From positions 682,001-746,000 of the forward strand of contig NZ_CP034145.1 in NCBI RefSeq assembly GCF_003856835.1: a stretch of 64,000 nucleotides of DNA, written 5' to 3'. Positions 1 to 64,000 of this stretch are shown here, in pieces. Below the pieces are notes generated by a model that worked only from the letters and a program-made list of their open reading frames with translations, searched no databases and was not told the DNA's origin. The stretch is from Haloplanus aerogenes (lineage in GTDB: Archaea; Halobacteriota; Halobacteria; Halobacteriales; Haloferacaceae). Every line of letters starts with the position of its first letter. The first letter of the stretch is position 1. The position numbers and the translations under genes are program-made.

Positions 1-372
1 GGGTGCCACGTCGCCGTCGGCGTCGGGAAACGCGGCTCCGAACGACAGGCGCTCGTTGACGCCGCGGTTGATCTCCGCGTCGTGCATGTGTTCGCGGAGT
101 TCGACCGTCGCGCGGGTGACGCCGGGCAACGCTTCGACCTCGTCGCGGGCGTCGGTCGCCATCATCCACGCGAAGGCGGGCGAACACCACGCCGTCGGGA
201 GCGTGAAGGCGACGTGAATCTCGCCGTCGTCGATCCCGATTTCGTCGATGTACTCCAGTTCGACGATGGAAGTGTCGAGTTCGGGATCGGTGACGCGGTC
301 GAGCCGGTCGCGGACCTGCCGCTCGGTCACCGCCCCGTCGTCGCCACCGCCGTCGAGCGAATCCGTCGACAT
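1..372 (-). CDS. MIP18/PaaD (DUF59) family metal-sulfur cluster assembly factor, partial
   Basis: The reading frame starts at ATG 372 and runs off the left edge, so the C-terminus is missing; at least 124 residues are visible. The N-terminal region has the DUF59 pattern 'DRVTDPELDTSIVELEYI' followed by a conserved Trp-Cys ('PTAWCSPAF'). Members of this family act in iron-sulfur cluster assembly or maturation of metalloenzymes, including oxygenases. Its ATG overlaps the TGA stop of the upstream amidohydrolase by one base, so the two are co-transcribed. In bacterial propane/alkene monooxygenase operons an amidohydrolase and a DUF59 protein occur together, which suggests, by inference, a role in maturing a di-iron oxygenase encoded further left. 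The family call is solid; the partner is inferred. Confidence 0.8.
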   Translation of the reverse strand, partial: MSTDSLDGGGDDGAVTERQVRDRLDRVTDPELDTSIVELEYIDEIGIDDGEIHVAFTLPTAWCSPAFAWMMATDARDEVEALPGVTRATVELREHMHDAEINRGVNERLSFGAAFPDADGDVAP

Positions 373-1433
373 CAGTCGTCCGCGGGCGCCGTGCTCGTTC
401 CGTAGTGGTCTTCGAGGCCGAACTCCGCCGTGATGGCGTCCGACTGGAACTCGCGTTTCTTCTCCTCGATGTCGATGTCGTACAGTTCGGCGGCGTTCTC
501 GCCCATGATCTTCTTTTTCGTCTCCAGATCCAACTCGACGCCGTACTCGTCGCGTTGCTCGTCGGTCAACTCGGCGTTCATCACCACGTCGACCAGCCAG
601 TCGGGGTTCCAGAGCGCGTAGTCGGAGCCGAAGAGGAGGCGATCCTCTCCCAGCCAGAAGAGGAGTTCGTCCATGATCTCACCGAACTTCCGGGGCCGGT
701 GGACGGCCATCGGTGCGGCGACGGCGAGGCCGCCGTAGACGTTCGGCTCCTGCGCGGCGATCCAGCAGAAGTCGTCGAGACGCGGCAGGCCGACGTGTTC
801 GACCACGAAGTTCAACTCGGGGAAGGAGGTGGCGGCGTCGTCCACGTCCGCCACGTCGAACGCGTCGCGGTTGAGCGGCCGGATCGTCGGCCCCTTGTGC
901 GGGTGGATGTTCCGAATCCCGAGTTCGGCACACTTCTCCAGGAATTTGAACGACTCCTCGCTGTCGAGGCGCCACCCCTTCGAGTCGCCGCGCCACTCCG
1001 CCGTGTAGAGTTTGACGCCCTGCAGGTCGTATTTGTCGTTCAGTTCCTCCAGATACTCCAGCCCCTCCTCGCCGTCACGCGGATCGAACGTGCCGTTGAG
1101 GACGAACCGCTCGGGGTACTCCTCCGCGAGTTCGGCGTTCTGCTCGGTCGTGTTGAACCCCTCGTCGTAGAAGTCGGTGAGGTAGGTGGGCTGGAAGATG
1201 CCCATGTCCACCGCGCCGTTCCCGAACAGATCCTGTTTCATCCGATCCGCACCGTACTTGCGATACTCCTCCAGCGACCACTGACGCTCCTCCGGCGTGA
1301 ACGCCGTGTGGTAGTCGTAGAAACACTGGATGAACTGCTCGCCCCCCTCGTGGACGATGTTCTCCTCGGTCGCATCCCACAGGTGGAGATGCGAGTCGAT
1401 GATGAACACGTCCTCGCCCTCGTACTCGTACAT
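372..1433 (-). CDS. Amidohydrolase-family metal-dependent hydrolase (monooxygenase-operon type)
   Basis: 353 residues, TIM-barrel amidohydrolase_2. Visible metal-site elements are the N-terminal HxH in 'IIDSHLHLWD' (His15/His17), a middle His in 'NIHPHKGPT', 'VVEHVGLPR' and the late Asp in 'LLFGSDYALWN'. The sequence (for example 'GGEQFIQCFYDYHTAF') resembles the amidohydrolase found in actinobacterial propane monooxygenase operons, whose exact reaction is unclear; it may help assemble or stabilise the oxygenase. The start at 1433 was chosen because sequence upstream has no family similarity and a TATA-like stretch lies about 30 bases upstream. It is first in a two-gene or longer minus-strand operon with the DUF59 gene. 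The reaction is not predictable from the sequence. Confidence 0.85.
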   Translation of the reverse strand: MYEYEGEDVFIIDSHLHLWDATEENIVHEGGEQFIQCFYDYHTAFTPEERQWSLEEYRKYGADRMKQDLFGNGAVDMGIFQPTYLTDFYDEGFNTTEQNAELAEEYPERFVLNGTFDPRDGEEGLEYLEELNDKYDLQGVKLYTAEWRGDSKGWRLDSEESFKFLEKCAELGIRNIHPHKGPTIRPLNRDAFDVADVDDAATSFPELNFVVEHVGLPRLDDFCWIAAQEPNVYGGLAVAAPMAVHRPRKFGEIMDELLFWLGEDRLLFGSDYALWNPDWLVDVVMNAELTDEQRDEYGVELDLETKKKIMGENAAELYDIDIEEKKREFQSDAITAEFGLEDHYGTSTAPADD

Positions 1434-1532
1434 GCTACGACAACTCGTGGGTATTGGTATCAAATAACCATTATGGTCGTTCGTGACTGTCGGCGGAGCA
1501 ATATTTTTGCCGACGGGGGTGAACCTCCCCAT
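1434..1532. promoter_or_regulatory. Divergent promoter region between amidohydrolase and alcohol dehydrogenase
   Basis: This 99-bp gap is clearly more AT-rich than its surroundings. On the plus strand 'caatatttttgcc' (about 1499-1511) lies about 28 bases before the dehydrogenase ATG, the spacing expected of an archaeal TATA box with leaderless transcription. On the minus strand 'ggttatttgata' (about 1461-1472) occupies the same position for the amidohydrolase. Shared control of the two transcripts is likely. Confidence 0.6.
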
Positions 1533-2576
1533 ATGCTCGCCGCACGACTCCACGAGTACACGGAGGAGATGAGCGAGGCACTCGCCATCGACGAGGTGGA
1601 CCGACCGACCGCCGACGGCCCCGACGACGTGATCGTCGAGGTGGAAGGCGCCGGCTGGTGCCAGACGGACAACCACATCATCGAGGGGATGTGGACCGAG
1701 TACGTCCCGCAGGAGTTGCCGATGACGCTCGGGCACGAGAACGCGGGCACCGTCGTCGAAGTTGGCGACAACGTCGACATCGTCGAGGCCGGGGAGCAGG
1801 TGATCTGTCACCCGCACATGACCTGTGGCACCTGCCGCCCCTGTCGACTCGGGGAGGATATGTACTGCGAGAACGCGCAGTTCCCCGGGCTGACGACCGA
1901 CGGCGGCTTCGCGGAGTATCTCCACACGAACGACCGCGCCGTCATCCCGCTCCCGGGCGGCGTCGACCCGGCAGACATCGCACCCCACGCCGACGCCGGC
2001 ATCACGGCCTACCACGCCGCGAAGAAGGCGGTCCGCGAACTCAACCCGGGCGATCACGCCGTCGTCATCGGCGTCGGCGGCCTCGGCCACATCGGCCTCC
2101 AGTGTCTCGACGCCATGAGTGCCGCCGAGATCACTGCGCTGGATATCAAAGGCGAGGCGCGGGACCTCGCGGCCGACCTCGGCGCGCACCACACCGTCGA
2201 TCCGTCGAGCGCCGACGTGGCCGACGAGATCGACGCCATCACCGACGGCGTCGGCGCCCAGCAAGTGCTCGATTTCGTCGGCGCGGACGTGACGACGGGC
2301 TACGCACCCGATATCACCGCCGCGGGTGGCGACCACCACATTATCGGCTACGGCGGCCACATCCACGAGCCGTCACAGGCGCTCGTCAACGGCGAGTTCG
2401 CCTTCAAGGGCACGCTCGTCGGCCGCTACGCCGAACTGCAGGAACTCGTCGCGCTGGTCGAACGCGGCGACGTGGAACTGCGGACCTCCCGCTACGCCCT
2501 CGACGAGATCAACACCGTCGCCGAGCGCCTCGAACACGGCGAAATCGAGGGGCGAGCGGTCATCGTGCCACCCTGA
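1533..2576 (+). CDS. Zinc-dependent, NAD(P)-dependent alcohol dehydrogenase
   Basis: 347 residues, medium-chain dehydrogenase/reductase. The catalytic zinc ligands are Cys43 ('GWCQTDNH') and the Gly-His-Glu at 67-69 ('TLGHENAG'). The structural zinc loop has four cysteines at about 98, 101, 104 and 112 ('CGTCRPCRLGEDMYC'). A Rossmann nucleotide site is 'VIGVGGLGHIGLQ' near residue 175. The start at ATG 1533 fits a TATA box about 28 bases upstream. Divergent from the amidohydrolase/DUF59 operon, it would oxidise an alcohol product, possibly of a monooxygenase; secondary alcohols such as 2-propanol are a guess from the bacterial operon. Enzyme class is certain, substrate is not. Confidence 0.9.
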   Translation: MLAARLHEYTEEMSEALAIDEVDRPTADGPDDVIVEVEGAGWCQTDNHIIEGMWTEYVPQELPMTLGHENAGTVVEVGDNVDIVEAGEQVICHPHMTCGTCRPCRLGEDMYCENAQFPGLTTDGGFAEYLHTNDRAVIPLPGGVDPADIAPHADAGITAYHAAKKAVRELNPGDHAVVIGVGGLGHIGLQCLDAMSAAEITALDIKGEARDLAADLGAHHTVDPSSADVADEIDAITDGVGAQQVLDFVGADVTTGYAPDITAAGGDHHIIGYGGHIHEPSQALVNGEFAFKGTLVGRYAELQELVALVERGDVELRTSRYALDEINTVAERLEHGEIEGRAVIVPP

Positions 2577-2698
2577 CGCTCGTCACTCGAACTCGGCTTC
2601 GTCCCCCTGTCCTCCCTCTCACGGCGCGAGCGCACCCCGTTCCCATCCTCCCGGAACGATCGGTACGATAGAAGCATCCGGTCCCCGTAGCCATCCGT

Positions 2699-3238
2699 AT
2701 GTCGACCGACTGGCGCGCGGCGATCCGGGAGAACCGCGAGGCGAAAGACGAGTACTTTCGAACCGACCCACATTCCCCGATTCCGCCCGAGGAGCGCGAC
2801 GACTTCGAGGGCCTGCGCTACTATCCGATCACCGAGGCGTACCGGTTCGAACTCCCGCTGCACGAACACGAGGACCCCGAGACGCTGACAGTCCCCACCA
2901 GTTCCGGCGGCGACCGGACGTATCTCCGGTGGGGCGAGTTCCGGTTCGAGGTGGACGGCGAGACGGTTACGCTCCAGGCGTACAAGAGCGACCCCGACGA
3001 CGCCCGGTTGTGGGTGCCCTTCCGCGATGCGACGAGCGGCGAGGAGACGTACGGCGCCGGTCGGTATCTGGATCTGGAGGCCGACACCCACCGCACGGAC
3101 GACGGCACGTGGGTCATCGATTTCAACGAGGCGTACAATCCGACCTGTGCGTACGCCGACCGGTACGAGTGCCCGCTCCCGCCGACGGAGAACTGGCTCG
3201 ACGTGGCCATCGAGGCGGGCGAGAAAGCCTACGAGTAG
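2699..3238 (+). CDS. DUF1684 domain protein
   Basis: 179 residues, soluble, no signal peptide. It has the DUF1684 hallmarks: an N-terminal 'REAKDEYFRTDPHSPIP' segment, a central 'LWVPFRDATSGEETYGAGRYLDL' type beta region, and a C-terminal 'DFNEAYNPTCAYADRYECPLPP' block with two conserved cysteines. The biochemical function of this family is unknown. A paralogue lies at 18242-18793 with the same block order. The gene is transcribed alone, tail to tail with the ferritin-like gene (3-base gap), so its neighbours do not reveal a role. Confidence 0.85.
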   Translation: MSTDWRAAIRENREAKDEYFRTDPHSPIPPEERDDFEGLRYYPITEAYRFELPLHEHEDPETLTVPTSSGGDRTYLRWGEFRFEVDGETVTLQAYKSDPDDARLWVPFRDATSGEETYGAGRYLDLEADTHRTDDGTWVIDFNEAYNPTCAYADRYECPLPPTENWLDVAIEAGEKAYE

Positions 3239-3241
3239 GAG

Positions 3242-3697
3242 TTACTCCGCCGGGTACTCCTTCTCGAAGCCCCGGAACTCGGTCCGGTGGGCCTCCTCGT
3301 CCGCGAGGATGGTCACCGCGAGATCTTCCGTGACCGGATCGTCCGCCTCCTCGGCCGCGTCGATGAGCTTCCGATACGTCTCGATGGCGTCGTTTTCCGC
3401 GTCGAGCACGCCCCGGATGACCGAGAGTACGTCCGTCGAATCCTCGGGTGGTTGCAGCGAATCCTGCCGGGCGACGAACTCGGCCGATCCCGGTGGGCGC
3501 GCGTCTAGCTGCTTGAGACGCTGTCCCAGTTGCTCGGCGTGTCCCAGTTCCTCCTGAATGTCCTGCTGGAGACTCTCTTTGATCTCCTCGGCTCGAACCC
3601 CGTCGAGGACGATGGCGTTCGTCTGGTAGTTCATCACGGTCTCGATCTCGTCGCTATACGCCTTTCGCAAGAGTTCGATCACACGATCGGATGTCAT
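3242..3697 (-). CDS. Ferritin-like (bacterioferritin/DPS-type) di-iron protein
   Basis: 151 residues with the four-helix ferritin-like layout. Candidate metal ligands are Glu17/Glu19 in the first helix ('SDEIETVMNYQ'), the ExxH at 50-53 ('EELGHAEQL'), a Glu in 'AENDAIETYRKLI' and a second ExxH near the C-terminus ('DEEAHRTEF'). Such proteins store iron or handle peroxide in the cytoplasm. ATG 3697 was preferred over longer in-frame starts because the family similarity begins there and an AT-rich 'attttcacttgtat' segment lies just upstream. Proteins of this size could also be rubrerythrin-like without the rubredoxin domain. Confidence 0.8.
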   Translation of the reverse strand: MTSDRVIELLRKAYSDEIETVMNYQTNAIVLDGVRAEEIKESLQQDIQEELGHAEQLGQRLKQLDARPPGSAEFVARQDSLQPPEDSTDVLSVIRGVLDAENDAIETYRKLIDAAEEADDPVTEDLAVTILADEEAHRTEFRGFEKEYPAE

Positions 3698-3770
3698 GCT
3701 ATTTTCACTTGTATCTCGACGGGTGTAAACTGTTCCCCAAATCGGCCGCTCGTCGACTCGTCCGTCGCGT

Positions 3771-5555
3771 TCAGCGCGCCCGCTCCGACACACGCATCTC
3801 GACGCCGGTCGTCGTGAACTCGAACCGTGCGCCACCCGCCGCTCCTTCGGTCACGTCGACTGCCCACCCGTGGGCCTCCGCGATGGTCCGGACGATGTTG
3901 AGTCCGAACCCCGTGCCTTCGGGGTCGGTGGAGTAGCCCGTCTCGAACACCTTCTCACGCTCCGACTCGGGAATGCCGGGACCGTCGTCCTCGATGTAGA
4001 AGCCGTCCGTCGTCCGCCCGACGGTGATCGTCACCTCGGGGGTGTCGTCATCGTCGTTCGCGTGCCCGCCTCGCCGGAAGTCTCCCGAGTCGGCCCCTTC
4101 GGCCGGCACGGGCGACGACTGGTTGTCCGCCCCACCGGCGTCGAGTGGGGTGTCGGTCGTCGTCGACGAGTCGGTGGAGCCGTGTTCGACGCTGTCGTCG
4201 GCCTCCGGTCGACTATCCGTGGAACCGTGTTCCACGCTATTCCGAAACAGGTTCTCGAACACCTGCGTGAGGCGGCTCTCGTCGGCTTCGACGGTTCCCG
4301 GGTCGCCGTCGAATCGGAGCCGTGCGTGTTCGGTGTCGGTGGTCGTCCACGCGTTCTCTGCGATCGAGCGGAGATCGACGGACTTGACGTCGTTTACCGT
4401 CCGACCGTATCGAGACAGCGTGAGCAGATCGTCGATCAGTTCGTCCATGCGGTCGAGCGCGCCCGCGATCCGGTCTAACCGCTCGTCGTCCACCTCCATC
4501 TGTACGAGGTCGAGGTTGCCGGTGGCGACGGTCAACGGATTGCGGAGATCGTGTGAGACGACGCTCGCGAACTCGTCGAGCCGCTTGTTCTGTCGGGCGA
4601 GTTCCTGTTCCCGGCGGGCGAGTTGCTCCCGGGCCGCCATCGAGTCGATGGTGTGGCCGATGCTCTCGCCGAGTTCGGAGAGCGCCTCTTGCTCCTGCGG
4701 ATCGAACGCGTTCACGCGGTTGGCGTAGACGCTCAGGAAGCCGTGGTTGCGGTTGGCGCCGACGAGGGGGACGACCGCCATCGACTCCACTCCCTTCTCG
4801 GCCAGCAGATCCCACCATGGCTTGAGGCTCGGATCGTCGAACACGTCCTGTATCGGCTGGATCTCGCCCGTTCGGATCGACTCGCCGCCCGGCCCCTGGC
4901 CGGTCGGATCGGTCGGATCGACGGTGACCTCCAGGGAGTCGATATACTCGTCGTCGTGACCCGCCCACGCCGCCGGTCGCACGAATTCGTCACCGGGCGT
5001 GTAGCGGCCGATCCACGCACTGTCGTAGATGTTGGAGTCGGTCAACCGCTCACAGACCTCCTGTTCGAGTTCACTCCGTCCGGTGGCGTTCACCATCTCC
5101 TGGGTCGCGATGCGGAGCGTGTCGTTGATGCGGGTCAACTGCTCCGCTCGTCGCCGCTGACACTGCCCGCGGGCGTCGTAGACACCGACGACGAGGCCGA
5201 CGAGGGCACCCAGAGTCGTGGCGTTGCCCACCGTCCGCGCTGCCGCCGGCACATCCTGTCCGCGAATCGCGGCGTCGACGAACAGCCAACCGACCGCGAC
5301 GCTCAGCGCCACCATCCCGACGGTGGTCCAGCCGAGCACCCGGTCGGCGTGCTGTGTCGGGGCGATGTCCCCCTCGCGGATCAGCGCACCTGCGCCCGCA
5401 ACGAATAGCGCCAGTGCTAGCGGGACGATCGCTTCGATCAGTACCAGTGCTGGAAACGCCTGTAAACGCACGGCTGACTGCAGGTGAAACACTGCGAGGA
5501 CGAGTCCGGCACCGCAGATGATCGTCCCGCTCGTTCGTGCGGACAGTCGTCCCAT
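3771..5555 (-). CDS. Membrane-anchored GAF-domain sensor histidine kinase
   Basis: 594 residues. Order: four predicted membrane helices (about 5-125), a GAF-like sensor domain (about 140-300), a dimerisation/phosphoacceptor domain with 'EFASVVSHDLRNPL' (about 325), then a HATPase domain with N-box 'ENLFRNSVEHGS', G1 'DDGPGI' and G2 'GTGFGLNIV'. The start at 5555 is favoured because a strong TATA box lies 30 bases upstream. A roughly 60-residue acidic, low-complexity insert follows the N-box and repeats the VEHGST motif (see repeat at 4173-4236). No response regulator is adjacent, which is common for haloarchaeal kinases. The signal is unknown. Confidence 0.9.
   Translation of the reverse strand: MGRLSARTSGTIICGAGLVLAVFHLQSAVRLQAFPALVLIEAIVPLALALFVAGAGALIREGDIAPTQHADRVLGWTTVGMVALSVAVGWLFVDAAIRGQDVPAAARTVGNATTLGALVGLVVGVYDARGQCQRRRAEQLTRINDTLRIATQEMVNATGRSELEQEVCERLTDSNIYDSAWIGRYTPGDEFVRPAAWAGHDDEYIDSLEVTVDPTDPTGQGPGGESIRTGEIQPIQDVFDDPSLKPWWDLLAEKGVESMAVVPLVGANRNHGFLSVYANRVNAFDPQEQEALSELGESIGHTIDSMAAREQLARREQELARQNKRLDEFASVVSHDLRNPLTVATGNLDLVQMEVDDERLDRIAGALDRMDELIDDLLTLSRYGRTVNDVKSVDLRSIAENAWTTTDTEHARLRFDGDPGTVEADESRLTQVFENLFRNSVEHGSTDSRPEADDSVEHGSTDSSTTTDTPLDAGGADNQSSPVPAEGADSGDFRRGGHANDDDDTPEVTITVGRTTDGFYIEDDGPGIPESEREKVFETGYSTDPEGTGFGLNIVRTIAEAHGWAVDVTEGAAGGARFEFTTTGVEMRVSERAR
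4173..4236 (-). repeat. In-frame duplicated VEHGST hairpin repeat inside kinase N-box
   Basis: Two copies spaced 45 bp apart encode VEHGST. The copy at 4218-4236 is a perfect 8-base-arm hairpin with a 3-base loop (CGTGGAAC-CGT-GTTCCACG); the copy at 4173-4191 is degenerate. The duplicated copy carries Asp-Ser in place of the N-box Asn and so cannot replace it. Confidence 0.7.
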
Positions 5556-5581
5556 TCCTCTGTCCGAGTTCGGTCTCCTCC

Positions 5582-5589
5582 ATATATAT
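5582..5589 (-). promoter_or_regulatory. TATA box of the GAF histidine kinase gene
   Basis: An eight-base alternating A/T run (read on the minus strand as part of 'gcatatatatgg') centred about 30 bases upstream of ATG 5555. This is the archaeal TATA position for a leaderless transcript and supports 5555 rather than the in-frame ATG at 5603 as the start. Confidence 0.65.
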
Positions 5590-5749
5590 GCACTGCCCAC
5601 CAAAATCAGGCGCGATAACTAGGGCCCGATGCAGAGGGCAGGATCTCGGACCGGCATAATAATCACGAAATCGGCTGTAGAACCGGACAGCTGCCCACTC
5701 GTGGCGGTCTGTACGGCGGTCCTATACCCCTGCGGGCCTCCGTTCAGGT

Positions 5750-7552
5750 ATGGGCCATTTCTCCAGAACGATAAACGGCGAGACGCCCGAGTCGGTCGCG
5801 TACGAAACCCTCCCGGTTCGCGTGCTGATCGTCGGTGCCGGCGCGGCCGGCGCGCGTACGGCCATCGAACTGGTCGAGCGCGGCGTCGCTCCCGAGGACA
5901 TCCTCGTCGTCGGCAAGCGGCGCCACGGCGACGCGCACACGACGTGGGCACGTGGCGGCATCAACGGTGCGCTCGGGACGCACGACCCCGACGACGACTG
6001 GACGGTCCACGCCGCCGACACGCTCACCGAGGGGCACCACGTCAACGACCCCGACAAGGTCGAGACGGTCGCCCGCCGGATGCCCGGCCTCCTCCGCGAA
6101 CTCGACGAGTGGGGGATGCCGTTCAGCCGCACGGACGACGGCGACATCGACCAGCGCTACTTCGGCGCGCAGTCGTTCCGTCGGACGGCCTTCGCCGGCG
6201 ACCACACCGGCGAGTCCCTCCTCGACACGCTCGTCGACCGGGCGCAGTCGCTCTCGATTCCGTACCGCGAGAACGTCTTCGTCTCGCGCCTGCTCACCGA
6301 CGCCGACCGCGTCCTCGGCGCGGCGGCGACCGACCTCGACACCGGCGACTTCCTGCTGTTCGACGCCGATATCGTCGTCCTCGCGGCTGGCGGCTACACC
6401 AGCCTCTACCGCCGCCACTCCTCGCGCGACGACGAGAACACCGGCGACGGGCCGGCCCTCGCCTACGCCGCCGGCGCGCGCCTGATGGATATGGAGTTCA
6501 TCCAGTTCCACCCGACCGGGATGGTCGGCGCGCGCTACGGCGACGAGTGGGACGGCCGCCTCGTCACCGAGGCTGTTCGCGGCGAGGGCGGGCACCTCTA
6601 CAACGCCCAAGACGAGCGGTTCATGGAACGCTACTCGGCCGAGCAGATGGAACTCGACGCCAGGGACGTGGTCGCGCGGGCCATCGACGCCGAACTCGAC
6701 GCCGGCCGTGGCACCGCGAACGGCGGCGTCTACCTCGACATCTCCCACCGCGACCGCGATTTCATCCGCGAGCGCCTGCCCCGGATGTACGAGCGCTTCG
6801 CGGATCTCGGCGTCGACATGGCGAGCGACCCGGTCGAAGTCGCGCCGACCGCCCACTACGGCATGGGTGGGGTCGTCGTCGACGACGTGGGCGAGACGGA
6901 CGTGGCCGGTCTCTACGCCATCGGCGAGACGATGGCCGGCGTTCACGGCGCGAACCGCCTCGGCGGCAACTCGCTCGCCGAGACCATCGCCTTCGGGCAG
7001 GTGGCCGGCGACGCCATCGCGGCGCGTCTCGCCGCCGGTGACGCCACCGACACCCCCTCGTCGACGCTCCACGACCACGCCCGGCGTCACTTCGCCGCCC
7101 TCGAAACGCTCGCGGACAGTCGAGGCTCGACACAGCCGGCGACCCTCCTCGACGACCTGCGCGACCTGCTGTGGACCCACGCCGGCATCCACCGCGACGA
7201 AACCGGGTTGGCTGCCGGCCTCGACGCCCTCACGGCCCTCCGCGGGCGGGCCCTCGACCTCGACGTGGGGAACCCGACCAGCCGTTCCTTCGAGTTCGCC
7301 CTGAACCTCCAGTTCGGGCTGACCGTCGCCGAGGCCATCCTCCGGAGCGCGCACGAACGCACCGAGTCGCGGGGGGCCCACCACCGCCCCGACCATCCCG
7401 AGACCGATCCCGACTGGCGTCGGAACGTCGTCGTCGAACGCGGGACGCTCGGCTCGATGGCGCTCTCGACGACGACCGTCGGCCGCCCGAGCGACCCGGT
7501 GCGGACGGCACTCGACGCCGGCTACGAACTCGACTATCACCAGTTGGAGTGA
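5750..7552 (+). CDS. Flavoprotein of the fumarate reductase/succinate dehydrogenase/L-aspartate oxidase family
   Basis: 600 residues. It has an FAD-binding motif at 'VLIVGAGAAGARTAIEL' (about 26-42), the flavin-loop 'TTWARGGINGALG', the substrate-domain block 'FIQFHPTGM', 'TEAVRGEGG', 'TAHYGMGGV' and the late 'GANRLGGNSLAE', followed by a helical C-terminal domain. These elements are shared by SdhA/FrdA and NadB. No iron-sulfur or membrane-anchor subunit is adjacent, so it is not an ordinary complex II operon. It could be a soluble L-aspartate oxidase-like or fumarate reductase-like enzyme. A CTATACCC stretch about 25 bases before ATG 5750 may be the promoter. Family certain, reaction open. 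Confidence 0.85.
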   Translation: MGHFSRTINGETPESVAYETLPVRVLIVGAGAAGARTAIELVERGVAPEDILVVGKRRHGDAHTTWARGGINGALGTHDPDDDWTVHAADTLTEGHHVNDPDKVETVARRMPGLLRELDEWGMPFSRTDDGDIDQRYFGAQSFRRTAFAGDHTGESLLDTLVDRAQSLSIPYRENVFVSRLLTDADRVLGAAATDLDTGDFLLFDADIVVLAAGGYTSLYRRHSSRDDENTGDGPALAYAAGARLMDMEFIQFHPTGMVGARYGDEWDGRLVTEAVRGEGGHLYNAQDERFMERYSAEQMELDARDVVARAIDAELDAGRGTANGGVYLDISHRDRDFIRERLPRMYERFADLGVDMASDPVEVAPTAHYGMGGVVVDDVGETDVAGLYAIGETMAGVHGANRLGGNSLAETIAFGQVAGDAIAARLAAGDATDTPSSTLHDHARRHFAALETLADSRGSTQPATLLDDLRDLLWTHAGIHRDETGLAAGLDALTALRGRALDLDVGNPTSRSFEFALNLQFGLTVAEAILRSAHERTESRGAHHRPDHPETDPDWRRNVVVERGTLGSMALSTTTVGRPSDPVRTALDAGYELDYHQLE

Positions 7553-7686
7553 GACGACGACCTAGCCGCCGAGAGCGAGGGGGCCGGCGTCGGCGGATCC
7601 CCGATACATATACCCTTCGACGGACTGCGCCGCCGCACAGCCCGTCACCGGGGGTAATACCCCTGTGGAGTGTACGTGGTGATGCG

Positions 7687-8166
7687 ATGGTCCCCAACGA
7701 CTCCAGTCACCCCACGCGCCGCGCGCTCCTCCGCCGCTGCACTGGCGCCCTCGCGGCGAGCGTCGCGACCGCCGGGTGCGCTTCGGCCCTCCCGCCGCTC
7801 GGCTCCGCACAGCGATTCGGCCGGATCGACGTGCCCGACGCCGATCCGCCTCGTTACCGCGAGTGGCTCCCCGCTCCCGGCGCGGTCGACGCCCTTGACG
7901 ACGCGCACTACGCCTACCTGTTCCGGCGCCCCGGTCCGCTCGACTACCCCGCGCCCGTCCGGTTCACGACGCCGCGCAAACGTCTCCTCACCGACCTCGA
8001 CCACTTCGGCGTCGGCTACGCGAACTACGACCGCCTGCTCGCCACCGACCTCGGAACGGCCATCGAGGCCGCGTTCGACCCCGCCGCCGTCGCCGGGACG
8101 CTCACCGACAGCGGCTACGTGCCCGCCGGATCGCACGGCGACTTCGACAGGCGGAGCAGGCCGAGT
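7687..8166 (+). pseudogene. Tat lipoprotein gene truncated by an IS element
   Basis: The first about 155 codons survive. The N-terminus is a twin-arginine signal with a lipobox ('RRALLRRCTGALAAS' then 'ATAGCAS'), so the parent protein was an exported, probably lipid-anchored protein of unknown function. Similarity-like haloarchaeal sequence runs to about 'GSHGDF' and then passes into IS sequence, where the frame ends at 8211 with IS-derived codons. The remainder of the gene is not found on the far side of the element, where a different gene's tail lies, so sequence was also deleted. Probably non-functional. Confidence 0.7.
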
Positions 8167-8207
8167 GCCTCGGGGCTTGACCCCGAAGGTGAAGGCCGTA
8201 CGCTCCG

Positions 8208-8651
8208 CTAAACGTGTTCCGTGCGCTCGATATACTGCTCAATCGTGTTGGTCGAAACGTCGCCTCCCATCCCAACGTAGTACGATTCCTCCCAGAACCC
8301 ACCGCCCCACAGATACTCCTCCAAGAACGGTTCGTGCTGTTCCCACATCTCTCGTGCTGTGATGCTCTTGACCGTCCGTACAATCTCGCTCGGTGCGTGC
8401 TTCGAGTGAGCGGAGAGGAACAAATGTACGTGGTCGGGTGAGATGTGGAGCGACAGTATCTCGTAGCCATACTCGTCGCACACATCGCGGAGACTCGCTT
8501 CCAGCGAGTCTTCGATTGGTTCGAGGATGGCATGGCGGTATTTTGGACATTGCAAATCGGAGATTTGCAAGCAGTCAATCTCCGATTGACGACACCACAC
8601 GAAGTGGTAGTTGACGTTGTACACCGTGTGGTTCGACCGCTTCTCACCCAT
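8208..8651 (-). CDS. tnpA: IS200-type transposase TnpA (Y1 HUH) with an in-frame insert
   Basis: 147 residues. The HUH motif is 'PDHVHLFLS' and the probable catalytic Tyr is in 'IEQYIERTEHV' near the C-terminus, so both active-site elements are present. Family members usually read straight from 'HFVWC' into 'PKYRH'; here 15 extra residues ('RQSEIDCLQISDLQC' type) separate them, encoded by two small hairpins at 8550-8590. Whether the protein still folds is unclear because the insert lies in the first beta-hairpin region. Start ATG 8651 was chosen from the usual N-terminus 'MGEKRSNHTVYN'. TnpA would excise and insert the element as single-stranded DNA. Confidence 0.85.
   Translation of the reverse strand: MGEKRSNHTVYNVNYHFVWCRQSEIDCLQISDLQCPKYRHAILEPIEDSLEASLRDVCDEYGYEILSLHISPDHVHLFLSAHSKHAPSEIVRTVKSITAREMWEQHEPFLEEYLWGGGFWEESYYVGMGGDVSTNTIEQYIERTEHV
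8550..8590. repeat. Double 3-base-loop hairpin inserted in tnpA
   Basis: TTGCAAATC-GGA-GATTTGCAA at 8550-8570 and GTCAATC-TCC-GATTGAC at 8574-8590 are perfect hairpins with 3-base loops. Their cores are also reverse complements of each other. The inferred insert is 45 bp, so the reading frame is kept. The insert is AT-richer than the surrounding gene. Confidence 0.65.
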
Positions 8652-8704
8652 ACAGACTACGTGGACAAGAGTTGAGTATTTTGGTATATAAGTAAACGTG
8701 TGAG

Positions 8705-8841
8705 ATGACGAAACGACTGTCCGTGGACTTCGAGGATGACGTGTATAAGGAGTTCTCGAAGAAGTGCATCGAAGTTGATGAACTAAGTCCGACGTAGTTC
8801 GCGGACTCGTCAACGACTGGCTCAACGAATCCGAAGAATGA
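8705..8841 (+). pseudogene. Frameshifted ribbon-helix-helix-like accessory gene of the IS element
   Basis: ATG 8705 opens a frame reading 'MTKRLSVDFEDDVYKEFSKK', the start of a small CopG-like protein commonly carried between tnpA and tnpB in haloarchaeal elements. It stops early at a TAG (8798-8800). Adding one base near 8784 restores a frame ending '...VVRGLVNDWLNESEE' whose TGA overlaps the tnpB ATG (ATGA at 8838-8841). The simplest reading is a single-base deletion. The intact protein would be about 45 residues; its role in the element is not known to me. Confidence 0.7.
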
Positions 8842-10112
8842 CCGACACACAGGCTCTCATCAAGACGCTGGACTTCCAACTCGACATCCAGAGTGACAAC
8901 GAGAGCCTACTGTACGACGCCACCGTCGAAGCACGGTCGGTGTACAACGAAACCATCCGCCTCGCCAAAGAAGGTGTGGACTGGGACGCCATCCCCGACA
9001 GGGTAGCCGACGACGCTGACCTCGTGAAGAACACGACTCAGCGCGTCGTTGCGAAGGAACTCGGTGCGATGGAGAACTACTACGAGTACGACGACTTCGG
9101 CCAGCCGAGCCACACCAAGGACGGCGCGTATCCGCTTCGAGCAAACTACGAGGAGGGCTACAACCTGTCGCTCACCGACGATGGCAACGTTGCGTTCCGC
9201 ATCAGCGCGAAACCGTACAAACACGTCAAGGGCGTCCTCGACGGTGACGACGCCCACCTCGACATTCTCAAGACTGCCCTCACGAACGACGAGTGGAAGA
9301 TTGGGACGGCAGAAGCCCTGTTCCACAACGACAACGCCGAGTTGCACGTCAACGTCACCAACACCGAACAGACCGTCCGCGTCAAGCAGAACTCACGAAC
9401 GGTCGTCAGTGTGGACGTGAACGAGGACAACGTGGCTCTCACCGCGCTCTCAGAAGATGGCGTCGAGGACTCGTTGGTTATCGACTTCCCCGAAATCAAG
9501 TTCGAGCGCCATCGCTACTTCACGATGCGGAGGCGTGTGCAGAACGCGGGGAAGTCGAGTATGCACGATACGTTGGAAGGGCGTGAGGAACGGTTCGTCC
9601 GTGACCGACTCCACAAAGTGAGTCGTCACATCGTGGAGTGGAGCCGTCAGTTCGAGAAGCCGTGTATCGTCTTTGAAGACCTCAAAGAGATGCGCGACAG
9701 TATCGACTACGGTACGCGGATGAACCGACGCTTGCACCACCTCCCGTTCCGCGCCCTTCAGTTCTATACGTCGTACAAAGCGTCGTTCGAGAGGATTCCG
9801 ACCACGTGGATTAACCCCGAGTACACGAGTCAACGGTGTCCGATGTGCGGTCACACGGAGCGTGCGAACCGGAACAAGAAGCGGTTCAAGTGTCGGGGCT
9901 GTGGGCATCAAGACCACAGCGACCGTGGTGCAAGCGTCAACATCGCCGTGAAAGGCGTGAAGAAACTCGAATGGAATGTGCCTGCTCTCAACAGCCTTCC
10001 CCAAGTCAGGAAGGTGCGACGGCAGGCATCGGGGGTCGTGGACGCCCCGACCGTGACCCACCCGACCGACCGAGGCTATCAGGCCGATGGTCGAGTGGGA
10101 GTGTCCGACTAA
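8838..10112 (+). CDS. tnpB: TnpB RNA-guided nuclease of the IS200/IS605 element
   Basis: 424 residues. RuvC-type catalytic residues are visible as Asp in 'VVSVDVNEDNVAL' (about 194), Glu in 'CIVFEDLKEMRDS' (about 280) and Asp in 'DHSDRGASVNIA' (about 363). Between the last two lies the zinc ribbon 'CPMCGHTE...KCRGCGH'. Length and motifs match intact haloarchaeal TnpB. Work on related proteins showed that TnpB is guided by an RNA from the element's right end to cut the donor site and so preserve the transposon. Translation is coupled to the broken upstream accessory gene (ATGA overlap), which could lower its expression. Confidence 0.9.
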   Translation: MTDTQALIKTLDFQLDIQSDNESLLYDATVEARSVYNETIRLAKEGVDWDAIPDRVADDADLVKNTTQRVVAKELGAMENYYEYDDFGQPSHTKDGAYPLRANYEEGYNLSLTDDGNVAFRISAKPYKHVKGVLDGDDAHLDILKTALTNDEWKIGTAEALFHNDNAELHVNVTNTEQTVRVKQNSRTVVSVDVNEDNVALTALSEDGVEDSLVIDFPEIKFERHRYFTMRRRVQNAGKSSMHDTLEGREERFVRDRLHKVSRHIVEWSRQFEKPCIVFEDLKEMRDSIDYGTRMNRRLHHLPFRALQFYTSYKASFERIPTTWINPEYTSQRCPMCGHTERANRNKKRFKCRGCGHQDHSDRGASVNIAVKGVKKLEWNVPALNSLPQVRKVRRQASGVVDAPTVTHPTDRGYQADGRVGVSD

Positions 10113-10152
10113 CCCACGGGAAGCCTCGGGGCTTGACCTCGAGGCGGTTCAC
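9960..10152 (+). ncRNA. Predicted omega RNA (reRNA) of TnpB, right end of the element
   Basis: In characterised IS200/IS605 elements the guide RNA overlaps the 3' end of tnpB and runs through the right end, with the guide just outside. Here the segment ends with the hairpin GCCTCG...CGAGGC at 10123-10145. The guide would then come from the flanking membrane-protein fragment beyond about 10152. This is inference from family behaviour, with approximate ends. Confidence 0.3.
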
Positions 10153-10410
10153 ATCGGCTATCAGGCCTACCGCGGTCTCCGCCGTAACGACGACCCCGCC
10201 ATGCAGTATCTCGCCGCCGGCATGATCATCCTCTTCGGCGTCACCTACCTGCTGGCGGTCGTCGGCCAGGGCCTGATCGCCTTCCACATCGTCTCCATCA
10301 GCTTCCAGAGCGTCTTCCGGCTCCTCGTCCGCCTCCTCCAACTCGTCGGTCTGTCGTTGATCGCCTACTCGCTGCACCTCGCCGCGGGGCGGAACGTCCC
10401 GACCCGCTAA
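10138..10410 (+). pseudogene. 5'-truncated small membrane protein (DUF7521-like) beside the IS
   Basis: About 85 codons remain, beginning around 'HIGYQAYRGLRRNDDPAM' with three hydrophobic helices ('LAAGMIILFGVTYLLAVV', 'HIVSISFQSVFRLLVRLL', 'LVGLSLIAYSLHLAA'). Haloarchaeal proteins of this type usually start with one more helix of about 20 residues that is absent here; the frame upstream is IS sequence. It sits tail to tail with the kinase at 10407 (4-base overlap). The family label is from memory and tentative. Probably a remnant. Confidence 0.6.
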
Positions 10411-11183
10411 CGAAAGAGCACCGTCGGCGCACGCTCCACGGCCTCGACCGGCGTGTCGGCGTCGATCGCGGGGAGGCGGATCGTCGCGACCGATCCCGAC
10501 TCGTCCGCGCTGTCGCCATTGCGCGCCCGAATCCGGAACGACCCGCCGTAGCGCGTCACGATCCAGTTGACCAGCCACAGCCCCAGTCCGGAGCCGTGGA
10601 CCAGATCCGTCTCCTTGCCTTCCGCGATCACCGCCACCTCCATGTCGTCGATCCCCGGCCCGTCGTCGGTGACGGTGAGTTCGATCCACTCGCCGTCGTC
10701 GATTGCCGTCAGTTCCACCCACGGCTCCGCCACGGGGTTGTGCGCCACCGCGTTCGTGACGAGTTCCGACACCGCCTGCTCCAGTTCGGGGCCGGCACAG
10801 ATCCGCCGCTCCGTCGCGACGGTCGTCTCGACCCTCGCCGTCGCCGACAGATCGACCGTGGCGTCGTCGAAGAGAGTCGCCGGGTCGAGTCGTCTCGGCT
10901 CCCGGTCGCGTCGTGCGTTCCGCTCCAGTTCCCGGGCCTGCTCGCTCAGATCCATCAGCTGACCCGCGGTTCGCTCGATGCGTTCCCCGAGGTCGTCGAG
11001 GTCGGCCGTCTCGGCTCGCTCCGACCGGAGGTGGTTCCCCACCCCGAGCAGGACGTTCAGGTCGTTGCGGAGGTTGTGTCGGAGCACCCGGTTGAGCAGG
11101 CGAACGAGCTGTTCCGTCCGCTTGCGCTCGGTCACGTCGGTCTGGAATCCGAGGAAGTGGGTGGGGTCGCCGTCGGCCGTCAC
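10407..11183 (-). CDS. Short histidine kinase with only the tail of a PAS domain
   Basis: 258 residues from GTG 11183. It begins with a PAC-type ending ('HFLGFQTDVTERKRTEQL'), then an H-box ('NRVLRHNLRNDLNVLLG', about 32-48), N-box ('SELVTNAVAHNP'), G1 ('DDGPGIDD') and G2 ('GSGLGLWLVNWIV'). The PAS domain proper is missing. Codons just upstream in the same frame ('EGRSWGRRTV') still look like PAC sequence but lead, without an ATG, to the TAG that ends uspA. It may therefore be a kinase that lost its sensor, or a short form translated from the uspA transcript. The kinase core looks intact. Confidence 0.7.
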   Translation of the reverse strand: MTADGDPTHFLGFQTDVTERKRTEQLVRLLNRVLRHNLRNDLNVLLGVGNHLRSERAETADLDDLGERIERTAGQLMDLSEQARELERNARRDREPRRLDPATLFDDATVDLSATARVETTVATERRICAGPELEQAVSELVTNAVAHNPVAEPWVELTAIDDGEWIELTVTDDGPGIDDMEVAVIAEGKETDLVHGSGLGLWLVNWIVTRYGGSFRIRARNGDSADESGSVATIRLPAIDADTPVEAVERAPTVLFR

Positions 11184-11255
11184 CGTCCGTCGTCCCCATG
11201 ATCGACCCTCGTCGTGCTCACCGTCGTCGGCATCCGTGCCGTCGGCCCGTGAGTC

Positions 11256-11732
11256 CTACTCGGTGCGCCGGACGATGTAGACGTCGTACTTGGCGTCGGT
11301 CGAGAGAGGATCACCGACGCTCGGTACCGGCGTCGAGACGCGACCGGCGTTCTCGCTCCCGATGAAGATGACCGAGACGTCGAGGTCCGCGGCGACCTCC
11401 CGGATCGTGTGGGTGACGTTGTCGATGGTCGTCGCCGTCGGGTGTTCGCTCGGCGTCGGGTGCTCACACCGGAACGTCACGTCGTCGTCGATGGTCTTGA
11501 CGCGCAGTTCGAACTCCGTGCAGATCTCCTCGGGGTCGTACGGCTCGCCGGGTTCGATCCAGCCGCGCTCTGCCGCGAACGACTCGTCCTCGGGGACGAC
11601 CGTCAGCGCGACCACCGCTTCGTCCCGGTAGCTGGCGAACTCCCGGGCGCGCTTCAGGGCGGTCTCGGCGAGGGCCGAGCCGTCGAATGGAACCAGTAGG
11701 GTCACGGCCGATCGTTCAGTCGGCTCGATCAT
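11256..11732 (-). CDS. UspA-family universal stress protein
   Basis: 158 residues, single Usp domain: N-terminal beta strand 'VTLLVPFDGSALAETALKRA', C-terminal 'VSVIFIGSENAGRVSTPVPSV' and 'YDVYIVRRTE'. The usual ATP-binding G-x2-G-x9-G-S/T signature is only partly recognisable, so nucleotide binding is uncertain. These are small cytoplasmic stress-linked proteins. It lies 72 bases upstream of, and in frame with, the short kinase at 10407-11183, and the two may share a transcript. A TATA-like 'catatttgattt' lies about 40 bases before the start. Confidence 0.85.
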   Translation of the reverse strand: MIEPTERSAVTLLVPFDGSALAETALKRAREFASYRDEAVVALTVVPEDESFAAERGWIEPGEPYDPEEICTEFELRVKTIDDDVTFRCEHPTPSEHPTATTIDNVTHTIREVAADLDVSVIFIGSENAGRVSTPVPSVGDPLSTDAKYDVYIVRRTE

Positions 11733-11794
11733 AATATTGCCCCTGTCTCGGGCCTCCCACTGGCGAAATCAAATATGAGAACACTCGTCCAACG

Positions 11795-11802
11795 TTTATA
11801 TA
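11795..11802 (+). promoter_or_regulatory. TATA box of the pilus-like operon
   Basis: TTTATATA, centred 26 bases upstream of ATG 11825. In haloarchaea this spacing predicts transcription starting at or next to that ATG, which would make the mini-ORF at 11825, not pilC, the first translated codons. Confidence 0.7.
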
Positions 11803-11824
11803 CGATGACGAGGCACCACGGTCC

Positions 11825-11875
11825 ATGTCGGAACGCCCCCAAGTCGTCGTTCGTCGCCCGGGGAGTGGGTCGTGA
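11825..11875 (+). CDS. 16-residue leader ORF overlapping the pilC start
   Basis: ATG 11825 encodes 'MSERPQVVVRRPGSGS' and ends at a TGA (11873-11875) that overlaps the GTG start of the TadC/PilC gene as GTGA. The TATA box puts the transcript start at this ATG. It could be a leader peptide that couples translation to pilC, a remnant of a lost upstream ATPase gene, or the true N-terminus separated by a frameshift. No known family. Confidence 0.4.
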   Translation: MSERPQVVVRRPGSGS

Positions 11876-13827
11876 CGGCAGACCCACGACGGCCGGATGG
11901 AGGGACACGAACGGGTGACGCCGGCCCGGCGTCGCCACCGGAGTCCCCCCGGCCGACGAGCTACGGCACCTCGTTCGACCGGGTGCTGTACGCCCTGTTC
12001 GCCCGCCACGCCGACGACGCCCGTCACGTCCGGGACCGCAAGCGCTACCGCGGAACCGATATGCGACTCAGCTTCGACGTGTATCTCGCCCGCGTCTACG
12101 GGCTCTCCTGGCTCGTCGCGCTCGCTGTGACGCTTCCCACCGCCGTCGTCGCGGTGACGCTGGCCGACGCCGTGCCCGTTTCGGTGGCTGGCGTCGTCGG
12201 GGACGTGGTGCCGTTCGCCCGCTTCGCCCTCCCGATGCCACCGACGACCCTCGTGATGCTCGTCGTTGGCCTCGCCGTCGGCGGCATCACCAAAACCGCC
12301 ACCGTCCGCCTCGGTGGCGGTTATCTGCGCTGGCTGGCGAACGCCCGCCGCAACGACATCGAGCGGACGCTCCCCGGTGCCGCGCGCTACCTTCACGTCC
12401 TCTCCTCCGGCGGCGACGACCACCGGACCATGCTCCGGAAGGTCGCCGACACCGAGCCGTACGGCGAGACAGCAGTGTCCGTTCGGAAGGTGCTGAACAC
12501 CGCGTCCCTGACCGGGAGCTTGCACGAGGGACTCCGGCGCATCGCCCGCGACACGCCCTCTCGGGAACTGCTCGCGCCGTTCCTCCTGAAGTTCAGCGAA
12601 CACGCCCAGCAGGGCGAGGCGGAACTCGCGAACTACCTCCGGATGGAGAGCCGGATGCTCGCCCACCGGCAGGACCGCGCCCGGCAGCGCGCCGCCGGCT
12701 TGCTCGAACTCCTCTCGGAGGTGTTCATGGTGTTGCTCGTGCTGCCGACGCTCCTCGTGATCGTCCTGACCGTCCTCGCGATCATCTCGCCCGCGCTCTC
12801 CGAACCGATCACGACGCCGCTCGGCACGCTCACCGTCCGGGCGCTCGTCGTCTACACCAGCGCGCTGTTCGTCCTCGGCCTCGGTATCGGCGCGAGCGTC
12901 GTCGTCGGCGGACTTCGCCCGCCGGGCCAGACCGTCGAGTACGACCGTCCGGCGGGTGCGCTGGCGACGCTCGCCTCCACCCCACACAACCCCGCGAGCG
13001 CCGCGGTCGTCGCCCTCTTGCCGGCGCTCGTCGTCGCCGCCGTTCTCCACACTATCGGCTATCCGCCTGCCGACGTGGCCCTCCTCGGCTACGCCGCCTA
13101 CGCCCTCCCCGTCGGCGTCGTCGGCGTCCGCCGCGCCCGCCTCGACGACGCCAAGGATCGCGAGATCAAGGACTTCGTCCACGCCGTCTCCGGCCACGTC
13201 AATCTGGGGCGACCCTTCCCGCAGGCGGTCGAACTCGTCGCCCGCGACGTGGACTTCGGCCCGCTCGATCCGGACGTGGCCGACCTCGCCCTCAATCTGG
13301 GGTTCACGTCGCCCGAGACGGGCATCGACGAGAACGTCCGCACGGCGGCGCTCGAACGCTTCGTCGAAACGGTCGGCACACCGCTGGCCGAGCAGACGGT
13401 CGGGCTGGTGACGGGCGCGCTCGACTCCGGGAGCGACGCCGGGACCGTCTTCGACACGCTCCAGACCGAAATCGGCAGACTGTATCACGAGAAACGCGAA
13501 CTCCGGGCGAACCTGCTGGCGTACGTCGCCGTCGGGTGGACGACCGCCCTGCTGGTCGTCGGTATCGCCGTCGCGGTCGGCCTCCACGTCTTCGACGGCT
13601 TCGAGCAGCTCGCCTCCGTCCGCGGCCCCTCCGGCTACGTCATCGAGGGATCGACCATCGACATGGCACGCGAGCGCTACCGGCTCTACATCGTCACGCA
13701 GTCGACGATGCTGGCGTCGGGGTGGTTCGCCGGCACCGCCAGCCGCGGCCGCTACGAGGCGCTCCTCCACTCCGGCGCGCTCGTGGTCGTCTGTCACGTC
13801 GTCTTCGCAGGGGTGGGGATGATATGA
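11872..13827 (+). CDS. Archaeal TadC/PilC-type pilus assembly membrane protein (type II secretion system F)
   Basis: 651 residues with two T2SSF domains: one around residues 160-310 ('IERTLPGAARYLHVLSSGG', 'SLHEGLRRIARDTPS') and one around 420-560 ('KDFVHAVSGHVNLGRPFP', 'LEQ...TVGLVTGALDSG'), separated by membrane helices, with about nine helices in all. Such proteins are the membrane platform for type IV pilus-like filaments. GTG 11872 is used because no other start precedes the conserved region. It leads an operon of five small single-helix proteins with 4-base overlaps. The secretion ATPase (PilB/TadA) that normally precedes this gene is absent; the upstream neighbours are divergent. Confidence 0.88.
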   Translation: MTADPRRPDGGTRTGDAGPASPPESPRPTSYGTSFDRVLYALFARHADDARHVRDRKRYRGTDMRLSFDVYLARVYGLSWLVALAVTLPTAVVAVTLADAVPVSVAGVVGDVVPFARFALPMPPTTLVMLVVGLAVGGITKTATVRLGGGYLRWLANARRNDIERTLPGAARYLHVLSSGGDDHRTMLRKVADTEPYGETAVSVRKVLNTASLTGSLHEGLRRIARDTPSRELLAPFLLKFSEHAQQGEAELANYLRMESRMLAHRQDRARQRAAGLLELLSEVFMVLLVLPTLLVIVLTVLAIISPALSEPITTPLGTLTVRALVVYTSALFVLGLGIGASVVVGGLRPPGQTVEYDRPAGALATLASTPHNPASAAVVALLPALVVAAVLHTIGYPPADVALLGYAAYALPVGVVGVRRARLDDAKDREIKDFVHAVSGHVNLGRPFPQAVELVARDVDFGPLDPDVADLALNLGFTSPETGIDENVRTAALERFVETVGTPLAEQTVGLVTGALDSGSDAGTVFDTLQTEIGRLYHEKRELRANLLAYVAVGWTTALLVVGIAVAVGLHVFDGFEQLASVRGPSGYVIEGSTIDMARERYRLYIVTQSTMLASGWFAGTASRGRYEALLHSGALVVVCHVVFAGVGMI

Positions 13828-14525
13828 GCGACCGCGCGCAGTCGGCACCGGTCGGCGTCGCCATCTTGCTTGCCGTGACCGTCGTGAGTATGGGGGCGCT
13901 GACCGTCGCCGTCGGCTCGGTCGTCGAGGCAGGGGCGACACAGGCGGAAACCCGGGCAGCCGCCGGATCGATGGACGCGGCGCTCGACCCCGAGCGGAGC
14001 GGCCGCCACGAACGCCGACTCGCGTTGCACGAGGGACGACTCCGGACCGTCGACCGCTCGCTCCGCGTCCTCGACGGCGACGCCGTCGTGTTCGAGCGGT
14101 CGGTCGACGGCCTCGTCTTTACCGCCGGACAGCGGCGGGTCCGATACGTCGCCGGCGCGACCGTCGGTGCCACCGGCAACGGCGCCTTCCTCCACGCGTC
14201 GCCGCCGCTGTCGGTCCGCGACGGGACGCTCTTCGTCGGCGTGACGGCCCTCGACGCACCCGCCGTCGCCGTCGACGGACCGGGGACGGTGACCCTGCGA
14301 ACGAACGTGACCCACTCCCGTCGGCGCCTGTCCGGGCAAGGGTACGCCGTCGCCGTCGAGACCCGGACGCCCGCTGTCTGGGAGCGGTGGTTCGAGGACA
14401 TGGGCGCGACGACCGCTCGCCAGTCGTTCGATAACGACGACGTCCCCAGCGTCGTCGCCCGATTCCCCGACGTTCAGGACGTGTACGTGTTCGTCCACGA
14501 CATGAATCTGGAGGTGGGTCGGTGA
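13824..14525 (+). CDS. Pilin-like secreted protein of the PilC cluster (DUF7289-like)
   Basis: 233 residues. N-terminus 'MSDRAQSAPVGVAILL' followed by one long hydrophobic helix, the layout of archaeal type IV pilins, where the short charged region is cut before the helix. The rest is a beta-rich extracellular domain ending in 'FPDVQDVYVFVHDMN'. The start overlaps the pilC stop (ATGA). Probably a pilus or minor-pilin component assembled by the upstream platform protein. The DUF number is from memory. Confidence 0.7.
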   Translation: MSDRAQSAPVGVAILLAVTVVSMGALTVAVGSVVEAGATQAETRAAAGSMDAALDPERSGRHERRLALHEGRLRTVDRSLRVLDGDAVVFERSVDGLVFTAGQRRVRYVAGATVGATGNGAFLHASPPLSVRDGTLFVGVTALDAPAVAVDGPGTVTLRTNVTHSRRRLSGQGYAVAVETRTPAVWERWFEDMGATTARQSFDNDDVPSVVARFPDVQDVYVFVHDMNLEVGR

Positions 14526-14965
14526 CGGACTTGGACCGGGCTCTCGTCCCCGTGGTCGGCAAGGGGCTAGAGGTGCTGCTCGTCTTGCTGTACGTCGCGT
14601 CCCTAGTGACCGTCCTCCACGGCGGCGTTCTCCCCGAGTACCGCACGGCAGCCGGCGCGGAGGTGAGCGACCGCACGCTCGTCACGGCCGCCGACCGGAT
14701 CGAAGCGTCGGTGCCGCCGCCGAGTACCGCCGTCGACGTGACCCGGACCGTCGACCTGCCCGACACCATCGACCGCGCGACGTACCGGCTCCGGGCGGTG
14801 AACGGCACGCTCGTCCTCGATCACCCCGACGACGCGCTCTCCGGGCGCGTCCCCCTGGCGCTTCCGGACCGCGTCGTCGCCGTCAGGGGAACGTGGGAGA
14901 GCGACGATCCGGCCGTCGTCCGGGTACGCGGCGACGCCGAAGGAGTGCGGGTGATCCTCGAATGA
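14522..14965 (+). CDS. Small single-helix exported protein of the PilC cluster (DUF7266-like)
   Basis: 147 residues from GTG 14522, overlapping the previous TGA (GTGA). A hydrophobic helix ('LEVLLVLLYVASLVTVL', about 16-33) is followed by a Thr/Val-rich extracellular domain that contains 'TRTVDLPDTIDRATYRLR'. Position and layout match the minor pilin-like genes of haloarchaeal PilC clusters. No enzyme motif. Function inferred from the operon only. Confidence 0.65.
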   Translation: MTDLDRALVPVVGKGLEVLLVLLYVASLVTVLHGGVLPEYRTAAGAEVSDRTLVTAADRIEASVPPPSTAVDVTRTVDLPDTIDRATYRLRAVNGTLVLDHPDDALSGRVPLALPDRVVAVRGTWESDDPAVVRVRGDAEGVRVILE

Positions 14966-15633
14966 GGGCGCAGACGAATCTGGTCGCGCTCGTCCTCGCG
15001 CTCGTCCTCCTCACCGGGGCGACGGTTATCGGCGTCACGTTCGCGGATGCGGCGCTGGCCGACGCCGACCGCGAGCCACTGGATCGCCACGCCGCGACCG
15101 CCGTCGCGGATCGCCTCGTCGCCGCCGACGCCCCGACGACGGTGCGCGCGAACGCGCTCAACGCCTCCGTCGTCGACGACCTGAACGCGAGTCGGATCGA
15201 GGCGCTCGCCCCGCCTGCTGAGGGGGCTGCCCTCCGGATCACGCTCGACGGCGAGACGGTTGTCGACCGCGGTGCGCCGAGCGGCGGTGCCACCATCCGC
15301 CGATCCGTGGTCGTCGTCTCCCGGAGCGAGCCGATTCAGCGGGCGGTCAACGTCACCCGCGGCTCGGCGCTGCGCGTCCCCCGCGGTGTCGGCCGAGCGA
15401 CCGTCGCCGTCGACCCCGGACCGAACACCACCCTCCGGACCGTCCGCGCGAACGGGCGCGTCGTCCTCTACGACGGCAGCGGACTCGACACCAACACGAC
15501 CGTCCGCCTCTCCCGGTACGAACCGACGACGATCCGGGTCGCTCCCGGCGCGAACGCGACCGGTCGCGTCGCGGTGACGTACCGCCAACCTCGAACCGAA
15601 CCCCGAACGCTGACGGTGACCGTCGATGTCTAG
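14962..15633 (+). CDS. Pilin-like exported protein of the PilC cluster (DUF7263-like)
   Basis: 223 residues from ATG 14962 (ATGA overlap with the previous stop). N-terminus 'MRAQTNLVALVLALVLLTG' gives an Arg-Ala-Gln before a single hydrophobic helix, again pilin-like. The rest is Thr/Val/Arg-rich with several potential N-glycosylation sequons (for example 'NASVVDDLNAS', 'NVTRGS', 'NTTLRT'), consistent with a cell-surface protein. Function inferred from the operon. Confidence 0.65.
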   Translation: MRAQTNLVALVLALVLLTGATVIGVTFADAALADADREPLDRHAATAVADRLVAADAPTTVRANALNASVVDDLNASRIEALAPPAEGAALRITLDGETVVDRGAPSGGATIRRSVVVVSRSEPIQRAVNVTRGSALRVPRGVGRATVAVDPGPNTTLRTVRANGRVVLYDGSGLDTNTTVRLSRYEPTTIRVAPGANATGRVAVTYRQPRTEPRTLTVTVDV

Positions 15634-16030
15634 GGGGCAGCTCTCCTTGTCGGTCGTCGAGGCCGCTATCGGCGTCGTCCTCGTCCTGGGGGTGGCTGCG
15701 GGCTTCGCCGTCGGCGCGACGGCCCCCACGTCGTCGACGCCGCAACTCGACGCGTTGGCACACGACACCGCGACCGTTCTCGGCTCGGAGCCGACCGACC
15801 GGGGTCAGGACTCTCGGCTGGCCGCGCTCGCCCGTTCGGATCGGTCGTTCGCTCGGACGCGGGAGTCGACCCGTCGGCGGATCGTCGACCTGCTCCCGGC
15901 CGACGTGGTCTTCCACGTTCGCACGCCCCGGGGGTCGTTCGGCTATCCACACCCACCGACCGCCGCTGTGGGCTCGGTGACGGTCCCGACCCGGTACGGC
16001 CCGGTCACGATTCGGGTGTGGTACGGATGA
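15626..16030 (+). CDS. Short pilin-like protein of the PilC cluster (DUF7262-like)
   Basis: 134 residues, overlapping the previous gene by 8 bases. It begins 'MSRGQLSLSVVEAAIG', an Arg-Gly-Gln just before the hydrophobic helix with a Glu soon after, close to an archaeal prepilin peptidase site. The C-terminal domain is small with 'VVFHVRTPRGSFGYP'. Likely a minor pilin. Confidence 0.65.
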   Translation: MSRGQLSLSVVEAAIGVVLVLGVAAGFAVGATAPTSSTPQLDALAHDTATVLGSEPTDRGQDSRLAALARSDRSFARTRESTRRRIVDLLPADVVFHVRTPRGSFGYPHPPTAAVGSVTVPTRYGPVTIRVWYG

Positions 16031-16605
16031 CCCGGCATCGCGGCCAACTCGTCCTGCTCGCGGCCGCCGTCGTCGTCACCGCGCTGGTGCCTATGTTGCT
16101 CGCGTACGCCCAACTCACCGCGGGCATCGGCGCCGGGGGCGACGTGGCCGCGACGGCGCCGGAGCGCGGGACGCTCGACGACACCACGCGGGCGCTCGAA
16201 CGCGCAGTCGGCGACGCGACGGTCGCGCTGTCGAACGGGACGAGCGCCGACCGTCACGCTAGCGTCGCCGGACGGGCTATCGCCCGACTCGATCCGACCG
16301 TCGCGGCGCTCGAATCGTCGGGGACGAATCGGGGCGTGGTCGTCTCGATTACGCGCAATGCCACCGCGGCCCGGCAGTGGGCGGGCACTGCTTGCCCCCG
16401 CGGTCCGGACCGGGCGTTCGATGGCTGCGTCGTCACCGAGGGCGTCGTCACCCAGACGCGTGCGAACACGACGGTGCTCGTCGCCGTCGCCGTCGACATC
16501 TCGGTTCGGGGTGCCGACGGCACCGCCACGGCGACGGTCGTCGTCTGCGGCGTTCGCGGTGCGGTGGCGGCTCGGACGGCATCCGGAGATTCGCTGCCGG
16601 CCTAG
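16027..16605 (+). CDS. Last pilin-like gene of the PilC cluster (DUF7261-like)
   Basis: 192 residues from ATG 16027 (ATGA overlap). 'MTRHRGQLVLLAAAVVV' again puts Arg-Gly-Gln before a single helix. The extracellular part has two cysteines about 14 residues apart ('GTACPRGPDRAFDGCVVTE'), which could form a disulfide. Its stop shares a CTAG with the convergent zinc-ribbon gene. It completes a six-gene operon. Confidence 0.65.
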   Translation: MTRHRGQLVLLAAAVVVTALVPMLLAYAQLTAGIGAGGDVAATAPERGTLDDTTRALERAVGDATVALSNGTSADRHASVAGRAIARLDPTVAALESSGTNRGVVVSITRNATAARQWAGTACPRGPDRAFDGCVVTEGVVTQTRANTTVLVAVAVDISVRGADGTATATVVVCGVRGAVAARTASGDSLPA

Positions 16606-16742
16606 GTGTCGCAGTTCGGGCACTCGCGCCGTTGGACGCCGTCGAGGCCGAGCGTCCACTCCATCCGGCTTCCGCAGTCGTCGCAGACGTTCTGCTCGTC
16701 GGGTTCGGGATCGTCCGGTTCGTCGCCGAAGAACGGTTGCAT
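16602..16742 (-). CDS. 46-residue zinc-ribbon mini-protein
   Basis: Read on the minus strand from ATG 16742: an acidic N-terminus ('MQPFFGDEPDDPEPDEQ'), then 'CDDCGSRM' and, 13 residues on, 'CPNCDT' at the very end. The two CxxC knuckles form a single zinc ribbon. Haloarchaea encode many such short zinc-finger proteins, some with roles in stress or biofilm, but this one has no assigned function. It converges with the pilin operon (shared CTAG). Confidence 0.75.
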   Translation of the reverse strand: MQPFFGDEPDDPEPDEQNVCDDCGSRMEWTLGLDGVQRRECPNCDT

Positions 16743-16833
16743 CGCTCGGTTCGTCGGGTGCTATCGGTAAATGGTTGGGGCGCGTCGGACGCGGCCGATT
16801 CCGGGACGCCGACACACGCCGCCGTGGCGGCCG

Positions 16834-18135
16834 TCAGGGATCGCTCGCGGCCGCCGATCCGCCGGCGACGGGGTCCGAACCGGGTGGTCGGGTCGGTTCC
16901 CGCGCTTCTTCGTGCTGCTCGTCCGCCGGGATGCGGTCGGCTCTCGGCAGCGTCACGGTCGCGATGGCGCCGCCGTCGTCGGCGTTGCGGACGGTGAACT
17001 CGCCGTCGTAGGTCTCGACGATCCATCGGACGAGCCAGAGACCGATGCCGTCGCTGTGCTGGAGCGCCGTCTCAGTCGCTTCGGCGTCGGCGTGGACGGC
17101 GAGTTCGGCGGGGGTGAACCCCGGGCCGTCGTCCTCGATGCGGAGTTCGACGGCGTCTCGCTGTCCTCGTCGCTCGACCGGACGGACGGTCACTCGGAGC
17201 CAGGGGTCGTCGGTGCGTTCCGCGGCGTCGTCGCGGTCAGCGCGCCGACTGCCCGTTGCCCCGTATTCGACGGCGTCACCAGACTGCGTCTGGTTGCCTG
17301 TCGAACCGCGTTCGACAGCGTCCTCGGGAGTCGGCGACCGGGGGTGCGTGGAGCCATGTTCGACGGCGTTCCGAAGCAGATTGTCCACGACCGACGAGAG
17401 GAGGTCGTTCGCTTCCACGTACGCGTCCTCGATATCCGTCTCGACGGTCACGGTCTCGGTCGAGCGCCGGAGTTCGTCGAGGCGGTCGCGCACGAGTGCC
17501 CCGAGGGCGACCGGCTTCGTCTCCGTCGTCGAGCCGAGCTCGTCGAGCCGGTTCGCGGCGCCGCTCAGGCGTTCGATGTGTTCGAGTTGCTCGCGGATCA
17601 CGTCGGGTGACTCCGGTGGCGACGAATCCGTACCGGTCACGAGGTCGAGGTGGCCACGGATCAGGTTGAGGCTGGTTCGGATATCGTGGCGAAACAGCCG
17701 CAGAAACACGCTGTTGCGCTGGTTGAGCGTTCGCGTCCGTTCGTGTTCGGCGCGGAGTTCGAGGAGGGAGCCGACGAGGACGCCAACGACTCCGCCGGCC
17801 GCGATGTTGACGAGGACGACGCTTCGCCACCCGACGCCCCTGAGTACCGACGGCATCAGCAAGATGACGAGGACGGCCACCAGCGTCGGCAGACCGAGGC
17901 CGAGCGTCGACCACCCGGCGACCCGCCAGACGCGGTCGTCGTCGAGCGTACTCTGAGCGAGCCCGATCCCGGTCACGAGGAAGCTCCCGGCGATCATCCC
18001 GCCCATGCTGAGGCTGAGCAGCGACCGTACTTCCGTGGACTCGATCGGAAGGAGGACCCCGGCGCTGCAGACGCCGAACAGCACGACGCCCACGCCGATG
18101 AGATAGCTCACCCCGAGGTCTCCCTTCGACACCAT
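16834..18135 (-). CDS. Membrane sensor histidine kinase with repeat-expanded N-box
   Basis: 433 residues. About four membrane helices (10-125), a short linker, an H-box ('LRLFRHDIRTSLNLIRG', about 146-162) and a HATPase domain with N-box 'VDNLLRNAVEHGS', G1 'EDDGPGF' and G2 'SDGIGLWLVRWIV'. There is no PAS or GAF domain, so sensing is probably by the membrane region. Between the N-box and the next strand about 60 extra residues contain degenerate copies of VEHGST spaced 15-16 residues apart (repeat at 17255-17364). The C-terminus is a Pro/Ala/Glu-rich tail. No response regulator is adjacent. Confidence 0.88.
   Translation of the reverse strand: MVSKGDLGVSYLIGVGVVLFGVCSAGVLLPIESTEVRSLLSLSMGGMIAGSFLVTGIGLAQSTLDDDRVWRVAGWSTLGLGLPTLVAVLVILLMPSVLRGVGWRSVVLVNIAAGGVVGVLVGSLLELRAEHERTRTLNQRNSVFLRLFRHDIRTSLNLIRGHLDLVTGTDSSPPESPDVIREQLEHIERLSGAANRLDELGSTTETKPVALGALVRDRLDELRRSTETVTVETDIEDAYVEANDLLSSVVDNLLRNAVEHGSTHPRSPTPEDAVERGSTGNQTQSGDAVEYGATGSRRADRDDAAERTDDPWLRVTVRPVERRGQRDAVELRIEDDGPGFTPAELAVHADAEATETALQHSDGIGLWLVRWIVETYDGEFTVRNADDGGAIATVTLPRADRIPADEQHEEAREPTRPPGSDPVAGGSAAASDP
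17255..17364 (-). repeat. Three VEHGST-type hairpin repeats inside the second kinase
   Basis: Units at 17348-17364 (VEHGST), 17300-17316 (VERGST) and 17255-17271 (VEYGAT) are spaced 48 and 45 bp apart. The middle unit is a perfect 9-base-arm hairpin with a 3-base loop, CTGTCGAAC-CGC-GTTCGACAG (17298-17318). A fourth, weaker copy ('AAERTDD') follows about 45-48 bp further on. Confidence 0.7.
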
Positions 18136-18178
18136 CTCACTCGCCTTCTCGGGAACCGATCACATAAACGAATTGATC

Positions 18179-18200
18179 GGATTATCAGGGTTGATTATCC
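18179..18200. promoter_or_regulatory. Near-perfect inverted repeat between kinase and DUF1684 gene
   Basis: GGATTATCA-GGGT-TGATTATCC: nine-base arms with a single mismatch, in the 106-bp divergent gap. A TATA-like 'gtttatgtg' for the kinase lies next to it (about 18163-18171). It has the size and position of a dimeric repressor operator. Confidence 0.4.
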
Positions 18201-18241
18201 TCCATCGCCGGACTGACGGTCGTCGCCCTCGTAGCGAGCGT

Positions 18242-18793
18242 ATGACCGATACACCGTCTGAATACGTCGATCACCTGCGCGAGAATCGCGCCGAGAAGGA
18301 CCGCGTCTTCGCCGAGGAGCGTGGCTCACCCATTCCGCCGGACGACCGCGACGACTTCGACGGCCTCGCGTACTTCGATCCGGACCCCGACTACCGAGTC
18401 GAGGCGACCCTCACCGTCCACGACGACCCCGACCCCGTCGACATGGAGACGAGCGACGACCGCACCGTCCGCTACCTTCGGGTCGTCACCTTCGAGTTCG
18501 ATCTCGACGGCGAGACGCACACGCTCCACGGCTACCGACAGGAGGGTGCGGACGACGGTATTTTCGTCCCCTTCCGCGACAAGACGACGGGCCAGCAGAC
18601 CTACCGCGGCGGCCGGTACATGGAACTCGCGCCCGAGGGTACCCTCGCCGACGGCGACCACGTCACCCTCGATTTCAACCTCGCGTACACCCCCTTCTGT
18701 GCGTTCAGCGACGCCTTCTCCTGTCCGCTCCCGCCCGAGGAGAACTGGCTGGAGACGACGGTGCCGGCCGGGGAGCGTGACCCGCCGCTCTGA
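18242..18793 (+). CDS. DUF1684 domain protein, second copy
   Basis: 183 residues. The blocks match the paralogue at 2699-3238: 'RENRAEKDRVFAEERGSPIP', 'IFVPFRDKTTGQQTYRGGRY' and 'DFNLAYTPFCAFSDAFSCPLPP', with the two late cysteines conserved. Family function is unknown. ATG 18242 was chosen over upstream in-frame codons because similarity begins there. It reads in the same direction as the cupin, 48 bases away, and diverges from the kinase. Confidence 0.85.
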   Translation: MTDTPSEYVDHLRENRAEKDRVFAEERGSPIPPDDRDDFDGLAYFDPDPDYRVEATLTVHDDPDPVDMETSDDRTVRYLRVVTFEFDLDGETHTLHGYRQEGADDGIFVPFRDKTTGQQTYRGGRYMELAPEGTLADGDHVTLDFNLAYTPFCAFSDAFSCPLPPEENWLETTVPAGERDPPL

Positions 18794-18841
18794 CTGTCGA
18801 TGGGGGCAAACGGTTTTCACGCCTCGTCGACGAGAAGGCGT

Positions 18842-19228
18842 ATGAGCGACTCCCAGCCGACTCCGAAACCGGCCGTCAAGCGCGCCGACGATGTCGACTA
18901 CGAGGAACTGTCGAAAGCCGACGGCGTGCGCAAGGCAGTCATCTTCGACGAGTCCGACGGCGCGCCCAACTTCCGGATGCGCCGGTACCGCCTCGATCCG
19001 GGTGCCGAGGTGCCCAAGCACACCAACGCCGTCGAACACGAGGTCCACACCGTCGAGGGCGAGTACGTCGTCGGCATCGAGGACGAGGAACACACGGTGA
19101 CCGAGGGCGACTCCCTCCTCATCCCCGCGGGCACCGTCCACTGGTTCCGCAACGAGAGCGACGCGGAGAGCTCGTTCGTCTGCATGGTGCCGAACGGTGA
19201 CGCGGGCATCGAACTGGTCGACGAATAA
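18842..19228 (+). CDS. Cupin-domain protein
   Basis: 128 residues, a single small beta-barrel cupin. Motif 1 is 'PGAEVPKHTNAVEHEVHTVEGE' in part (His ligands in 'KHTNAVEHEVH') and motif 2 is 'GDSLLIPAGTVHWFRN' with a late His. Metal ligands are therefore present. Small stand-alone cupins are commonly dioxygenases, isomerases or sugar/ligand sensors, and the sequence does not distinguish these. The N-terminus ('KPAVKRADDVDYEELSKADGV') is typical of the haloarchaeal version. Confidence 0.85.
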   Translation: MSDSQPTPKPAVKRADDVDYEELSKADGVRKAVIFDESDGAPNFRMRRYRLDPGAEVPKHTNAVEHEVHTVEGEYVVGIEDEEHTVTEGDSLLIPAGTVHWFRNESDAESSFVCMVPNGDAGIELVDE

Positions 19229-19297
19229 TCGAACGCTCGACGACTCGCCCACTCTCGGCGGAACCGTTTTGCCGACCCGTTCCTTTCCCAACATGAA

Positions 19298-20245
19298 ATG
19301 TCCACGTCACGACTCGTCCCCGTCCTCGTCGCCGCGCTGGTACTCCTGAGCGGATGCTCGGGTGTCCTCGGTGGCGACACGCCGACGGCGACACCGACAC
19401 CGACGCCGGCGCCCACCGAGACGCCGACGGCCGAGGCGTCCTACACCCAGACTCCTCACATGGGCTGTCAGCCCGGCGCCATCCGGAAGGACGGCACCTG
19501 CGAACCCGTCACCTCGGGCGGCAACGCCGACATCTTCAGCGCCGAGAACCTCTCGGCCATCACGACCGAGCGAACGACGATCGACGGCACGCCGGGCTAT
19601 CTCGCCCGGCCCGCGGACGACGGCGAGTACCCCGCAGTCGTGATGATCCACGAGTGGTGGGGCCTCAACGAGAACATCGAACACATGGCGGAGATTCTCG
19701 CTGGCCACGGCTACGTCGTCTTCGCGGTCGACCTCTACGACGGCGAGGTGGCGACGAACTCCTCGGAGGCGGCCCAGTTGTCGGGGCAGGTTCGGGAGAA
19801 CCCCGACGCCGCGGTGTCGAAGATGCGCCGCGCCGTCTCGGGCCTGCGCGCCCGGTCGGACACCACTCAGCAAGTCGCCAGTCTCGGCTGGTGTTTCGGC
19901 GGCGGCCAGAGCCTCCAGTTGAGTCTCAGCGACGCCGACCTGAACGCGACGGTCATCTACTACGGCACGCTCACGACGAACCGGTCGACGCTCCAGCGCA
20001 TCGACGCCCCCGTCCTTGGGGTCTTCGGCTCGGAGGACCAGGTCGTCGGCATCGAGAACGTCCGCGAGTTCAATCGGACGCTCGGTGATCTCGGCGTCGA
20101 ACGCGAAATCTACGTCTACGAGGGCGCGGGCCACGCCTTCGCCAACCCGAGCGGCGAGAGCTTCCGCCCCGAGGCGACGCGTGACGCGTGGTCGAAGACG
20201 CTCCGTTTCCTCGACGAGAACCTGCGGTCCGACGCCGACGCCTGA
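19298..20245 (+). CDS. Dienelactone hydrolase-family lipoprotein
   Basis: 315 residues. The N-terminus is a lipoprotein signal ('VAALVLLSGCSGVLGG', Cys about 20) followed by a Thr/Pro-rich linker, so the enzyme is anchored outside the cell. The alpha/beta-hydrolase domain shows the family triad: a Cys nucleophile in 'GWCFGGGQS', Asp in 'GSEDQVVG' and His in 'GAGHAFANP', with the conserved Glu in 'IHEWWGLN'. Such enzymes open lactones or esters. An insert with two cysteines ('MGCQPGAIRKDGTCEP') precedes the catalytic domain. The natural substrate is unknown. Confidence 0.88.
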   Translation: MSTSRLVPVLVAALVLLSGCSGVLGGDTPTATPTPTPAPTETPTAEASYTQTPHMGCQPGAIRKDGTCEPVTSGGNADIFSAENLSAITTERTTIDGTPGYLARPADDGEYPAVVMIHEWWGLNENIEHMAEILAGHGYVVFAVDLYDGEVATNSSEAAQLSGQVRENPDAAVSKMRRAVSGLRARSDTTQQVASLGWCFGGGQSLQLSLSDADLNATVIYYGTLTTNRSTLQRIDAPVLGVFGSEDQVVGIENVREFNRTLGDLGVEREIYVYEGAGHAFANPSGESFRPEATRDAWSKTLRFLDENLRSDADA

Positions 20246-20338
20246 GCGGAGCGTCGGCGCTTCCGATGCGCCGGCGTGTGATGTCATTCCCTCAACAATC
20301 CTTAATATCGTCGGGCGTCGTGTGTGTGGTGGTGTGTC

Positions 20339-22042
20339 ATGACAGTAACAGATCGGTCTCGGATTCTCTCTCCCGATTCTCCGGGCCACGTTGCGGGGCG
20401 TGACGCCCAGTCGGCCAACATTTCGGCCGGACAGGCGCTGGCAGAGTTGCTCCGGACGACGCTCGGGCCGAAGGGACTGGACAAGATGCTCGTGGGTACC
20501 GACGGGAAAGTCGTCGTCACGAACGACGGCGCGAGCATGCTCGATCGGCTGGATATCGACCAGCCGATTGCGAGGGTCCTCGCCGACGTTGCGTCCCAGC
20601 AGGCGGACCGCGTCGGTGACGGAACGACCACAGCCGTCGTCGTCGCGGGGGAACTCCTCGCGGCCGCCGAGGATCTCCTCGATCGCGGCCTCCACCCGAC
20701 GACGATTATGGACGGCTACCACCACGCGGTGCAGCGAGCGGTCGAGACGCTGGAGAACGACGCCCTCGTGATCGACGCGAGCGATCCGGAGCGGCTTCGA
20801 GAGGTCGCCCGCACGGTCATCACCGGGAAGTGGGACGCGTCGGCGACGGCGTTTCTCGCGGCCCGCGCGGTCGAGACGGTACAGGCGATCCGGGACGGGC
20901 AGACCGTCGACTTCGCGAAGATCACCCGGAAGACCGCTCCGGGCGGTTCGGTGTTCGACACGCAGGTGTTCGACGGCCTCCTCATCGACATGGCGGAGTC
21001 GTCGACCGACGTGGTCTCGCCCGACCCCGGCCCGCCCCGCCGCATCGAGGACGCGACCGTCGCTCTCGTCGACGATCAACTCACCATCGAGACGGTGACG
21101 GGTCAGGGGGCCGTGACCGTCGACTCGCCGGCGCAACTCGACGCGTTCCGGGCGTACGAGGACGAAGTCTACGCCTCGCAGGTCGACCGTATCGCCGGCG
21201 TCGGTGCCGACGTCGTCTTCTGTCAGAAGTCCATCGACGACCGGGTTCGCTACCTGCTCGCGGCGGAGGGGATTCTCGCCGTCGAGCGCACCCGACAGGA
21301 CGAACTCCACAAACTCGGCCGCGCCACGGGCGCCCGCCCCGTCGCGTCGGTGGACGAACTCACGACGGCCGAGACGGGGCAGGCAGGTGTCGTGGAGCAA
21401 CAGACCGCCGGCCCCCACCGGTTCACCGTCGTCAGGGACGCCGAGGGCTTCGATCAGGCCTCCCTGCTCGTCCGCGGCGGCACCGAACACGTCGTCGAGG
21501 AGGTCAAGCGGTTGCTCGACGACTGTTTTCACGTTCTCAGACTCGTCGTCGAGGAGGGCCGCGTCGTCCCCGGCGGCGGGGCGACCGAAGCGCACCTCGC
21601 TCGCGTGCTTCGGGACGACGCCGCGTCGGTCCCACGGCGGGACCAACTCGCCATCGAGGCGTTCGCGGACGCACTCGACGTGATTCCCCGAACGCTCGCC
21701 GAGACGGCGGGACTCGACCCCGTGGACACGCTGCTCGAACTGCGCACCCGCCACCACCGCGGCGAGCGACGGGCGGGGCTCGCCCTCGATACGGGCACGG
21801 TGACGGACGTGGTCGACCGCGGTGTCGTCGAACCGGCCGCGGTGAAACAGCGTGCCCTCCGCAGCGCCGCCGAAGCGGCGAACCTGGTGCTCCGTATCGA
21901 CGACGTGGCCGCCGCCGCGTCACCCGACGGGGACGGCCACGGGGAGACGGACCACGCCCACGGCCCCGGCGAACTCGTCGAGAGTACCGAGGGCTACCCG
22001 TGGGCCGTCGGTCACTCGATGAGCCACGACCACGACCACTGA
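20339..22042 (+). CDS. Divergent thermosome (group II chaperonin) subunit with His-rich tail
   Basis: 567 residues. Chaperonin signatures are present: 'TTLGPKGLDKMLVGTDGK', the ATPase loop 'VGDGTTTAVVVAGELL', 'EEGRVVPGGGATEAHLA' and the C-terminal equatorial 'RALRSAAEAANLVLRIDDV'. It departs from standard thermosomes in 'VITGKWDAS' and in its tail: instead of a Gly-Met-rich end it finishes with a His/Asp-rich stretch ('GHGETDHAHGPG' ... 'HSMSHDHDH') that could bind metal. TATA 'cttaatatcg' lies about 35 bases upstream of ATG 20339. Either an auxiliary Cct3-like subunit or a chaperonin dedicated to nearby enzymes; bacterial monooxygenase operons carry a dedicated GroEL, but the distance here is 18 kb. 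Confidence 0.88.
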   Translation: MTVTDRSRILSPDSPGHVAGRDAQSANISAGQALAELLRTTLGPKGLDKMLVGTDGKVVVTNDGASMLDRLDIDQPIARVLADVASQQADRVGDGTTTAVVVAGELLAAAEDLLDRGLHPTTIMDGYHHAVQRAVETLENDALVIDASDPERLREVARTVITGKWDASATAFLAARAVETVQAIRDGQTVDFAKITRKTAPGGSVFDTQVFDGLLIDMAESSTDVVSPDPGPPRRIEDATVALVDDQLTIETVTGQGAVTVDSPAQLDAFRAYEDEVYASQVDRIAGVGADVVFCQKSIDDRVRYLLAAEGILAVERTRQDELHKLGRATGARPVASVDELTTAETGQAGVVEQQTAGPHRFTVVRDAEGFDQASLLVRGGTEHVVEEVKRLLDDCFHVLRLVVEEGRVVPGGGATEAHLARVLRDDAASVPRRDQLAIEAFADALDVIPRTLAETAGLDPVDTLLELRTRHHRGERRAGLALDTGTVTDVVDRGVVEPAAVKQRALRSAAEAANLVLRIDDVAAAASPDGDGHGETDHAHGPGELVESTEGYPWAVGHSMSHDHDH

Positions 22043-22105
22043 GACGGCTTGTTGTAAGTCGTCACCGGCGGTCGCCGCTCCCGTGGCCGGCGACCGCGTG
22101 ACCGG

Positions 22106-23365
22106 TCAGGTCGGCTTGGCGGCCGAGCCACGGTCGCCGCCGACGCCCCCGTTGGAGAGCGTGTCCGGGTCGATGTCGATGTCGAACACCTCGTTCGGCA
22201 CCGACACCGTCACGCACGTGTTCGGCAGGTCGACGATGCCGGCGATGCGGCTCTCGACCGGGGCCGTACTCAGGATGATGTACGCCTGTTCGGCCGTGTA
22301 GCCGAAGTTCGTCAGGTAGTCGATGGCGTCGAGACAGGCCCGTCGCATCCCGATGTTGGCGTTCTTGTAGTGCTGGGTGCCGTCCTCGTCGACGGAGTAG
22401 CCCTCGAAGACGACGTAGTTCGAGAAGTCCGGGTCCTGATAGCCGGGTTTGAACATCGCGTAGTCGGTGCCGAACTTCGCCACGCCGTTCTTGATCAGGT
22501 CGACGCGCAGGTCGATCCACCCGGCCATCTCGATGGCGCCACAGAACGTGATCTCGCCGTCACCCTGCGAGAAGTGCAGGTCCCCGGTGATGAAGTTCGC
22601 GCCCTCGACGAACACCGGAATGTACACCCGCGACCCCCGACCGAGGTTCTTGATGTCGCAGTTGCCGGCGTTCTCCCGCGGTGGGATCGTTCGCGCCGCC
22701 TTCTCGGCCGCCTCCGGCACGTCCTCCTCGTCCATCCCGCCAAGGAGCACCTCGTTCGGCTCCGGCGGCAGCGCGAGCGGTGGCTGTTCCTTCCGGGTCT
22801 CGTGGTTGACGGCCGTCTCACGGTCGGGCCCCTGGTCGATGAGTTCCTGTTCCCGCCGGTTCCACTCCTCGAGCAGTTCGTGCGACGGGGCGGTGCCCAT
22901 GATCCCGGGATGGGCACAGCCGGGGAAGCGTACGTCCTCGACGTGCCGGGAGTGTGTCATCACGCCGTCGAGGTCCCAGATGGCCTTGGCCGCGTCGGGG
23001 AAGTGGTCGGTCAGGAACCCACCCCCGTTCTCCTGTTCGAAGATGCCGGTGAACCCCCACTCGTGGTCCGGGAACGGTCCCAGATCGAGGATGTCGACGA
23101 CGAGGATGTCGCCCGGTTCGGCGCCTTTCACCTCGAAGGGACCGCTCAGGTGGTGGTTCGGATCGAGACGCATGTCCCGGATGTCGTTCGCGGTGTCGTC
23201 GTTCACCACCTGATTCCCCGTCCAGTCGAGACACTCGATCCGGACTTTCTCCCCCGGTTCGATCGACGCCGCCGGCGGCACGTCGGGGTGCCACCGATTC
23301 ACGATCGGATCGGGTTGCTCGTCTATCGGTGCGTCGGTATCGACCTCGAAGATCGTCTCTGGCAT
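22106..23365 (-). CDS. Acetamidase/formamidase family amidohydrolase
   Basis: 419 residues. Family blocks include 'ECLDWTGNQVVNDD', 'LSGPFEVKGAEPGD', 'GGGFLTDHFPDAAKAIWDL', 'CAHPGIMGTAPSHELL', 'GDLHFSQGDGEITFCGAIEM' and 'RRACLDAIDYLTNFGYTAEQAYIILS'. These zinc-dependent enzymes hydrolyse formamide or acetamide to ammonia and the acid. The start at 23365 is favoured because the paralogue begins identically ('MPE.xFEVDT') and a TATA-like 'attatatttt' (23393-23403) would initiate about 6 bases upstream. It diverges from the AmiS channel gene, and the paralogue is at 25230-26501. Confidence 0.9.
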   Translation of the reverse strand: MPETIFEVDTDAPIDEQPDPIVNRWHPDVPPAASIEPGEKVRIECLDWTGNQVVNDDTANDIRDMRLDPNHHLSGPFEVKGAEPGDILVVDILDLGPFPDHEWGFTGIFEQENGGGFLTDHFPDAAKAIWDLDGVMTHSRHVEDVRFPGCAHPGIMGTAPSHELLEEWNRREQELIDQGPDRETAVNHETRKEQPPLALPPEPNEVLLGGMDEEDVPEAAEKAARTIPPRENAGNCDIKNLGRGSRVYIPVFVEGANFITGDLHFSQGDGEITFCGAIEMAGWIDLRVDLIKNGVAKFGTDYAMFKPGYQDPDFSNYVVFEGYSVDEDGTQHYKNANIGMRRACLDAIDYLTNFGYTAEQAYIILSTAPVESRIAGIVDLPNTCVTVSVPNEVFDIDIDPDTLSNGGVGGDRGSAAKPT

Positions 23366-23651
23366 GGTGTTCGTTACCATACAAACCACAAGAAAATATA
23401 ATTAAGCATCCAACAATTTCGATATATATCAAATAGATTGTATAATTGACGCATTCAAGTAGTAAATTTGAACTGCCCAACACGCCGCAAATACGGTTCA
23501 TTCGGTCACTAAAAACGAAATTTATCTTTAATTAAATAATACTAAACATATAATACTGTTGTCAAAAAGGTGAATTTTTTATAGCTGTATGTCATATTTC
23601 TCCGCGGCATCGTATGTCACCCAAAATACACGAGGTAGGAGGGGGAGGATC
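23366..23651. promoter_or_regulatory. AT-rich divergent control region of the amide locus
   Basis: About 200 bases here are far more AT-rich than the rest of the window. They contain several TATA-like runs ('aaatataatta', 'gatatatatcaaat', 'tttaattaaataata', 'aaacatataatac') and no gene. The region separates the formamidase gene from amiS. At its right end a GGAGGGGGAGGA Shine-Dalgarno-like run (about 23638-23649) precedes GTG 23652. The size suggests multiple regulator sites controlling both transcripts. Confidence 0.55.
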
Positions 23652-24176
23652 GTGGCACTAATCAACACGCTCGGGATGGGGCTGGTGTACGTCGGAGCGG
23701 TGCTGATCGTCAACGGGCTCTGGTTGCTCGGATACGGCGATGGCAAGGACGTCGCGATTCTCAACTTTCTGACAGGGCTGATCACCTTCTTGATCGCCGC
23801 CTGGTGGGCGTTCTTCCCCGAAGCGTCCGGTGGGTCGTCGTTCAACGCGGCCGGCACGCTCCTGTTCTCGTTCACGTACCTCTGGGTCGGCGCGAACGCG
23901 TGGCGGGGCATCGAGGACCAGCGTGGGTTCGGCTGGTACTGTCTGTTCGTCGCCGCACTCGCGGCGCCGACGGGCTTTCTCGTCTTCCAGGCCGGCGACA
24001 TCGGCCTCGCGGCGCTCTGGTGGATCTGGGCCGTCCTCTGGTTCACGTTCTGGGTCCTCCTTGGCATCGAACGTGACGAGTACACCTCCGCTGTCGGGTG
24101 GTACACGACGGCCGTCGGTATCGTCTCCGGTGCCGCGGGCTACGTGATGGCGATGGGGGCGTGGCCGTGGGCGTGA
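23652..24176 (+). CDS. AmiS/UreI-family amide/urea channel
   Basis: 174 residues, six predicted membrane helices. The N-terminal 'LGMGLVYVGAVLIVNGLWLLG' and the central 'SFTYLWVGANAW...GWYCLFVA' match the AmiS/UreI family of small-amide and urea channels. GTG 23652 was chosen because a strong GGAGG-type ribosome site lies just upstream and known members begin only a few residues before the first helix; the in-frame ATG at 23589 would add a non-membranous 21-residue extension. It lies between two formamidase genes, which fits uptake of their substrate. Confidence 0.85.
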   Translation: MALINTLGMGLVYVGAVLIVNGLWLLGYGDGKDVAILNFLTGLITFLIAAWWAFFPEASGGSSFNAAGTLLFSFTYLWVGANAWRGIEDQRGFGWYCLFVAALAAPTGFLVFQAGDIGLAALWWIWAVLWFTFWVLLGIERDEYTSAVGWYTTAVGIVSGAAGYVMAMGAWPWA

Positions 24177-24204
24177 CCGTTCGCGCGTTCTCGCGTCCGA
24201 CCGC

Positions 24205-24819
24205 GTGACCGTGAACACGCTCCCGGCGGTCGAGGACTGCCTCGACCTCTACCTGCGGATTCACGACCACTTCGGCACCGAGACGTTCACGCGGGAGCGC
24301 CTCGCGGAGGTCGTCGATCACGACGACGACCGCCCACTCAGGCGTCTCCTCGAGTTGCTCGTCGCGTACGGACTGCTCGACCGCCGCGGAGAGCGCTACT
24401 CGGTGCAGTGTGCGCCGGACGACGGCATCGACCGCTGGCGGGCAGTGGCGGTGGCACGTGCCGAGCGCCTCCACCGACTCGTCGCTCGGCGGGAATCGGT
24501 CACCGACGCCGCGACCCGCGACGACTCGCTGGCCCACGACGGCGAGACGTTCGCGAGTGTCTACGTCGACGACACCGACGACGTCGACGCCGTCGAGACG
24601 GCCCTCGTCGACGCCCTGACCGCACACCCGGCGTGCGACGGCGTGGTGTTGCGGGCCGCCGGCGACCTCGCGGCGACGGTCCAGCGCGTCGCGGACCGAC
24701 TGTCTGCCCACGGTGTCGAACGCCGACCGTGGCGCTTCGAGAAGACGGCGACCGAACTGGTCGGGGCGGAGAAGGACCACCTCGAGTTCCGTCTCTACCT
24801 TCGACGACGCAGCGGTTAG
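24205..24819 (+). CDS. Winged-helix-like hypothetical protein
   Basis: 204 residues from GTG 24205, 28 bases after amiS. The first about 65 residues ('LYLRIHDHFGTETFTRERLAEVV', 'LRRLLELLVAYGLLDRRGERYSV') look like a winged helix-turn-helix. The C-terminal half is a mixed alpha/beta region of unknown type ('VETALVDALTAHPACDGVVL'). Likely co-transcribed with amiS and a candidate regulator of the amide genes, by position only. Confidence 0.55.
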   Translation: MTVNTLPAVEDCLDLYLRIHDHFGTETFTRERLAEVVDHDDDRPLRRLLELLVAYGLLDRRGERYSVQCAPDDGIDRWRAVAVARAERLHRLVARRESVTDAATRDDSLAHDGETFASVYVDDTDDVDAVETALVDALTAHPACDGVVLRAAGDLAATVQRVADRLSAHGVERRPWRFEKTATELVGAEKDHLEFRLYLRRRSG

Positions 24820-25076
24820 CTGTCGTCCGTGTCGACCGTCCCCACCCACCAGACCGCCTCGTGGACGCGCCACCCGCCGCTCTGGAGGTTCTGTGAAATC
24901 GTGTGCTCGTTGCCCTCCTCGTCGACGACCCTGACCGCGTAGCGCTCCGTCCCCACGACTTCGAACGTCCGGTCACGGTCGTTGAGACGGAGTTCGTCGC
25001 CCACCTCTACGCTATCGAGGCGCGTCGTCAGGGCGTTCGGGGAAAGCGCCGAGCGACCGCTATCGTCCGAGTCCAT
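24816..25076 (-). CDS. Small hypothetical protein
   Basis: 86 residues, acidic, soluble, predicted beta-rich ('VGDELRLNDRDRTFEVVGTERYAVRVVDEEG', then 'HTISQNLQSGGWRVHEAVWWVG'). No motif I recognise. It overlaps the 3' end of the winged-helix gene tail to tail by 4 bases. ATG 25076 was chosen as the first start after the AT-poor region. Confidence 0.6.
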   Translation of the reverse strand: MDSDDSGRSALSPNALTTRLDSVEVGDELRLNDRDRTFEVVGTERYAVRVVDEEGNEHTISQNLQSGGWRVHEAVWWVGTVDTDDS

Positions 25077-25139
25077 GCCACTCCGAACTTCGACGCGGCG
25101 CCGCATATGCCTTTGCGCTGGTGTCTCCGCCGAGCGTGC

Positions 25140-25229
25140 GGCGTGCATCTCAAAAATGTCAGAATTAAATGAATATTTTTAAACATTAGTCAACTAACTA
25201 TTTCGTTGGGCGGTTCGCCCAGGACTCCT
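25140..25229 (+). promoter_or_regulatory. Upstream region of the second formamidase gene
   Basis: Contains the AT-rich run 'gaatatttttaaac' (about 25170-25183), a TATA candidate 50 bases before ATG 25230, then 'tagtcaactaacta' and a small hairpin GGGCG-GTT-CGCCC (25208-25220). The predicted leader would be about 25 nucleotides and carry the hairpin, which is unusual among the mostly leaderless genes here. Confidence 0.4.
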
Positions 25230-26501
25230 ATGCCCGAAGTACACTTCGAAGTCGACACCACACGGCCCCCGGACGATCAACCCGGGGCGAATCCGTTCAA
25301 TCGGTGGCATCCCGAACTCGAACCCGTGGTTCACACCGAACCGGGGGGGACCGTTCGGCTCGAATGTCTCGATTGGACCGGTGGTCAGATCGTCGACAAC
25401 GACGACCCGAACGAGGTCCGCGACGTGGACCTCAACCAGGTGCATTACCTCAGCGGGCCGGTCGAAGTCGACGGGGCCGAACCCGGCGACCTCCTCAAGG
25501 TGACGCTCCTCGACATCGGCGTGCTGAACGAGCGCTCCGAGTTCGGTTTCACCGGAATCTTCTCCCAGCAGAACGGGGGTGGGTTCCTGACCGATCACTT
25601 CCCCGACGCGGCCAAGGCCATCTGGGACCTCGACGGCACGTACGTCTCGTCCCGCCACGTCCCGGACGTCCACTACGAGGGGAAGATCCACCCCGGCTTG
25701 CTCGGTACTGCACCCTCACAGGAACTGCTCGACGAATGGGTCGACCGCGAGGCGACACTGATCGACCAACACGACGACGACCCCGAATCGATTCCGAACC
25801 ACCCCACCGGCGAATCCCAGCCGCCCGTGGCGAGTCCCCCCACGCCCGACGGGGCGCAGGCCGGCGAGGCCGAGGGCGACGTTGCCGACCGGATCGAACA
25901 GGAAGGCGCCCGAACCGTGCCGCCCCGAGAACACGGCGGCAACACCGACATCAAGGACCTCTCGCTCGGCTCGACGATCTACTTCCCGGTGTTCGTCGAG
26001 GGGGCGAAGTTCGGCATCGGCGACATCCACGCCTCGCAGGGCGACGGCGAGATCACGTTCTGCGGCGCCATCGAGATGGCCGGCTACGTCGACCTCAAAT
26101 TCGAACTCGTGAAAGACGGGATGTCGAAACACGGCATCAGCCATCCCATCTTCGAGCCGGGGCACCGCGGCCCGAACTTCTCGGAGTACGTCGTCTTCGA
26201 GGGCTACTCCGTCACCGAAGACGGCGAACAGCGGTACATGGATCCACACGTCGCCTACCGACAGGCGTGTCTCGAAGCCATCGAGTACCTGAAGAAGTTC
26301 GGCTACACCGGCGAACAGGCGTTGATGATCCTCGGAACGGTTCCGATCGAGGGTCGACACAGCGGCGTCGTCGACATTCCGAACGCGTGTTCGACGCTCG
26401 CACTCCCGAAAGACGTCTTCGAGTTCGACATCAGCCCGGACGAACTCGGCGAGGCGGCGGATCGGGGACAGGTCCCCATCACCGACGACCCGCTCAGCTG
26501 A
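25230..26501 (+). CDS. Acetamidase/formamidase family amidohydrolase, second copy
   Basis: 423 residues with the same blocks as the enzyme at 22106-23365 ('RLECLDWTGGQIVDND', 'LSGPVEVDGAEPGD', 'GGGFLTDHFPDAAKAIWDL', 'GDIHASQGDGEITFCGAIEM', 'GYTGEQALMILG'). The central region differs, with a Glu/Asp-rich stretch ('GAQAGEAEGDVADRIEQEG'), so the two probably differ in amide preference. It reads in the same direction as amiS and the winged-helix gene but has its own promoter. Duplication with divergence is likely. Confidence 0.9.
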   Translation: MPEVHFEVDTTRPPDDQPGANPFNRWHPELEPVVHTEPGGTVRLECLDWTGGQIVDNDDPNEVRDVDLNQVHYLSGPVEVDGAEPGDLLKVTLLDIGVLNERSEFGFTGIFSQQNGGGFLTDHFPDAAKAIWDLDGTYVSSRHVPDVHYEGKIHPGLLGTAPSQELLDEWVDREATLIDQHDDDPESIPNHPTGESQPPVASPPTPDGAQAGEAEGDVADRIEQEGARTVPPREHGGNTDIKDLSLGSTIYFPVFVEGAKFGIGDIHASQGDGEITFCGAIEMAGYVDLKFELVKDGMSKHGISHPIFEPGHRGPNFSEYVVFEGYSVTEDGEQRYMDPHVAYRQACLEAIEYLKKFGYTGEQALMILGTVPIEGRHSGVVDIPNACSTLALPKDVFEFDISPDELGEAADRGQVPITDDPLS

Positions 26502-26519
26502 TACGTGGCCGCTCTTTTC

Positions 26520-26828
26520 TCACTCCTCTTCCGCTTCTGCGTCGACGACCCGACGGAGCGCCCCCGCGAGCGTCGTGAGCGAGTCCGTCTCCGACGCGTC
26601 CCGGTCGCCCGTCGCCACCTCGTGATACCGCGCGCCGCTCAGGAGCGCCAGCCGAATCGCGTCGTCCGTCGTGAACACGCGCTCGCCGGCCGCGTCGTTC
26701 AGTTCCTCCCGCACTTCTCGGAGACGATCGCGCGTCTCCATCGACATGGTGAGCGACACCTGAAACCGGTGGGGGATCTCCTCGTGAAACTCCCTGGCCG
26801 CCGTTTCGAGTTCGTCTGTTGACATCAT
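26520..26828 (-). CDS. Hypothetical haloarchaeal protein with possible RHH-like segment
   Basis: 102 residues; ATG codons at 26828 and 26825 are both possible. The middle ('QVSLTMSMETRDRLREVREELNDAAGERVFTTDDAIRLAL') has the strand-helix-helix feel of ribbon-helix-helix proteins. The C-terminus is acidic. A TATA-like 'gtttactatcc' lies about 25 bases upstream. Function unknown. Confidence 0.6.
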   Translation of the reverse strand: MMSTDELETAAREFHEEIPHRFQVSLTMSMETRDRLREVREELNDAAGERVFTTDDAIRLALLSGARYHEVATGDRDASETDSLTTLAGALRRVVDAEAEEE

Positions 26829-26943
26829 ACGGGAGGAGGCGACATCGGATAGTAAACGTTGGGGGGTGGCGGCTGCCGTCGCCGGCCGAACGCAGTATTA
26901 AGTGGACCGCAACAGAGATTCACACGATTCGCCCCGAGGACAT

Positions 26944-27342
26944 ATGCAACGACGAGACTGGGTTTACGCCCTCGAAACCGGCCTGCTCATCGCCGTCGGC
27001 GGCGCCGCGGGTGCCAACCTCCGGTACGCCATCGGCACCGTCCTGCCGGGCCTCCAGGGGACGCTCGTCGCGAACGTGACGGGGAGTTTCCTCCTCGGCG
27101 TTCTCCTCTACGAGGCGCTCTACACGGACCTGTTGGCCGAGAAGACCCGCGTCGTCTTCGGGACGGGCTTTCTCTCCTCCTACACGACCTACAGCACCTT
27201 CGCCGTCGAGTCGACGACCGTCCCGCTCTGGCTGGGCTTTCTGAACGTCGTCGGCAGTTACGCGCTCGGTATCGTCGCCGTCCTCGCCGGTCGCCGACTC
27301 GTCGTCGCGTTCACCGAAACGGGAGGGTCGACCGATGGCTAA
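26944..27342 (+). CDS. crcB: CrcB/FluC fluoride channel subunit, first copy
   Basis: 132 residues, four membrane helices. Family motifs are 'GGAAGANLRYAIG', 'TLVANVTGSFLLG' (the Asn of the pore) and 'GTGFLSSYTTYSTFAVE' (the Thr/Ser/Phe track). Fluoride channels are dual-topology dimers; in many organisms two oppositely oriented copies are encoded together, as here. ATG 26944 was chosen over GTG 26902 because a TATA-like 'cagtattaag' overlaps the longer start. Next gene overlaps by 8 bases. Confidence 0.9.
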   Translation: MQRRDWVYALETGLLIAVGGAAGANLRYAIGTVLPGLQGTLVANVTGSFLLGVLLYEALYTDLLAEKTRVVFGTGFLSSYTTYSTFAVESTTVPLWLGFLNVVGSYALGIVAVLAGRRLVVAFTETGGSTDG

Positions 27343-27688
27343 CCCCGCCTATCTGGTCGCTGTCGGCGGGATCATCGGCGCCCTCCTCCGCCACCTCGTC
27401 AGCCTCGCCGTCGAGCGCGAGTCGTTCCCGACGGGGACGCTGACCGTGAACGTCCTCGGGAGTTTCGTCCTCGGGCTCCTGACGGCGCTCGATCCGGGGA
27501 CGGACCTGCTGTTGCTCGTCGGCACCGGCGCCTGCGGGGCGTTTACCACCTTCTCCTCGTTCTCGTTCAACGTCGTGCGTCTCTGGGAAGGCGGGGACCC
27601 CGTGAAGGCCGCCGCCTACGCCGTCGCGAACATCGTCGGAGCGCTCGCCGCCATCGGCCTCGCGCGCGTCGTCGCGTCCCTGCTCTAA
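27335..27688 (+). CDS. crcB: CrcB/FluC fluoride channel subunit, second copy
   Basis: 117 residues, four helices. Motifs are 'VGGIIGALLRHLVS', 'TLTVNVLGSFVLG' and 'GTGACGAFTTFSSFSFN'. It is shorter and without the hydrophilic N-terminus of the first copy. With that copy it should form a heterodimeric channel that exports cytoplasmic fluoride. Translation is coupled by the 8-base overlap. Confidence 0.9.
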   Translation: MANPAYLVAVGGIIGALLRHLVSLAVERESFPTGTLTVNVLGSFVLGLLTALDPGTDLLLLVGTGACGAFTTFSSFSFNVVRLWEGGDPVKAAAYAVANIVGALAAIGLARVVASLL

Positions 27689-28320
27689 ACGAGCGCGGCG
27701 ATCATCGCGGAGACCTGATCCGCCTCGTCCTGATTGATCGTATGTCCCATACCCGGGTAGAGTCGCTTCGTCACGTCGGCATGCAAGCGCTCGAACACGT
27801 CGGCCGACTCGTGGACGCGCTCCTCGGGGATGTGTGGGTCCACGTCGCTACACCCGAAGAAGACGGGCGTCCCCTCCAGGTCGCCGGTGTAGTCGTCGGG
27901 GTCGATGGTCTCGCCGATGAGGCCGCCGGACAGTGCCGCGAGGCCGCCGTAGCGGTCGGGGTTGCGGGCGACGAACTCGCTCGCGAGACACGCGCCCTGC
28001 GAGAACCCGAGGAGCACGACGCGCTCGGTCGGGATGTTGGCATCGTTGGCGTCGCCGATGGCGTCCGCGATGGCCTGCAGGCCGGAGGTTCGACCGGGTT
28101 CGTTCGTCTCGACGGGCGCCGTGAACGGGTTGGGGTACCACGTGTTCCGCTGTGCCTGCGGCGCGAGGTAGGCGACGCCCTCGTGGTGGAACTGCTGGGC
28201 CATCTGGACGATGCTCCGCGCCGTCGCCCCGCGACCGTGGACGAGGACGACGGCCGCATCCGCCTCGTCGAGGGGCGTCCCGGCCGTTACGAGCGGCTGG
28301 TTCTGGTGGGGACCGTCCAT
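27685..28320 (-). CDS. Phospholipase/carboxylesterase-family hydrolase, MhqD-like
   Basis: 211 residues, alpha/beta hydrolase. Catalytic Ser is in 'LLGFSQGACLASEF', Asp in 'FGCSDVDPHIP' and His in 'YPGMGHTINQDE'. The neighbour is a ring-cleaving dioxygenase of the MhqO type. In Bacillus subtilis mhqD and mhqO belong to one regulon for quinone and electrophile resistance, so a similar role is inferred. Its ATG overlaps the dioxygenase stop as TGATG, so the two are one transcript. Confidence 0.85.
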   Translation of the reverse strand: MDGPHQNQPLVTAGTPLDEADAAVVLVHGRGATARSIVQMAQQFHHEGVAYLAPQAQRNTWYPNPFTAPVETNEPGRTSGLQAIADAIGDANDANIPTERVVLLGFSQGACLASEFVARNPDRYGGLAALSGGLIGETIDPDDYTGDLEGTPVFFGCSDVDPHIPEERVHESADVFERLHADVTKRLYPGMGHTINQDEADQVSAMIAALV

Positions 28321-29261
28321 CAATTCGTCTCCATCGTGCCGCCGTCGAGCGGTGGTAGCTGTCCCTCGATCATCTCGCGGTCCTCCGCCAGCCACGGCGG
28401 CAACTGGAGACTCGATCCGAGTTCCTCGACCGACTCGTCGCGGGTGAAGCCCGGCCCGTCGGTCGCGATCTCGAACAGGATGCCGCCGGGGTCGCGGGTG
28501 TAGACGGACTGGAAGTACTGGCGGTCCTTCTGTGGCGTGACGTTCAGTCCCGCGTCGACGAGCGCCTCGCGCCATGCCATCTGCGTCGCCTCGTCGGGCG
28601 CGCGGATGGCGACGTGGTGGACGGTGCCGACGCCCTCCCGTCCCCGTTCCGCGTCCGGACGGTCGAGCACGTCGACGACGGCGGCCCGGTCGCTCGCCGC
28701 GCGGTAGCGGGTGCGCTCGCCCGCCGCGTCGACCCGCTCGTACCCCAGCAGTTCGAGTATCTCACCCGTCCGTTCCGGGTCGAGCGAGTCGAGCGTGACG
28801 CCGTGGAAGCCTCGAACCCCGTGTTCGGCGGGCACCGGCCCGCCGCGCCACGGCTCGACGTCGCTCTCGCCCGTGACCAGTTCGAGCGGCTGGCCGTCGT
28901 GATCCGTGAACGGGACGACCGTCTCGCCGAAGCGCTCGACCGGGTCTCCGCGGTCGACACCCGCCGAATCGAGGCGGTCGAGCCAGTAGTCGACCGACTC
29001 CGGCGGGACGACGAAGGCCGCCGCGCTCGGCTGGCCCCGGCCGACCCGTCCCGGTGTCCCGTTCCCGAACGGGAAGAACGTCAGGGCCGTTCCCGGCGTC
29101 CCCACCTCGTCGCCGTAGTAGAGGTGGTATGTGAACTTGTCGTCGAAGTTGACCGTTCGCTTCACGAGCCGCAGGCCCAGAACGTCGGTGTAGAAGTCGA
29201 CGTTTCGCTGGGGGTCGCTCGCGATGGACGTTACGTGGTGGATTCCGGCGGTTGCGTGCAT
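28320..29261 (-). CDS. Ring-cleaving dioxygenase of the glyoxalase/VOC superfamily, MhqO-like
   Basis: 313 residues with two VOC modules: 'MHATAGIHHVTSIASDPQRNVDFYTDVLGLRLVKRTVNFDD' type start, 'SVDYWLDRLDSAGVD', and the second module from 'HGVRGFHGVTLDS' through 'GTVHHVAIRAPDEATQMAWREAL' to 'SVYTRDPGGILFEIATDGPGF'. His in 'IHHV', His in 'VHHVAI' and Glu in 'LFEIATD' are the probable iron ligands. Homologues cleave hydroquinones and catechol-like rings and protect against quinones. First gene of the operon with the MhqD-like hydrolase; a GGGTGCC inverted repeat lies in its leader. Confidence 0.85.
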   Translation of the reverse strand: MHATAGIHHVTSIASDPQRNVDFYTDVLGLRLVKRTVNFDDKFTYHLYYGDEVGTPGTALTFFPFGNGTPGRVGRGQPSAAAFVVPPESVDYWLDRLDSAGVDRGDPVERFGETVVPFTDHDGQPLELVTGESDVEPWRGGPVPAEHGVRGFHGVTLDSLDPERTGEILELLGYERVDAAGERTRYRAASDRAAVVDVLDRPDAERGREGVGTVHHVAIRAPDEATQMAWREALVDAGLNVTPQKDRQYFQSVYTRDPGGILFEIATDGPGFTRDESVEELGSSLQLPPWLAEDREMIEGQLPPLDGGTMETN

Positions 29262-29312
29262 GGTGTGTCGGTCGTCAGCGTCGACGGCGACGCGAAAGCC
29301 GCGTCGCCGTTG

Positions 29313-29341
29313 GGGTGCCTCCGCCCCGAAGTAGGGCACCC
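29313..29341. promoter_or_regulatory. Inverted repeat in the leader of the MhqO-like gene
   Basis: GGGTGCC (29313-29319) and GGCACCC (29335-29341) are perfect 7-base arms 15 bases apart, lying between a TATA-like 'ggtatatttcc' (about 29344-29354, minus strand) and the start at 29261. It would sit just at or downstream of the transcription start, a usual place for a repressor operator. Confidence 0.45.
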
Positions 29342-29419
29342 ACGGAAATATACCTTCCCTGACAGTAGTGATATCTGGTTGCATCGGTGTTACCGGCTCG
29401 GCGCAGTCGCTCCCGCCGG

Positions 29420-31057
29420 TCAGATCCCGAACGTCCGTTCGAACTCCGTGACCGCTTCGTCGGTGCCGGCGACGACCACCTCGTCGCCCGCCTCGAACGT
29501 GAACCGTCCGGGTTCGAAGTCGGTGATCGTCTCTCCCTCGCGGACCACCGCGACGACGGTCCCGCCGGTTCGCGTCCGCACCGCCTCGTCGACGAGCGTA
29601 CTCCCCACCAGATCTCCGGCGGGGAGGCGCACGACGTTCACCTGCTTGTCGTACGCCAGTACCTCCTCGTCCTCGAAGACGGTCGAGGCGAGCATCCGGC
29701 CGCTGACCGTCGCCAGCGACTGCACGTAGTCGCCGCCCGCGCGGTACAGTTTCTGCACGTCGTCTTCCTCGTTCGCCCGGACGACGATGTAGAGATCCGG
29801 GTTCAACTCCCGGGCGATGAGCGTCGCGAAGATGGCCGTCGTGTCGTCGGCGACGGTGAGGATGAGCGCCGACGCGTCCGCGATGCCCACCGATTCGAGT
29901 ACGTCCGGGTCGCGCGCGTCGCCAACCACGTCGACCCGGTCGTCGTCCTCGACGTCGAGGACCGTCAGTTCGGCACCGGATCCGGAGAGGGCGTCCGCGG
30001 CGGCGCGCCCCGAGTCGCCGTAGCCCGCGACGACGATGCGCTGGGGGGCGAACCGCCGGACCGTCGAGGCGGTTGCCTCCTGTAACGCCTCGACCTGTGC
30101 CGACTCGCCAGCGACGAGCAACCGCGTCCGTGCGGCCAGTTCGTCGCCCATCTCGACCGGCGTCCGGAAGTCGCCGTCGAACCACGCGCCGATCACGTTC
30201 ACGCCGAAGCGGTCACGCAGGCGCGCCTCCCGGAACGTCCGCCCGTGGAGGTCGCTGTTCGCCGCGACCGTTACCTCGACGAGTTCGAAGTCGTCGCCGA
30301 CGGTCACCCCCTCGGCCACGTCCGTCGTGACCGTCGTCGGCACCTGCCTCGCCAGACTCGATCCCAACAACTGCCGGGGCGAGAGAACCTCGTCCGCCCC
30401 CGCCGCCCGGTGGTACCGCGCGAGTGCCGCTTCCTCGACGAGTGTGATCACGCGAACGTTCGGCCGGGCGTCCCGGGCCGAGAGGACGATGCTCGCGTTC
30501 GTGTCGTCCGCGGCGTCGGCGACGACGACGCGCGCCGACCCGATGCCCGCCGCCTGCAGGTCGTCGGTCGACTCCGGGTCGCCGTGGACGACGCGATACC
30601 CCGCCTCGTGGAGTTCGCCCGCCCGCTCTTCGTCCGCCTCGACGAGGACGTACGGCTGATCGCGGGCGTCGAGTTCCGTGATGAAGGCGTCCGTCCGCGG
30701 CGTGTGCTCGCAGATGATCACGTGATCCTGCATCCCCAAGACGGAGGCGGGCGCACTCGGCGTGAGCGCCCCCCGGAGCCACGGCACCGCGAACACGTCG
30801 ACGGCAGTGAGGATGAGGCCGATGCCGGTGAGTTGCATCGTGATCGCCAGCAGATTCATCTGGGGCGACCGCCACGGCGCGTCCTCGCCGTACCCGGTCG
30901 TGGTGAAACTCTGCACGACGACTTCGAGCGAGCGATACAGGGGCTGGGGACGCCCCTCCCAGATGGCCATCCCGGTGTTGTAGACGAGCGTGAACAGCAC
31001 CGTCGTCGCGACGACCAGCGCGAGATAGTAGACGGTCCGACGGCTTCGGAGCGACAT
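29420..31057 (-). CDS. Potassium channel with two RCK (TrkA-N/TrkA-C) modules
   Basis: 545 residues. Two membrane helices frame a selectivity filter ('SFTTTGYGED', about 53-62). Then come an RCK module (from 'HVIICEHTPRTDAF' with TrkA-C at 'DDFELVEVTVAANSDLHGRTF') and a second one ('IVVAGYGDSGRAAADAL' with TrkA-C at 'VVRLPAGDLVGSTLVDEAV'). Such channels are gated by ligands such as calcium or nucleotides bound to the RCK ring. A TATA-like 'gatataac' about 30 bases upstream supports ATG 31057. Transcribed alone. Confidence 0.9.
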   Translation of the reverse strand: MSLRSRRTVYYLALVVATTVLFTLVYNTGMAIWEGRPQPLYRSLEVVVQSFTTTGYGEDAPWRSPQMNLLAITMQLTGIGLILTAVDVFAVPWLRGALTPSAPASVLGMQDHVIICEHTPRTDAFITELDARDQPYVLVEADEERAGELHEAGYRVVHGDPESTDDLQAAGIGSARVVVADAADDTNASIVLSARDARPNVRVITLVEEAALARYHRAAGADEVLSPRQLLGSSLARQVPTTVTTDVAEGVTVGDDFELVEVTVAANSDLHGRTFREARLRDRFGVNVIGAWFDGDFRTPVEMGDELAARTRLLVAGESAQVEALQEATASTVRRFAPQRIVVAGYGDSGRAAADALSGSGAELTVLDVEDDDRVDVVGDARDPDVLESVGIADASALILTVADDTTAIFATLIARELNPDLYIVVRANEEDDVQKLYRAGGDYVQSLATVSGRMLASTVFEDEEVLAYDKQVNVVRLPAGDLVGSTLVDEAVRTRTGGTVVAVVREGETITDFEPGRFTFEAGDEVVVAGTDEAVTEFERTFGI

Positions 31058-31153
31058 GACCGGCACGTTCTCCCCCGCGGTAGTTATATCGCCACGACTC
31101 CGTGCCGTCGCTCACGCCCACGGCCTTTTTGCACGCCGGTTCCCACCCCCACC

Positions 31154-31654
31154 ATGCTCCGGCGCCTCCGCGAGAACGGTCCCGCCGTCCTCGTCCCCCT
31201 CGCGTGGACGTTCGTCACCGCCGCGCATCTCGATTTCGTCGCCCAACGGACGCTCCTGATCGCCCACGTCGTGATGGCGACGCTCCTCCTCGCGTTCGCG
31301 GCGCTCTCGTGGACCGACATGCGCTCCGGGGCGTTGCTCGTCTGGCGACGGGTCATCGTCCTCGGATTCTTCCTGACCGTCGCCGGCGCGTTCGGCCTCG
31401 TGCTGTCGTCGCCGTCGTTGCTAGGGCTCGCCGTCGTCGGCTGGATGGTCCTCCCCGCTGCGGGCCTCTGGGACACCGGCCGCCGTGGCGCTCGCCCCGC
31501 CCGCGCCTACCGCGCCGGTGGGGCGCTGTCGGGTCTCGGCGCCGTCGCCTACGTTCTCGCCCCCGTCGTCGGCTCGGCGGCGACGCTCGTCGGCCTCTTG
31601 CTGGTTGGCGTCGGCCAGACGGCCGGCATCGTCGCCGCCGTCGTGGCAGACTGA
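31154..31654 (+). CDS. Hypothetical membrane protein
   Basis: 166 residues with about five hydrophobic helices ('AHVVMATLLLAFAALSW', 'VIVLGFFLTVAGAFGLV', 'LLGLAVVGWMVLPAAGL', 'AGGALSGLGAVAYVLAPVV', 'TLVGLLLVGVGQTAGIVAAV') and few charged residues between. No recognised domain. Tail to tail with the isocitrate/tartrate dehydrogenase-type gene, and back to back with the potassium channel. Confidence 0.7.
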   Translation: MLRRLRENGPAVLVPLAWTFVTAAHLDFVAQRTLLIAHVVMATLLLAFAALSWTDMRSGALLVWRRVIVLGFFLTVAGAFGLVLSSPSLLGLAVVGWMVLPAAGLWDTGRRGARPARAYRAGGALSGLGAVAYVLAPVVGSAATLVGLLLVGVGQTAGIVAAVVAD

Positions 31655-31658
31655 CCGC

Positions 31659-32717
31659 TCAGACCAGCCGGTCGTGCAGGTCGTCGGCCACCGCTTCGGT
31701 CGTCGCGCTCCCGCCGATGTCCGCCGTCCGCGGCGCGTCGGCGTCGGCCAACTGCGCCGCGACGCCGTCCCACAGCGCCTCGGCCACCGCGTCCTCCTCC
31801 AGATGCTCGAACATGAGCGACCCCGAGAGGACGGTGCCGAGCGGGTTGGCGATGCCCTCGCCCATGATGTCGAAGGCGCTCCCGTGGACGGGTTCGAACA
31901 TCGAGGGGTAGGTGCCGTCGGGGTTGATGTTCGTCGACGGCGCGAGGCCGAGACTGCCCATGATGCCGCCGCCGATGTCGGTGAGGATGTCGCCGAAGAG
32001 GTTGGAAGCGACGATGACGTCGTACTCGTCCGGGCGCCGAACCATGTCCATGCTCGCGGCGTCGACCAGCAAGCGTTCCACCTCCACGTCCGGGTAGTCC
32101 TCGCTCACCTCCTCGACCATCTCGTCCCAGAAGACCATGCTGTGTGCCTGCGCGTTCGACTTCGTGACGTTCGTCAGCCTCCCGCTTCGCTCGCTCGCCG
32201 CCTCGAACGCCGGGCGAAGGAGCTTCTCGGTGCCCTCCCGGGTGAACACCGACGCCTGCACTGCCACCTCGTTGGCGAAGCCCCGGTGTTCGCGCCCGCC
32301 AACGTCCGCGTACTCGCCTTCCGTGTTCTGGCGGTAGACGACGAAGTCGATGTCACCGCCCTCGTAGCCGCGGAGGGGACTCTGGACCCCCTCGAACAGG
32401 TAGGCTGGGCGCTTGCAGACGTGCTGCTGGAACCCCTTCGTGATCGGGAGGCGGAGGCCGCGGAGGGTGACGTGGTCCGGTACGTCGGGGTGGCCAACGG
32501 CACCGAGGAGGATGGCGTCGAACGACTCCAGTTGGTCGAGGCCGTCGTCGGGCATGAGCGCCCCTTCGTCGAGATAGCGCTGGCTGCCCCAGTCGAACCA
32601 CGTCGTCTCCATCCCGACGCCGTGGGCGTCCGCCACGTCGATCAACAGCGGTTCGACCGCCTCGACGACTTCGTTCCCGATGCCGTCGCCCGGAATGACC
32701 GCGATGTCGTAGGTCAT
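31659..32717 (-). CDS. Tartrate/D-malate dehydrogenase-type enzyme (isocitrate/isopropylmalate family)
   Basis: 352 residues. Family landmarks are 'IAVIPGDGIGNEVV', 'LLGAVGHPDVPDH', 'VYRQNTEGEYADVGGR', 'TNVTKSNAQAHSM', 'VEVERLLVDAASMDMVRRPDEYDV', 'ASNLFGDILTDIGGGIMGSLGLAPS' and 'FEPVHGSAFDIMGEGIANP'. The 'SPLRGYEGGDIDFVVYRQN' substrate region points to the tartrate dehydrogenase/D-malate dehydrogenase branch rather than LeuB or Icd. It would oxidatively decarboxylate a 2-hydroxy diacid using NAD. No pathway neighbours. Confidence 0.85.
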   Translation of the reverse strand: MTYDIAVIPGDGIGNEVVEAVEPLLIDVADAHGVGMETTWFDWGSQRYLDEGALMPDDGLDQLESFDAILLGAVGHPDVPDHVTLRGLRLPITKGFQQHVCKRPAYLFEGVQSPLRGYEGGDIDFVVYRQNTEGEYADVGGREHRGFANEVAVQASVFTREGTEKLLRPAFEAASERSGRLTNVTKSNAQAHSMVFWDEMVEEVSEDYPDVEVERLLVDAASMDMVRRPDEYDVIVASNLFGDILTDIGGGIMGSLGLAPSTNINPDGTYPSMFEPVHGSAFDIMGEGIANPLGTVLSGSLMFEHLEEDAVAEALWDGVAAQLADADAPRTADIGGSATTEAVADDLHDRLV

Positions 32718-32771
32718 GGGGCGTGGTGTCGGAGGGCGGTGATAAAGGATACGGAGGCCGTCGCCGGCGAG

Positions 32772-33608
32772 TCACGACGGATCGCGGAGCCGAATCGCGG
32801 CCGCATCCTCGCCACCCGGGTAGTCCAGTCGGTAGGTTACGTCCGGTTCGCCGTCGCCGAGACGCTCCTCGGCGGGCGACCCGCCCCACGAGTCGGCGAC
32901 CGAGATGGTCTCGCTCTCCCCGGCCGGCACCAGCCGGCTCAGACGAGTGACCGGCGTGTAAGCGACTACCGGGCCGACGCGGTTGAGCGCCCCGAGGAAT
33001 CGCCCCGCGGTCGACCCCTCGTTCGTCACGTCGATGGTGATGTCCGGTGCCGTTCTCCCGTCGTGAGTCTCCGGAACGTCGAACGAGGCCGACAGGCGTG
33101 GCGTCTCCCCGTCGAGACGCGCGACGATGCCGTCGTCGACGGGCCGCTCTCCGCCGGGCCAGATCAACTGGAGGTCGTCGGTCGCGGTCGACGGCGCCTC
33201 GAACAGCACCAGTCCGTCGCTCCGTCCCCGTTCGTACCAGTGGTCCTCCCCCCACGTCGTCCGATACAGGCGGTCGAGCCGCGTCGGGGCGTACCGCACG
33301 TCGGCCATTCTGAGTCCGAACGCCTCCCACGAGAGCGGGCCGTCGACGCGAACCGACGCGACGAGATACGGCGTGTCCGCGTGCGAGATCCCGATCGAGT
33401 CCGGCGATGATGGCGTCACGACGCCGTACTGGAGGTGGAGGGACTCGACGGTCACGTCGGCAGTCGGCTCGTCGGTCCGTGTCGGCGTCGCCGTCCGCGT
33501 CCGCGTCCCTGTCGGTGGCGGCCCGTCGGACTGCCGCCGATTCCCGAGACAGCCGGTCAGGGCAGCGAGCGTTCCGCCCATGCTCGCGACGAACGTTCGT
33601 CGGTGCAC
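32772..33608 (-). CDS. Tat-exported lipoprotein of unknown function
   Basis: 278 residues from GTG 33608; an in-frame TTG at 33635 would add nine residues. The N-terminus has a twin-arginine signal with lipobox ('HRRTFVASMGGTLAALTGCLG'), then a Thr/Arg/Pro-rich linker and a beta-rich domain with one 'DITIDVTNEGSTAGRF' motif resembling secreted immunoglobulin-like folds. No catalytic motif. Probably a lipid-anchored surface protein. The start is uncertain. Confidence 0.7.
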   Translation of the reverse strand: MHRRTFVASMGGTLAALTGCLGNRRQSDGPPPTGTRTRTATPTRTDEPTADVTVESLHLQYGVVTPSSPDSIGISHADTPYLVASVRVDGPLSWEAFGLRMADVRYAPTRLDRLYRTTWGEDHWYERGRSDGLVLFEAPSTATDDLQLIWPGGERPVDDGIVARLDGETPRLSASFDVPETHDGRTAPDITIDVTNEGSTAGRFLGALNRVGPVVAYTPVTRLSRLVPAGESETISVADSWGGSPAEERLGDGEPDVTYRLDYPGGEDAAAIRLRDPS

Positions 33609-33674
33609 TGTCGGCGCTTCGGTGCCGGACGACAAGTGTCTTCAGTAGGGGCAAGCGCCGCTTTGACCGACCGG

Positions 33675-34817
33675 TCAGCCGCTCGCCGAGCAGTTGTTCG
33701 GCCCCAACTCCAGTTCGAACGCCGTCTCGTCGTCGACGGATTCCCGGCCGCAGTTGATGGCGACGATGCGGTCGGCGTTGGCCGGTTCCGCCCCCACCTG
33801 CGTCACGCGCTCGACGAACGCCGCCTCGTCCATTCCGAAGACGGCGAGTCGCTCACGCAGGTCGCCGAGGCGGGCAACGCGAGGCGCCGTGTCGACACCG
33901 GCGTCGGTGTGCCCCGGCGCTATCAGCGTGTCGGCGTCGAACGCGTCGAGACACTCCGTCAGCGTCGCGTACAGCGTTCGGGCCTGTTCGGTGGGGTCGG
34001 CATCCTCCTGCAGGTCGGGACGGGCGACGCCGTCGAGAAACACGCTGTCACCGGTGAGCAGTACCTCTCCCACGGCAAAGCCCGTCATCCCCGTCGTGTG
34101 TCCGGGGAGCGCGACGGCCCGGAGGGTGGCGTCGCCGATGGCGAGTTCGTCGCCGTCGGTGACCGTCTCGAAGTCACTCCCGTCCGCAACGCCGCGCTCC
34201 ACCGCCCGCTGTGGCAACACTGGCGTCGCCCCCGTCGCCGCCGCGAGTGCCCGCACGCCGCTCACGTGGTCGGCGTGGACGTGCGTGTCGACGGCGACGG
34301 TGAGCGTCGCTCCCAGTTCGTCGGCGTCCTCGCGATACCGCTCGGTGAAGGCACGGAGCGGGTCGATCACGGCCATCTCCGCACCCGAGACGATGGCGTA
34401 GCCGAGACAGCCACTCGCCGGCCGGTGGTACTGGTAGACCGTCGTCGCCCCGTCTTCCCACACCACGGTGCGGTCGTACAGCCGCGCCCACGCCTCCATC
34501 CCGCCCGCGAGGTTCCGAGCGTCGACGCCAGCGTCGACGAGCTGGTCGGCCACTTCGGCGCTCGCCTCGCCGCGGGGGCAGACCACGACGACCAGCTCCC
34601 GTACGTCGGCCGGCAACAGGTCGGCCACGTCGCCGGTGACGCCCGCGGCGACGAACTTCATGTAGGGGACGTGGTGATAGTTCGGCGCCTCGATCCGCCA
34701 GCGCTCGATTTCGGTGCGGTCCCGAACGTCCAGCAGGGTCAGGGGGTCGCCGGCGGCGAGGCGACGGCGGAGTTCCGTGGGGGTGACCTGCCCCGCGCGC
34801 TCGGTGTCGGTAGCCAT
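33675..34817 (-). CDS. Rhodanese-metallo-beta-lactamase fusion (persulfide dioxygenase-like)
   Basis: 380 residues. An N-terminal rhodanese domain (about 10-115) has its active Cys in 'VVVVCPRGEASAEVA'. The C-terminal metallo-beta-lactamase domain shows 'THVHADHVSG', 'LPGHTTGMTGF', 'LTGDSVFLDG' and 'APGHTDAG'. The HxHxDH and later His/Asp match ETHE1-type persulfide dioxygenases or glyoxalase II relatives. In most described fusions the lactamase domain comes first; here the order is reversed. Likely cytoplasmic sulfane-sulfur metabolism. The last residues end in 'NNCSASG'. Confidence 0.85.
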   Translation of the reverse strand: MATDTERAGQVTPTELRRRLAAGDPLTLLDVRDRTEIERWRIEAPNYHHVPYMKFVAAGVTGDVADLLPADVRELVVVVCPRGEASAEVADQLVDAGVDARNLAGGMEAWARLYDRTVVWEDGATTVYQYHRPASGCLGYAIVSGAEMAVIDPLRAFTERYREDADELGATLTVAVDTHVHADHVSGVRALAAATGATPVLPQRAVERGVADGSDFETVTDGDELAIGDATLRAVALPGHTTGMTGFAVGEVLLTGDSVFLDGVARPDLQEDADPTEQARTLYATLTECLDAFDADTLIAPGHTDAGVDTAPRVARLGDLRERLAVFGMDEAAFVERVTQVGAEPANADRIVAINCGRESVDDETAFELELGPNNCSASG

Positions 34818-34899
34818 ACGCCTCCTACGCACCCGACGGCGTTAAGCGCCGGGTCGGTGCGCCGACAGTATAACGAGCGCCGCGAACCAAAGACGGCGC

Positions 34900-35538
34900 A
34901 TGGACGGTGACACGCTCGTCGAGACGGTCCGGAAACGGATGGCCACGGAACTCGACCGCCTCGGCTCGGAGAAGGCGCTCGTCGCCGCGACCGAGGCGCA
35001 GTTGGACCGCGAGCGCGTGCTGGAATCGACGCTCGCCGCGGAGCGCCGCGCCGCCGCAACGTTCGACGCGTGGGCCGAGAGCGAGGCCGACCCGGACGCT
35101 CGGGACGCGTTCGAGCGGGTCGCGGCGCTGGAGCGCGACCATGACGATCGAGTGAGAGAATTGCTGGACGACGCCGATACCGACGCCGCTCCCGACCCCG
35201 ACGCCCTCCACACCCACCTCCGAAACCTCGATTCGACGCCCGAGCGCGTCGCCGCCGGCCTCGTGGCCCGCCCGCTCGTCAGCGACCGCTCGCTCCTGCA
35301 GGTAGTGAACTTCTTCGTCAACGAGGCGGACGAATCGACGGCCGACGTGATCCGCGACCTCCGGTCGGAGACGGCGGCGCTCGTCGACGACGGCGTGGCC
35401 CTCCTCGATTCCTGTTGCACCGACGACGCCGACTGGGAGCGCGCCCGCGACGCTGCCGCGGAGACGGTCGCCGTCGCCTACGAAGAGTACGCCGAGACGT
35501 TGCAGGGGATGGGTGTCGATCCCGCGCCGGTCTGTTAG
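34900..35538 (+). CDS. Helical hypothetical protein, possibly ferritin-like
   Basis: 212 residues, almost entirely helical by composition. 'LESTLAAERRAAATFDAWAES', 'RVAALERDHDDRVREL' and the C-terminal 'ERARDAAAETVAVAYEEYAETLQ' could provide ferritin-like Glu and His ligands, but no clear ExxH pair is present. Two adjacent cysteines occur at 'LLDSCCTDD'. Haloarchaeal relatives are hypothetical. It is convergent with the MOSC gene (4-base overlap). Confidence 0.55.
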   Translation: MDGDTLVETVRKRMATELDRLGSEKALVAATEAQLDRERVLESTLAAERRAAATFDAWAESEADPDARDAFERVAALERDHDDRVRELLDDADTDAAPDPDALHTHLRNLDSTPERVAAGLVARPLVSDRSLLQVVNFFVNEADESTADVIRDLRSETAALVDDGVALLDSCCTDDADWERARDAAAETVAVAYEEYAETLQGMGVDPAPVC

Positions 35539-36041
35539 TCTTCGGATCGCAGCCGAGCCACGATGTCGTCCGTCCGGTCGGTCGAGCCCAGATCCACCAC
35601 CTCGTCGCCGACGCCGATCCTGCCGGGGTCGATCACGTCCGCGCAGATACCGCCCCGACCCTTACCCAGGGCGCGGGCCACGCCCTCCTGCTCGGCGAGT
35701 TGCTCGACGTGCGAACACGGTGGACGGGGGCGGGTCCCTGTCAGCGTCGCCCCGCCGACGCGGAAGCGGTGGTCGAGCAGGTCGTGGAGGTCGACACCCT
35801 CGGTGACGAGGTTGCGTCGGTGCTGGCCGGCCGAAAGCGACAGGCCGAGTTCCGCGTCGATGGCTGCGATATCCTCGCTCGCGATCAGCGTCACCTCGCA
35901 CACGTCGAACGGGGTGTAGTGGCCCCGCCCCTCGCAGTAGCGGTCGCCGCGGAGGCCGCCCTCGACGGCCGCGACGCGGTCGACCGACTGCATCGGCTCC
36001 GACCCCGCATCCGCGACGAAGATGTTCGTGACTCGCTCCAT
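35535..36041 (-). CDS. MOSC-domain protein
   Basis: 168 residues. MOSC features: N-terminal 'NIFVADAGSEPMQSVDRV', 'GGLRGDRYCEGRGHYTPF', and the conserved Cys in 'TGTRPRPPCSHVEQL', which in family members carries sulfur or interacts with molybdopterin. The ATG at 36041 follows family length; the upstream extension is Arg-rich and unlikely. Substrate unknown; possibly sulfur carrier or molybdenum-dependent reduction of N-hydroxylated compounds. Confidence 0.85.
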   Translation of the reverse strand: MERVTNIFVADAGSEPMQSVDRVAAVEGGLRGDRYCEGRGHYTPFDVCEVTLIASEDIAAIDAELGLSLSAGQHRRNLVTEGVDLHDLLDHRFRVGGATLTGTRPRPPCSHVEQLAEQEGVARALGKGRGGICADVIDPGRIGVGDEVVDLGSTDRTDDIVARLRSED

Positions 36042-36112
36042 GTTTCGGCTCCGGGGCCGCCGGCCATAACGGTTCGGCACGGGGTCGTGTCGGCGGACTC
36101 ACAGAACGACGG

Positions 36113-36133
36113 AATTATATAGTTAATCGTTAA
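36113..36133 (+). promoter_or_regulatory. TATA box with palindromic operator GTTAA-TCG-TTAAC
   Basis: An AT-rich TATA-like run ('aattatatag') is followed directly by a perfect palindrome GTTAA-TCG-TTAAC (36121-36133), ending about 21 bases before ATG 36155. Lying at the predicted transcription start, it is well placed for repression of the PduS/RnfC-like gene. Confidence 0.5.
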
Positions 36134-36154
36134 CAATACACACGGTAGCGCGGT

Positions 36155-37252
36155 ATGAGCCTCTCGCAACTCGGGCAGATGGCGGTGCCGACCATCGCCA
36201 CGACGATCCAGAACGCCGGCGTATCGGGAGTGGGTGGAGCCGGATTTCCGACGCACGCGAAGTGGCGACGCCTCGACGACGTGGACCACCTGCTCGTCAA
36301 CCACCAGGAGAGCGAGCCGATCTACTACATGGATCGGTGGCTCGGTCGGGAACGCGCACACGCGTTCGCGGCCCTGTTCAACGCCTTGCTCGACTCGGGG
36401 TTCGAGACGATCGTCGTCACTCCGAAGCAGAAGGACCGCGACTGGACCCGGCCGCTAGAGCGGGTGACGGACGCGACGGTCTACCTCCCAGCGGATCTGC
36501 CGGTCGACGCCGACGACGAGTCCGGCGTCGTGTTCGCCTACACCGACGACCAGTACAAGTTCGGGATGGAGAGTGTCCTCCTGAACGTCGCCACCGGGAC
36601 CGTCGTGGGGCAGGACCTCCCGATGGATCACGGCTGGATCGTCCAGAACACGGAGACGCTCTGGAACGTCTACCGGGCGCTCGACCGGGGCGCCCCGACG
36701 ACGCGGACGTACGTCCACGTCGCCGGCAACGTCCCTCGCCACCGCTTCCTCGACGTACCTGTCGGGACGCGCGCCGCCGACCTCCTCGACGCCGCTGGCC
36801 GGCCTATCGGCTCGCTCTCGGACACCGAAGTCCTTCTGCACGGCGGGCCGGGGTGGTCGTTCCGGACCGACACCACGCCCGAGGAGTTCCGGGTGTCCAA
36901 GCGAACCAACGCCGTCCTCGTGATGGATCGAGAGGTCGTCGCGGCAAACACGTACGGCGAGGGGCGGATCGATGTCCTCGACGCTCGTGACTGGGACGAC
37001 GATCACGAGACCGAACCGACGCGACTCGCCCCCGACGCCGTCGGCGTCCCCCTCGTCACCAATCCGGCCATCGACATCGTCGCACCGGGCGAGCCGCTGG
37101 TGTCGTCGGGCGACCGCGTCGAGAAACGAGAGATGATCGCCACGCCGGGCGACGGCATCAGCAACGCCCACCACGCACCCATCGACGGCATCGTGACCGA
37201 CGTGACGGACACGCGCGTCGACATCCGGGCGGACGTGTGTCCGGTCGACTAG
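36155..37252 (+). CDS. PduS/RnfC-like protein without iron-sulfur cysteines
   Basis: 365 residues. The N-terminal 'NAGVSGVGGAGFPTHAKW' is the glycine-rich NADH/FMN-type loop of complex I 51-kDa/RnfC/PduS proteins. A SLBB-like segment follows ('TYVHVAGNVPRHRFLDVPVGT'), and the C-terminus has a barrel-sandwich domain ('PGEPLVSSGDRVEKREMIATP', 'HHAPIDGIVTDVTD'). PduS-type proteins normally carry two [4Fe-4S] motifs between these; here I see only one cysteine in the whole protein (near the end). It may bind flavin or a corrinoid partner but cannot hold the usual clusters. Family membership good, activity unclear. Confidence 0.75.
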   Translation: MSLSQLGQMAVPTIATTIQNAGVSGVGGAGFPTHAKWRRLDDVDHLLVNHQESEPIYYMDRWLGRERAHAFAALFNALLDSGFETIVVTPKQKDRDWTRPLERVTDATVYLPADLPVDADDESGVVFAYTDDQYKFGMESVLLNVATGTVVGQDLPMDHGWIVQNTETLWNVYRALDRGAPTTRTYVHVAGNVPRHRFLDVPVGTRAADLLDAAGRPIGSLSDTEVLLHGGPGWSFRTDTTPEEFRVSKRTNAVLVMDREVVAANTYGEGRIDVLDARDWDDDHETEPTRLAPDAVGVPLVTNPAIDIVAPGEPLVSSGDRVEKREMIATPGDGISNAHHAPIDGIVTDVTDTRVDIRADVCPVD

Positions 37253-37413
37253 GGTTCGACTGTCGTCGTCGCGTCGGATTTGAGCCACGCACGGGCGTTT
37301 CGTCGGTCGCAGATCACCAGCGCCCCGTCGTCCTCGTAGTCGGCGTAGCGGTCGAACTCGGTCGTTTCGGCGATGTCGCCGTCGACCCGTTCGGCACGCG
37401 TTCGGTTCTGCAT
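37249..37413 (-). CDS. 54-residue haloarchaeal small protein
   Basis: Read from ATG 37413: 'MQNRTRAERVDGDIAETTEF' then 'YADYEDDGALVICDRRNARAW' and a short tail. Small acidic proteins with this 'ALVICDRRNARAWLKSD' motif are widespread in haloarchaea and uncharacterised. It is convergent with the PduS-like gene, sharing a CTAG. Confidence 0.65.
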   Translation of the reverse strand: MQNRTRAERVDGDIAETTEFDRYADYEDDGALVICDRRNARAWLKSDATTTVEP

Positions 37414-37462
37414 CTATCGACTGTCAGTGGACCGGAAACTTCAGTGAACCGATCCGCGCTCG

Positions 37463-38320
37463 TCACACGGGGAGGCGGGACCGGGCGAACCCACCGAACG
37501 TCCGGAGTTTCGACGGCCGGCGGATCCGAGTCATCTCCGACTCGGTCAGTTCGAAGTCGAACACGTCGAGGTTCGCGGCGAGGTGGTCGCGGCTCGTCGC
37601 CTTCGGAATCGCACCGACGCCGTCGTGTTGAATCGCCCACCGGATCGCCACCTGCGCGGCCGTCTTGTCGTAGCGTCGACCGATGCCGACGAGAACGTCG
37701 TCGTCGAGGACGCCCCCGTGACACAGCGGGCTGTACGCCGTCAGCAACACGTCGTGACGCCTGCAGTACGAGAGCAGGCGCCGCTGGTCCCAGTAGGGGT
37801 GAAACTGCACCTGGTTGGCGAAGATGGGGGCGTCCGACTGTCGTCGCGCCCGATCCAGCAGGCGGATGTCGAAGTTCGAGACGCCGATGTGGCGCACCAG
37901 CCCCTCGTCGACGAGTTCGTTCATGGCCTCTAGCGTCTCCGCGAGCGGTGGTCTGCCGGGGAGGCGCACCGGCACGAACGGCGGGCGACCGTTCGGCCAG
38001 TGGATCAGGAGGAGGTCGAGGTAGTCCGTTCCCAGTCGGTCGAGGCTCTCCCGGACCGACCGCTGCACCGTCTCGCGGCGCCGACTGTCGCCGTCGAGTT
38101 TCGTCGCGAGGAACACGTCCTCGCGATCCACGTCGCTCTCGCGGATGCCGGCACCGACCGCTCGCTCGTTGCCGTAGGCCTGTGCGGTGTCGACGTGGCG
38201 ATATCCCAAATCGAGTGCCGTCTCGACGGCCCGCCGACAGTCGTCGCCGCGGAGGCGCCACGTCCCGAGGCCGACGGCGGGCACGTCGACGCCGCCGACG
38301 GTCACGGTGTCGTCTGTCAT
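37463..38320 (-). CDS. Aldo/keto reductase
   Basis: 285 residues, NADPH-dependent TIM barrel. The catalytic tetrad is visible as Asp and Tyr in 'YRHVDTAQAYGNE' (about 43-55), Lys in 'VFLATKLDG' (about 74) and His in 'LLLIHWPN' (about 107). 'IGVSNFDIRLL' and 'IPKATSRDHLAANLDVFDFEL' are the cofactor and C-terminal family motifs. It reduces aldehydes or ketones; substrate unknown. Monocistronic. Confidence 0.9.
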   Translation of the reverse strand: MTDDTVTVGGVDVPAVGLGTWRLRGDDCRRAVETALDLGYRHVDTAQAYGNERAVGAGIRESDVDREDVFLATKLDGDSRRRETVQRSVRESLDRLGTDYLDLLLIHWPNGRPPFVPVRLPGRPPLAETLEAMNELVDEGLVRHIGVSNFDIRLLDRARRQSDAPIFANQVQFHPYWDQRRLLSYCRRHDVLLTAYSPLCHGGVLDDDVLVGIGRRYDKTAAQVAIRWAIQHDGVGAIPKATSRDHLAANLDVFDFELTESEMTRIRRPSKLRTFGGFARSRLPV

Positions 38321-38412
38321 ACGGTACCACGGGACGCGGTCGTGGTAAGGGTGACGGGTGCCACCGCTGCCGCGACCGACGGCGTCTTTGGCCGCGCGTC
38401 CAACCTCCGCCC

Positions 38413-38706
38413 GTGACCAGCGAGTACGAGTACTCCGGCGACGTGATGGACGTTCTGGGGCAGTTGTTCGAGGCGGGGGCGACGGCGCTCGACGGCTCCA
38501 CGGGCAGTCGTCCCCCGGTCGACGACATCCGCCAGATCCTCACGAGCGCCGAGACGGTGGCGACGAACAAACTCCCCGACGGCGAGTTTCGGTCGACGCT
38601 GCTCGACGGCTGTGAGCGGGCGCTGGCGAACCTCGACGAGAGGGCCTTCGACTCGGCCGCCGTCCGTTGCCGCGAGATGGCTCGCGAAGTCGACACGCGG
38701 CGATAG
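38413..38706 (+). CDS. Small hypothetical protein
   Basis: 97 residues from GTG 38413. Helical ('GDVMDVLGQLFEAGATAL', 'VDDIRQILTSAETVATNKL', 'LLDGCERALANLDERAFD') with a charged end. Not recognised. It lies 56 bases before the photolyase gene and may share its transcript. Confidence 0.55.
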   Translation: MTSEYEYSGDVMDVLGQLFEAGATALDGSTGSRPPVDDIRQILTSAETVATNKLPDGEFRSTLLDGCERALANLDERAFDSAAVRCREMAREVDTRR

Positions 38707-38762
38707 TCGGATACGCTGTAGCCGGATCGAGTCTTTATGCCGACCCGTTCCTACCGCCCGGT

Positions 38763-40211
38763 ATGCGCCTCCACTGGCACCGGACGGATCTGCGGCCATC
38801 GGACAACCTCGCGCTGGTGAGCCCCGATGACAGCGAGGAGCCACGCTCCTCGGGGAGCCGGCCTCCGGCCGGCGACGACCCGATCCTCCCGGTGTACGTT
38901 TTCGACCCGAAGATTCTCGACCACGCCGCCCCGCCACGCGTCGCGTTCGTCCTCGACAGCCTCGCCGCCCTCCGCGAGTGGTACCGGGACCGCGAGAGCG
39001 ACCTGCTCGTGGTCCGCGGCGAGGCGCCCGCCGAACTCGCCCGCCTCGCCGACGACTACGGGGTCGACACAGTGTCGTGGGCGCAGGCCTACTCCGGATT
39101 GGGTCGACGCCGGGACGACCGGGTGGCCGACCACCTCAACGAGATGGGCGTCGAGACCCGCATCGTCCACGACCACCTCCTCCACGAACCGGGGTCGATC
39201 ACGACGAACGCGGGGGAGCCGTACTCGGTCTACAGCTACTTCTGGAAGAAGTGGAAAGATCGGGAGAAACGGGGATCGGTGCCGGGGCCGGGCGCGGATC
39301 GACTCGCCGACCCACCGCACGACACACCGATCCCCACGCTCGACGACCTGGGCTTCGACCGCCCCGAAGCCGAGATTCCGCCCGGCGGCTACATGGAGGC
39401 GCGGCACCGCCTCAACGACTTCTGTTCGGACGACATCTACCGCTACGAGGACGCCCGCGACGACCCGGCGGCGAACGCCACTTCCCGGCTCTCGCCCCAC
39501 CTGACTCACGGGACCGTTGGCATCCGGACGGTCCACGACCGGGTGGTGCGCGCCCGCGAGACGGCGCCCAACGACGCGACTCGGGAGGCGGTCGAGACGT
39601 TCCGCGGCGAACTCGCGTGGCGGGAGTTCTACCACCACGTCCTCTACTTCAACCCCGAGGTGGTGACCGAGAACTACCGCGACTACGAGAACCCTATCGA
39701 GTGGCGCGACGACCCCGAGGCTCTACAGGCGTGGAAGGACGGCGAGACGGGCTATCCCATCGTCGACGCCGGGATGCGCCAGTTGCGCGCGGAGGCGTAC
39801 ATGCACAACCGCGTGCGGATGATCGTCGCCTCCTTCCTCACGAAGGATCTCCTGATCGACTGGCGCGAGGGGTACGACTGGTTCCGGCGGAACCTCGTCG
39901 ACCACAACCCCGCGAACGACAACGGCGGCTGGCAGTGGGCCGCCTCCACGGGCACCGACGCTCAGCCCTACTTCCGCATCTTCAACCCGATGACACAGGG
40001 CGAGCGTCACGACCCCGACGCCGAATACATCCGCGAGTACGTGCCCGAACTCCGGGGCGTCGACGCCGATCTGATCCACGACTGGCACGACCTCTCCCCG
40101 ACCCAGCGCCGGCGGACGGCGCCCGATTACCCGGCGCCCATCGTCGAGCACAGCGAGCGCCGGGAGCAGGCGCTGGCGATGTTCGAACGAGCGCGGGGGG
40201 AAGACGACTAA
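38763..40211 (+). CDS. phr: Deoxyribodipyrimidine photolyase (class I) with small hairpin insert
   Basis: 482 residues. Start 'MRLHWHRTDLRPSDN' is the typical photolyase N-terminus. The FAD domain shows 'SRLSPHLTHGTVGIRTV', 'ELAWREFYHHVLYFNP', 'DAGMRQLRAEAYMHNRVRMIVASFLTKDLLIDWR' blocks and 'NDNGGWQWAASTGTDAQPYFRIFNP'. It splits cyclobutane pyrimidine dimers using blue light. Residues about 21-40 ('SPDDSEEPRSSGSRPPAGDD' region) are an in-frame insert encoded by a double hairpin, just before the usual 'ILPVYVFDP'. The insert is in a surface loop of the chromophore domain and probably tolerated. Convergent with azlC. Confidence 0.93.
   Translation: MRLHWHRTDLRPSDNLALVSPDDSEEPRSSGSRPPAGDDPILPVYVFDPKILDHAAPPRVAFVLDSLAALREWYRDRESDLLVVRGEAPAELARLADDYGVDTVSWAQAYSGLGRRRDDRVADHLNEMGVETRIVHDHLLHEPGSITTNAGEPYSVYSYFWKKWKDREKRGSVPGPGADRLADPPHDTPIPTLDDLGFDRPEAEIPPGGYMEARHRLNDFCSDDIYRYEDARDDPAANATSRLSPHLTHGTVGIRTVHDRVVRARETAPNDATREAVETFRGELAWREFYHHVLYFNPEVVTENYRDYENPIEWRDDPEALQAWKDGETGYPIVDAGMRQLRAEAYMHNRVRMIVASFLTKDLLIDWREGYDWFRRNLVDHNPANDNGGWQWAASTGTDAQPYFRIFNPMTQGERHDPDAEYIREYVPELRGVDADLIHDWHDLSPTQRRRTAPDYPAPIVEHSERREQALAMFERARGEDD
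38829..38876 (+). repeat. Paired 3-base-loop hairpin element in photolyase gene
   Basis: Hairpins CGAGGAGC-CAC-GCTCCTCG (38834-38852) and GCCGGCC-TCC-GGCCGGC (38857-38873), both perfect, joined by GGGAG-type linker sequence. It begins GACAGCGAGG and ends CCGGCGAC, as does the copy in azlC. In frame with phr, in sense orientation. Confidence 0.75.
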
Positions 40212-40986
40212 CCCAACTGACCCCGGAACAGCAACACGGCGACGACGCCCACCACCAGTGCGAGGAGGACGCTGTCGGTGCGGTGCGCGACTAGCACGAC
40301 GGCCACCCCGGCGGCAGCGACTCCCCACGGCGCGACCGAGCGCCGCCCCGGCCAGAGGCCGGCCGCGATGGTCAGAAAGACCGCCGTCAGGACGAAATCC
40401 AGCCCGTAGCGCGCGGGGTCGCCGATGGCGCTCCCCGCCACCGCGCCGGCGACGGTCGCGACGATCAAGAACGCCCAGATAGCCAGTCCGCTCCCCAGCA
40501 GGAACGCGCCCCGGCCGCTCCCGTCGCGGAGGTCACGCACCGTGAGCGCCCAGTTCTCGTCGGTGATGAAGAAGACGCTCGCGTACGTCTCCAGCGGCGA
40601 CAGCTTCTCGAACCACGGCCGGAGGGCGGCGCCCATCAGGACGTACCGGAGGTTGATGACGAAGGTGGTGAGCAGGACGGCCACGACCGGAATGGGCGTA
40701 TCCCAGAGTTCGACGGCGACGAACTGGGCGCCGCCGGCGAGGACGGTGGCGCTCATCAGCGCCGCTTCGGTGACGCTCAACCCGACGCGACGGGCGAGCA
40801 TCCCGAACACGAGGCCGTAACCGGCGACAGCGAGGAACGACGTTCCTCGGGCAGCCGGTGCGACGCGCCGGCGACGCCGAGCGCGACGGGGAGGCAGGCC
40901 ACGACCCCCGCCCACGCGTCTCCGGCCGCGAACGTCACGTCGTCGTCGGCAGACGACTCAGTCCCGGTGGAGGGCTCGGCGGACAT
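40208..40986 (-). pseudogene. AzlC-family amino-acid/permease gene disrupted by a 47-bp hairpin insertion
   Basis: The first part reads from ATG 40986 ('MSAEPSTGTESSADDD...AWAGVVACLPVALGVAG') and then shifts frame. The rest continues in another frame as 'VAGYGLVFGMLARRVGLSVTEAAL' through the AzlC core ('GGAQFVAVEL', 'NLRYVLMGAALRPW', 'FITDENWAL') to 40208. Removing 47 bp between two copies of CCGGCGAC restores a continuous AzlC protein of about 240 residues. AzlC with AzlD exports branched-chain amino acid analogues; no azlD follows. A late in-frame start could still yield a shortened protein, but loss of function is likely. Confidence 0.75.
40821..40875 (+). repeat. Paired hairpin element with 8-bp flanking direct repeats in azlC
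   Basis: CCGGCGAC occurs at 40821-40828 and 40868-40875, 47 bp apart. Between them are CGAGGAAC-GAC-GTTCCTCG (40831-40849, perfect) and GCCGGTGC-GAC-GCGCCGGC (40854-40872, one mismatch). The element is antisense to azlC. The flanking repeats look like a target duplication. Confidence 0.75.
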
Positions 40987-41072
40987 CACCCCTTCCTGTT
41001 TCCCGGATGGGAGCAGTAGTGACGGTTACCTTCCCCCGACCTTTTTATCCCCCAGCACGAGGCTCACTACTC

Positions 41073-41288
41073 ATGACCAGCGACGACGACCCGACGGTGC
41101 CCATCGTCTGCCCGGCCTGTGACACGACGACCCGGGTTCGGCTCGCGGACGTGGCGGACGCCGTCGACCGACACAACGAGAGCGTCCACGACGGCGAGGA
41201 GGTCGCGGCGGTCGACCCCGCCATCGCGGACCGCCTCGCCGACCTCGTGGCCGAGGATATGGGTCTGCTTGACGGCGAGGACGGCTGA
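41073..41288 (+). CDS. Small acidic protein with one CxxC knuckle
   Basis: 71 residues from ATG 41073, with TATA 'ctttttatcc' about 28 bases upstream (leaderless). 'VPIVCPACDTTTRVRLADVADAV' contains one CxxC, followed by a helical acidic tail. One knuckle alone could bind zinc only as a dimer. Function unknown. Confidence 0.65.
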   Translation: MTSDDDPTVPIVCPACDTTTRVRLADVADAVDRHNESVHDGEEVAAVDPAIADRLADLVAEDMGLLDGEDG

Positions 41289-41385
41289 CGGCGCGAGTCC
41301 GGCCTACTCTCACGATCCGGGTCTCGACCCGAACGTGTTCGCCAGAACGCTCGCTTCGAACCGGGACGACAGTCGACGTGGGAAG

Positions 41386-41910
41386 ATGTTCGAATCTACA
41401 CGCACCCGCCGGTCGGTCGTCCTGTCGACGAGTACGCTCGCACTCACTGCACTCGCCGGCTGTAGCGGCAGTAGCGGCGGTGGTGGCGAGGATGACGGTG
41501 GAAGCGGCGGCAGCGGCGGTGGGAGCACCGACACCGAGAGTGATGGGGGTGGTAGCGGTGGCACCCCCAGTTTCGACGGCTGGATGGAGAACGTCGGCAA
41601 CTACGACGGCGTCGCCGACGAGACGGGGAGTAGCGAGGTGACCGTCGCCGTCGGCGCCTCCGGCAACGGCGGGAATTTCACGTTCGATCCGGCGGCGATC
41701 CGGGTGTCGACCGGCACGACGATCGTCTGGGAGTGGACCGGACAGGGCGCCCAGCACAACGTCGCCGCCGAGGGCGGCGGCTTCGAGAGCGACCTCTCCT
41801 CCGAGGAGGGGTACACCTTCGAACACACGTTCTCCGAGGCGGGAACGTACAAGTACGTCTGCACTCCCCACCGGACGCTGGGGATGAAAGGCGCCGTCGT
41901 CGTGGAGTGA
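41386..41910 (+). CDS. Halocyanin-type blue copper protein
   Basis: 174 residues. N-terminal Tat-like lipoprotein signal ('RTRRSVVLSTSTLALTALAGCSG'), a Gly/Ser/Asp-rich flexible linker of about 40 residues, then a plastocyanin-like domain. Copper ligands are His in 'GAQHNVAAEGG', Cys and His in 'YKYVCTPHRTLGMKG' and Met in the same motif. It would be membrane-anchored on the outside and shuttle electrons in the respiratory chain. Single-gene transcript. Confidence 0.92.
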   Translation: MFESTRTRRSVVLSTSTLALTALAGCSGSSGGGGEDDGGSGGSGGGSTDTESDGGGSGGTPSFDGWMENVGNYDGVADETGSSEVTVAVGASGNGGNFTFDPAAIRVSTGTTIVWEWTGQGAQHNVAAEGGGFESDLSSEEGYTFEHTFSEAGTYKYVCTPHRTLGMKGAVVVE

Positions 41911-41988
41911 CGGCAGTGGCGGTGGTCGTGCGACCACCGGTCACAGCCGAGTCGCACTCTTTTACTCCGCGCCGCTCCGTGCATACGT

Positions 41989-42624
41989 ATGAGCGACACT
42001 ACAGCGCGCGAGCGCATCACGATCTACTCCGACTACGTCTGCCCGTTCTGTTATCTCGGGCGGCAGTCACTCGATCGGTATCAGGACGAGCGCGAGGAGT
42101 CGTTAGAGATCGACTGGCGGCCGTTCGACCTTCGTGCCGGGAAGCGCGGCCCGGACGGCGAGATCGACCACTCCGTCGATGACGGCAAGGACGACGACTA
42201 CTACCAGCAGGCCCGGGAGAACGTCCGCCGCCTGCGCGAGAACTACGACGCGGAGATGGCCCAGGAGATTGCGACGGATGTCGATTCCCGCCCGGCGCAG
42301 GCCGTCTCGCTCCACGTGAAGGAGACGGAGCCGTACGAGACGTGGCTGGCGTTCGACGAGGCGGTCTTCGAGGCGCTGTGGGCCGACGGGCGCGATATCG
42401 GCGACGCGGACGTACTCGCCGACTGTGCCGAGACGGCGGGGCTCGACCCTGACCTCGTCTCGGCGGCCCTTGACGACGACGTGCTTCTTGACCGCCTCGA
42501 CGAGCAGTTCCGCGCGGCGCAACAACAGGGCGTCACAGGCGTCCCCACTTTCGCGTACGGCGGTCACGCCGCCCGCGGTGCGGTGCCGCCGGCGCAGTTG
42601 CGGCGACTGGTCGAGGGGACGTGA
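41989..42624 (+). CDS. DsbA/FrnE-family thioredoxin-fold oxidoreductase
   Basis: 211 residues. Redox motif CPFC at about 17-20 ('SDYVCPFCYLGRQSL') and the cis-Pro in 'GVTGVPTFAYGG'. No signal peptide, so cytoplasmic, as for FrnE/2-hydroxychromene isomerase-like relatives. Insert 'DGEIDHSVDDGKDDDYYQQA' is acidic and typical for haloarchaea. Either a disulfide isomerase or a glutathione-independent oxidoreductase. Confidence 0.88.
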   Translation: MSDTTARERITIYSDYVCPFCYLGRQSLDRYQDEREESLEIDWRPFDLRAGKRGPDGEIDHSVDDGKDDDYYQQARENVRRLRENYDAEMAQEIATDVDSRPAQAVSLHVKETEPYETWLAFDEAVFEALWADGRDIGDADVLADCAETAGLDPDLVSAALDDDVLLDRLDEQFRAAQQQGVTGVPTFAYGGHAARGAVPPAQLRRLVEGT

Positions 42625-42625
42625 G

Positions 42626-43618
42626 CTATCGACGCTCCCGCAGGTAGTCGACCGTCTCTCCGACGACGGCCGGCGTCCGATACGGCGGGTCGAGTTCGAC
42701 CACGATCGATCCCCCGTAGTTCCGGTCGTCGAGGCAGTCGAACACGCGTCCGATGGACAGATCGCCCGCTCGCGGCGGAAGGTGATGATATCGGCCACCG
42801 GGTTCCAGCGTGCCGACCGACTCGTCCGCTGCGAGGCCGTACTCCTCGCGAACGGCCGAGAGCCGACGGTCGTCGTCCGGCACCGTCCCGTGGATGTGGA
42901 TAGAGGCGAGCGGCCGCATCGCGTCCAGCATCCGAAGCGGCTCCCGCGCGTGACCGAGGTCACACGTGAACTGCAGCGAGTCGGGAACGGCCTCGCGGTC
43001 CGTATCGGGCTGCATCTCGATCGCTTGGTGTGCCCGTCGCAGTCGCTGCGCGTCCCCCGGCGTCGTGAGGAGGTACTCGAAGCGCCCCCGAGGACAGACG
43101 TTCTCGACGGCGACGGTCGTCGAGAGCCACTCGCTGTCCTCGATTCGTGCTGCGGCTTCGGCGAGGTTGGCGACCAACATCGACCGCAGGGGTTGGAGGT
43201 CCGGGTCGTCGCCCGTCGGGAACCGTGGGGGATGGGCCGTCAGCACCGACGGGTCGGCGTACGGCTCCCGGCCGCCGTCGTCGGTGAGGCTCGATTGAGC
43301 GTCTTTCACCGCCGACAGACAGCGTTGCCATCCACCATTCGAACAGAGGTCGTACATCGGCGTGCCGTGGACGCTGGCGACGTCGAGACCGTACTCCTCC
43401 CGGAGCCGTTGGACGGGTCCTCGGAGCTGATACTCCGCGTTCAGGAAGCCGAAGAGGCCGTCCGACTCGTGTCGTGGCGGGGTGACGAACAGCTCGACGG
43501 CGTCGCACTCCCGCCCGACCGCCTCGAGAAACGCCCGTCTCCGGCTGGACTCGCCATCTCGGCCTGCCCGAGACACGAACAGATCCGGCACCGAGAATCG
43601 GATGTCGGGACTCGTCAT
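42626..43618 (-). CDS. TIM-barrel protein of the sugar-phosphate isomerase/epimerase type
   Basis: 330 residues. Beta-alpha repeats with acidic/His candidates at 'DVASVHGTPMYDL', 'VAVENVCPRGRFEYL', 'QFTCDLGHAREPLRML', 'IHIHGTVPDDDR' and 'GSIVVELDPPYR' give the pattern of the xylose isomerase-like (AP endonuclease 2) superfamily with a Glu-Asp/His-Glu metal site. Substrate unknown. Its start overlaps the phosphoesterase stop by 4 bases (ATGA), so the two are an operon. Confidence 0.7.
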   Translation of the reverse strand: MTSPDIRFSVPDLFVSRAGRDGESSRRRAFLEAVGRECDAVELFVTPPRHESDGLFGFLNAEYQLRGPVQRLREEYGLDVASVHGTPMYDLCSNGGWQRCLSAVKDAQSSLTDDGGREPYADPSVLTAHPPRFPTGDDPDLQPLRSMLVANLAEAAARIEDSEWLSTTVAVENVCPRGRFEYLLTTPGDAQRLRRAHQAIEMQPDTDREAVPDSLQFTCDLGHAREPLRMLDAMRPLASIHIHGTVPDDDRRLSAVREEYGLAADESVGTLEPGGRYHHLPPRAGDLSIGRVFDCLDDRNYGGSIVVELDPPYRTPAVVGETVDYLRERR

Positions 43619-44184
43619 TCGTGGACGTACTGTCGGGCCGCTTGCGTGTCTCGGAGGCGCGTCCCCGGTGTACACTCGTCCAGAATGCGTGTCACCACGT
43701 CGAGCGTAATCGGTCGGAAGTTCAGCAGTTCGCTACTCACGTTCACGCGCCGGTCGTCGTACGCGACGAAGGGGTACGTCTCGGTGTCGTTGTTGTGGTG
43801 GTGGCCGTGGAGCACCCATCCGTCCCACGACTCGGGAACGTCTTCCGGTCGGTGCGTGCAGTAGAAGCGGTAGTCGCCGTGTTCGAGGACACAGGAGTCG
43901 AGCACCGGAAACGGCGCGTCTTCGGGAGCGAGACCTACGTCGTGGTTTCCACGGACGAGCACGTCGCCGTCGAGTCGCTGGAAGTATTCGACCGTCTCCC
44001 GCCCGTCCTGCATGTCCATCGCCACGTCGCCGAGGTGGACGAGGAGGTCGGCCGCGTCGACCGTCTCGTAGTGCCGGTCGAGGAGTGTCGAGTCCATCTC
44101 GCCGACGCTACTGAACGGCCGGTCGCAGTACTCGATGATGTTCGCGTGACCGAAGTGGTGGTCGGAGATTACGTACCGGCCCAT
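43615..44184 (-). CDS. Calcineurin-like metallophosphoesterase
   Basis: 189 residues. Metal-binding motifs in order: 'VISDHHFGHANII', 'LLVHLGDVAMD', 'VLVRGNHDVG', 'FYCTHRPED' and 'VLHGHHHNND'. This short version resembles the archaeal and phage-like phosphoesterase group. Upstream gene of a two-gene operon with the TIM-barrel protein, so a joint pathway on a phosphorylated compound is possible. Start ATG 44184 is supported by the conserved N-terminus 'MGRYVISDHHFGH'. Confidence 0.88.
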   Translation of the reverse strand: MGRYVISDHHFGHANIIEYCDRPFSSVGEMDSTLLDRHYETVDAADLLVHLGDVAMDMQDGRETVEYFQRLDGDVLVRGNHDVGLAPEDAPFPVLDSCVLEHGDYRFYCTHRPEDVPESWDGWVLHGHHHNNDTETYPFVAYDDRRVNVSSELLNFRPITLDVVTRILDECTPGTRLRDTQAARQYVHE

Positions 44185-44318
44185 ACACGCGGGGTGGGCG
44201 GTTTCCTGAAAATTGTTTTGGGGATTCGGATCGTGGTCAGCGATTTCGTATAGCAATACGTGGTTTATTCACCCTGCCCACCCCAATCTATTCCCCGCCG
44301 TATCCCTCAGTTCGACCG

Positions 44319-45383
44319 ATGACCAACCACGGACCGAGCAGACGGCGGTTCCTCCAGGCGGGCGCGCTGGCGCTGACTGCGGGGCTGGCGGGCTGTGGAT
44401 CGTCGGCGCCGGCGGCGCAGGAGGGGAGCGGGGACAGCGCGACGACGACCGGACCGAGTCCCTACACCCGCGTCTACCGCGAGGCCATCGACTCGGTGTT
44501 GCTCGTCGAGACCCGGCAGGGGAGCGGCACGGGATGGGTCTACGACGGGACACACGTCGTCACGAATGCCCACGTCGTCGGGGATGCGACGGCGGTCGAC
44601 CTCCGGACGCGCGACGGCCGCTGGCACACGGGCGAGGTGATCGGCACCGACCCCAACAGCGACCTGGCGGTGATCGAACCCGACGGCCTGACCGACGCGG
44701 CGACTCCACTCTCGCTCGCGGAGTCCCCGGCGACCATCGGACAGGAGGTAGTCGCCATCGGCAACCCGTTCGACCTCGACGGGTCGGTGACGACGGGGGT
44801 CGTCAGCGGCACGGATCGGTCGATCCCCGCCCCGACGGGGTTCAGCATTCCGGACGCCATCCAGACGGACGCGGCGGTCAATCCGGGCAACAGCGGCGGC
44901 CCGCTGATGGCGCTCGACGGACGAGTGGTCGCCGTCATCAACTCCGGCGGCGGCGACAACATCGCCTTCGGCATCTCCGCGGCCCTCGCCCGGCGCGTCC
45001 TCCCCGAACTGATCGAGACAGGATCGTTCGAACACTCCTTCCTCGGTGTCTCCGTCACCACCGTCACGCCCGCAGTGGCCGAGGCGAACAGGCTCACGGA
45101 CCCCCGCGGCCTCTTGGTCGTCACCATCGCCCCCGACGGCCCGGTCGACGGCGTTTTCCAGCCCAGCGAGGACGCCGAGACGGTCGAGGGCGAGCGCATC
45201 CCCGTCGGCGGCGACGTGTTGCTGGCGGTCGACGGGACGCGAACGGATACGACGGAGGCGCTCGGGAGCTACCTCGCGCTGGAGACTCGCCCCGGCGACA
45301 CCGTCTCCATGACGATTCTGCGCGACGGGGAGGAGCAGACCGTCGAGGTGGAACTCGGCACGCGGCCGACGCGGCCCTCGTGA
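44319..45383 (+). CDS. HtrA/DegP-type trypsin-like serine protease, lipoprotein
   Basis: 354 residues. Tat signal with lipobox ('SRRRFLQAGALALTAGLAGCGS'), protease domain with His in 'VVTNAHVVGDA', Asp in 'DPNSDLAVIE' and Ser in 'AVNPGNSGGPLMAL', then a C-terminal PDZ-like domain ('FLGVSVTTVTPAVAEAN', 'GGDVLLAVDGTRTDTTEALGSYL'). The catalytic triad is complete. It is exported folded and anchored outside, where it probably acts in surface protein quality control. Single gene. Confidence 0.92.
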   Translation: MTNHGPSRRRFLQAGALALTAGLAGCGSSAPAAQEGSGDSATTTGPSPYTRVYREAIDSVLLVETRQGSGTGWVYDGTHVVTNAHVVGDATAVDLRTRDGRWHTGEVIGTDPNSDLAVIEPDGLTDAATPLSLAESPATIGQEVVAIGNPFDLDGSVTTGVVSGTDRSIPAPTGFSIPDAIQTDAAVNPGNSGGPLMALDGRVVAVINSGGGDNIAFGISAALARRVLPELIETGSFEHSFLGVSVTTVTPAVAEANRLTDPRGLLVVTIAPDGPVDGVFQPSEDAETVEGERIPVGGDVLLAVDGTRTDTTEALGSYLALETRPGDTVSMTILRDGEEQTVEVELGTRPTRPS

Positions 45384-45484
45384 GCCGACGCGACCGATCT
45401 GTGTCCGAATTCGACTCGCTGATAATCGGACCGGACCACTCATAAGCTGTCCCGCGTTCCGTTCCAACCACGGAGGCTCTCAGG

Positions 45485-47410
45485 GTGGACGAACGAGTCA
45501 TCCTCGTATTGTTGGTTGTCGGTTTCGGAGTGTCGACGCTCGGAACGCCGGCTGCCGCCCAGTCTTCGCCGCCGCCGGACGTGGCCGTCACCGTCGATGG
45601 CCTGCCACTCGATGTCGGCGACGTCCACCACACGTCGGCCGATCCGTGGATGAGCGTGACAGTGACGGCTCCCGAGGGCGAGACAGTTCGGTTAGTGGAG
45701 GTTCGAGTCGATGGAGAGACCAGACACGTCTTCGAGCCGTCCACTCGTCGGACCGACCGAAACGTCGTTCTCGACCTGTCAAACGGCGAGCATCGGATCA
45801 CTGTCGTCGCCAAGGCCGGCACCACCGAGACGTACGCCGCGACGATCGTTCGGGACGACCGCGCGCCGACGGTCACGTTCGACCAGCCCCTCCGGGGCAT
45901 GCCGGTCTCCTATGGCACCGACACGTTGGAACGCCTCGGTACCCAACGACCGACGTTCCTCGTGGACGGTGCTCCCGTCTCGACCCTCCCGGATGTACAG
46001 ACGCTGACCGTGTCGAACTCCACGCTGACCATCGCTGGCTCCATCGAAGACGACTCCGAGATACGGGCTGTCAGGATCGAACACGCCTACGAATACGCCG
46101 CGGTCGGCGGGCGGATGCCCGGAAGCACCGACTTCGCTTACGATCCAGTCGACCGAGTGCCGATCCACCCCGGCATCTCGCTTCCACGGGACAACGTCGA
46201 CGGCGACGCTTATCCCGAGCGGGTGGATACGTACTTCTCGTCGTCGCCGGGTGACTCGTTCAATCGGACGGTGACGCTCGCGCTCGGAGCCAACTACTTC
46301 CGGATCACCGTCGAGGACGCCCTCGGAAACGTCGCTGTCGAACACGTCGTCGTCACCGTCGAGGACGGCACGGGTCCGACGCTGAATGTCACCGACGTTC
46401 GCTACGTGTCGAAGACGCGTCTCCACATCGAGGGGACGGTCCGCGACGAGGTGCAGGTCCACGACGTGTGGCTCGAGGAGACGCTGGTGACACTCGACGA
46501 TATCGAGGCCGATGTCGACCTCGAAGCCCTCGACGGGTCGGACATCTGTACGGCCGCCGACACGCTGGACTTCGACGACGAGGAGACCCTCTGTTCGGTG
46601 TACAGTGGAGCGACCGTCTACGTCCGCGAGGACATCGATGCCCTGATCGTTCGCCACCGGTTGATATTCCGGAAACCGACAGTCCCAGACGCCGATCGGA
46701 AACGTATCCGCTTTGATACGACGGTGTACCATCCACCGGAAGCCGACCGCTTCGTGATGGGAACGAACGACACCGCTCTCAACCCCCGATACCGGTCGTA
46801 CACACTCGCGACGTTCCTCGCGCCGAACGTCACCGTGGCCGACAGCCGCACCGGCTACGTTGACGAGAACACCGTCACGGTCAGTGGCCGTGTCGTCGAC
46901 GGGCAAGTCCGCGAGGTGAGCGTCGAGACAGTCGATCCCACCACGGGCCGCATCGTCGATATCGACCCGGTCGACCTCGGAACGAACGGGTCGTTCACGA
47001 CGCGGCTCGCGGCCACGCCCGACGAGACGCAGGTTCGAGTGCGCGCCCGCGACGCCAGCGGGGCCGAATACGTGACGAACGCGACGGTTTCGGGGCCGCT
47101 CGAACCGACCACGACACCGGCGGGCGACGGTGATGACGGAGCCGATGCCGATACAGGGGTGGAATCGAACGCTGGTGGGGACGACGCGGCCGTGACCAAT
47201 TCGACGGCGAACGACACGGCCGCTGGTGGGGTTCGCATCCCCGTCGTCGACGTCGTGATCCCCGTTCCGTCGGTGGGCATCCCCGACGCGCTCGGTGCCT
47301 CGGTGTCCGCGCCCCTCCCCGTCGTCGGACCGGTCGATATCCCCCTCATTGCCGGCGTGCCGCTACTCCTCGTCGTCGCCGTCGCCGGCGCCCGCGCTCG
47401 GAGCGGCTAA
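45485..47410 (+). CDS. Large secreted/surface protein with C-terminal membrane anchor
   Basis: 641 residues from GTG 45485. Sec signal peptide ('ILVLLVVGFGVSTLGTPAAAQS'), several beta-sandwich-like repeats ('VTVTAPEGETVRLVEVRVDG', 'LTIAGSIEDDSEIRAVRIEHAYEY', 'TLNVTDVRYVSKTRLHIEGTVRDEVQVHDV', 'TVTVSGRVVDGQVREVSVETV'), a Thr/Asp/Asn-rich linker with many N-glycosylation sequons and a final hydrophobic helix followed by 'ARARSG'. The repeats look like Ig-like or cadherin-like modules. Probably a structural or adhesive surface protein. Confidence 0.75.
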   Translation: MDERVILVLLVVGFGVSTLGTPAAAQSSPPPDVAVTVDGLPLDVGDVHHTSADPWMSVTVTAPEGETVRLVEVRVDGETRHVFEPSTRRTDRNVVLDLSNGEHRITVVAKAGTTETYAATIVRDDRAPTVTFDQPLRGMPVSYGTDTLERLGTQRPTFLVDGAPVSTLPDVQTLTVSNSTLTIAGSIEDDSEIRAVRIEHAYEYAAVGGRMPGSTDFAYDPVDRVPIHPGISLPRDNVDGDAYPERVDTYFSSSPGDSFNRTVTLALGANYFRITVEDALGNVAVEHVVVTVEDGTGPTLNVTDVRYVSKTRLHIEGTVRDEVQVHDVWLEETLVTLDDIEADVDLEALDGSDICTAADTLDFDDEETLCSVYSGATVYVREDIDALIVRHRLIFRKPTVPDADRKRIRFDTTVYHPPEADRFVMGTNDTALNPRYRSYTLATFLAPNVTVADSRTGYVDENTVTVSGRVVDGQVREVSVETVDPTTGRIVDIDPVDLGTNGSFTTRLAATPDETQVRVRARDASGAEYVTNATVSGPLEPTTTPAGDGDDGADADTGVESNAGGDDAAVTNSTANDTAAGGVRIPVVDVVIPVPSVGIPDALGASVSAPLPVVGPVDIPLIAGVPLLLVVAVAGARARSG

Positions 47411-47607
47411 TCCTGCGGAAAGCGAACGAGGCCGACGGCGAGCAGACACGCCGCGAGCGCGGACCCGCCCCCGGCCGCCACCTCGATGGAGGCGGCGGAG
47501 ACGACGCCGACGGCGACGCCGCCGAAGAGGGAGAGACCCATCGCCGCGAGCAGGTAATCGACGCTCCGGGGCACCTCGGGCGTCGAGCGAACGCGCGAAT
47601 CGGTCAT
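47407..47607 (-). CDS. Small two-helix membrane protein
   Basis: 66 residues with two hydrophobic helices ('LLAAMGLSLFGGVAVGVVSA', 'SALAACLLAVGLVRF') and a short charged N-terminus. The upstream sequence is an AT-rich 'TCTAATTAGATGTAATTAGC' containing the palindrome TCTAATTAGA (promoter). Function unknown; 4-base tail overlap with the surface protein gene. Confidence 0.65.
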   Translation of the reverse strand: MTDSRVRSTPEVPRSVDYLLAAMGLSLFGGVAVGVVSAASIEVAAGGGSALAACLLAVGLVRFPQD

Positions 47608-47656
47608 CCGTGCTAATTACATCTAATTAGACGCGGGTGTATCTTTCGCCTCGTAG

Positions 47657-47890
47657 TCACTTCTTGGGGAGCGTTGCCACGAACTCTTCGGGGCCACGCT
47701 GTTCGACCACGTAGCCCTCGGCGTCGAAGGCGTCGCGTTCGGCGCGGAATTCGTAGAAGAGCGGCTGTGGATCGTGGTCGTTGACGATTGTCAGTTCCTC
47801 CCCGGCGTCGAGGTCGTCGAACGCGGCGTGGATCGTCTCGTGGCGTTGGCTGGGTGGCAGGTCGCGCAGGTCGAGTCGGTCGGTAGCCAT
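47657..47890 (-). CDS. DUF2249 domain protein
   Basis: 77 residues. Matches the DUF2249/TusA-like fold: 'DLRDLPPSQRHETIHAAFDDLDAGEELTIVNDHDPQPLFYEF' and 'EQRGPEEFVATLPK'. These small proteins often occur with nitrogen-oxide or sulfur enzymes and may bind metal or redox partners. Next to it, divergent, is a molybdopterin-binding oxidoreductase domain. Confidence 0.85.
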   Translation of the reverse strand: MATDRLDLRDLPPSQRHETIHAAFDDLDAGEELTIVNDHDPQPLFYEFRAERDAFDAEGYVVEQRGPEEFVATLPKK

Positions 47891-47995
47891 GGATAGACGA
47901 GCGCGCCCGCCCACGGTGACGCTTGGCCCGAACATATTCGATCCCGAACCTGGCCGGGCGAACACCTTTGTCGATGTGTGCCCTTCCAGTCGGGT

Positions 47996-48475
47996 ATGAC
48001 ACACTCGGACCCGCCGGCGGACGCCGATCCGGCCCGCTGGACGGTGACTCTGGCCGGCGCCGTCGCCGACCCACAGACGATGCGCGCGAGCGACCTCGCG
48101 TCGCTGGTCGGGGAACCGATGGAATCGTCGACGGCCTGCGAGGGGGAGACCGCCGAACCGAGTCGGTGGCGCGGCGTCCGCGTCGGGACGCTCCTCGGTC
48201 GGGCGCGGCCGCGGGCCGACGCCTCGCACGCGCTGGTTCACTCGGCCGACCCCGACTACGCCTGTGGATTCGACCTCGACCGCCTCCGCGACGCCCTCCT
48301 CGCGGTGCGTCTCGACGGCGAGCCGATTCCGACCGAGCGGGGCGGTCCCGTCCGCCTCCTCGTCGACGACGCCGACTGCTGGGAGCGCGTGAAGTGGGTG
48401 TCGCGGATCGACGTGCTCGACGAACCACCGGGTGACGCCGACACCGCGCGCGACGTGGTGCCGGCCGACGATTGA
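47996..48475 (+). CDS. Molybdopterin-dependent oxidoreductase domain (sulfite oxidase-type)
   Basis: 159 residues. 'VTLAGAVADPQTMRASDLASL', the Cys in 'ESSTACEGETAEPSRWRGVRVGTLL' (probable Mo-thiolate ligand) and 'YACGFDLDRLRDALLAVRLDGEPIP...GGPVRLLVDDADCWERVKWVSRI' match the core of sulfite oxidase/YedY-type domains in a single-domain form. No signal peptide. Substrate unknown. Confidence 0.85.
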   Translation: MTHSDPPADADPARWTVTLAGAVADPQTMRASDLASLVGEPMESSTACEGETAEPSRWRGVRVGTLLGRARPRADASHALVHSADPDYACGFDLDRLRDALLAVRLDGEPIPTERGGPVRLLVDDADCWERVKWVSRIDVLDEPPGDADTARDVVPADD

Positions 48476-48516
48476 GAAATCGCCACGCACTTCTCTCCAA
48501 CGCGTCAACGCCGCGC

Positions 48517-48774
48517 ATGGTCGGATCGCGGACGGCCACGGCCGCCGTCGGACTGGTCGCCAGCCTTCTCGTGAGCGTCGCCGCGTGGTACTACTTCGAC
48601 ACCCTGCTCGCCTTCCTCTTCCTGCCGTTCGTTCCCATCCTGTGGCGGTCGAGTCGCGACGAGACACCGCCAGTCCGGGAGTGTTCGGCGTGCGGGTTCG
48701 CCACGCGCGACCAGTCGTTCGATTACTGCCCGCGTGACGGCACGCCGCTCGACCGGCGCGGCGACGGATCGTGA
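48517..48774 (+). CDS. Membrane protein with C-terminal zinc ribbon
   Basis: 85 residues. Two hydrophobic segments (about 8-40) then 'CSACGF...YCPRDGTPL', of which CxxC and a single Cys are visible. ATG 48517 was preferred to the upstream start because the shorter frame begins just before the first helix. 42 bases downstream of the Mo-domain gene in the same direction, so possibly co-transcribed. Function unknown. Confidence 0.6.
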   Translation: MVGSRTATAAVGLVASLLVSVAAWYYFDTLLAFLFLPFVPILWRSSRDETPPVRECSACGFATRDQSFDYCPRDGTPLDRRGDGS

Positions 48775-48912
48775 TACTCCCGGCCGTCCGTCCACGGCGA
48801 GCGTCGGCACGCCGAGGTGCCGAACCCCGCCGGACAGTTGCACCGTGGGAGCGCCACCGACGTTCACGTATCTTTATATCGTTGTCGTGACAACCGCCTC
48901 TCGACAGCCAGT

Positions 48913-49842
48913 ATGGGGGGCCCGAACAGCGACGAGTCGAGTGGGAAGAGTAGCGATTCACGACCGACTGCGACGTTACTGTTGGGTGGTGACGCCGCAT
49001 TCGGGAGCGACGCGTCACCCGACCTCTCGCCCGAGAGGACGAACGTCCTCGTCGTCTCCGTCGCGCGGTCGGTGCAGGCCGTCGTCGAGGACTGGCGGGA
49101 GTACGTAGGGGCGTTGCCCGCCGCGTTCGGCCTGATCACCTACGCGGAGTTCGACCGATCGGCGTCCGCGTCGGCGTCCACCGGCAGACCGCCGCGTCAG
49201 CCCCTCCCCGGCAGCAACATCACGCTCACCTCGATGGCCGATCCGTCCGACCTGCGACGGCTCGGCACGGCGGTCACGCTCTATCTCGACGACTGGGCGG
49301 ACACCGACCGCGAGACGCTCGTCTACGTCGACGCGCTCGCCCCCTTCGTCGACGCGAGTGGCCCCGAATCGACCTTCCAGTTCCTCCATCTGCTGGTCCA
49401 GAGCGCCGACCAGCTCGACGCCGACGTGGTCGTCCGCTTCGACCCTTCGACGGCCGACGACCGAACGGTCAACACGTTCCGGCCACTGTTCGACGAGGTG
49501 GTCGACGCCACGACGACGGCCGCGTTCGACGCGGACGAACTCCGTGCCGTGCTCGGGAACAATCGCCGGCGGTTCGTGCTCCGGGTGCTCCTCGACACGT
49601 CGTCGATCGAACTGGAGCGGCTCGCGACCCGACTCGCACGCTGGGAGAACGATACCGACGAGCCGACGGACGCCGAATACGACCGGGCGTACACCGCACT
49701 GGCGTCCATCCACGTCCCACGGCTGGCCGAGGTGGGTCTCGTGGCGTTCGACCGGCCGACCGAACGGGTGCGACTCGCTGACGGGAACTGGTCTACGGAG
49801 CGTCTCGAACGATATCTGACGACACCATCGGACGACGACTGA
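48913..49842 (+). CDS. Haloarchaeal signalling-type protein (DUF7504-like with winged-helix tail)
   Basis: 309 residues. The N-terminal half resembles RecA/KaiC-like mini-domains ('TNVLVVSVARSVQAVVEDW', 'GLITYAEFDRSASA', 'TLVYVDALAPFVDASGPES', 'LDADVVVRFDPSTADDRTV') without Walker motifs. The C-terminal part ('NNRRRFVLRVLLDTSSIELERLATRLARWE', 'HVPRLAEVGLVAFDRPTERV') is a winged helix. TATA 'tttatatcg' lies about 38 bases upstream. It probably binds DNA or a signalling partner; family number from memory. Confidence 0.65.
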   Translation: MGGPNSDESSGKSSDSRPTATLLLGGDAAFGSDASPDLSPERTNVLVVSVARSVQAVVEDWREYVGALPAAFGLITYAEFDRSASASASTGRPPRQPLPGSNITLTSMADPSDLRRLGTAVTLYLDDWADTDRETLVYVDALAPFVDASGPESTFQFLHLLVQSADQLDADVVVRFDPSTADDRTVNTFRPLFDEVVDATTTAAFDADELRAVLGNNRRRFVLRVLLDTSSIELERLATRLARWENDTDEPTDAEYDRAYTALASIHVPRLAEVGLVAFDRPTERVRLADGNWSTERLERYLTTPSDDD

Positions 49843-49912
49843 AGCGCGATCCGCGGGACTGCCGGCCACCCCTCGCCGTACCCAGCGGCTCGTTCGTGGC
49901 GAACGCTTACGA

Positions 49913-50221
49913 CTACGGATTCGGATCGACGCGGACCTCGCCGTCGCCGTCGATCGTCACGTGACAGCCGGCGAGTTCGAACTCGATCGTGCCACCCTCT
50001 CGGGGCGTTCCGTCGTATTTGGGGCTGAAGATACGGTTCAGCGCATCCGGCTGAATCACGCTGTTGAGGTTCACGTCGGTCGGTTCCTTACCGGTCGCTT
50101 CGAGGACGGCGTGAACGACGGTGACACTCAGCTCGATATCGCTCGTCTCGTAGTAGTTGACGACGTACACTCCGTCTTCCGCACCGTCGTCGGCTGCCGG
50201 GCGATTGTGTGAATTTTGCAT
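49913..50221 (-). CDS. HalOD1 output-domain protein
   Basis: 102 residues, a stand-alone HalOD1 domain, the haloarchaeal output domain typically attached to response regulators. 'VYVVNYYETSDIELSVTVVHAVLEATG', 'LNSVIQPDALNRIFSPKYDG' and 'GTIEFELAGCHVTIDGDGEVRV' are characteristic. Without a receiver domain it probably acts as a separate protein-interaction or regulatory module. Monocistronic. Confidence 0.85.
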   Translation of the reverse strand: MQNSHNRPAADDGAEDGVYVVNYYETSDIELSVTVVHAVLEATGKEPTDVNLNSVIQPDALNRIFSPKYDGTPREGGTIEFELAGCHVTIDGDGEVRVDPNP

Positions 50222-50337
50222 GGTGATGCGACGTCGGATACTCCCCCTTTCATTTCAACCAATATTAAAGATGTGTGTGCCTCGGGCGACCGGGCCCCGG
50301 GTCACAACACGATAGCAGAATGACAACATCCTGCACG

Positions 50338-50874
50338 CTACTCGTCGAGGGCGTCGGTCAGGCCCCACTCTTCGGCGCGGGCACGGGCCTCTTCGCGCGC
50401 CCGGTCGCGGATGGCCTCGATCTGTGCCTCGTCGGCCAGAAATGCCTCGACAGCGTCGGTGTCGTCGTTGCCGAGGCGGTCGTCGGGCGCGGCCTCGCGG
50501 GTTCGGGTCACGAGGTTACGGTCGGCCCCGAGTCGCTCCGCCGGCAGCCCCGGCGACACCCGGAGGTCGTCGGCTTCGTGGGCCTCGGCCAGCGCCGACG
50601 CGTCGAGTTCGTAGAGTTCGACGCTGTACGGGCCGGGGCCGGCCACGTCGGCCAGCGCGTCGGCGCCACCCCGGTCGGTCTCGGTGCAGTACGCCAGCAC
50701 CGGAATCCCGTCCTCGAAGGTGACGACGCCGCGTGTCTCGTCACCGAGCAGGACGGCGTCTTGCGGCTCCAGGACGGCGTAGCCCGTCAGCCGTCGCTCC
50801 AGTGCCGTCGCCAGCGCCGCCCCGGGGTCGTCGACGACCCGCGAGCGGATCAGGTCTCCGCGCGGGATCTTCAT
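50338..50874 (-). CDS. Hypothetical partner of the MinD-type ATPase
   Basis: 178 residues, acidic, alpha/beta. Motif-like segments are 'MKIPRGDLIRSRVVDDP', 'YAVLEPQDAVLLGDETRGVVTFEDGIPVLAYCTETDRGG' and a helical, charged C-terminus ('EAQIEAIRDRAREEARARAEEWG'). It overlaps the MinD-type gene by 4 bases (ATGA), so the two almost certainly function together. No known domain; last gene of the cobalamin operon. Confidence 0.65.
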   Translation of the reverse strand: MKIPRGDLIRSRVVDDPGAALATALERRLTGYAVLEPQDAVLLGDETRGVVTFEDGIPVLAYCTETDRGGADALADVAGPGPYSVELYELDASALAEAHEADDLRVSPGLPAERLGADRNLVTRTREAAPDDRLGNDDTDAVEAFLADEAQIEAIRDRAREEARARAEEWGLTDALDE

Positions 50875-51644
50875 ACTTCGTCCGGCACGACCGCGCTCCG
50901 GAAGCGAGCGGCCACGTCCTCGCTTGCCCCGTCGCGCACGTCGAGTCGGCTCGCTGCCTCGCGGAACGCCTGTGACGCGGGCGCGTCCGGTGCGTGGGCC
51001 AGGAGAGGTTCACCCGCCTGCCGGGCCTCTCTGGCGGCGTCGCTCTCCGGAATCACGCCCAGCGTCTCGCCGCCGAAGTAGCGGTCGGCCTGTTCGGCGA
51101 CGCGTTCGATCCCCTCGTCGTCGCGGACGCGGTTGAACAGCGTCCCTGCCGTCTCCGTGCCGTACGACCGGGCGTACTCCTGCACCTTGAGGCCGTCCGA
51201 GAGCGCCGGAATCGTCGGCTGGAGGACGATCACCGTCCGGTCCGCGAGGACGATAGGCAGGACCGCGCTCTTCGACCCCAGTGCCGCCGGCGAGTCCAGC
51301 AGGAGTACGTCCGTATCGGCGGCGAGTTCCGCGACCACGTCGCGCAATCGTTCGGGATCGGCCGCCTGGAACGCCGCCAAACTCGTCCCGCAGGGGACGA
51401 CCTTCATCCCGAAGCGTTCGTACACCGCCTCGGAGACAGCGGCGTCCGCCTCCTCGACCAGTAGATCGTGAAGCGTCACCGCCGCGTCGTCGAGGCCGGC
51501 GTGAAAGAGCAGGTTCGCCATCCCCGTGTCGGCGTCGACGACCGTCACGTCGTGGGTCTCGGCGAGCGCCATCCCGAGCGCGAGCGTACTCGTCGTCTTT
51601 CCCGTCCCACCCTTGCCGCTCGCCACGGCGAACGCCTCGACCAT
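50871..51644 (-). CDS. MinD/ParA-type ATPase
   Basis: 257 residues from ATG 51644; an alternative ATG at 51662 would add six residues. Deviant Walker A 'ASGKGGTGKTTS' at 9-20, Walker A' 'VTVVDADTGMANLLFH', Walker B 'DVLLLDSPAALGS' and the C-terminal helical region. Such ATPases position proteins or act on metalloproteins. It lies at the end of the cobalamin operon, after cbiP (26 bases), and is followed by its own partner. A role in corrinoid or cobalt handling is possible but only by position. Confidence 0.85.
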   Translation of the reverse strand: MVEAFAVASGKGGTGKTTSTLALGMALAETHDVTVVDADTGMANLLFHAGLDDAAVTLHDLLVEEADAAVSEAVYERFGMKVVPCGTSLAAFQAADPERLRDVVAELAADTDVLLLDSPAALGSKSAVLPIVLADRTVIVLQPTIPALSDGLKVQEYARSYGTETAGTLFNRVRDDEGIERVAEQADRYFGGETLGVIPESDAAREARQAGEPLLAHAPDAPASQAFREAASRLDVRDGASEDVAARFRSAVVPDEV

Positions 51645-51670
51645 CGCCGTCGAGTACCGCATCTCTCCGG

Positions 51671-53224
51671 TTAAACGTTCGGTCGGTCGGGCAACCCCAG
51701 CGCGTCGAGGTCGATCGGCTCGACGAGCGCCGCCGCGCGGTCGTAGGGCGACACGTCGTCGGCCGTCGCTCCGGGTCGCTCCCGCCCCGCGGCGTCGTAC
51801 ACCGCCTCGACGAACGCCTCGCGCGCCACCCGGTTGGCGAACAGGTCGTGGAGGTAGGTGCCCAGCACCGACCCGCGGGCCGCGCCGAGTTCGGGGCCCG
51901 TCCGTCCGTCCGGCGCTGCGAACGGCGTCCGGACCGCCCCCGTCGCTCGCGTCTCGCCGGCGTGGATCTCGTAGCCCTCGACCGTCCCCGTCGCGCCGGC
52001 GAGGGGACCACCGCCCTCGACGGTCCACGTCGCGGGTTCGACCCGCTTGTCGGTCGAAAAGCGGGTCGCGACCGGCAGGAGGCCGAGACCCGGCACGGTC
52101 CCCCGGTCGCCGGTTCCCTCTCTCGCCGCACCCTCGATCCGCTCCCCGAGGAACTGGTAGCCGCCACAGAGGCCGACGACGGGGCCGTCGACGGCGCGGA
52201 GGCAGTCGCCGAGGCCCGCTTCACGGGCGGCCAGCAGGTCGTCGACCGTGTTCTTCGTCCCCGGCAGGACGACGGCGTCGGCGGGGCGGTCGTCCGGCCC
52301 CACGCGGTCGAACTCGGCGTCGAGCGGGACGTACACGACCCGAACGCCCGGAACTCGCGCGAGCGGTTCGAGGTCGGTCGCGTTCGAGACGCGAGGGAGA
52401 CGCGGGACGGCGACGGTGACCGTCCGCTCGGGTACCACACCGTCGTCCGCGCCCACCATTCTCCGTTCGCCTCGCGCCGGCAGGGCGACGCTGTCCTCCT
52501 CGGGCAGTCCCGGGTCGTCGTACGGGAGGACGGCGAGGATGGGGACGCCCGTCCGCGCCTCGACCGCTTCGATCCCGTCGTCGAGCAGGGTGCGGTCGCC
52601 GCGGAACTTCGTGATCACGACGCCGACGACCCGGTCGCGCAGGTCGTCGGGGAGGAGGTCGAGGGTGCCGACGATGGCGGCGAAGACACCGCCGCGCTCT
52701 ACGTCGGCAGTCAGGAGGATGTCGGCGTCCGCGATCCGCGCCGTCTCGACGTTCGCGAGGTCGCGGTCGTGGAGATTGATCTCCGCGATGGAGCCGGCAC
52801 CCTCCGCGACCACCACGTCTGCGTCGGCGGCCAGTCGGTCGTGGGCCGCGACGACCGCCTCTCGGGCGCGCGTCCACCACTCGTCGTAGTATCGACCGGC
52901 GGCGACGGTCGTCTCGGCCTCACCGTCGATCACGAGTTGGGACTCGCCGTCGCCCCGTGGTTTCAGGAGCACCGGGTTGTGGTCGGTCGTCGGCCGGACG
53001 CTCGCGGCGCGGGCCTGCACGTACTGCGAGACGCCGATTTCACCGAAGCCCGCGCCGGACGCTCGCGGCACCGCGCGGGCGTTGTTCGACATGTTCTGGG
53101 CCTTGAACGGCGCCACGTCGTAGCCGGCGTCGGCGAGGCGGCGACAGAGCCCCGCCGCCACCGTGGATTTCCCCACGTGGCTCGCGGTCCCCGCGACGAG
53201 AAGGGTCCGAGCGTCGTCGCTCAC
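51671..53224 (-). CDS. cbiP: Cobyric acid synthase
   Basis: 517 residues from GTG 53224, overlapping the upstream stop (GTGA). N-terminal P-loop '[17 protein letters not shown]', '[14 protein letters not shown]' and '[18 protein letters not shown]' form the dethiobiotin synthetase-like half, and the C-terminal glutamine amidotransferase has nucleophile Cys in '[13 protein letters not shown]' and '[10 protein letters not shown]' with a late His. It amidates adenosylcobyrinic acid a,c-diamide to cobyric acid. 'KRVEPATW' and '[10 protein letters not shown]' are family motifs. Complete. Confidence 0.93.
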
Positions 53225-54774
53225 GCTCGGCCTCCGGCGAAGCGGTCGACCGGCGCCGCGAGCGCGGGTGTCGACGGCTCCCGCATGTCGCTCTCGTTCG
53301 CCTCCTCCTCGGCCGCAGCCGCGTCCACCCACGCCGGCCGCGTCACCGTCACCGGCCCCGGAACGATCCGAATCGTGATTTCGACCCGAACGTTCGGCGC
53401 CGACGTGGGGGTGTACTCGCGGTGGAGTTCCCGGACCACCCCGTCCTCGTCGACGAGCGCCCACCCCGTCACGTTCCGCGACGCCGGCCACGGATCGCCG
53501 CGGATGGCGATCCGAACCGTCGTCCCCTCGCCGACGCCGACGATCCGCGAGTCGTTGACGCTGAGATACCACCGCACGGCTCGCTCGGTTCGATCCACGA
53601 TGTCACCCGTCCCCGTGCGGGATCGGATCTCGATCCGCTCGTGAGGCTCGTCACTCCCCGACCGGCGGACGTACTCGCTCGTTCCGTTCGCGTACGTCGA
53701 GACCGGGGCGACCACGCCCGACTCGTGTCTGATCGCGCCGAGCGTCCGCACCTGCGACCGGTACCGTCTCGGCGACTCCACGACCGCCCGCTCGTGGGTG
53801 ACGCCCCGCAACTCCCCGTCGACGAACTCCCGGTGGGTGATCCGGAGACGGTAGGACTGATCGGTCAGCGCGGCCTCGTGGGCATCGGCGAGCGCCGACG
53901 CGTCCGTGACGCCTGTCGAATCGATGCCCGGCGGCAGCGAGCCCTCGGCCGCTTCCACCCGACGCACGCCCGGCGCGATGGGCAGTCCCTCGCGTTCCAT
54001 CACGTCGGGACTCGCGGCCCCGTTCGACCCCCGTGCCGCGTCGTCGCCGTCCGCGCCCGACGACGTGAGTCCCGGTCCGACCGCGGCGACGACGCCCCCG
54101 ACGACGATCACCGCCACCAGACCGACGGCGATCCAGCGAGCGGTCGGGATCGAGGTGTCGTCGTCGCCAGTCGTCGACTCCCTCGACGGGCCGGTGGGGG
54201 CACCACCATCGACTGTATCGCCCTCGGTCGCTCGTTCGCGTCGAGCCTCGTCGGTCGGCGTCCGGGTCGTGTCGTCGGTCCGCCGGTCGCCGGCACCCGT
54301 CGCCGTCGACCGGTGGCGCGTCCCGTCCCGTCGGTGTCCGCCGGTCGGGGGAGGCGCCGCAGTCGCTCCTGCCGTCGACGAGGGCGACGTGTCGTCGGCG
54401 CTTGTGGCTGTCGTCGGCCGTGCCGACGCGTCGTCCGACGATTCCGGTTCCGGGTCGTCGCCAGCCAGATCGCTCGGCTCGCAGTCGAAGAACTGCCGGA
54501 ACAGGCGTTCGCGCGTCTCGCGCTCGACGGCGTACCGCACCATCTGTCGAAGGTCGGCAGCGTCGACGGTGTCGTCGGCATCGGCGTCGTCGACACCGCG
54601 ACCCGCGACCCGCCGCGACTCGTCCGCGCCCGGCGGCGTCACCCACAGGTCGCCGTCGACGCGTACCGTCTCCCACCCGCGAGCGTCGTACACCGCCTCG
54701 ACGAAGGCGGTCCGGTCTTCGGGGGCGAGGCCGTCGAAACAGTCCCGGAACGCCTCGCGCGACACGCGCGTCAT
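53221..54774 (-). CDS. Single-pass membrane protein of unknown function inside the cobalamin operon
   Basis: 517 residues. The N-terminal about 90 residues ('[38 protein letters not shown]') look like a small nuclease-like or restriction-endonuclease-like fold. A long Ser/Thr/Asp-rich linker follows, one membrane helix ('[20 protein letters not shown]') and an extracytoplasmic domain ('[20 protein letters not shown]', '[14 protein letters not shown]'). It is placed between cobO and cbiP with 40 and overlapping bases respectively. No cobalamin gene resembles it. Possibly a sensor or transport-linked protein. Confidence 0.65.
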
Positions 54775-54814
54775 GGACGACGGTAGGAACCGCGTAGCAA
54801 AGTCGTTGACGCGC

Positions 54815-55456
54815 CTAGAACTCGGTCCCCTTGCGCGCCCGCTGTCCCGCATCGATGGGGTGTCGCTCCTTTCGCACCTCGCTCACCAGATCGGCCCGGT
54901 CGGTGAGGTACGTCGGGCGGTCGTGGCCGCCGGTGCAGACGAGTTCCAGCCCCTCGGGCTTCGACTCGACGAGGTCGATCACGTCGTCGGGATCGATCAG
55001 GTCGCGGTTGGCCGCGTAGCCGATCTCGTCGAGGATCAGCATGTGAACGCCGTCCTCGGGAGCACCGTCGAGGGGGAGCGGTGCCGAGAGGTCGGCCTCG
55101 CGCGCCGCGTCGACCAGGTCGCGGGCGCGTGCCAGTCCACCCTCGGCCTTCGCAGCGTGGTCGGCGTCCTCGGTGCCATCCCTGAAACCGTGCCAGCCGT
55201 AGTGGCCGCTGTGTTCGTAGCTGAAGCCGGCAACCTGCTCGATGGCCTCGTACTCGCCACGCACGTCCTCGACGCTCTCGGCGCCGCCTTTCATGAACTG
55301 GAGCAGGTGGACGCGGTAGCCGTGGCCGGCGGCGCGAAAGCCCATACCGAGGGCAGCCGTGGTCTTTCCCTTCCCGTTCCCCCACCACACCTGTACGCGG
55401 CCGAACTCCGGAGGTGCTCGGGCTTGCGGGGCGGATGCTTCGCTCTCCTCGCTCAT
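54815..55456 (-). CDS. cobO: Cob(I)yrinic acid a,c-diamide adenosyltransferase (CobO/BtuR type)
   Basis: 213 residues. The P-loop is 'VWWGNGKGKTTAALGMGFRA' (about 25-44), with 'HLLQFMKGG', 'MLILDEIGYAANRDLI' and 'LELVCTGGHDRPTYL' completing the BtuR/CobO family. It transfers the adenosyl group of ATP to the corrinoid cobalt. ATG 55456 was chosen; ATG 55465 adds only three residues. A large palindrome (55486-55565) ends about 30 bases upstream. In the middle of the operon. Confidence 0.9.
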   Translation of the reverse strand: MSEESEASAPQARAPPEFGRVQVWWGNGKGKTTAALGMGFRAAGHGYRVHLLQFMKGGAESVEDVRGEYEAIEQVAGFSYEHSGHYGWHGFRDGTEDADHAAKAEGGLARARDLVDAAREADLSAPLPLDGAPEDGVHMLILDEIGYAANRDLIDPDDVIDLVESKPEGLELVCTGGHDRPTYLTDRADLVSEVRKERHPIDAGQRARKGTEF

Positions 55457-55485
55457 GCCCGCCAACTCGATCCGGCGCGGGCTTC

Positions 55486-55565
55486 ATACTGTCGACTGTA
55501 ACTGGGCCGAGAGAGTCGCCACTGCTGGATGGCGACTCTTTCGGCCGACTTACAGCCGGCAGTAT
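55486..55565. repeat. 80-bp interrupted palindrome upstream of cobO (MITE-like or regulatory)
   Basis: Arms pair about a single centre: ATACTG/CAGTAT, CTGTAA/TTACAG and GGCCGAGAGAGTCGCCA with TGGCGACTCTTTCGGCC (one G-T mismatch), with a loop of about 8 bases. It sits between cbiZ (its stop overlaps the last base) and cobO. It could be a miniature palindromic element, a transcription terminator/anti-terminator or a regulatory hairpin. Confidence 0.7.
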
Positions 55566-56308
55566 CAGTGATCCGGTGCGAGCGCCGACACCGTCGCCCG
55601 GGCGTCGGTGACGACGCCCGACTCGGGGTCGTCGACGCCGTAGTCGCCGTCCGGGTAGCGCGAGGCCAGACTCGCGGCGAGGGCGTCACGAACGCACGCA
55701 CGGGCCGCCGCGCCGACGGCCGTGGCGCTCCCGGAGAACTGGGCGGGGTCGCCAGCGGGGTCACAGGCCGCGACGACGGCGTCGGTCGTGGTGCCGGGGA
55801 CGCCGACGCGGTCGAGGAGCGTCGCGGCCTTCGCCTCGGCGGCGACGGTCAGCAGGTTGGGGAGCGCCCCCGGCGCGAGCGCGCGAGTCGTCCCCACGAC
55901 GACGTTCACGGTGCCAGCGTGGTGGTCGTCGGCGGTGGTCACGGAGTCGTCGCCAGCGCCGTGGTCTCGACGGCGTCGGTCGTGGACCGGCAGGGCGGCG
56001 GGGTTCGAGACGCCGGCGGTGACGACGGCCTCGACGGGGCCGAGTCGGGCCCGGCGGGCGTGGCGCTGGTGGACGCCCGTCAACAGCGCGGGACCGGTCG
56101 CGGCGTCGGTATCGAAGCCCGCGGCGTCAAGCCGTTCGGCGACGTAGGCGTCGAGGTCGGTCCGGTGCCACCCCTCGGGGACGGTACAGTTGTAGGCCGC
56201 GTCGGCCCGGTGTTCGCCGCCGGCGTGGCCGGTCGAGAGCCAGCGGGTGTTCGGCCGAGCGAGGCGGCAGACACCGTCGCGGACCGTCGCCTCGAACACG
56301 GCGGTCAC
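55565..56308 (-). CDS. cbiZ: Adenosylcobinamide amidohydrolase
   Basis: 247 residues from GTG 56308, overlapping the cobD stop (GTGA). Motifs are 'RWLSTGHAGGEHRADAAYN', 'GPALLTGVHQRHARRA', 'VEAVVTAGVSNPAALP' and 'TVNVVVGTTRALAPGALPNLL'. CbiZ hydrolyses cobinamide-type corrinoids for salvage, which archaea use because their synthesis proceeds through GTP-dependent CobY. It ends at the palindrome before cobO. A Asp/Gly/His-rich loop ('RRRRDHGAGDDSVTTADDHH') interrupts the core. Confidence 0.88.
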   Translation of the reverse strand: MTAVFEATVRDGVCRLARPNTRWLSTGHAGGEHRADAAYNCTVPEGWHRTDLDAYVAERLDAAGFDTDAATGPALLTGVHQRHARRARLGPVEAVVTAGVSNPAALPVHDRRRRDHGAGDDSVTTADDHHAGTVNVVVGTTRALAPGALPNLLTVAAEAKAATLLDRVGVPGTTTDAVVAACDPAGDPAQFSGSATAVGAAARACVRDALAASLASRYPDGDYGVDDPESGVVTDARATVSALAPDH

Positions 56309-57309
56309 AGCAGGGCGTCGAGGAGGCGATCGTTCTCGTTGGGCCGGCGGACGGCGACCCGGACGTGCGAATCGAGGTCGCGGAAGGTGGTCGCGTCCCG
56401 TACGACGATCCCTTCGCGCCGGGCGGCGTCGATCACCTCGCTCACCGATCGGTCGTGAACACCGAGGAGGAGGAAGGGTGCCTCGGAGGGGTAGACCTCG
56501 TACGCGGCGGCGAGGCGGTCGGCCATACGCTCGCGCTCGCGGCGCACCCGGTCGCGCGTCTCGGCGACGAACTTCGTCTGGCGGAAGCAGTACGTCCCCA
56601 CGTCGGCCGCGGGCGTCGAGAGCCCCCAGACCGGCCGAGCGGCGTCGAGTCGCTCGCGCAGGCCGTCCGTCGCGACGGCCAGCCCGGCCCGAAGTCCGGG
56701 CAGGCCGAAGATTTTGGTCAGCGACCGCGCGACGATGACCCCGGGTTCGCCAGCGAGCGTCCGCCGGTCGGTGAAGTCGAGAAACGCCTCGTCGACGACG
56801 AGAACGGTGTCCGCGGCGCGGCACTGCTGGGCGAACGCCAGCAGGTCGGCCTGCGGGTAGCCGTCGCCAGTCGGATTGTTCGGGTTACAGACGACGACTA
56901 CGTCGTACGGCGACGGGTCGGTCCCGAGGATTCGGTCGTGGGCGATAAACGTCGGATCGACGCCCTGCAGTCGCACCTCGCGTTCGTACTCCGCGAAGCT
57001 CGGTTTCGGGAGGAGTGCATCGTCGCCCGTCTCCAGTGTCACCTCGAACGCGAGGCGGAGCGCCCCGATGCCGCCGGCAGTCGGGGCGACGTTCAACGGT
57101 TCACACCCCAGATACTCTCCTGCGGCGGTCCGGAACTCGCAGTAGTCGTCGCCGGGATACTGTGTCGCGGCGCCGTACGCCGATTCGTAGACACCCGCGA
57201 TGCCCCGTGGTCGCTCCGGATTCGTGTTGGCACTGAAATCCAGGAGCGTCGAATCCGACGCCCCCCCATGTGGCACGCGCGGTACGTCGGCCACGGCGTC
57301 AGGGTCCAT
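56305..57309 (-). CDS. cobD: Threonine-phosphate decarboxylase-type aminotransferase
   Basis: 334 residues, PLP fold type I. PLP-Lys is in 'VARSLTKIFGLPGLRAG' and the Asn/Asp of 'VVCNPNNPTGDGYP' and 'VLVVDEAFLDFTDRR' are conserved. The N-terminus 'VPHGGASDSTLLDFSANTNP' is typical of CobD. It makes (R)-1-amino-2-propanol phosphate for the lower loop of cobalamin. It could alternatively be histidinol-phosphate aminotransferase, but the operon supports CobD. Overlaps cobT by 11 bases. Confidence 0.88.
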   Translation of the reverse strand: MDPDAVADVPRVPHGGASDSTLLDFSANTNPERPRGIAGVYESAYGAATQYPGDDYCEFRTAAGEYLGCEPLNVAPTAGGIGALRLAFEVTLETGDDALLPKPSFAEYEREVRLQGVDPTFIAHDRILGTDPSPYDVVVVCNPNNPTGDGYPQADLLAFAQQCRAADTVLVVDEAFLDFTDRRTLAGEPGVIVARSLTKIFGLPGLRAGLAVATDGLRERLDAARPVWGLSTPAADVGTYCFRQTKFVAETRDRVRRERERMADRLAAAYEVYPSEAPFLLLGVHDRSVSEVIDAARREGIVVRDATTFRDLDSHVRVAVRRPNENDRLLDALL

Positions 57310-58330
57310 GCGAGTCGATAAGACGCTCCATTACCTCAAGCGTTCCGTCGGCAACGCGCCCGAGCGCGCCCGCACGCTCGGCTAGCCGGAGCGCACCGCC
57401 CATACCCGCACCCTCCTTCGCTTCCCCCGCGGCGTAGCGAGCGAGCGCGTCGTCCCGCCCGGCGAAGCCGGGGTCGGTGACGACGAGGTCGCAGTCGAGG
57501 GCCTCGGTCGCCGCCGACAGATCGGCATCGGCGGCGACGTACGTCGTCGCCGCGACGGTCAGCGGCGCTGCGACGCCGGCATGACGGAGCAGCGCGGCAG
57601 CGGCGAGCATCTGTGTCCCGCCACCGAGCACCACCTCGGTCCCCGACTCCAGTGCCCCGGCGGTGAGTCCGGCGACGACCGCCAGCACCGGGTCGCCCAG
57701 AAACCGGACGGCGAGTTCCGGGTGGTAGGCCGCCTCGCCGGGCGCAACGTCGCTCGCCTCGAACGCGGCGTCGATCACCTCCCGTTTCAGGTCGAGCGGA
57801 TTCTCCGGCAGCGACGACGAAACGGTGATACCGACGGCTTCGCCGTCTTCTCGAGGTGTCTTCGACACCTCGCTGACCCCGAGCGCCCGACAGACCCCGA
57901 GTGCGGTCGTAGTGCCGCCGGGAATCGTCTCGCCGATCACGAGTTCGTCGTCGGGGAGCGCGCGCCCGAGGTCGCGGGCGGCGACCCACGCCCCCGGCGC
58001 GGTCGGCACCGGATCGACCTCGCGCACGTCGCGGCCGGGTTTCGCGCCCACGTCGACGGTCGGTGCTCCGGTCGGCTTGGCGAGGCCGGCGTCGACGACG
58101 AGCGTCTCGAATCCGACCGCCTCGCGGACCGCGCGGGTGACGGCCGCGGGCGTCGGACATCCCGTCGGACTCACCGGAACCTCCGGTGCGCGCACCAGAC
58201 GGCCGTACTCGATCAGTTCCGCGTCGGCGCTCGGCGTGTGGGGCAGGAGGTTGGGGTCGGCACCGGCGGCGCTGATGCCGTCGATCCGCGCCGTCGCCGT
58301 CGTTCCGGCGACGAGGACGAACCGCGTCAC
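57299..58330 (-). CDS. CobT-type nicotinate-nucleotide phosphoribosyltransferase (TIGR00303-like) with hairpin insert
   Basis: 343 residues. Features: 'VVDAGLAKPTGAPTVDVG', 'DDELVIGETIPGGTTTALG', 'VLGGGTQMLAAAALLRHAG' and 'DPGFAGRDDALARYA'. Related proteins activate the lower ligand base for cobalamin. After 'GVCRALGVS' about 15 residues ('EVSKTPREDGEAVGIT') are extra compared with what I expect of the family; they are encoded by a paired hairpin element (57830-57876) and keep the frame before 'VSSSLPENPLDLK'. The activity is probably retained, but this is untested. Confidence 0.83.
   Translation of the reverse strand: MTRFVLVAGTTATARIDGISAAGADPNLLPHTPSADAELIEYGRLVRAPEVPVSPTGCPTPAAVTRAVREAVGFETLVVDAGLAKPTGAPTVDVGAKPGRDVREVDPVPTAPGAWVAARDLGRALPDDELVIGETIPGGTTTALGVCRALGVSEVSKTPREDGEAVGITVSSSLPENPLDLKREVIDAAFEASDVAPGEAAYHPELAVRFLGDPVLAVVAGLTAGALESGTEVVLGGGTQMLAAAALLRHAGVAAPLTVAATTYVAADADLSAATEALDCDLVVTDPGFAGRDDALARYAAGEAKEGAGMGGALRLAERAGALGRVADGTLEVMERLIDSHGP
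57830..57876 (-). repeat. Paired 3-base-loop hairpin element in cobT-like gene
   Basis: Two perfect hairpins, GACGGC-TTC-GCCGTC (57833-57847) and CGAGGTGTC-TTC-GACACCTCG (57852-57872). On the minus strand it begins GTCAGCGAGG and reads like the elements in phr, azlC and cbiB. Sense orientation, in frame. Confidence 0.75.
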
Positions 58331-58884
58331 GACAGCGCCTCCGCAATCTGCAGGTCGCGCGGGCGATTCACGTTCACGGCGAGTCGGGCATCGTCGCTGA
58401 CGTATATGTCGTCGTCGGTTGCCGCGACGACGTTGATCCCGGTCGGCGCGAGTTCGCGTCCGTCGCGCTCGAACGTCGTGTCGACGCTCACCCCTAGCCG
58501 CCGCTTCAGGTCGACGGGTACTGCGACGGCGAGCGAGTCCTCCGCCCGAGCCAGCACGCGATTCACCGACTCGGTGGTGAGGAGGGGTACGTCGGCGGCG
58601 ACGGTCAGCGCCGGACGGCCGATCCGGTCCAGCGCGGCCGAGAGGTCGTCGACGTATCCGTCGCCGGGCGTCTCGACGACCGTGATGCCCGGATTCGACT
58701 GTAGATGCGCGCGCGTCCCGGGCGCGTGCGGCGAGACGGCCGCGTACACGCGGTCGACCCGACTCGCGGCGAGGGCGTCACACACCCGGTCGACCATGGG
58801 CGTTCCATTCACCGCAACGAGCGGTTTTTCGACCGCTCCGCCGAGTCGTGTCCCTTTCCCGCCGCACATCACCAGAGCGTCCAC
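58327..58884 (-). CDS. cobY: GTP:adenosylcobinamide-phosphate guanylyltransferase
   Basis: 185 residues from GTG 58884. The nucleotidyltransferase signature is 'VMCGGKGTRLGGAVEKPLVAVNG' (about 5-27) and Asp in 'LTVAADVPLLTTESV'. In archaea this enzyme replaces bacterial CobU in activating adenosylcobinamide phosphate. Its start overlaps cobS by 16 bases. Complete. The terminal 'VNVNRPRDLQIAEAL' is a family motif. Confidence 0.88.
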   Translation of the reverse strand: MDALVMCGGKGTRLGGAVEKPLVAVNGTPMVDRVCDALAASRVDRVYAAVSPHAPGTRAHLQSNPGITVVETPGDGYVDDLSAALDRIGRPALTVAADVPLLTTESVNRVLARAEDSLAVAVPVDLKRRLGVSVDTTFERDGRELAPTGINVVAATDDDIYVSDDARLAVNVNRPRDLQIAEALS

Positions 58885-59618
58885 GCGATCACCCCCGCGT
58901 GCAGCGCCGCGATCCGGCCGAGTTCGTTCGCGGCACCCAGCACGTCGCCGGTGATGCCGCCCAGCCGACGCGTTCCCCATCGGCCGACGAGGAGGGCGAC
59001 GAGCGGGCCGGCGACGAGTGTGGCGGCGAGCGCCGGCCCGCTCCCGCGGGGGGCGGCCAGCGCGGCGGGGACGGCGGCGACGACCACCGGAAGCAGGGCG
59101 GCGCTGTCGGCTTCCCCGACGACCGCCGACCCTAGCCCCTCGTGACCGGGCGTGCCGAGGGCGACGAGCGCCGCCATGCCGACCTTGGCGCTCACCTCCG
59201 CCGCGAGGACGAGACGGACGGCGACCCGCGGGCCGGAACCGGCGACGCCGAGGCCGCCGAGCGCGAGGGCGACGAGCGCGAGTCCGACCGCGAGCGCGCC
59301 GCCGACGCCGGTCTGTGAGTCCTTCAGGACCGACCGCCGGTCCGCGTCGGCGCCGTGGACCGCGGCGGCGTCGCCACAGTCCGCGAGACCGTCGACGTGC
59401 GTGACGCCGGTGACGAGATAGAGCGCGACGAGATAGCCCGCGACCGCCGTCGAGACGGGGAGTGGCGCGAGGAGCGGAAGGGCGGCCAGCGCGCCGACGA
59501 CGTAGCCGGCGACGACGAACGCGACGGGCGTCCGCCGGAAGGCGTCCCACGCCGCTTCGTCGCCGCCGACGGGCAGGCGCGTCAGGAAGGCGAGCGCGCC
59601 GCGCACGGCCGTCAACAC
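58869..59618 (-). CDS. cobS: Adenosylcobinamide-GDP ribazoletransferase (cobalamin synthase)
   Basis: 249 residues from GTG 59618, with many membrane helices. The catalytic and family residues are in 'ALAFLTRLPVGGDE', 'VTHVDGLADCGDAAAVHGADADRRSVLKDSQTGVGG' (Mg-binding Asp motif in the latter) and 'LGGITGDVLGAANELGR'. It joins the activated lower loop to the corrinoid in the membrane. Overlaps cbiB by 7 bases. Complete. Confidence 0.9.
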   Translation of the reverse strand: MLTAVRGALAFLTRLPVGGDEAAWDAFRRTPVAFVVAGYVVGALAALPLLAPLPVSTAVAGYLVALYLVTGVTHVDGLADCGDAAAVHGADADRRSVLKDSQTGVGGALAVGLALVALALGGLGVAGSGPRVAVRLVLAAEVSAKVGMAALVALGTPGHEGLGSAVVGEADSAALLPVVVAAVPAALAAPRGSGPALAATLVAGPLVALLVGRWGTRRLGGITGDVLGAANELGRIAALHAGVIAWTLW

Positions 59619-60679
59619 GCGGCGATCACCCCCACGGCCGCCAGCCCGAACGCCAGCCATCCGGCCCGTGAGACGACGGCGACGCCACGCTCGGCGGCCG
59701 CGCGCGTCGGCAGGTCGTCGGACCCCGTCCGACTGTCACCGGCTTCGCTCACCGGACTGCGTCCGGTGGTCTGAGGGACGTCGTCCCTCTCTGCCCGAGG
59801 CGTCTCCGACGCCTCGCTGTCGCCGGACCGTGTCCGGCTTCCGGCGGTGCGTCGCACCTCCTCGTCCGGGGACCGTCGATCCTCGATCAGGTCGTACGCG
59901 CCGGGCTTGCTCAGCCGAACGCCCAGTACGACGGCGAGCGTCGCCATCGGCCATCCGGCGTTGGGTGAGGCGGGTCGGCGAGCGAGCGGACGGGCGCGGC
60001 GGAGGGCGTCGGGCCGCCCCGCGGCGACGGCCAGCAAGCCAGCGCTCGTGCGTGCGGGAATCCACATTACCACGTCGTCGAGGCGGGCGGGCGCCCAGCC
60101 CATCGGCACCGAGCGGTAGCCGAAGGTGGAGTCGAGGGTGTTGACGGCCTTGATCCACGCCGCGGCGCCCGCGGCCGCCGGGAGCGAGAGCGGCGCGAGG
60201 AGGGCGAAGCCCGCGAGTGGGGCGACGAGGCCGTCGCTCAGGTTCTCTGCGGCGCTCTCGACGGCGGCGCTGCGCACCTCGCCCGCGGAGAGGGCGGCGG
60301 CGTCCCGGCCCGCGAGCGAGCGCAGGCGCTCCCGCGCGGCCGCGAGGTCCGTCTCGCTCGCGGCGACGACGGCGCGTGCCTCGTCCAGCAGCATCCGCCG
60401 ACTGGTCGAGACGAAGCAGGCGAGGCCGGCGAGGGCAGCGCCGACGAGCGGGTCGAGTCGCATCCCGAGGGCGACGACGACGGCGACGACGCCCGCGGCG
60501 GCGAAGGGGACGAACAGTGCCGTGGCCACTCCGGCCAGTCGCGGGTGGGACCATTCGCGGTCCAGTGGGCCGAGCGCCCGGCCGAGCCACGCGACCGGGT
60601 GGAGGGACGCGGGGGGTTCGGCGACGAGGCGGTCCCCAACCGCGGCGAGGGCGACGCTCCCGGCGGCGAGGAGGGTCAC
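59612..60679 (-). CDS. cbiB: Adenosylcobinamide-phosphate synthase with a hairpin-array insert
   Basis: 355 residues. The membrane-protein core has 'LAAVGDRLVAEPPASLHPVAWLGRALG', 'WIKAVNTLDSTFGYR' and 'PARLDDVVMWIPAR'. Near residue 270 a long hydrophilic stretch of about 60 residues ('RSPDEEVRRTAGSRTRSG', 'ASETPRAERDDVPQTTG', 'SEAGDSRTGSDD') replaces the usual short loop. It is encoded by an array of at least six 3-base-loop hairpins (59717-59858) and returns to the family's final helix ('AVVSRAGWLAFGLAAVGVIAAC'). The frame is intact. It attaches aminopropanol to cobyric acid. Confidence 0.87.
   Translation of the reverse strand: MTLLAAGSVALAAVGDRLVAEPPASLHPVAWLGRALGPLDREWSHPRLAGVATALFVPFAAAGVVAVVVALGMRLDPLVGAALAGLACFVSTSRRMLLDEARAVVAASETDLAAARERLRSLAGRDAAALSAGEVRSAAVESAAENLSDGLVAPLAGFALLAPLSLPAAAGAAAWIKAVNTLDSTFGYRSVPMGWAPARLDDVVMWIPARTSAGLLAVAAGRPDALRRARPLARRPASPNAGWPMATLAVVLGVRLSKPGAYDLIEDRRSPDEEVRRTAGSRTRSGDSEASETPRAERDDVPQTTGRSPVSEAGDSRTGSDDLPTRAAAERGVAVVSRAGWLAFGLAAVGVIAAC
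59717..59858 (-). repeat. Six-hairpin array (all with 3-base loops) inside cbiB
   Basis: In plus-strand order: GTCGGAC-CCC-GTCCGAC, CACCGGAC-TGC-GTCCGGTG, GAGGGAC-GTC-GTCCCTC, CGAGGCGTC-TCC-GACGCCTCG, GCCGGAC-CGT-GTCCGGC and GGTGC-GTC-GCACC, at 59717, 59750, 59773, 59796, 59822 and 59846. All arms are perfect. The fourth is preceded on the minus strand by GACAGCGAGG, the shared element start. Confidence 0.8.
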
Positions 60680-61329
60680 GGCCCGCCCTCCAGCGCGTCG
60701 TCGAGGGCGGTCAGCGGTGTGTCGGACACGTCGACGAACCGTCCGCCGATGGCTTCGATGCCGCCGTCGGTGTCGGGGTCGTCGCCGACGTGGACGAGTC
60801 GTTCCACCGCGACGCCCAGGTCGGCCGCCACCGTCTCGAACGGGCGGGGATGCGGTTTGCGGAAGCCGCAGGCGGCGCTGGTGACGACGGCGTCGAAGGC
60901 GTCGCGGAGGTCCGCGCGGACGAGCGTTCGCGAGACGAGTTCCGGCACGCTACAGTTCGAGCAGAGACCGACGGGGCCGCGTTTACGGGCGGCGGCGAGG
61001 GCGGCGTCGACGCCCGGTCGGCGGCGCACGTCGGGGTCGAACGCGGCGACGACGGCGCGTCGGACGACGGTGTCGGACGCGTCGACGCCGCGGCTCCGGA
61101 GCGCGGCGGCGACGTGGGCGGGGAGGGGGAGTTCCGCGCCGTCGGGCGTGTCGATGTGCGGGGTGCGGTAGGCGGCCGTCCAGTCGTCGGGGACGGTGAC
61201 ACCCCGGTCGCGAAGCTCTCGAGCGACGGCGTCGGCCGGGTTTGCGGGCATCTCGGCCGTCACGAGCGTCCCGAAGAGGTCGAACGACACGGGCACGCTT
61301 TCCGCTCGGTGTGGAGGCACTTTAAGCAT
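60676..61329 (-). CDS. HAD-superfamily phosphatase at the head of the cobalamin operon
   Basis: 217 residues. HAD motif 1 'VSFDLFGTLVTAEMP' (Asp nucleophile), motif 2 'VGLCSNCSVPELVS', Lys in 'GFRKPHPRPFE', and motif 4 'LVHVGDDPDTDGG'. Being the first gene of the operon and overlapping cbiB by 4 bases, it could be the missing alpha-ribazole-5'-phosphate (or cobalamin-5'-phosphate) phosphatase, replacing CobC/CobZ, but this is inferred from context only. Alternatively an unrelated HAD. Confidence 0.8.
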   Translation of the reverse strand: MLKVPPHRAESVPVSFDLFGTLVTAEMPANPADAVARELRDRGVTVPDDWTAAYRTPHIDTPDGAELPLPAHVAAALRSRGVDASDTVVRRAVVAAFDPDVRRRPGVDAALAAARKRGPVGLCSNCSVPELVSRTLVRADLRDAFDAVVTSAACGFRKPHPRPFETVAADLGVAVERLVHVGDDPDTDGGIEAIGGRFVDVSDTPLTALDDALEGGP

Positions 61330-61383
61330 CGTCGTCGCGGCTCCGAGGGGTACGGTTACGTCGTTGTCGGCCCAGATCCGACC

Positions 61384-62103
61384 GTGACGGTCGCCCGCCT
61401 CCGCTCGCTCTCGACGCCCGCCGACGCCGCCGACTGGTACGCGGCGGGGCGCGCGTACACCCGGCGCGTCGCCGAAGGGATGGATTTCGACGGCGTCGAC
61501 CGGATCGACGGCGCGGACGTTGCGGCGACGCTGCGGACCGATCCCGCCGGGCTGTCGCCCCGCGAGGCCGAGTCGGTGGTCGGCGTCTTACTCGGCGATG
61601 CCGTCTACTCGGAGCCGTTCTGCGCGTGGATGCCGACGTGGTACGAACTCGCGGTGGTGCCGCTCGCGCGGGTGCTCGAACGGCGCCTGCGAACGATTGC
61701 TCGCGAGGTGGCGGCGGCGACGGGCGTGGTCGTGACGGCTCCCCGGCTCTCGCGCCCGCGTGACACGCTCGTGGCGGGCCGGTCACCGCTTGCGGGCGTG
61801 TCGGGCTTTCGCGAGCGGTTCGTCCTCGCGGCGGCAGTGACACACGTCGAGTGGTTCGGGCACGCCGCCGCGGCGGACGGTATCGACGTGCCGGCGGCGT
61901 TGCTCGACCGTACGCGGCGCGAGACGCTCGCGTACTACGCCGGGATCCGCCCGACGCTGTCGCCGCGAGTTCGCCGCTTCCAGCACCTCCTCTTTTCGGA
62001 CGACGACTGGGTGCGCGACGTGGACGCGGCGTACGGCCTCGATAGCTGGTTGTTCGCGCTGTGGGCGCGGTTGCTCGGCGCGGAACGCCGGCGGTTGGCG
62101 TAG
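61384..62103 (+). CDS. Hypothetical haloarchaeal protein
   Basis: 239 residues from GTG 61384, mostly helical with 'GMDFDGVDRIDGADVAATLRTD' and a C-terminus rich in Arg/Trp ('TRRETLAYYAGIRPTLSPRVRRFQHLLFSDDDW', 'LDSWLFALWARLLGAERRRL'). No recognised motif. It diverges from the HAD gene with a 54-bp gap. Possibly related in function to the cobalamin genes by position, but this is weak. Confidence 0.55.
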   Translation: MTVARLRSLSTPADAADWYAAGRAYTRRVAEGMDFDGVDRIDGADVAATLRTDPAGLSPREAESVVGVLLGDAVYSEPFCAWMPTWYELAVVPLARVLERRLRTIAREVAAATGVVVTAPRLSRPRDTLVAGRSPLAGVSGFRERFVLAAAVTHVEWFGHAAAADGIDVPAALLDRTRRETLAYYAGIRPTLSPRVRRFQHLLFSDDDWVRDVDAAYGLDSWLFALWARLLGAERRRLA

Positions 62104-62171
62104 GCCGTCCGACAGACATCCGTCAGACACGCACGAAGGTTTCAAATATTGGGGGTGCGTGACAGGGAACG

Positions 62172-62678
62172 ATGAGCAAGATCACGTTCCGCGCCGACGA
62201 CGATCTCGTCGAGCGACTGGAGGCGTTCGACGCCTCCAAAAGCGAGGTGATGCGCGAGGCGTTGCGCACTTACCTCGACGACGCGGAGCGTGACGAGTCG
62301 TCGAACACCGGATCGGACGGGCTCGAAGCGATGCTCGCGGAGTACGCGTTCGCAGCGCGCGAACCACCGGAGATCAACGTAAACGTCACGGTGGACGGCG
62401 AGACGGCGGAGCCGTCGGACGTGTCCGTCGACCGCGAGGCCGACCCGACGGCGCGTAAGACGGAGCGTGACACGGCCGAGGGGACGACGGGATCGCACAA
62501 CACGTGTTCGCAGTGTGGCGAGGAGATGTCGGCGGGGCACGTCTACTGCCCGAACTGCGGCGAGAAGGCTACACACCGCGTGTTCTGCGACTGTGGCGAC
62601 GAGCTTCGATCCGACTGGGCGTTCTGTCCGAGCTGTGGTCGTCGCACCCCAGCGGCGGACGTGCTCGACCGGCCGTAA
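62172..62678 (+). CDS. cdrL: Cell-division regulator CdrL-like: RHH plus double zinc ribbon
   Basis: 168 residues. N-terminal ribbon-helix-helix ('MSKITFRADDDLVERLEAFD' and 'KSEVMREALRTYLDDAE'), an acidic linker and C-terminal paired zinc ribbons ('CSQCGEEMSAGHVYCPNCGEK' region, then 'CDCGDELRSDWAFCPSCGRR'). The position directly upstream of an RHH mini-gene and ftsZ2 is that of CdrL in Halobacterium and Haloferax, where CdrS/CdrL regulate division gene expression. ATG 62172. A 190-bp region with operator repeats follows it. Confidence 0.85.
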   Translation: MSKITFRADDDLVERLEAFDASKSEVMREALRTYLDDAERDESSNTGSDGLEAMLAEYAFAAREPPEINVNVTVDGETAEPSDVSVDREADPTARKTERDTAEGTTGSHNTCSQCGEEMSAGHVYCPNCGEKATHRVFCDCGDELRSDWAFCPSCGRRTPAADVLDRP

Positions 62679-62695
62679 GGCACTCACACCGGTTT

Positions 62696-62853
62696 GTCTT
62701 ACAACGGCCGTTAATTTTATAAGGTATTGGTCTCTTGGTATGTCCGCGTAAGACGGTCGTCTTACAGGGTCGCCGGCCACGGGGCGCAAACCCCGCTGTC
62801 GGCCGGTTCAGCCGTGTAAGACAGCATACGGGGCGATGCCCCGCCCGTCTTAC
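62696..62853 (+). promoter_or_regulatory. cdrS-ftsZ2 promoter with five GTCTTAC/GTAAGAC operator repeats
   Basis: GTCTTAC at 62696-62702, 62759-62765 and 62847-62853; GTAAGAC at 62748-62754 and 62816-62822. The middle pair forms an inverted repeat GTAAGAC-GGTC-GTCTTAC. A TATA candidate 'ttaattttataagg' (62711-62724) lies between the first and second copies. A hairpin CGGGGC-GAT-GCCCCG (62829-62843) with a 3-base loop sits in the leader. The repeats are suitable for RHH proteins such as CdrS or CdrL. Confidence 0.7.
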
Positions 62854-62868
62854 CGGGGGAATGCAACA

Positions 62869-63051
62869 ATGGAGCGTGTGACACTACGAATTCCGAAGCA
62901 GCAGATCGAGGAGGTCGAACAGATGGTCGAGACGGGAGAGTTCCCGAATCGAAGCGAAGCCATCCGCTCGGCAGTCCGCGAGATGCTCAACGAACAGAGC
63001 GAGTCCCGTGACGAGAAGCGCAACCGTAACCGCGGCTGGGCGAAGGTGTGA
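62869..63051 (+). CDS. cdrS: Cell-division regulator CdrS: ribbon-helix-helix transcription factor
   Basis: 60 residues: '[20 protein letters not shown]' then '[19 protein letters not shown]' and a basic C-terminus ('[14 protein letters not shown]'). A small RHH regulator immediately upstream of ftsZ2 (2-base gap), exactly the arrangement of cdrS in other haloarchaea, where it controls ftsZ2 and other division genes. ATG 62869 was chosen over the upstream ATG 62836 because the RHH begins there. Confidence 0.9.
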
Positions 63052-63053
63052 CG

Positions 63054-64000
63054 ATGCAGGGATTCGTCCAAGACGCCATCGAGCGCGAGGAGGCCGAACA
63101 GCGGGACGCCGACGAGGACGACTCGTTCGGCGACCCGCGCATCGTCATCGTCGGTGCGGGTGGCGCCGGCAACAACACCGTCAACCGCCTGTACAACATC
63201 GGCGTCGACGGTGCGGAGACGGTCGCCATCAACACCGACAAACAGCACCTGAAGATGATTGAGGCCGACACGAAGATCCTCGTCGGCAAATCGCTGACTC
63301 AGGGGCTCGGTGCCGGTGGCGACCCCTCGATGGGTGAGCGTGCGACCGAGATGGCCCAGGGGACGATCAAGGAAGTCCTCGGCGAGGCCGACCTCGTCTT
63401 CGTGACGGCCGGGATGGGCGGCGGTACCGGTACCGGCGCCGCGCCCGTCGTCTCCAAGATCGCCAAAGAGCAGGGCGCCATCGTCGTCGGCATGGTGTCG
63501 ACGCCGTTCAACGTCGAGCGTGCTCGCACGGTGAAAGCCGAAGAGGGGCTGGAAAAGCTCCGCGGCGAAGCCGATTCGATCATCGTCCTCGACAACAACC
63601 GCTTGCTGGACTACGTGCCCAACCTGCCCATCGGCAAGGCGTTCTCCGTGATGGACCAGATCATCGCCGAGACCGTCAAGGGCATCTCCGAGACTATCAC
63701 GCAGCCGTCCCTGATCAACCTGGACTACGCGGACATGTCCACGATCATGAATCAGGGCGGCGTCGCGGTGATGCTCGTCGGCGAGACGCAGGACAAGAAC
63801 AAGACACAAGAGGTGGTGAGCGACGCGATGAACCACCCCCTCTTGGACGTGGACTACCGCGGTGCGTCCGGTGGACTCGTCCACATCACCGGCGGTCCCG
63901 ACCTCACGCTGAAAGAGGCCGAAGGCATCGCCAACAACATCACCGAACGACTGGAGGCGAGCGCCAACGTCATCTGGGGCGCGCGCATCCAGGAGGAGTA
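63054..64000 (+). CDS. ftsZ2: Cell division protein FtsZ2, partial (right edge)
   Basis: At least 315 residues; no stop before the window ends. The acidic N-terminus ('[23 protein letters not shown]') is followed by the GTPase domain: '[17 protein letters not shown]', the tubulin signature '[16 protein letters not shown]', 'TPFNVER', 'NNRLLDYVP' and '[17 protein letters not shown]'. In Haloferax FtsZ2 works with FtsZ1 at the division ring. The 2-base spacing from cdrS and shared operator region show co-expression. Confidence 0.95.

Follow-up and report, generated by a model that had tools for sequence, protein, structure and literature searches.

The window, a stretch of 64,000 nucleotides of the Haloplanus aerogenes genome, carries an IS605-type element in which a tnpA gene adjoins a divergently oriented tnpB gene. 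The tnpA gene contains an in-frame insertion made of two DNA hairpins. The features of the locus are listed below.

8168-8189, minus strand: end palindrome of the IS element on the tnpA side, empty in the window
8208-8651, minus strand: tnpA with its insert, an open frame of 147 aa for an IS200-like Y1 transposase; PF01797 (Y1_Tnp), E 3.4e-32
8546-8549, minus strand: TGTC copy on the 3' side of the window element (coding strand)
8550-8594, minus strand: 45-bp insertion in tnpA, delimited by alignment with empty relatives and made of the 41-bp double hairpin plus one TGTC copy; encodes about 15 extra residues, RQSEIDCLQISDLQC
8550-8570, minus strand: second hairpin on the coding strand, TTGCAAATC-TCC-GATTTGCAA, 9-bp arms
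8574-8590, minus strand: first hairpin on the coding strand, GTCAATC-GGA-GATTGAC, 7-bp arms
8591-8594, minus strand: TGTC copy on the 5' side of the window element (coding strand), which may be a repeat of the target or belong to the element itself
8838-10112, plus strand: tnpB of the same IS605-type element; 424 aa; PF07282, E 3.3e-16

An earlier note on this DNA had described a 45-bp in-frame insert splitting the HFVWC-PKYRH junction of TnpA, with two perfect hairpins whose cores are mutual reverse complements. Its coordinates and geometry were exact: two perfect hairpins with 3-nt loops and arms of 9 and 7 bp lie at 8550-8590, and the cores AATCGGAGATT and AATCTCCGATT are indeed reverse complements of each other. 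The plus strand reads TTGCAAATC-GGA-GATTTGCAA at 8550-8570, GCA between the hairpins at 8571-8573, and GTCAATC-TCC-GATTGAC at 8574-8590. Read along the coding strand, the element is TGTC-GTCAATC GGA GATTGAC-TGC-TTGCAAATC TCC GATTTGCAA-TGTC, at a place where tnpA relatives without the insert have GGTGTCCGAAG. Since the same TGTC stands on both flanks, 45 bp were inserted in frame relative to the empty gene, and this length is the same whichever TGTC copy is counted.

Folding of the element as single-stranded DNA gave -11.9 kcal/mol for the coding strand (z -4.7) and -12.6 kcal/mol for the other strand (z -5.6), and none of 200 shuffles folded as well. The window contained seven such double hairpins, three of which are overlapping pairs within one four-hairpin run, compared with 0.05 expected from 20 first-order Markov shuffles. 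A stricter count, covering 464 kb of this genome with the window among them, found nine double hairpins against two in one second-order shuffle, so that the size of the excess varies with the null model. No match to Rfam 15 above the gathering cut-off was found in the window. A plain IS605 end or PATE was ruled out, the insert being unlike the IS end palindrome and lying inside tnpA.

The window TnpA retains the columns that are invariant among 32 aligned relatives. Because the insert is open and in frame, the protein would gain a 15-residue surface loop; in an AlphaFold2 model (mean pLDDT 71.7), strands 8-20 and 39-41 are joined by a loop that contains the insert, predicted at low confidence. 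An open insert in such a loop is also what ordinary protein-level variation, meaningless at the DNA level, would produce. This reading is contradicted by the paired arms, by the class-wide element family, by the fold z-scores of both strands and by the arm covariation of the site-1 copy in L025, and we find it scarcely credible. The same genome holds two other Y1_Tnp matches, one covering nearly the whole model with no stop and one partial.

Precise insertion at four sites of haloarchaeal tnpA

A protein scan of the genome collection with TnpA returned 80 relatives, of which 66 were aligned with the window copy (67 rows) after nine non-haloarchaeal and five fragmentary loci had been left out. 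Inserts occur at four sites. Site 1, the HFVWC|PKYRH junction, is filled by 45 bp in 6 of the 67 rows (the window, L002, L003, L004, L025 and L059), and the 15 extra residues are thus carried by a minority of the relatives with which the earlier note had proposed to compare them. Site 2 (CPK|YRH) holds a 51-bp insert in 9/67 rows, with one more insert of 50 nt in L067. Site 3 (EILS|LHI) holds 54 bp in 14/67 rows (53 in L059), a count in which L061 is placed differently by the aligner and an N run in L076 is left out. At site 4 (HPK|HAPS), 54 bp are present in 3/67 rows (55 in L063). All other rows lack an insert or are too short for a decision, and some genes hold two inserts at once.

The presence of the inserts is scattered. 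On a tree of the tnpA core (65 rows, L076 and L078 being dropped; 14 of 62 inner branches well supported), sites 1-4 require at least 6, 5, 11 and 3 changes, respectively. L002 (site 1 filled) is 98.0% identical to the empty L024, to which L052 (sites 3 and 4 filled) is 98.5% identical; L035 (site 2 filled) shares 97.5% identity with L023 and L034 (site 3 filled) 96.2% with L013.

Each tnpA site has its own element class, one to one, and the same insert is found in many genera. Both observations would follow if a few old insertions, one per site, had spread by recombination or gene conversion and been lost elsewhere, with little present mobility; because each site has its own class, spread between IS copies may apply. 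Against this, a filled copy and its most similar empty relative agree to within a short distance of the site: the nearest differences beyond it lie at -75 and +33 for L034 and L013, and at -10 and +42 for L052 and L024, the first 1-3 bases beside the site being blurred by alignment edges. The loops and arms discussed below bear on the same question.

Inserts at sites 2 and 3 often bring a stop codon and break tnpA. The TGATCA spacer of the site-3 element gives an in-frame TGA, eight copies stopping at residue 60, and a TAG is present in 6/9 site-2 copies. Stop-bearing copies are frequently intact otherwise, and their dN/dS relative to the nearest clean copies has a median of 0.10 (24 comparisons, 12 copies), compared with 0.076 between clean copies (58 comparisons); these ratios do not separate recent death from tolerated inserts. 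Removal of the insert from the message would explain such intactness, the hairpins then acting in the tnpA mRNA through intron-like excision or, in another form of the same idea, through translation control. However, the same elements are found in untranslated IS ends and elsewhere, and clean copies with single stops exist (L012, L032, L041, L047), which makes recent inactivation simpler than RNA removal. We consider an RNA-level role very improbable, and recent inactivation of the stop-bearing copies is the simplest reading. Bulge-helix-bulge splicing of the insert was rejected, inspection of the junctions by eye, with no program, having revealed no such pairing.

Double hairpins also occur in the loop of the tnpA-side end palindrome in nine relatives (L005, L006, L011, L025, L026, L056, L059, L062 and L067), some of them decayed or incomplete.

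The window's own (site-1) class is rare. Its seven distinct rows are all fully paired and include two compensated pairs, both in L025. A search with the site-1 pattern, allowing up to 3 mismatches, gave five matches in 4/194 genomes, all inside tnpA. A model of the class, R2, matched 42/145 genomes, mostly weakly; outside tnpA, matches with E below 1e-12 were restricted to genome G021, while G108 and other genomes gave weaker matches. The earlier note had suggested looking for the insert elsewhere in the genome. Across haloarchaeal genomes, related elements were found at other sites of tnpA, in tnpB, in IS ends and elsewhere. In the window's own genome, R2 detected no copy besides that of the window. 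In G021 (L160, 1039-1290), about eleven successive hairpins with 3-nt loops form one run beside IS/PATE-end-like sequence.

The 54-bp class: target and hypervariable loops

One 54-bp plan is common to the elements of site 3, site 4, tnpB and the IS end palindromes. It consists of TCGTY or TGGTT, an 8/3/8 hairpin, a TGATCA-like spacer, a second 8/3/8 hairpin and an ACGA end. The arms covary: an alignment of 25 copies had 99.5% of its 400 cells paired and 44 cells changed on both sides, compared with 10.7 +/- 2.5 in shuffles. A covariance model of this class (R1; E up to 0.001, about 39 candidates scored per genome, a near-symmetric element being able to match on both strands) matched 141/145 Halobacteria genomes. 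In a sample of the phylum, all 24 Halobacteria members were matched versus 11/124 other genomes, where matches were mostly weak (E above 1e-7). The sole strong signal outside Halobacteria came from three genomes of one genus (G316, G325 and G332), with 27-34 matches and E near 1e-10.

The best 30 R1 loci (L107-L136) comprise four at tnpA site 3, four in tnpB and, by flank inspection, at least seven in IS/PATE end palindromes, the rest lying in other places; Rfam 15 gave no match at the 54-bp element in 20 of these 30 loci. With the flank letters left free, G precedes and C follows the element in 31/31 distinct flank pairs, some of these being the two strand readings of a single site. That the G and the C belong to the target is shown by empty sites, for example GGGGTCAAG^CCCCGAGG. 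From the flanks and the empty sites together, the 54-bp class inserts between the G and the C of a G^C dinucleotide and duplicates no target bases, a rule shown for this class rather than for the site-1 class of the window. The elements form a compact, structure-defined family in nearly every sampled haloarchaeal genome, with an exact target rule for the main class.

Two side observations concern single loci. In L115, L130 and L134, the 54-bp element (1501-1554) occupies one conserved locus and its loops differ in each genome. In L113, a CRISPR repeat array (2149-2309) is found at a distance of about 600 bp from the element (1501-1554).

The loops are hypervariable. Pairwise comparison of 13 site-3 copies gave a difference of 1.9% for the arms and 63.5% for the six loop bases, compared with 8.5% for the ends and spacer and 26.3% for the third codon positions of tnpA. 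The loops are close to random, and for the two hairpins they are exact reverse complements in 12/78 and 6/78 pairs. Given 1.9% against 26.3%, the arms are either much younger than the host gene or under far stronger constraint. This contrast counts against the spread of a few old insertions, as does the occurrence of the 54-bp class in many unrelated places, and we regard that scenario as quite unlikely. We infer recent and repeated arrival of near-uniform elements, with loops that change on or soon after arrival; the alternative for the loop/arm contrast is that the arms are constrained and the loops free. A GNA loop or its complement TNC was found in 152/255 distinct hairpins (uniform expectation 12.5%) and in 45/118 lone hairpins of the same sequences, so the excess is partly compositional or derived from decayed elements. 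In DNA, loops of the C(GNA)G type have very high stability.

GC-rich cousins in host genes

GC-rich double hairpins with the geometry of the window element sit in host genes. The likeness of geometry had been pointed out in the earlier note, and it is common to the GC-type double hairpins of the window. The following lie in open frames:

4192-4241, minus strand: GC-rich double hairpin
17278-17318: GC-rich double hairpin
38829-38878, plus strand: GC-rich double hairpin
40826-40877, plus strand: GC-rich double hairpin
57828-57877, minus strand: GC-rich double hairpin
59750-59838, minus strand: GC-rich run of four hairpins

According to Pfam, the genes concerned encode a photolyase, a CobD/CbiB protein, histidine kinases and others. 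R3, a GC-type model built from four copies of the window's own genome, gave at least 45 matches with E below 1e-5 in that genome (150 of 9103 candidates scored). By a codon-composition heuristic, 14 of the best 20 R3 matches are in frame inside genes, some being adjacent units in one gene. One unit is inside the gene at 57302-58777, to which Pfam assigned no family name and which we take to resemble a cobalamin-pathway phosphoribosyltransferase. Among its 15 orthologs in relatives, the whole 14-residue segment is missing in 10, about six residues are kept in two, two others are three residues shorter, and one is full length with letters changed. In the same genome (G000), L200/L211 and L204/L209 contain adjacent in-frame GC-type units that yield repeats, DSEEPRSSGSRPQAD being an example; next to these units the peptide VEHGST is found repeatedly.

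Mode of movement and known systems

The earlier note had raised the idea of a non-autonomous hairpin element whose place inside a Y1 transposase could indicate how it moves. The first half of this idea is supported, as close relatives lack the element, its presence is scattered over the tnpA tree, and related elements exist at other places; movement by TnpA is not supported. Y1_Tnp (PF01797) was detected in 100/145 Halobacteria genomes. R1 matches were present in 43/45 genomes without it, ten or more in 21/45, and a resident TnpA is therefore not needed for carriage. The median number of R1 matches was 7 without Y1_Tnp versus 11.5 with it, and the correlation with Y1_Tnp copy number was weak (Spearman 0.28). 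It is possible that the R1-bearing genomes without Y1_Tnp formerly had a TnpA since lost, or have a Y1 relative missed by the Pfam model. The location in tnpA fits a preference for IS605-type targets at least as well as a TnpA mechanism.

A REPIN-like pathway, in which TnpA or a RAYT-like Y1/HUH relative cuts and joins the folded strand and the elements parasitise the kind of transposase they occupy, would agree with several observations: the inverted hairpin doublet, as in REPINs (PMC3116915), the lack of target duplication in the 54-bp class, the favoured places in IS605-type elements and the weakly positive correlation just mentioned. The abundance of R1 matches where no Y1_Tnp was detected argues against it, as do genome G080, with four Y1_Tnp matches and no R1 match, and the GC-type cousins inside host genes. 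We judge this pathway unlikely, with a real chance nonetheless.

Our preferred reading, which we consider probable, makes the insert a single member of a superfamily of mobile double-hairpin elements in haloarchaea, short (41-58 bp) and non-autonomous, with 3-nt loops and precise insertion, the folded strand being inserted in trans. Within IS605/IS1341-type transposons and PATEs, such elements would insert exactly at favoured positions (end palindromes, tnpA and tnpB), and their GC-rich cousins would land in frame in host genes. The rarity of the window's own class, whose strong matches outside tnpA come almost solely from G021, counts against this reading. The moving form would be a folded single strand, presumably ssDNA, RNA being less likely, and an enzyme would insert it in trans. 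A more far-reaching version seems to us possible, if on balance doubtful: a superfamily with precise insertion (at G^C in the main class) and in-frame reading through transposase and host genes, with no resident Y1, in which the 3-nt loops are rewritten, often inverted, at or soon after insertion and the arms are copied faithfully. If true, loop rewriting with faithful arms would point to a new folded-strand (ssDNA or RNA) insertion pathway; rewriting on insertion would involve a hairpin-processing step not found in the open-access literature searched.

The best reading among known systems is a REPIN/DHE-like element with IS605-type elements as favoured targets, close to SMR-A of Haloquadratum; membership in SMR-A, REPINs or the mitochondrial double-hairpin elements is established for none of the three. 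In the open-access literature, subscription papers being outside the scope of the search, only PMC3119063 describes something near. The SMR-A small mobile repeats of Haloquadratum walsbyi, reported in 2011, move in a way called 'enigmatic'; they are about 110 bp long with prominent inverted terminal repeats, form three families in one species with high identity within a family, and lie mostly outside transposase ORFs (PMC3119063). Compared by description only, the two share their targets (as seen for related classes), the absence of duplication (as seen for the 54-bp class) and an enigmatic mover, whereas SMR-A are about twice as long and uniform, and the portion of PMC3119063 describing them makes no mention of a double-hairpin form, variable loops or in-frame copies. 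Unlike the approximately 110-bp SMR-A with their inverted terminal repeats, the window element measures 41-45 bp and the main class 54 bp, with longer hairpin runs in G021. The lack of duplication is seen in the 54-bp class, whereas the window copy has the 4-bp direct repeat TGTC; targeting of near-terminal IS605-type/PATE palindromes is seen in related classes, whereas the window copy lies in tnpA. As close relatives differ in whether a site is occupied and loops diverge far faster than arms, the 'enigmatic' mobility becomes testable in cultivable haloarchaea.

REPINs resemble these elements in being inverted pairs of short hairpins, non-autonomous, with single-strand folding proposed (PMC3116915 and PMC3733652); two inverted hairpin units with a short spacer are found here. 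REPs have GTAG or CGTC tags, are mostly extragenic and tied to RAYT transposases, and are also known within ORFs (same papers). Here, in contrast, a Y1 gene appears unneeded for carriage and IS605-type elements are favoured targets. The GTAG tag is absent, and in several classes the first hairpin follows CGTC or TCGTY, a possible counterpart of the CGTC tag.

The double-hairpin elements of Allomyces and other mitochondrial hairpin elements consist of two hairpins with no flanking duplication, insert in genes, have conserved stems and differing loops, and form multi-hairpin runs (PMC2800124). Set beside the haloarchaeal elements by description only, they differ in being mitochondrial and in having no IS605 link. 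The likeness in two stem-loops without flanking duplication holds for the 54-bp class and does not imply common origin. Rickettsia palindromic elements are bacterial, generally longer and not known to be tied to IS605 elements. Like the GC-type cousins, they are palindromic inserts lying in frame in protein genes (PMC3733652).

Follow-up and report, generated by a model that had tools for sequence, protein, structure and literature searches.

The cbiB gene of Haloplanus aerogenes codes for a membrane protein of cobalamin biosynthesis, and in the window analysed here (the whole stretch of 64,000 nucleotides, positions 682,001 to 746,000 of contig NZ_CP034145.1) it carries a cluster of tiny hairpins, raising the question of what these structures are and how they came to lie within an otherwise normal coding sequence. 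The initial annotation described six perfect hairpins with three-base loops at 59717-59858, inserted in frame. Five of them are perfect, with arms of 7-9 bp and loops of 3 bases, whereas the sixth, a 5-bp stem at about 59845-59857, is weak by itself and is read as a decayed copy because it aligns with a full stem in a second array, located in a PAS-domain kinase gene. A seventh, decayed hairpin lies outside the extent first proposed. The features of the locus are the following:

59612..60679, minus strand: cbiB (cobalamin biosynthesis membrane protein), the host gene, with orthologues in 31 of 40 relatives
59714..59887, minus strand: in-frame insert of 58 codons in cbiB, a partly decayed tandem array of double hairpins
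59717..59733, minus strand: hairpin in cbiB, 7-bp arms, loop of 3, of the second-hairpin type
59750..59768, minus strand: hairpin in cbiB, 8-bp arms, loop of 3
59773..59789, minus strand: hairpin in cbiB, 7-bp arms, loop of 3, closable to a loop of 1
59796..59816, minus strand: hairpin in cbiB, 9-bp arms, loop of 3, of the first-hairpin type (CGAGGCGTC/GACGCCTCG)
59822..59838, minus strand: hairpin in cbiB, 7-bp arms, loop of 3
59867..59885, minus strand: decayed first hairpin in cbiB, perfect in the orthologue of G003, the nearest relative (CGAGGACC-GAC-GGTCCTCG)

An ordinary loop of the CbiB protein is ruled out by the orthologues, 28 of the 29 examined having a short loop and lacking the insert, and the proposed in-frame interruption of CbiB is borne out. 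A shorter in-frame version is present only in the nearest relative, which dates the first insertion to before the split from that genome. Chance pairing in GC-rich DNA is likewise ruled out, on the evidence of Markov-4 shuffles and of control counts with other loop sizes. Specifically, the whole window holds 20 loop-3 hairpins with arms of at least 7 bp against a Markov-4 shuffle mean of 9.9, and its densest 125 bp contain four such hairpins (59773-59789 being scored here as loop 1), while shuffles never contain more than two. The stretch is thus missing from orthologues and the hairpin density lies above that of shuffled sequence, the opposite of the two outcomes (a shared but unpaired stretch, a shuffle-like density) that the initial annotation had named as fatal to its claim.

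The cbiB hairpins belong to a dispersed two-hairpin unit of 45 bp, repeated here in a tandem array that has decayed. The consensus of the unit is GACAG-[stem 8, loop 3]-GGCA-[stem 7, loop 3]-GAC, and the unit keeps the same length in a variant with stems of 9 and 6 bp. Each unit encodes a peptide of about 15 hydrophilic residues (e.g., DSEGRSPSGNRTQSG or DSVEHGSTGSRTESD). The description of the cbiB array as something other than a simple tandem repeat is right about the stems, which vary, but not about the arrangement, which is a degraded tandem one. In the gene of the PAS-domain histidine kinase, unrelated to cbiB, units follow one another with a 45-bp period, and the two arrays are 86% identical over 123 columns. 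Moreover, the DNA of the cbiB array has matches at many sites elsewhere in the H. aerogenes genome, and the start GACAGCGAGG is, as first noticed, common to phr and other genes. Within the window, further units and the genes around one of them are located as follows:

4194..4241, minus strand: unit within the N-box of a histidine kinase (ENLFRN-SVEHGSTDSRPEADD)
8208-8650, minus strand: tnpA of an IS200/IS605-type pair, with an AT-rich double hairpin antisense in its N-terminal coding region
8546..8593, plus strand: AT-rich unit, with the geometry of the others, antisense inside the IS200/IS605-type tnpA
8838-10112, plus strand: tnpB of the IS200/IS605-type pair, divergent from tnpA
17275..17322, minus strand: unit in a histidine kinase, adjoining the N-box (VEHG)
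38829..38876, plus strand: single unit within phr, which codes for DNA photolyase and for which congeners show a clean 45-bp empty site
40826..40875, plus strand: unit upstream of azlC or at the beginning of that gene, outside the usual reading frame
57828..57875, minus strand: variant unit of 9+6 bp in a cobT-like gene, its hairpin kept in the orthologue of the nearest relative through compensatory changes

Three side observations concern individual sites. Units of the VEHGST type (among them 4194-4241 and three further loci) lie at the N-box of kinases and duplicate its VEHG sequence, a hint that insertion was guided by homology or that the unit originated from the N-box. Among five congeneric loci of the cobT-like gene, some keep a perfect hairpin, others have loops of similar length that are decayed or unrelated, and others have neither, which may represent successive stages from insertion to decay. 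In the congener G002, the HAD-type phosphatase gene just upstream of cbiB has a unit (GCGAGGCGTCGGAGACACCTCGGGGAGGCGGCGGAGCCGCC), while cbiB itself is empty.

The geometry of the unit sets it apart from background pairing. In a 464-kb sample of the genome, partly picked around BLAST matches so that the count is raised and is not an unbiased density, 26 loop-3 double hairpins lie 20-26 bp apart, against 0-1 in Markov shuffles, and 17 of the 26 have a spacing of exactly 22. Control loops of 1, 5, 7 and 9 bases give only 1-2 double hairpins in the same 464 kb, which is the level of chance, and this specificity for loops of 3 is unaffected by the sampling.

As proposed at the outset, it is the pairing that is conserved and not the sequence. 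At stem positions of the first hairpin that were held out of the pattern scan, 290 of 296 cells pair in haloarchaea, against 9 of 32 at the same positions in eight bacterial matches, which are accordingly discarded as chance matches whose stems do not pair. When copies are selected on one hairpin and scored on the other, HP1 is perfect in 71 of 87 and HP2 in 78 of 110. Both sides change in 11 of the 15 pairs of the seed alignment, a covariation that is only illustrative because the seed was chosen for perfect pairing. Compensatory stem differences also occur between orthologous copies in the cobT-like and beta-CASP genes. The AT-rich copy at 8546-8593 retains the geometry despite its different base composition, and non-coding copies in Halorubrum have the same design. 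This non-coding version, found at eight loci of Halorubrum and a related MAG, has a longer last stem (CCGGCGGC/GCCGCCGG), and at some of these loci another unit precedes it.

Location within genes, on the sense strand and in one fixed frame, applies to about 90% of copies: 64 of 74 haloarchaeal copies in the pattern-scan set share strand and frame, as do about 44 of the 50 classified copies of the H. aerogenes genome. The host proteins are unrelated to one another and include photolyase, the HisG family, endonuclease III, KptA, DHH and MFS proteins, kinases, dehydrogenases, and proteins of the PPDK and lipoamide-dehydrogenase types. The conserved frame and the open reading frames suggest that the insert is translated and tolerated. 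Of all GAC sites in coding DNA, 37% are in frame in sense and 31% in frame in antisense, and target preference alone is therefore insufficient to account for the bias. Selection against other insertions would be the simplest reason for it, and a bias of the insertion mechanism could be another.

Single insertion events can be recognised where orthologues differ by one unit. Clean 45-bp empty sites lie beside GAC (Asp) codons in orthologues of phr, hisG, an MFS gene and a beta-CASP gene; at other loci relatives also lack the unit, and the clean cases amount to only about four because several sites lie in loops of variable length. At the beta-CASP gene, 30 of 30 sampled orthologues are empty, with sequences such as VLVDDGET or VLVDDGDT. 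In eight filled copies an extra 45 or 42 nt follows either the first GAC or the second, which means that this spot was hit at least twice independently. GAC stands on both sides of the insert junctions, making a 3-bp duplication indistinguishable from an element-borne end.

The cbiB array is, as suspected from the start, one instance of a wider element that is specific neither to this gene nor to this genome. A covariance model finds at least about 60 copies in the H. aerogenes genome (E < 0.01) and copies in at least 36 of 40 relatives across the order, the copy counts being lower bounds since no more than 150 candidates per genome were scored. Scanned with the sequence pattern, about 85,000 species give matches almost only in haloarchaea, among them Halorubrum, Natrinema, Haloplanus, Halorussus, Haloarcula, Halosimplex, Natronomonas and other genera. 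No match to the pattern was found in viral contigs, and a virus-borne element is ruled out on this ground.

The repetition, geometry and pairing of the units are directly supported, as are their in-frame location, the empty sites, the recurrence of insertion and the distribution across the order; taken together, these features probably mark a haloarchaeal family of short mobile, translated palindromic elements that functionally resembles the Rickettsia palindromic elements (RPEs). RPEs are palindromic repeats found in frame in unrelated housekeeping genes, where their peptide is tolerated, and also in intergenic regions (PMC2229807, PMC10969869). The behaviour of an in-gene, in-frame element in unrelated conserved proteins, which had been suggested as the nearest analogy, is shared by the haloarchaeal unit and by RPEs, including those of Wolbachia. 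However, RPEs have a conserved sequence and form a single long stem-loop of about 105-150 bp (PMC2229807) with terminal inverted repeats, whereas the haloarchaeal unit has 45 bp, with two 3-nt-loop hairpins whose stems vary freely; it occurs in tandem arrays and belongs to archaea. RPEs being longer single palindromes, the unit is not classed as a member of their family. Repeats fused into protein genes are also on record for an archaeon, Methanocaldococcus jannaschii, whose coding palindromes (Suyama et al. 2005) are cited in PMC2996958 and PMC2229807. The Haloquadratum PATEs, which include a 52-bp terminal-only form, are haloarchaeal and transposase-free, with palindromes near both ends and no target duplication. 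The geometry of the unit fits this design, and its GAC junctions agree equally with an element end and with a 3-bp duplication. PATEs differ in that they are IS605-related, are targets of other repeats, and in the parts of that report available here are not described as in-frame gene insertions (PMC3119063). Among TnpAY1 subclasses, only the IS200-like one has been reported from Archaea (PMC6006769).

The analogy with REP/RAYT systems (REPtron, BIME, REPIN), also raised initially, holds for the numerous short hairpins paired in composite units and breaks down elsewhere: REPs are mainly extragenic, whereas most haloarchaeal copies lie within genes, copy number does not follow that of Y1 (TnpA/RAYT-fold) genes, genomes rich in elements can have no Y1_Tnp match, and no dedicated RAYT was found. 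The double-hairpin elements (DHE) of fungal mitochondria consist of two consecutive hairpins with compensatory variation of the stems. By this description they resemble the haloarchaeal unit, and they differ from it in being organellar and mainly intergenic. No description of a haloarchaeal double-hairpin element was found in open-access full text, a coverage that leaves out most subscription journals.

As to the way in which such a family might arise, the 45-bp unit would insert next to a GAC, so that this trinucleotide flanks it on either side, and would be retained within genes almost only when its hydrophilic 15-residue peptide is encoded in sense and in frame, which would keep the host protein whole. 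A repeated insertion beside the GAC that ends an earlier unit, or a duplication, could then generate the 45-bp tandem arrays of cbiB and the PAS-domain kinase. The hairpins would act at the DNA level, where an enzyme that recognises hairpins probably takes them as single-stranded substrates, and movement as hairpin DNA is the form of spread that we infer; alternatively, template-switch correction during replication may keep the stems perfect. The copies are presumably passengers that are not useful to the host. In its fullest form, this reading takes the units as order-wide 45-bp elements that are recognised by their structure and not by their sequence, have coding sequence, on the sense strand and in a fixed frame, as their main habitat, and are moved by an undescribed hairpin-specific enzyme, a proposal that is plausible and is held tentatively.

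A more specific form of the same explanation, possible and somewhat doubtful, regards the unit as a core-less minimal derivative of IS200/IS605 elements, PATE- or REPIN-like, consisting of two fused end hairpins. A Y1 HUH transposase acting in trans would move it in single-stranded form, with cleavage after the GAC at each end. GAC at both junctions with no longer duplication fits such a cleavage of target and end; the Haloquadratum PATEs, transposase-free IS605 relatives with near-terminal palindromes and no target duplication, offer a precedent (PMC3119063); and at 6 of 26 Y1_Tnp loci a double loop-3 hairpin lies at most 250 bp from the gene, whereas the other 65 kb of these loci contain 3. 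Spread dependent on Y1/TnpA was suggested by the AT-rich copy beside a Y1_Tnp match, and was rejected once this best-placed example proved to lie inside the tnpA frame and not at an IS end. Moreover, the numbers of Y1 genes and elements are uncorrelated (Spearman 0.23, p 0.16, with element counts as lower bounds), seven near-complete genomes have elements and no Y1_Tnp match, at least 36 and at least 55 element matches occur in G004 and G018, both devoid of such a match, and no IS was found with ends matching the unit. A spread with no dedicated transposition, by ectopic gene conversion or microhomology copying at GAC-rich sites together with quasipalindrome template-switch correction of the stems, is rather unlikely and is nonetheless a serious rival. 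It draws on the compensatory changes that arose in place in orthologous copies (cobT; beta-CASP, L118 versus L169), the similar numbers of G.T and A.C mismatches, the long stretch common to the cbiB and kinase arrays, and the histidine-kinase units that share VEHG-coding sequence with the adjoining N-box. Conversely, clean insertions of exactly 45 bp, whose linkers and geometry are the same in unrelated genes and distant genera, suggest a defined unit over local copying.

Two further readings place the cause in the mRNA or in the protein. That the pairing serves the mRNA, through processing, stability or translation pausing, is very improbable: copies transcribed within genes could fold, but antisense and intergenic copies exist, a known RNA family is set aside because an Rfam search with the unit found no match, and mismatches on the coding strand do not favour G.T over A.C (8 versus 6 in elements with at most two mismatches, 7 versus 16 in a looser set, small counts throughout). 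With no such excess, pairing is probably not maintained at the RNA level. Scarcely credible, and largely refuted already, is the view of the insert as a selected protein feature, i.e., a flexible acidic linker whose DNA pairing is a by-product of codon choice; the constant frame and the hydrophilic peptide agree with it, but residues change in a coupled way that preserves pairing (V...T to E...S), intergenic copies in Halorubrum retain the hairpins with no coding, as does the AT-rich antisense copy, the host proteins are unrelated, and most orthologues have no insert.

If the units are a family of mobile, translated palindromes, then protein-coding palindromic mobile DNA, chiefly known from intracellular bacteria with small genomes, would also be widespread in a free-living and genetically tractable order of archaea. 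Each copy adds about 15 residues to essential enzymes, forming a natural series of protein-insertion experiments and a source of annotation artefacts in the form of orphan hydrophilic loops of haloarchaeal proteins. The family may also be a clean system for studying how structure-defined elements move and why pairing persists while sequence drifts.

Lastly, double loop-3 hairpins near some tnpA genes differ from the unit in spacing and sequence. At five such loci, in several genomes, they have a spacing of 23-26 and lie upstream of the tnpA start or inside it, and they are possibly IS ends or a second family of elements.
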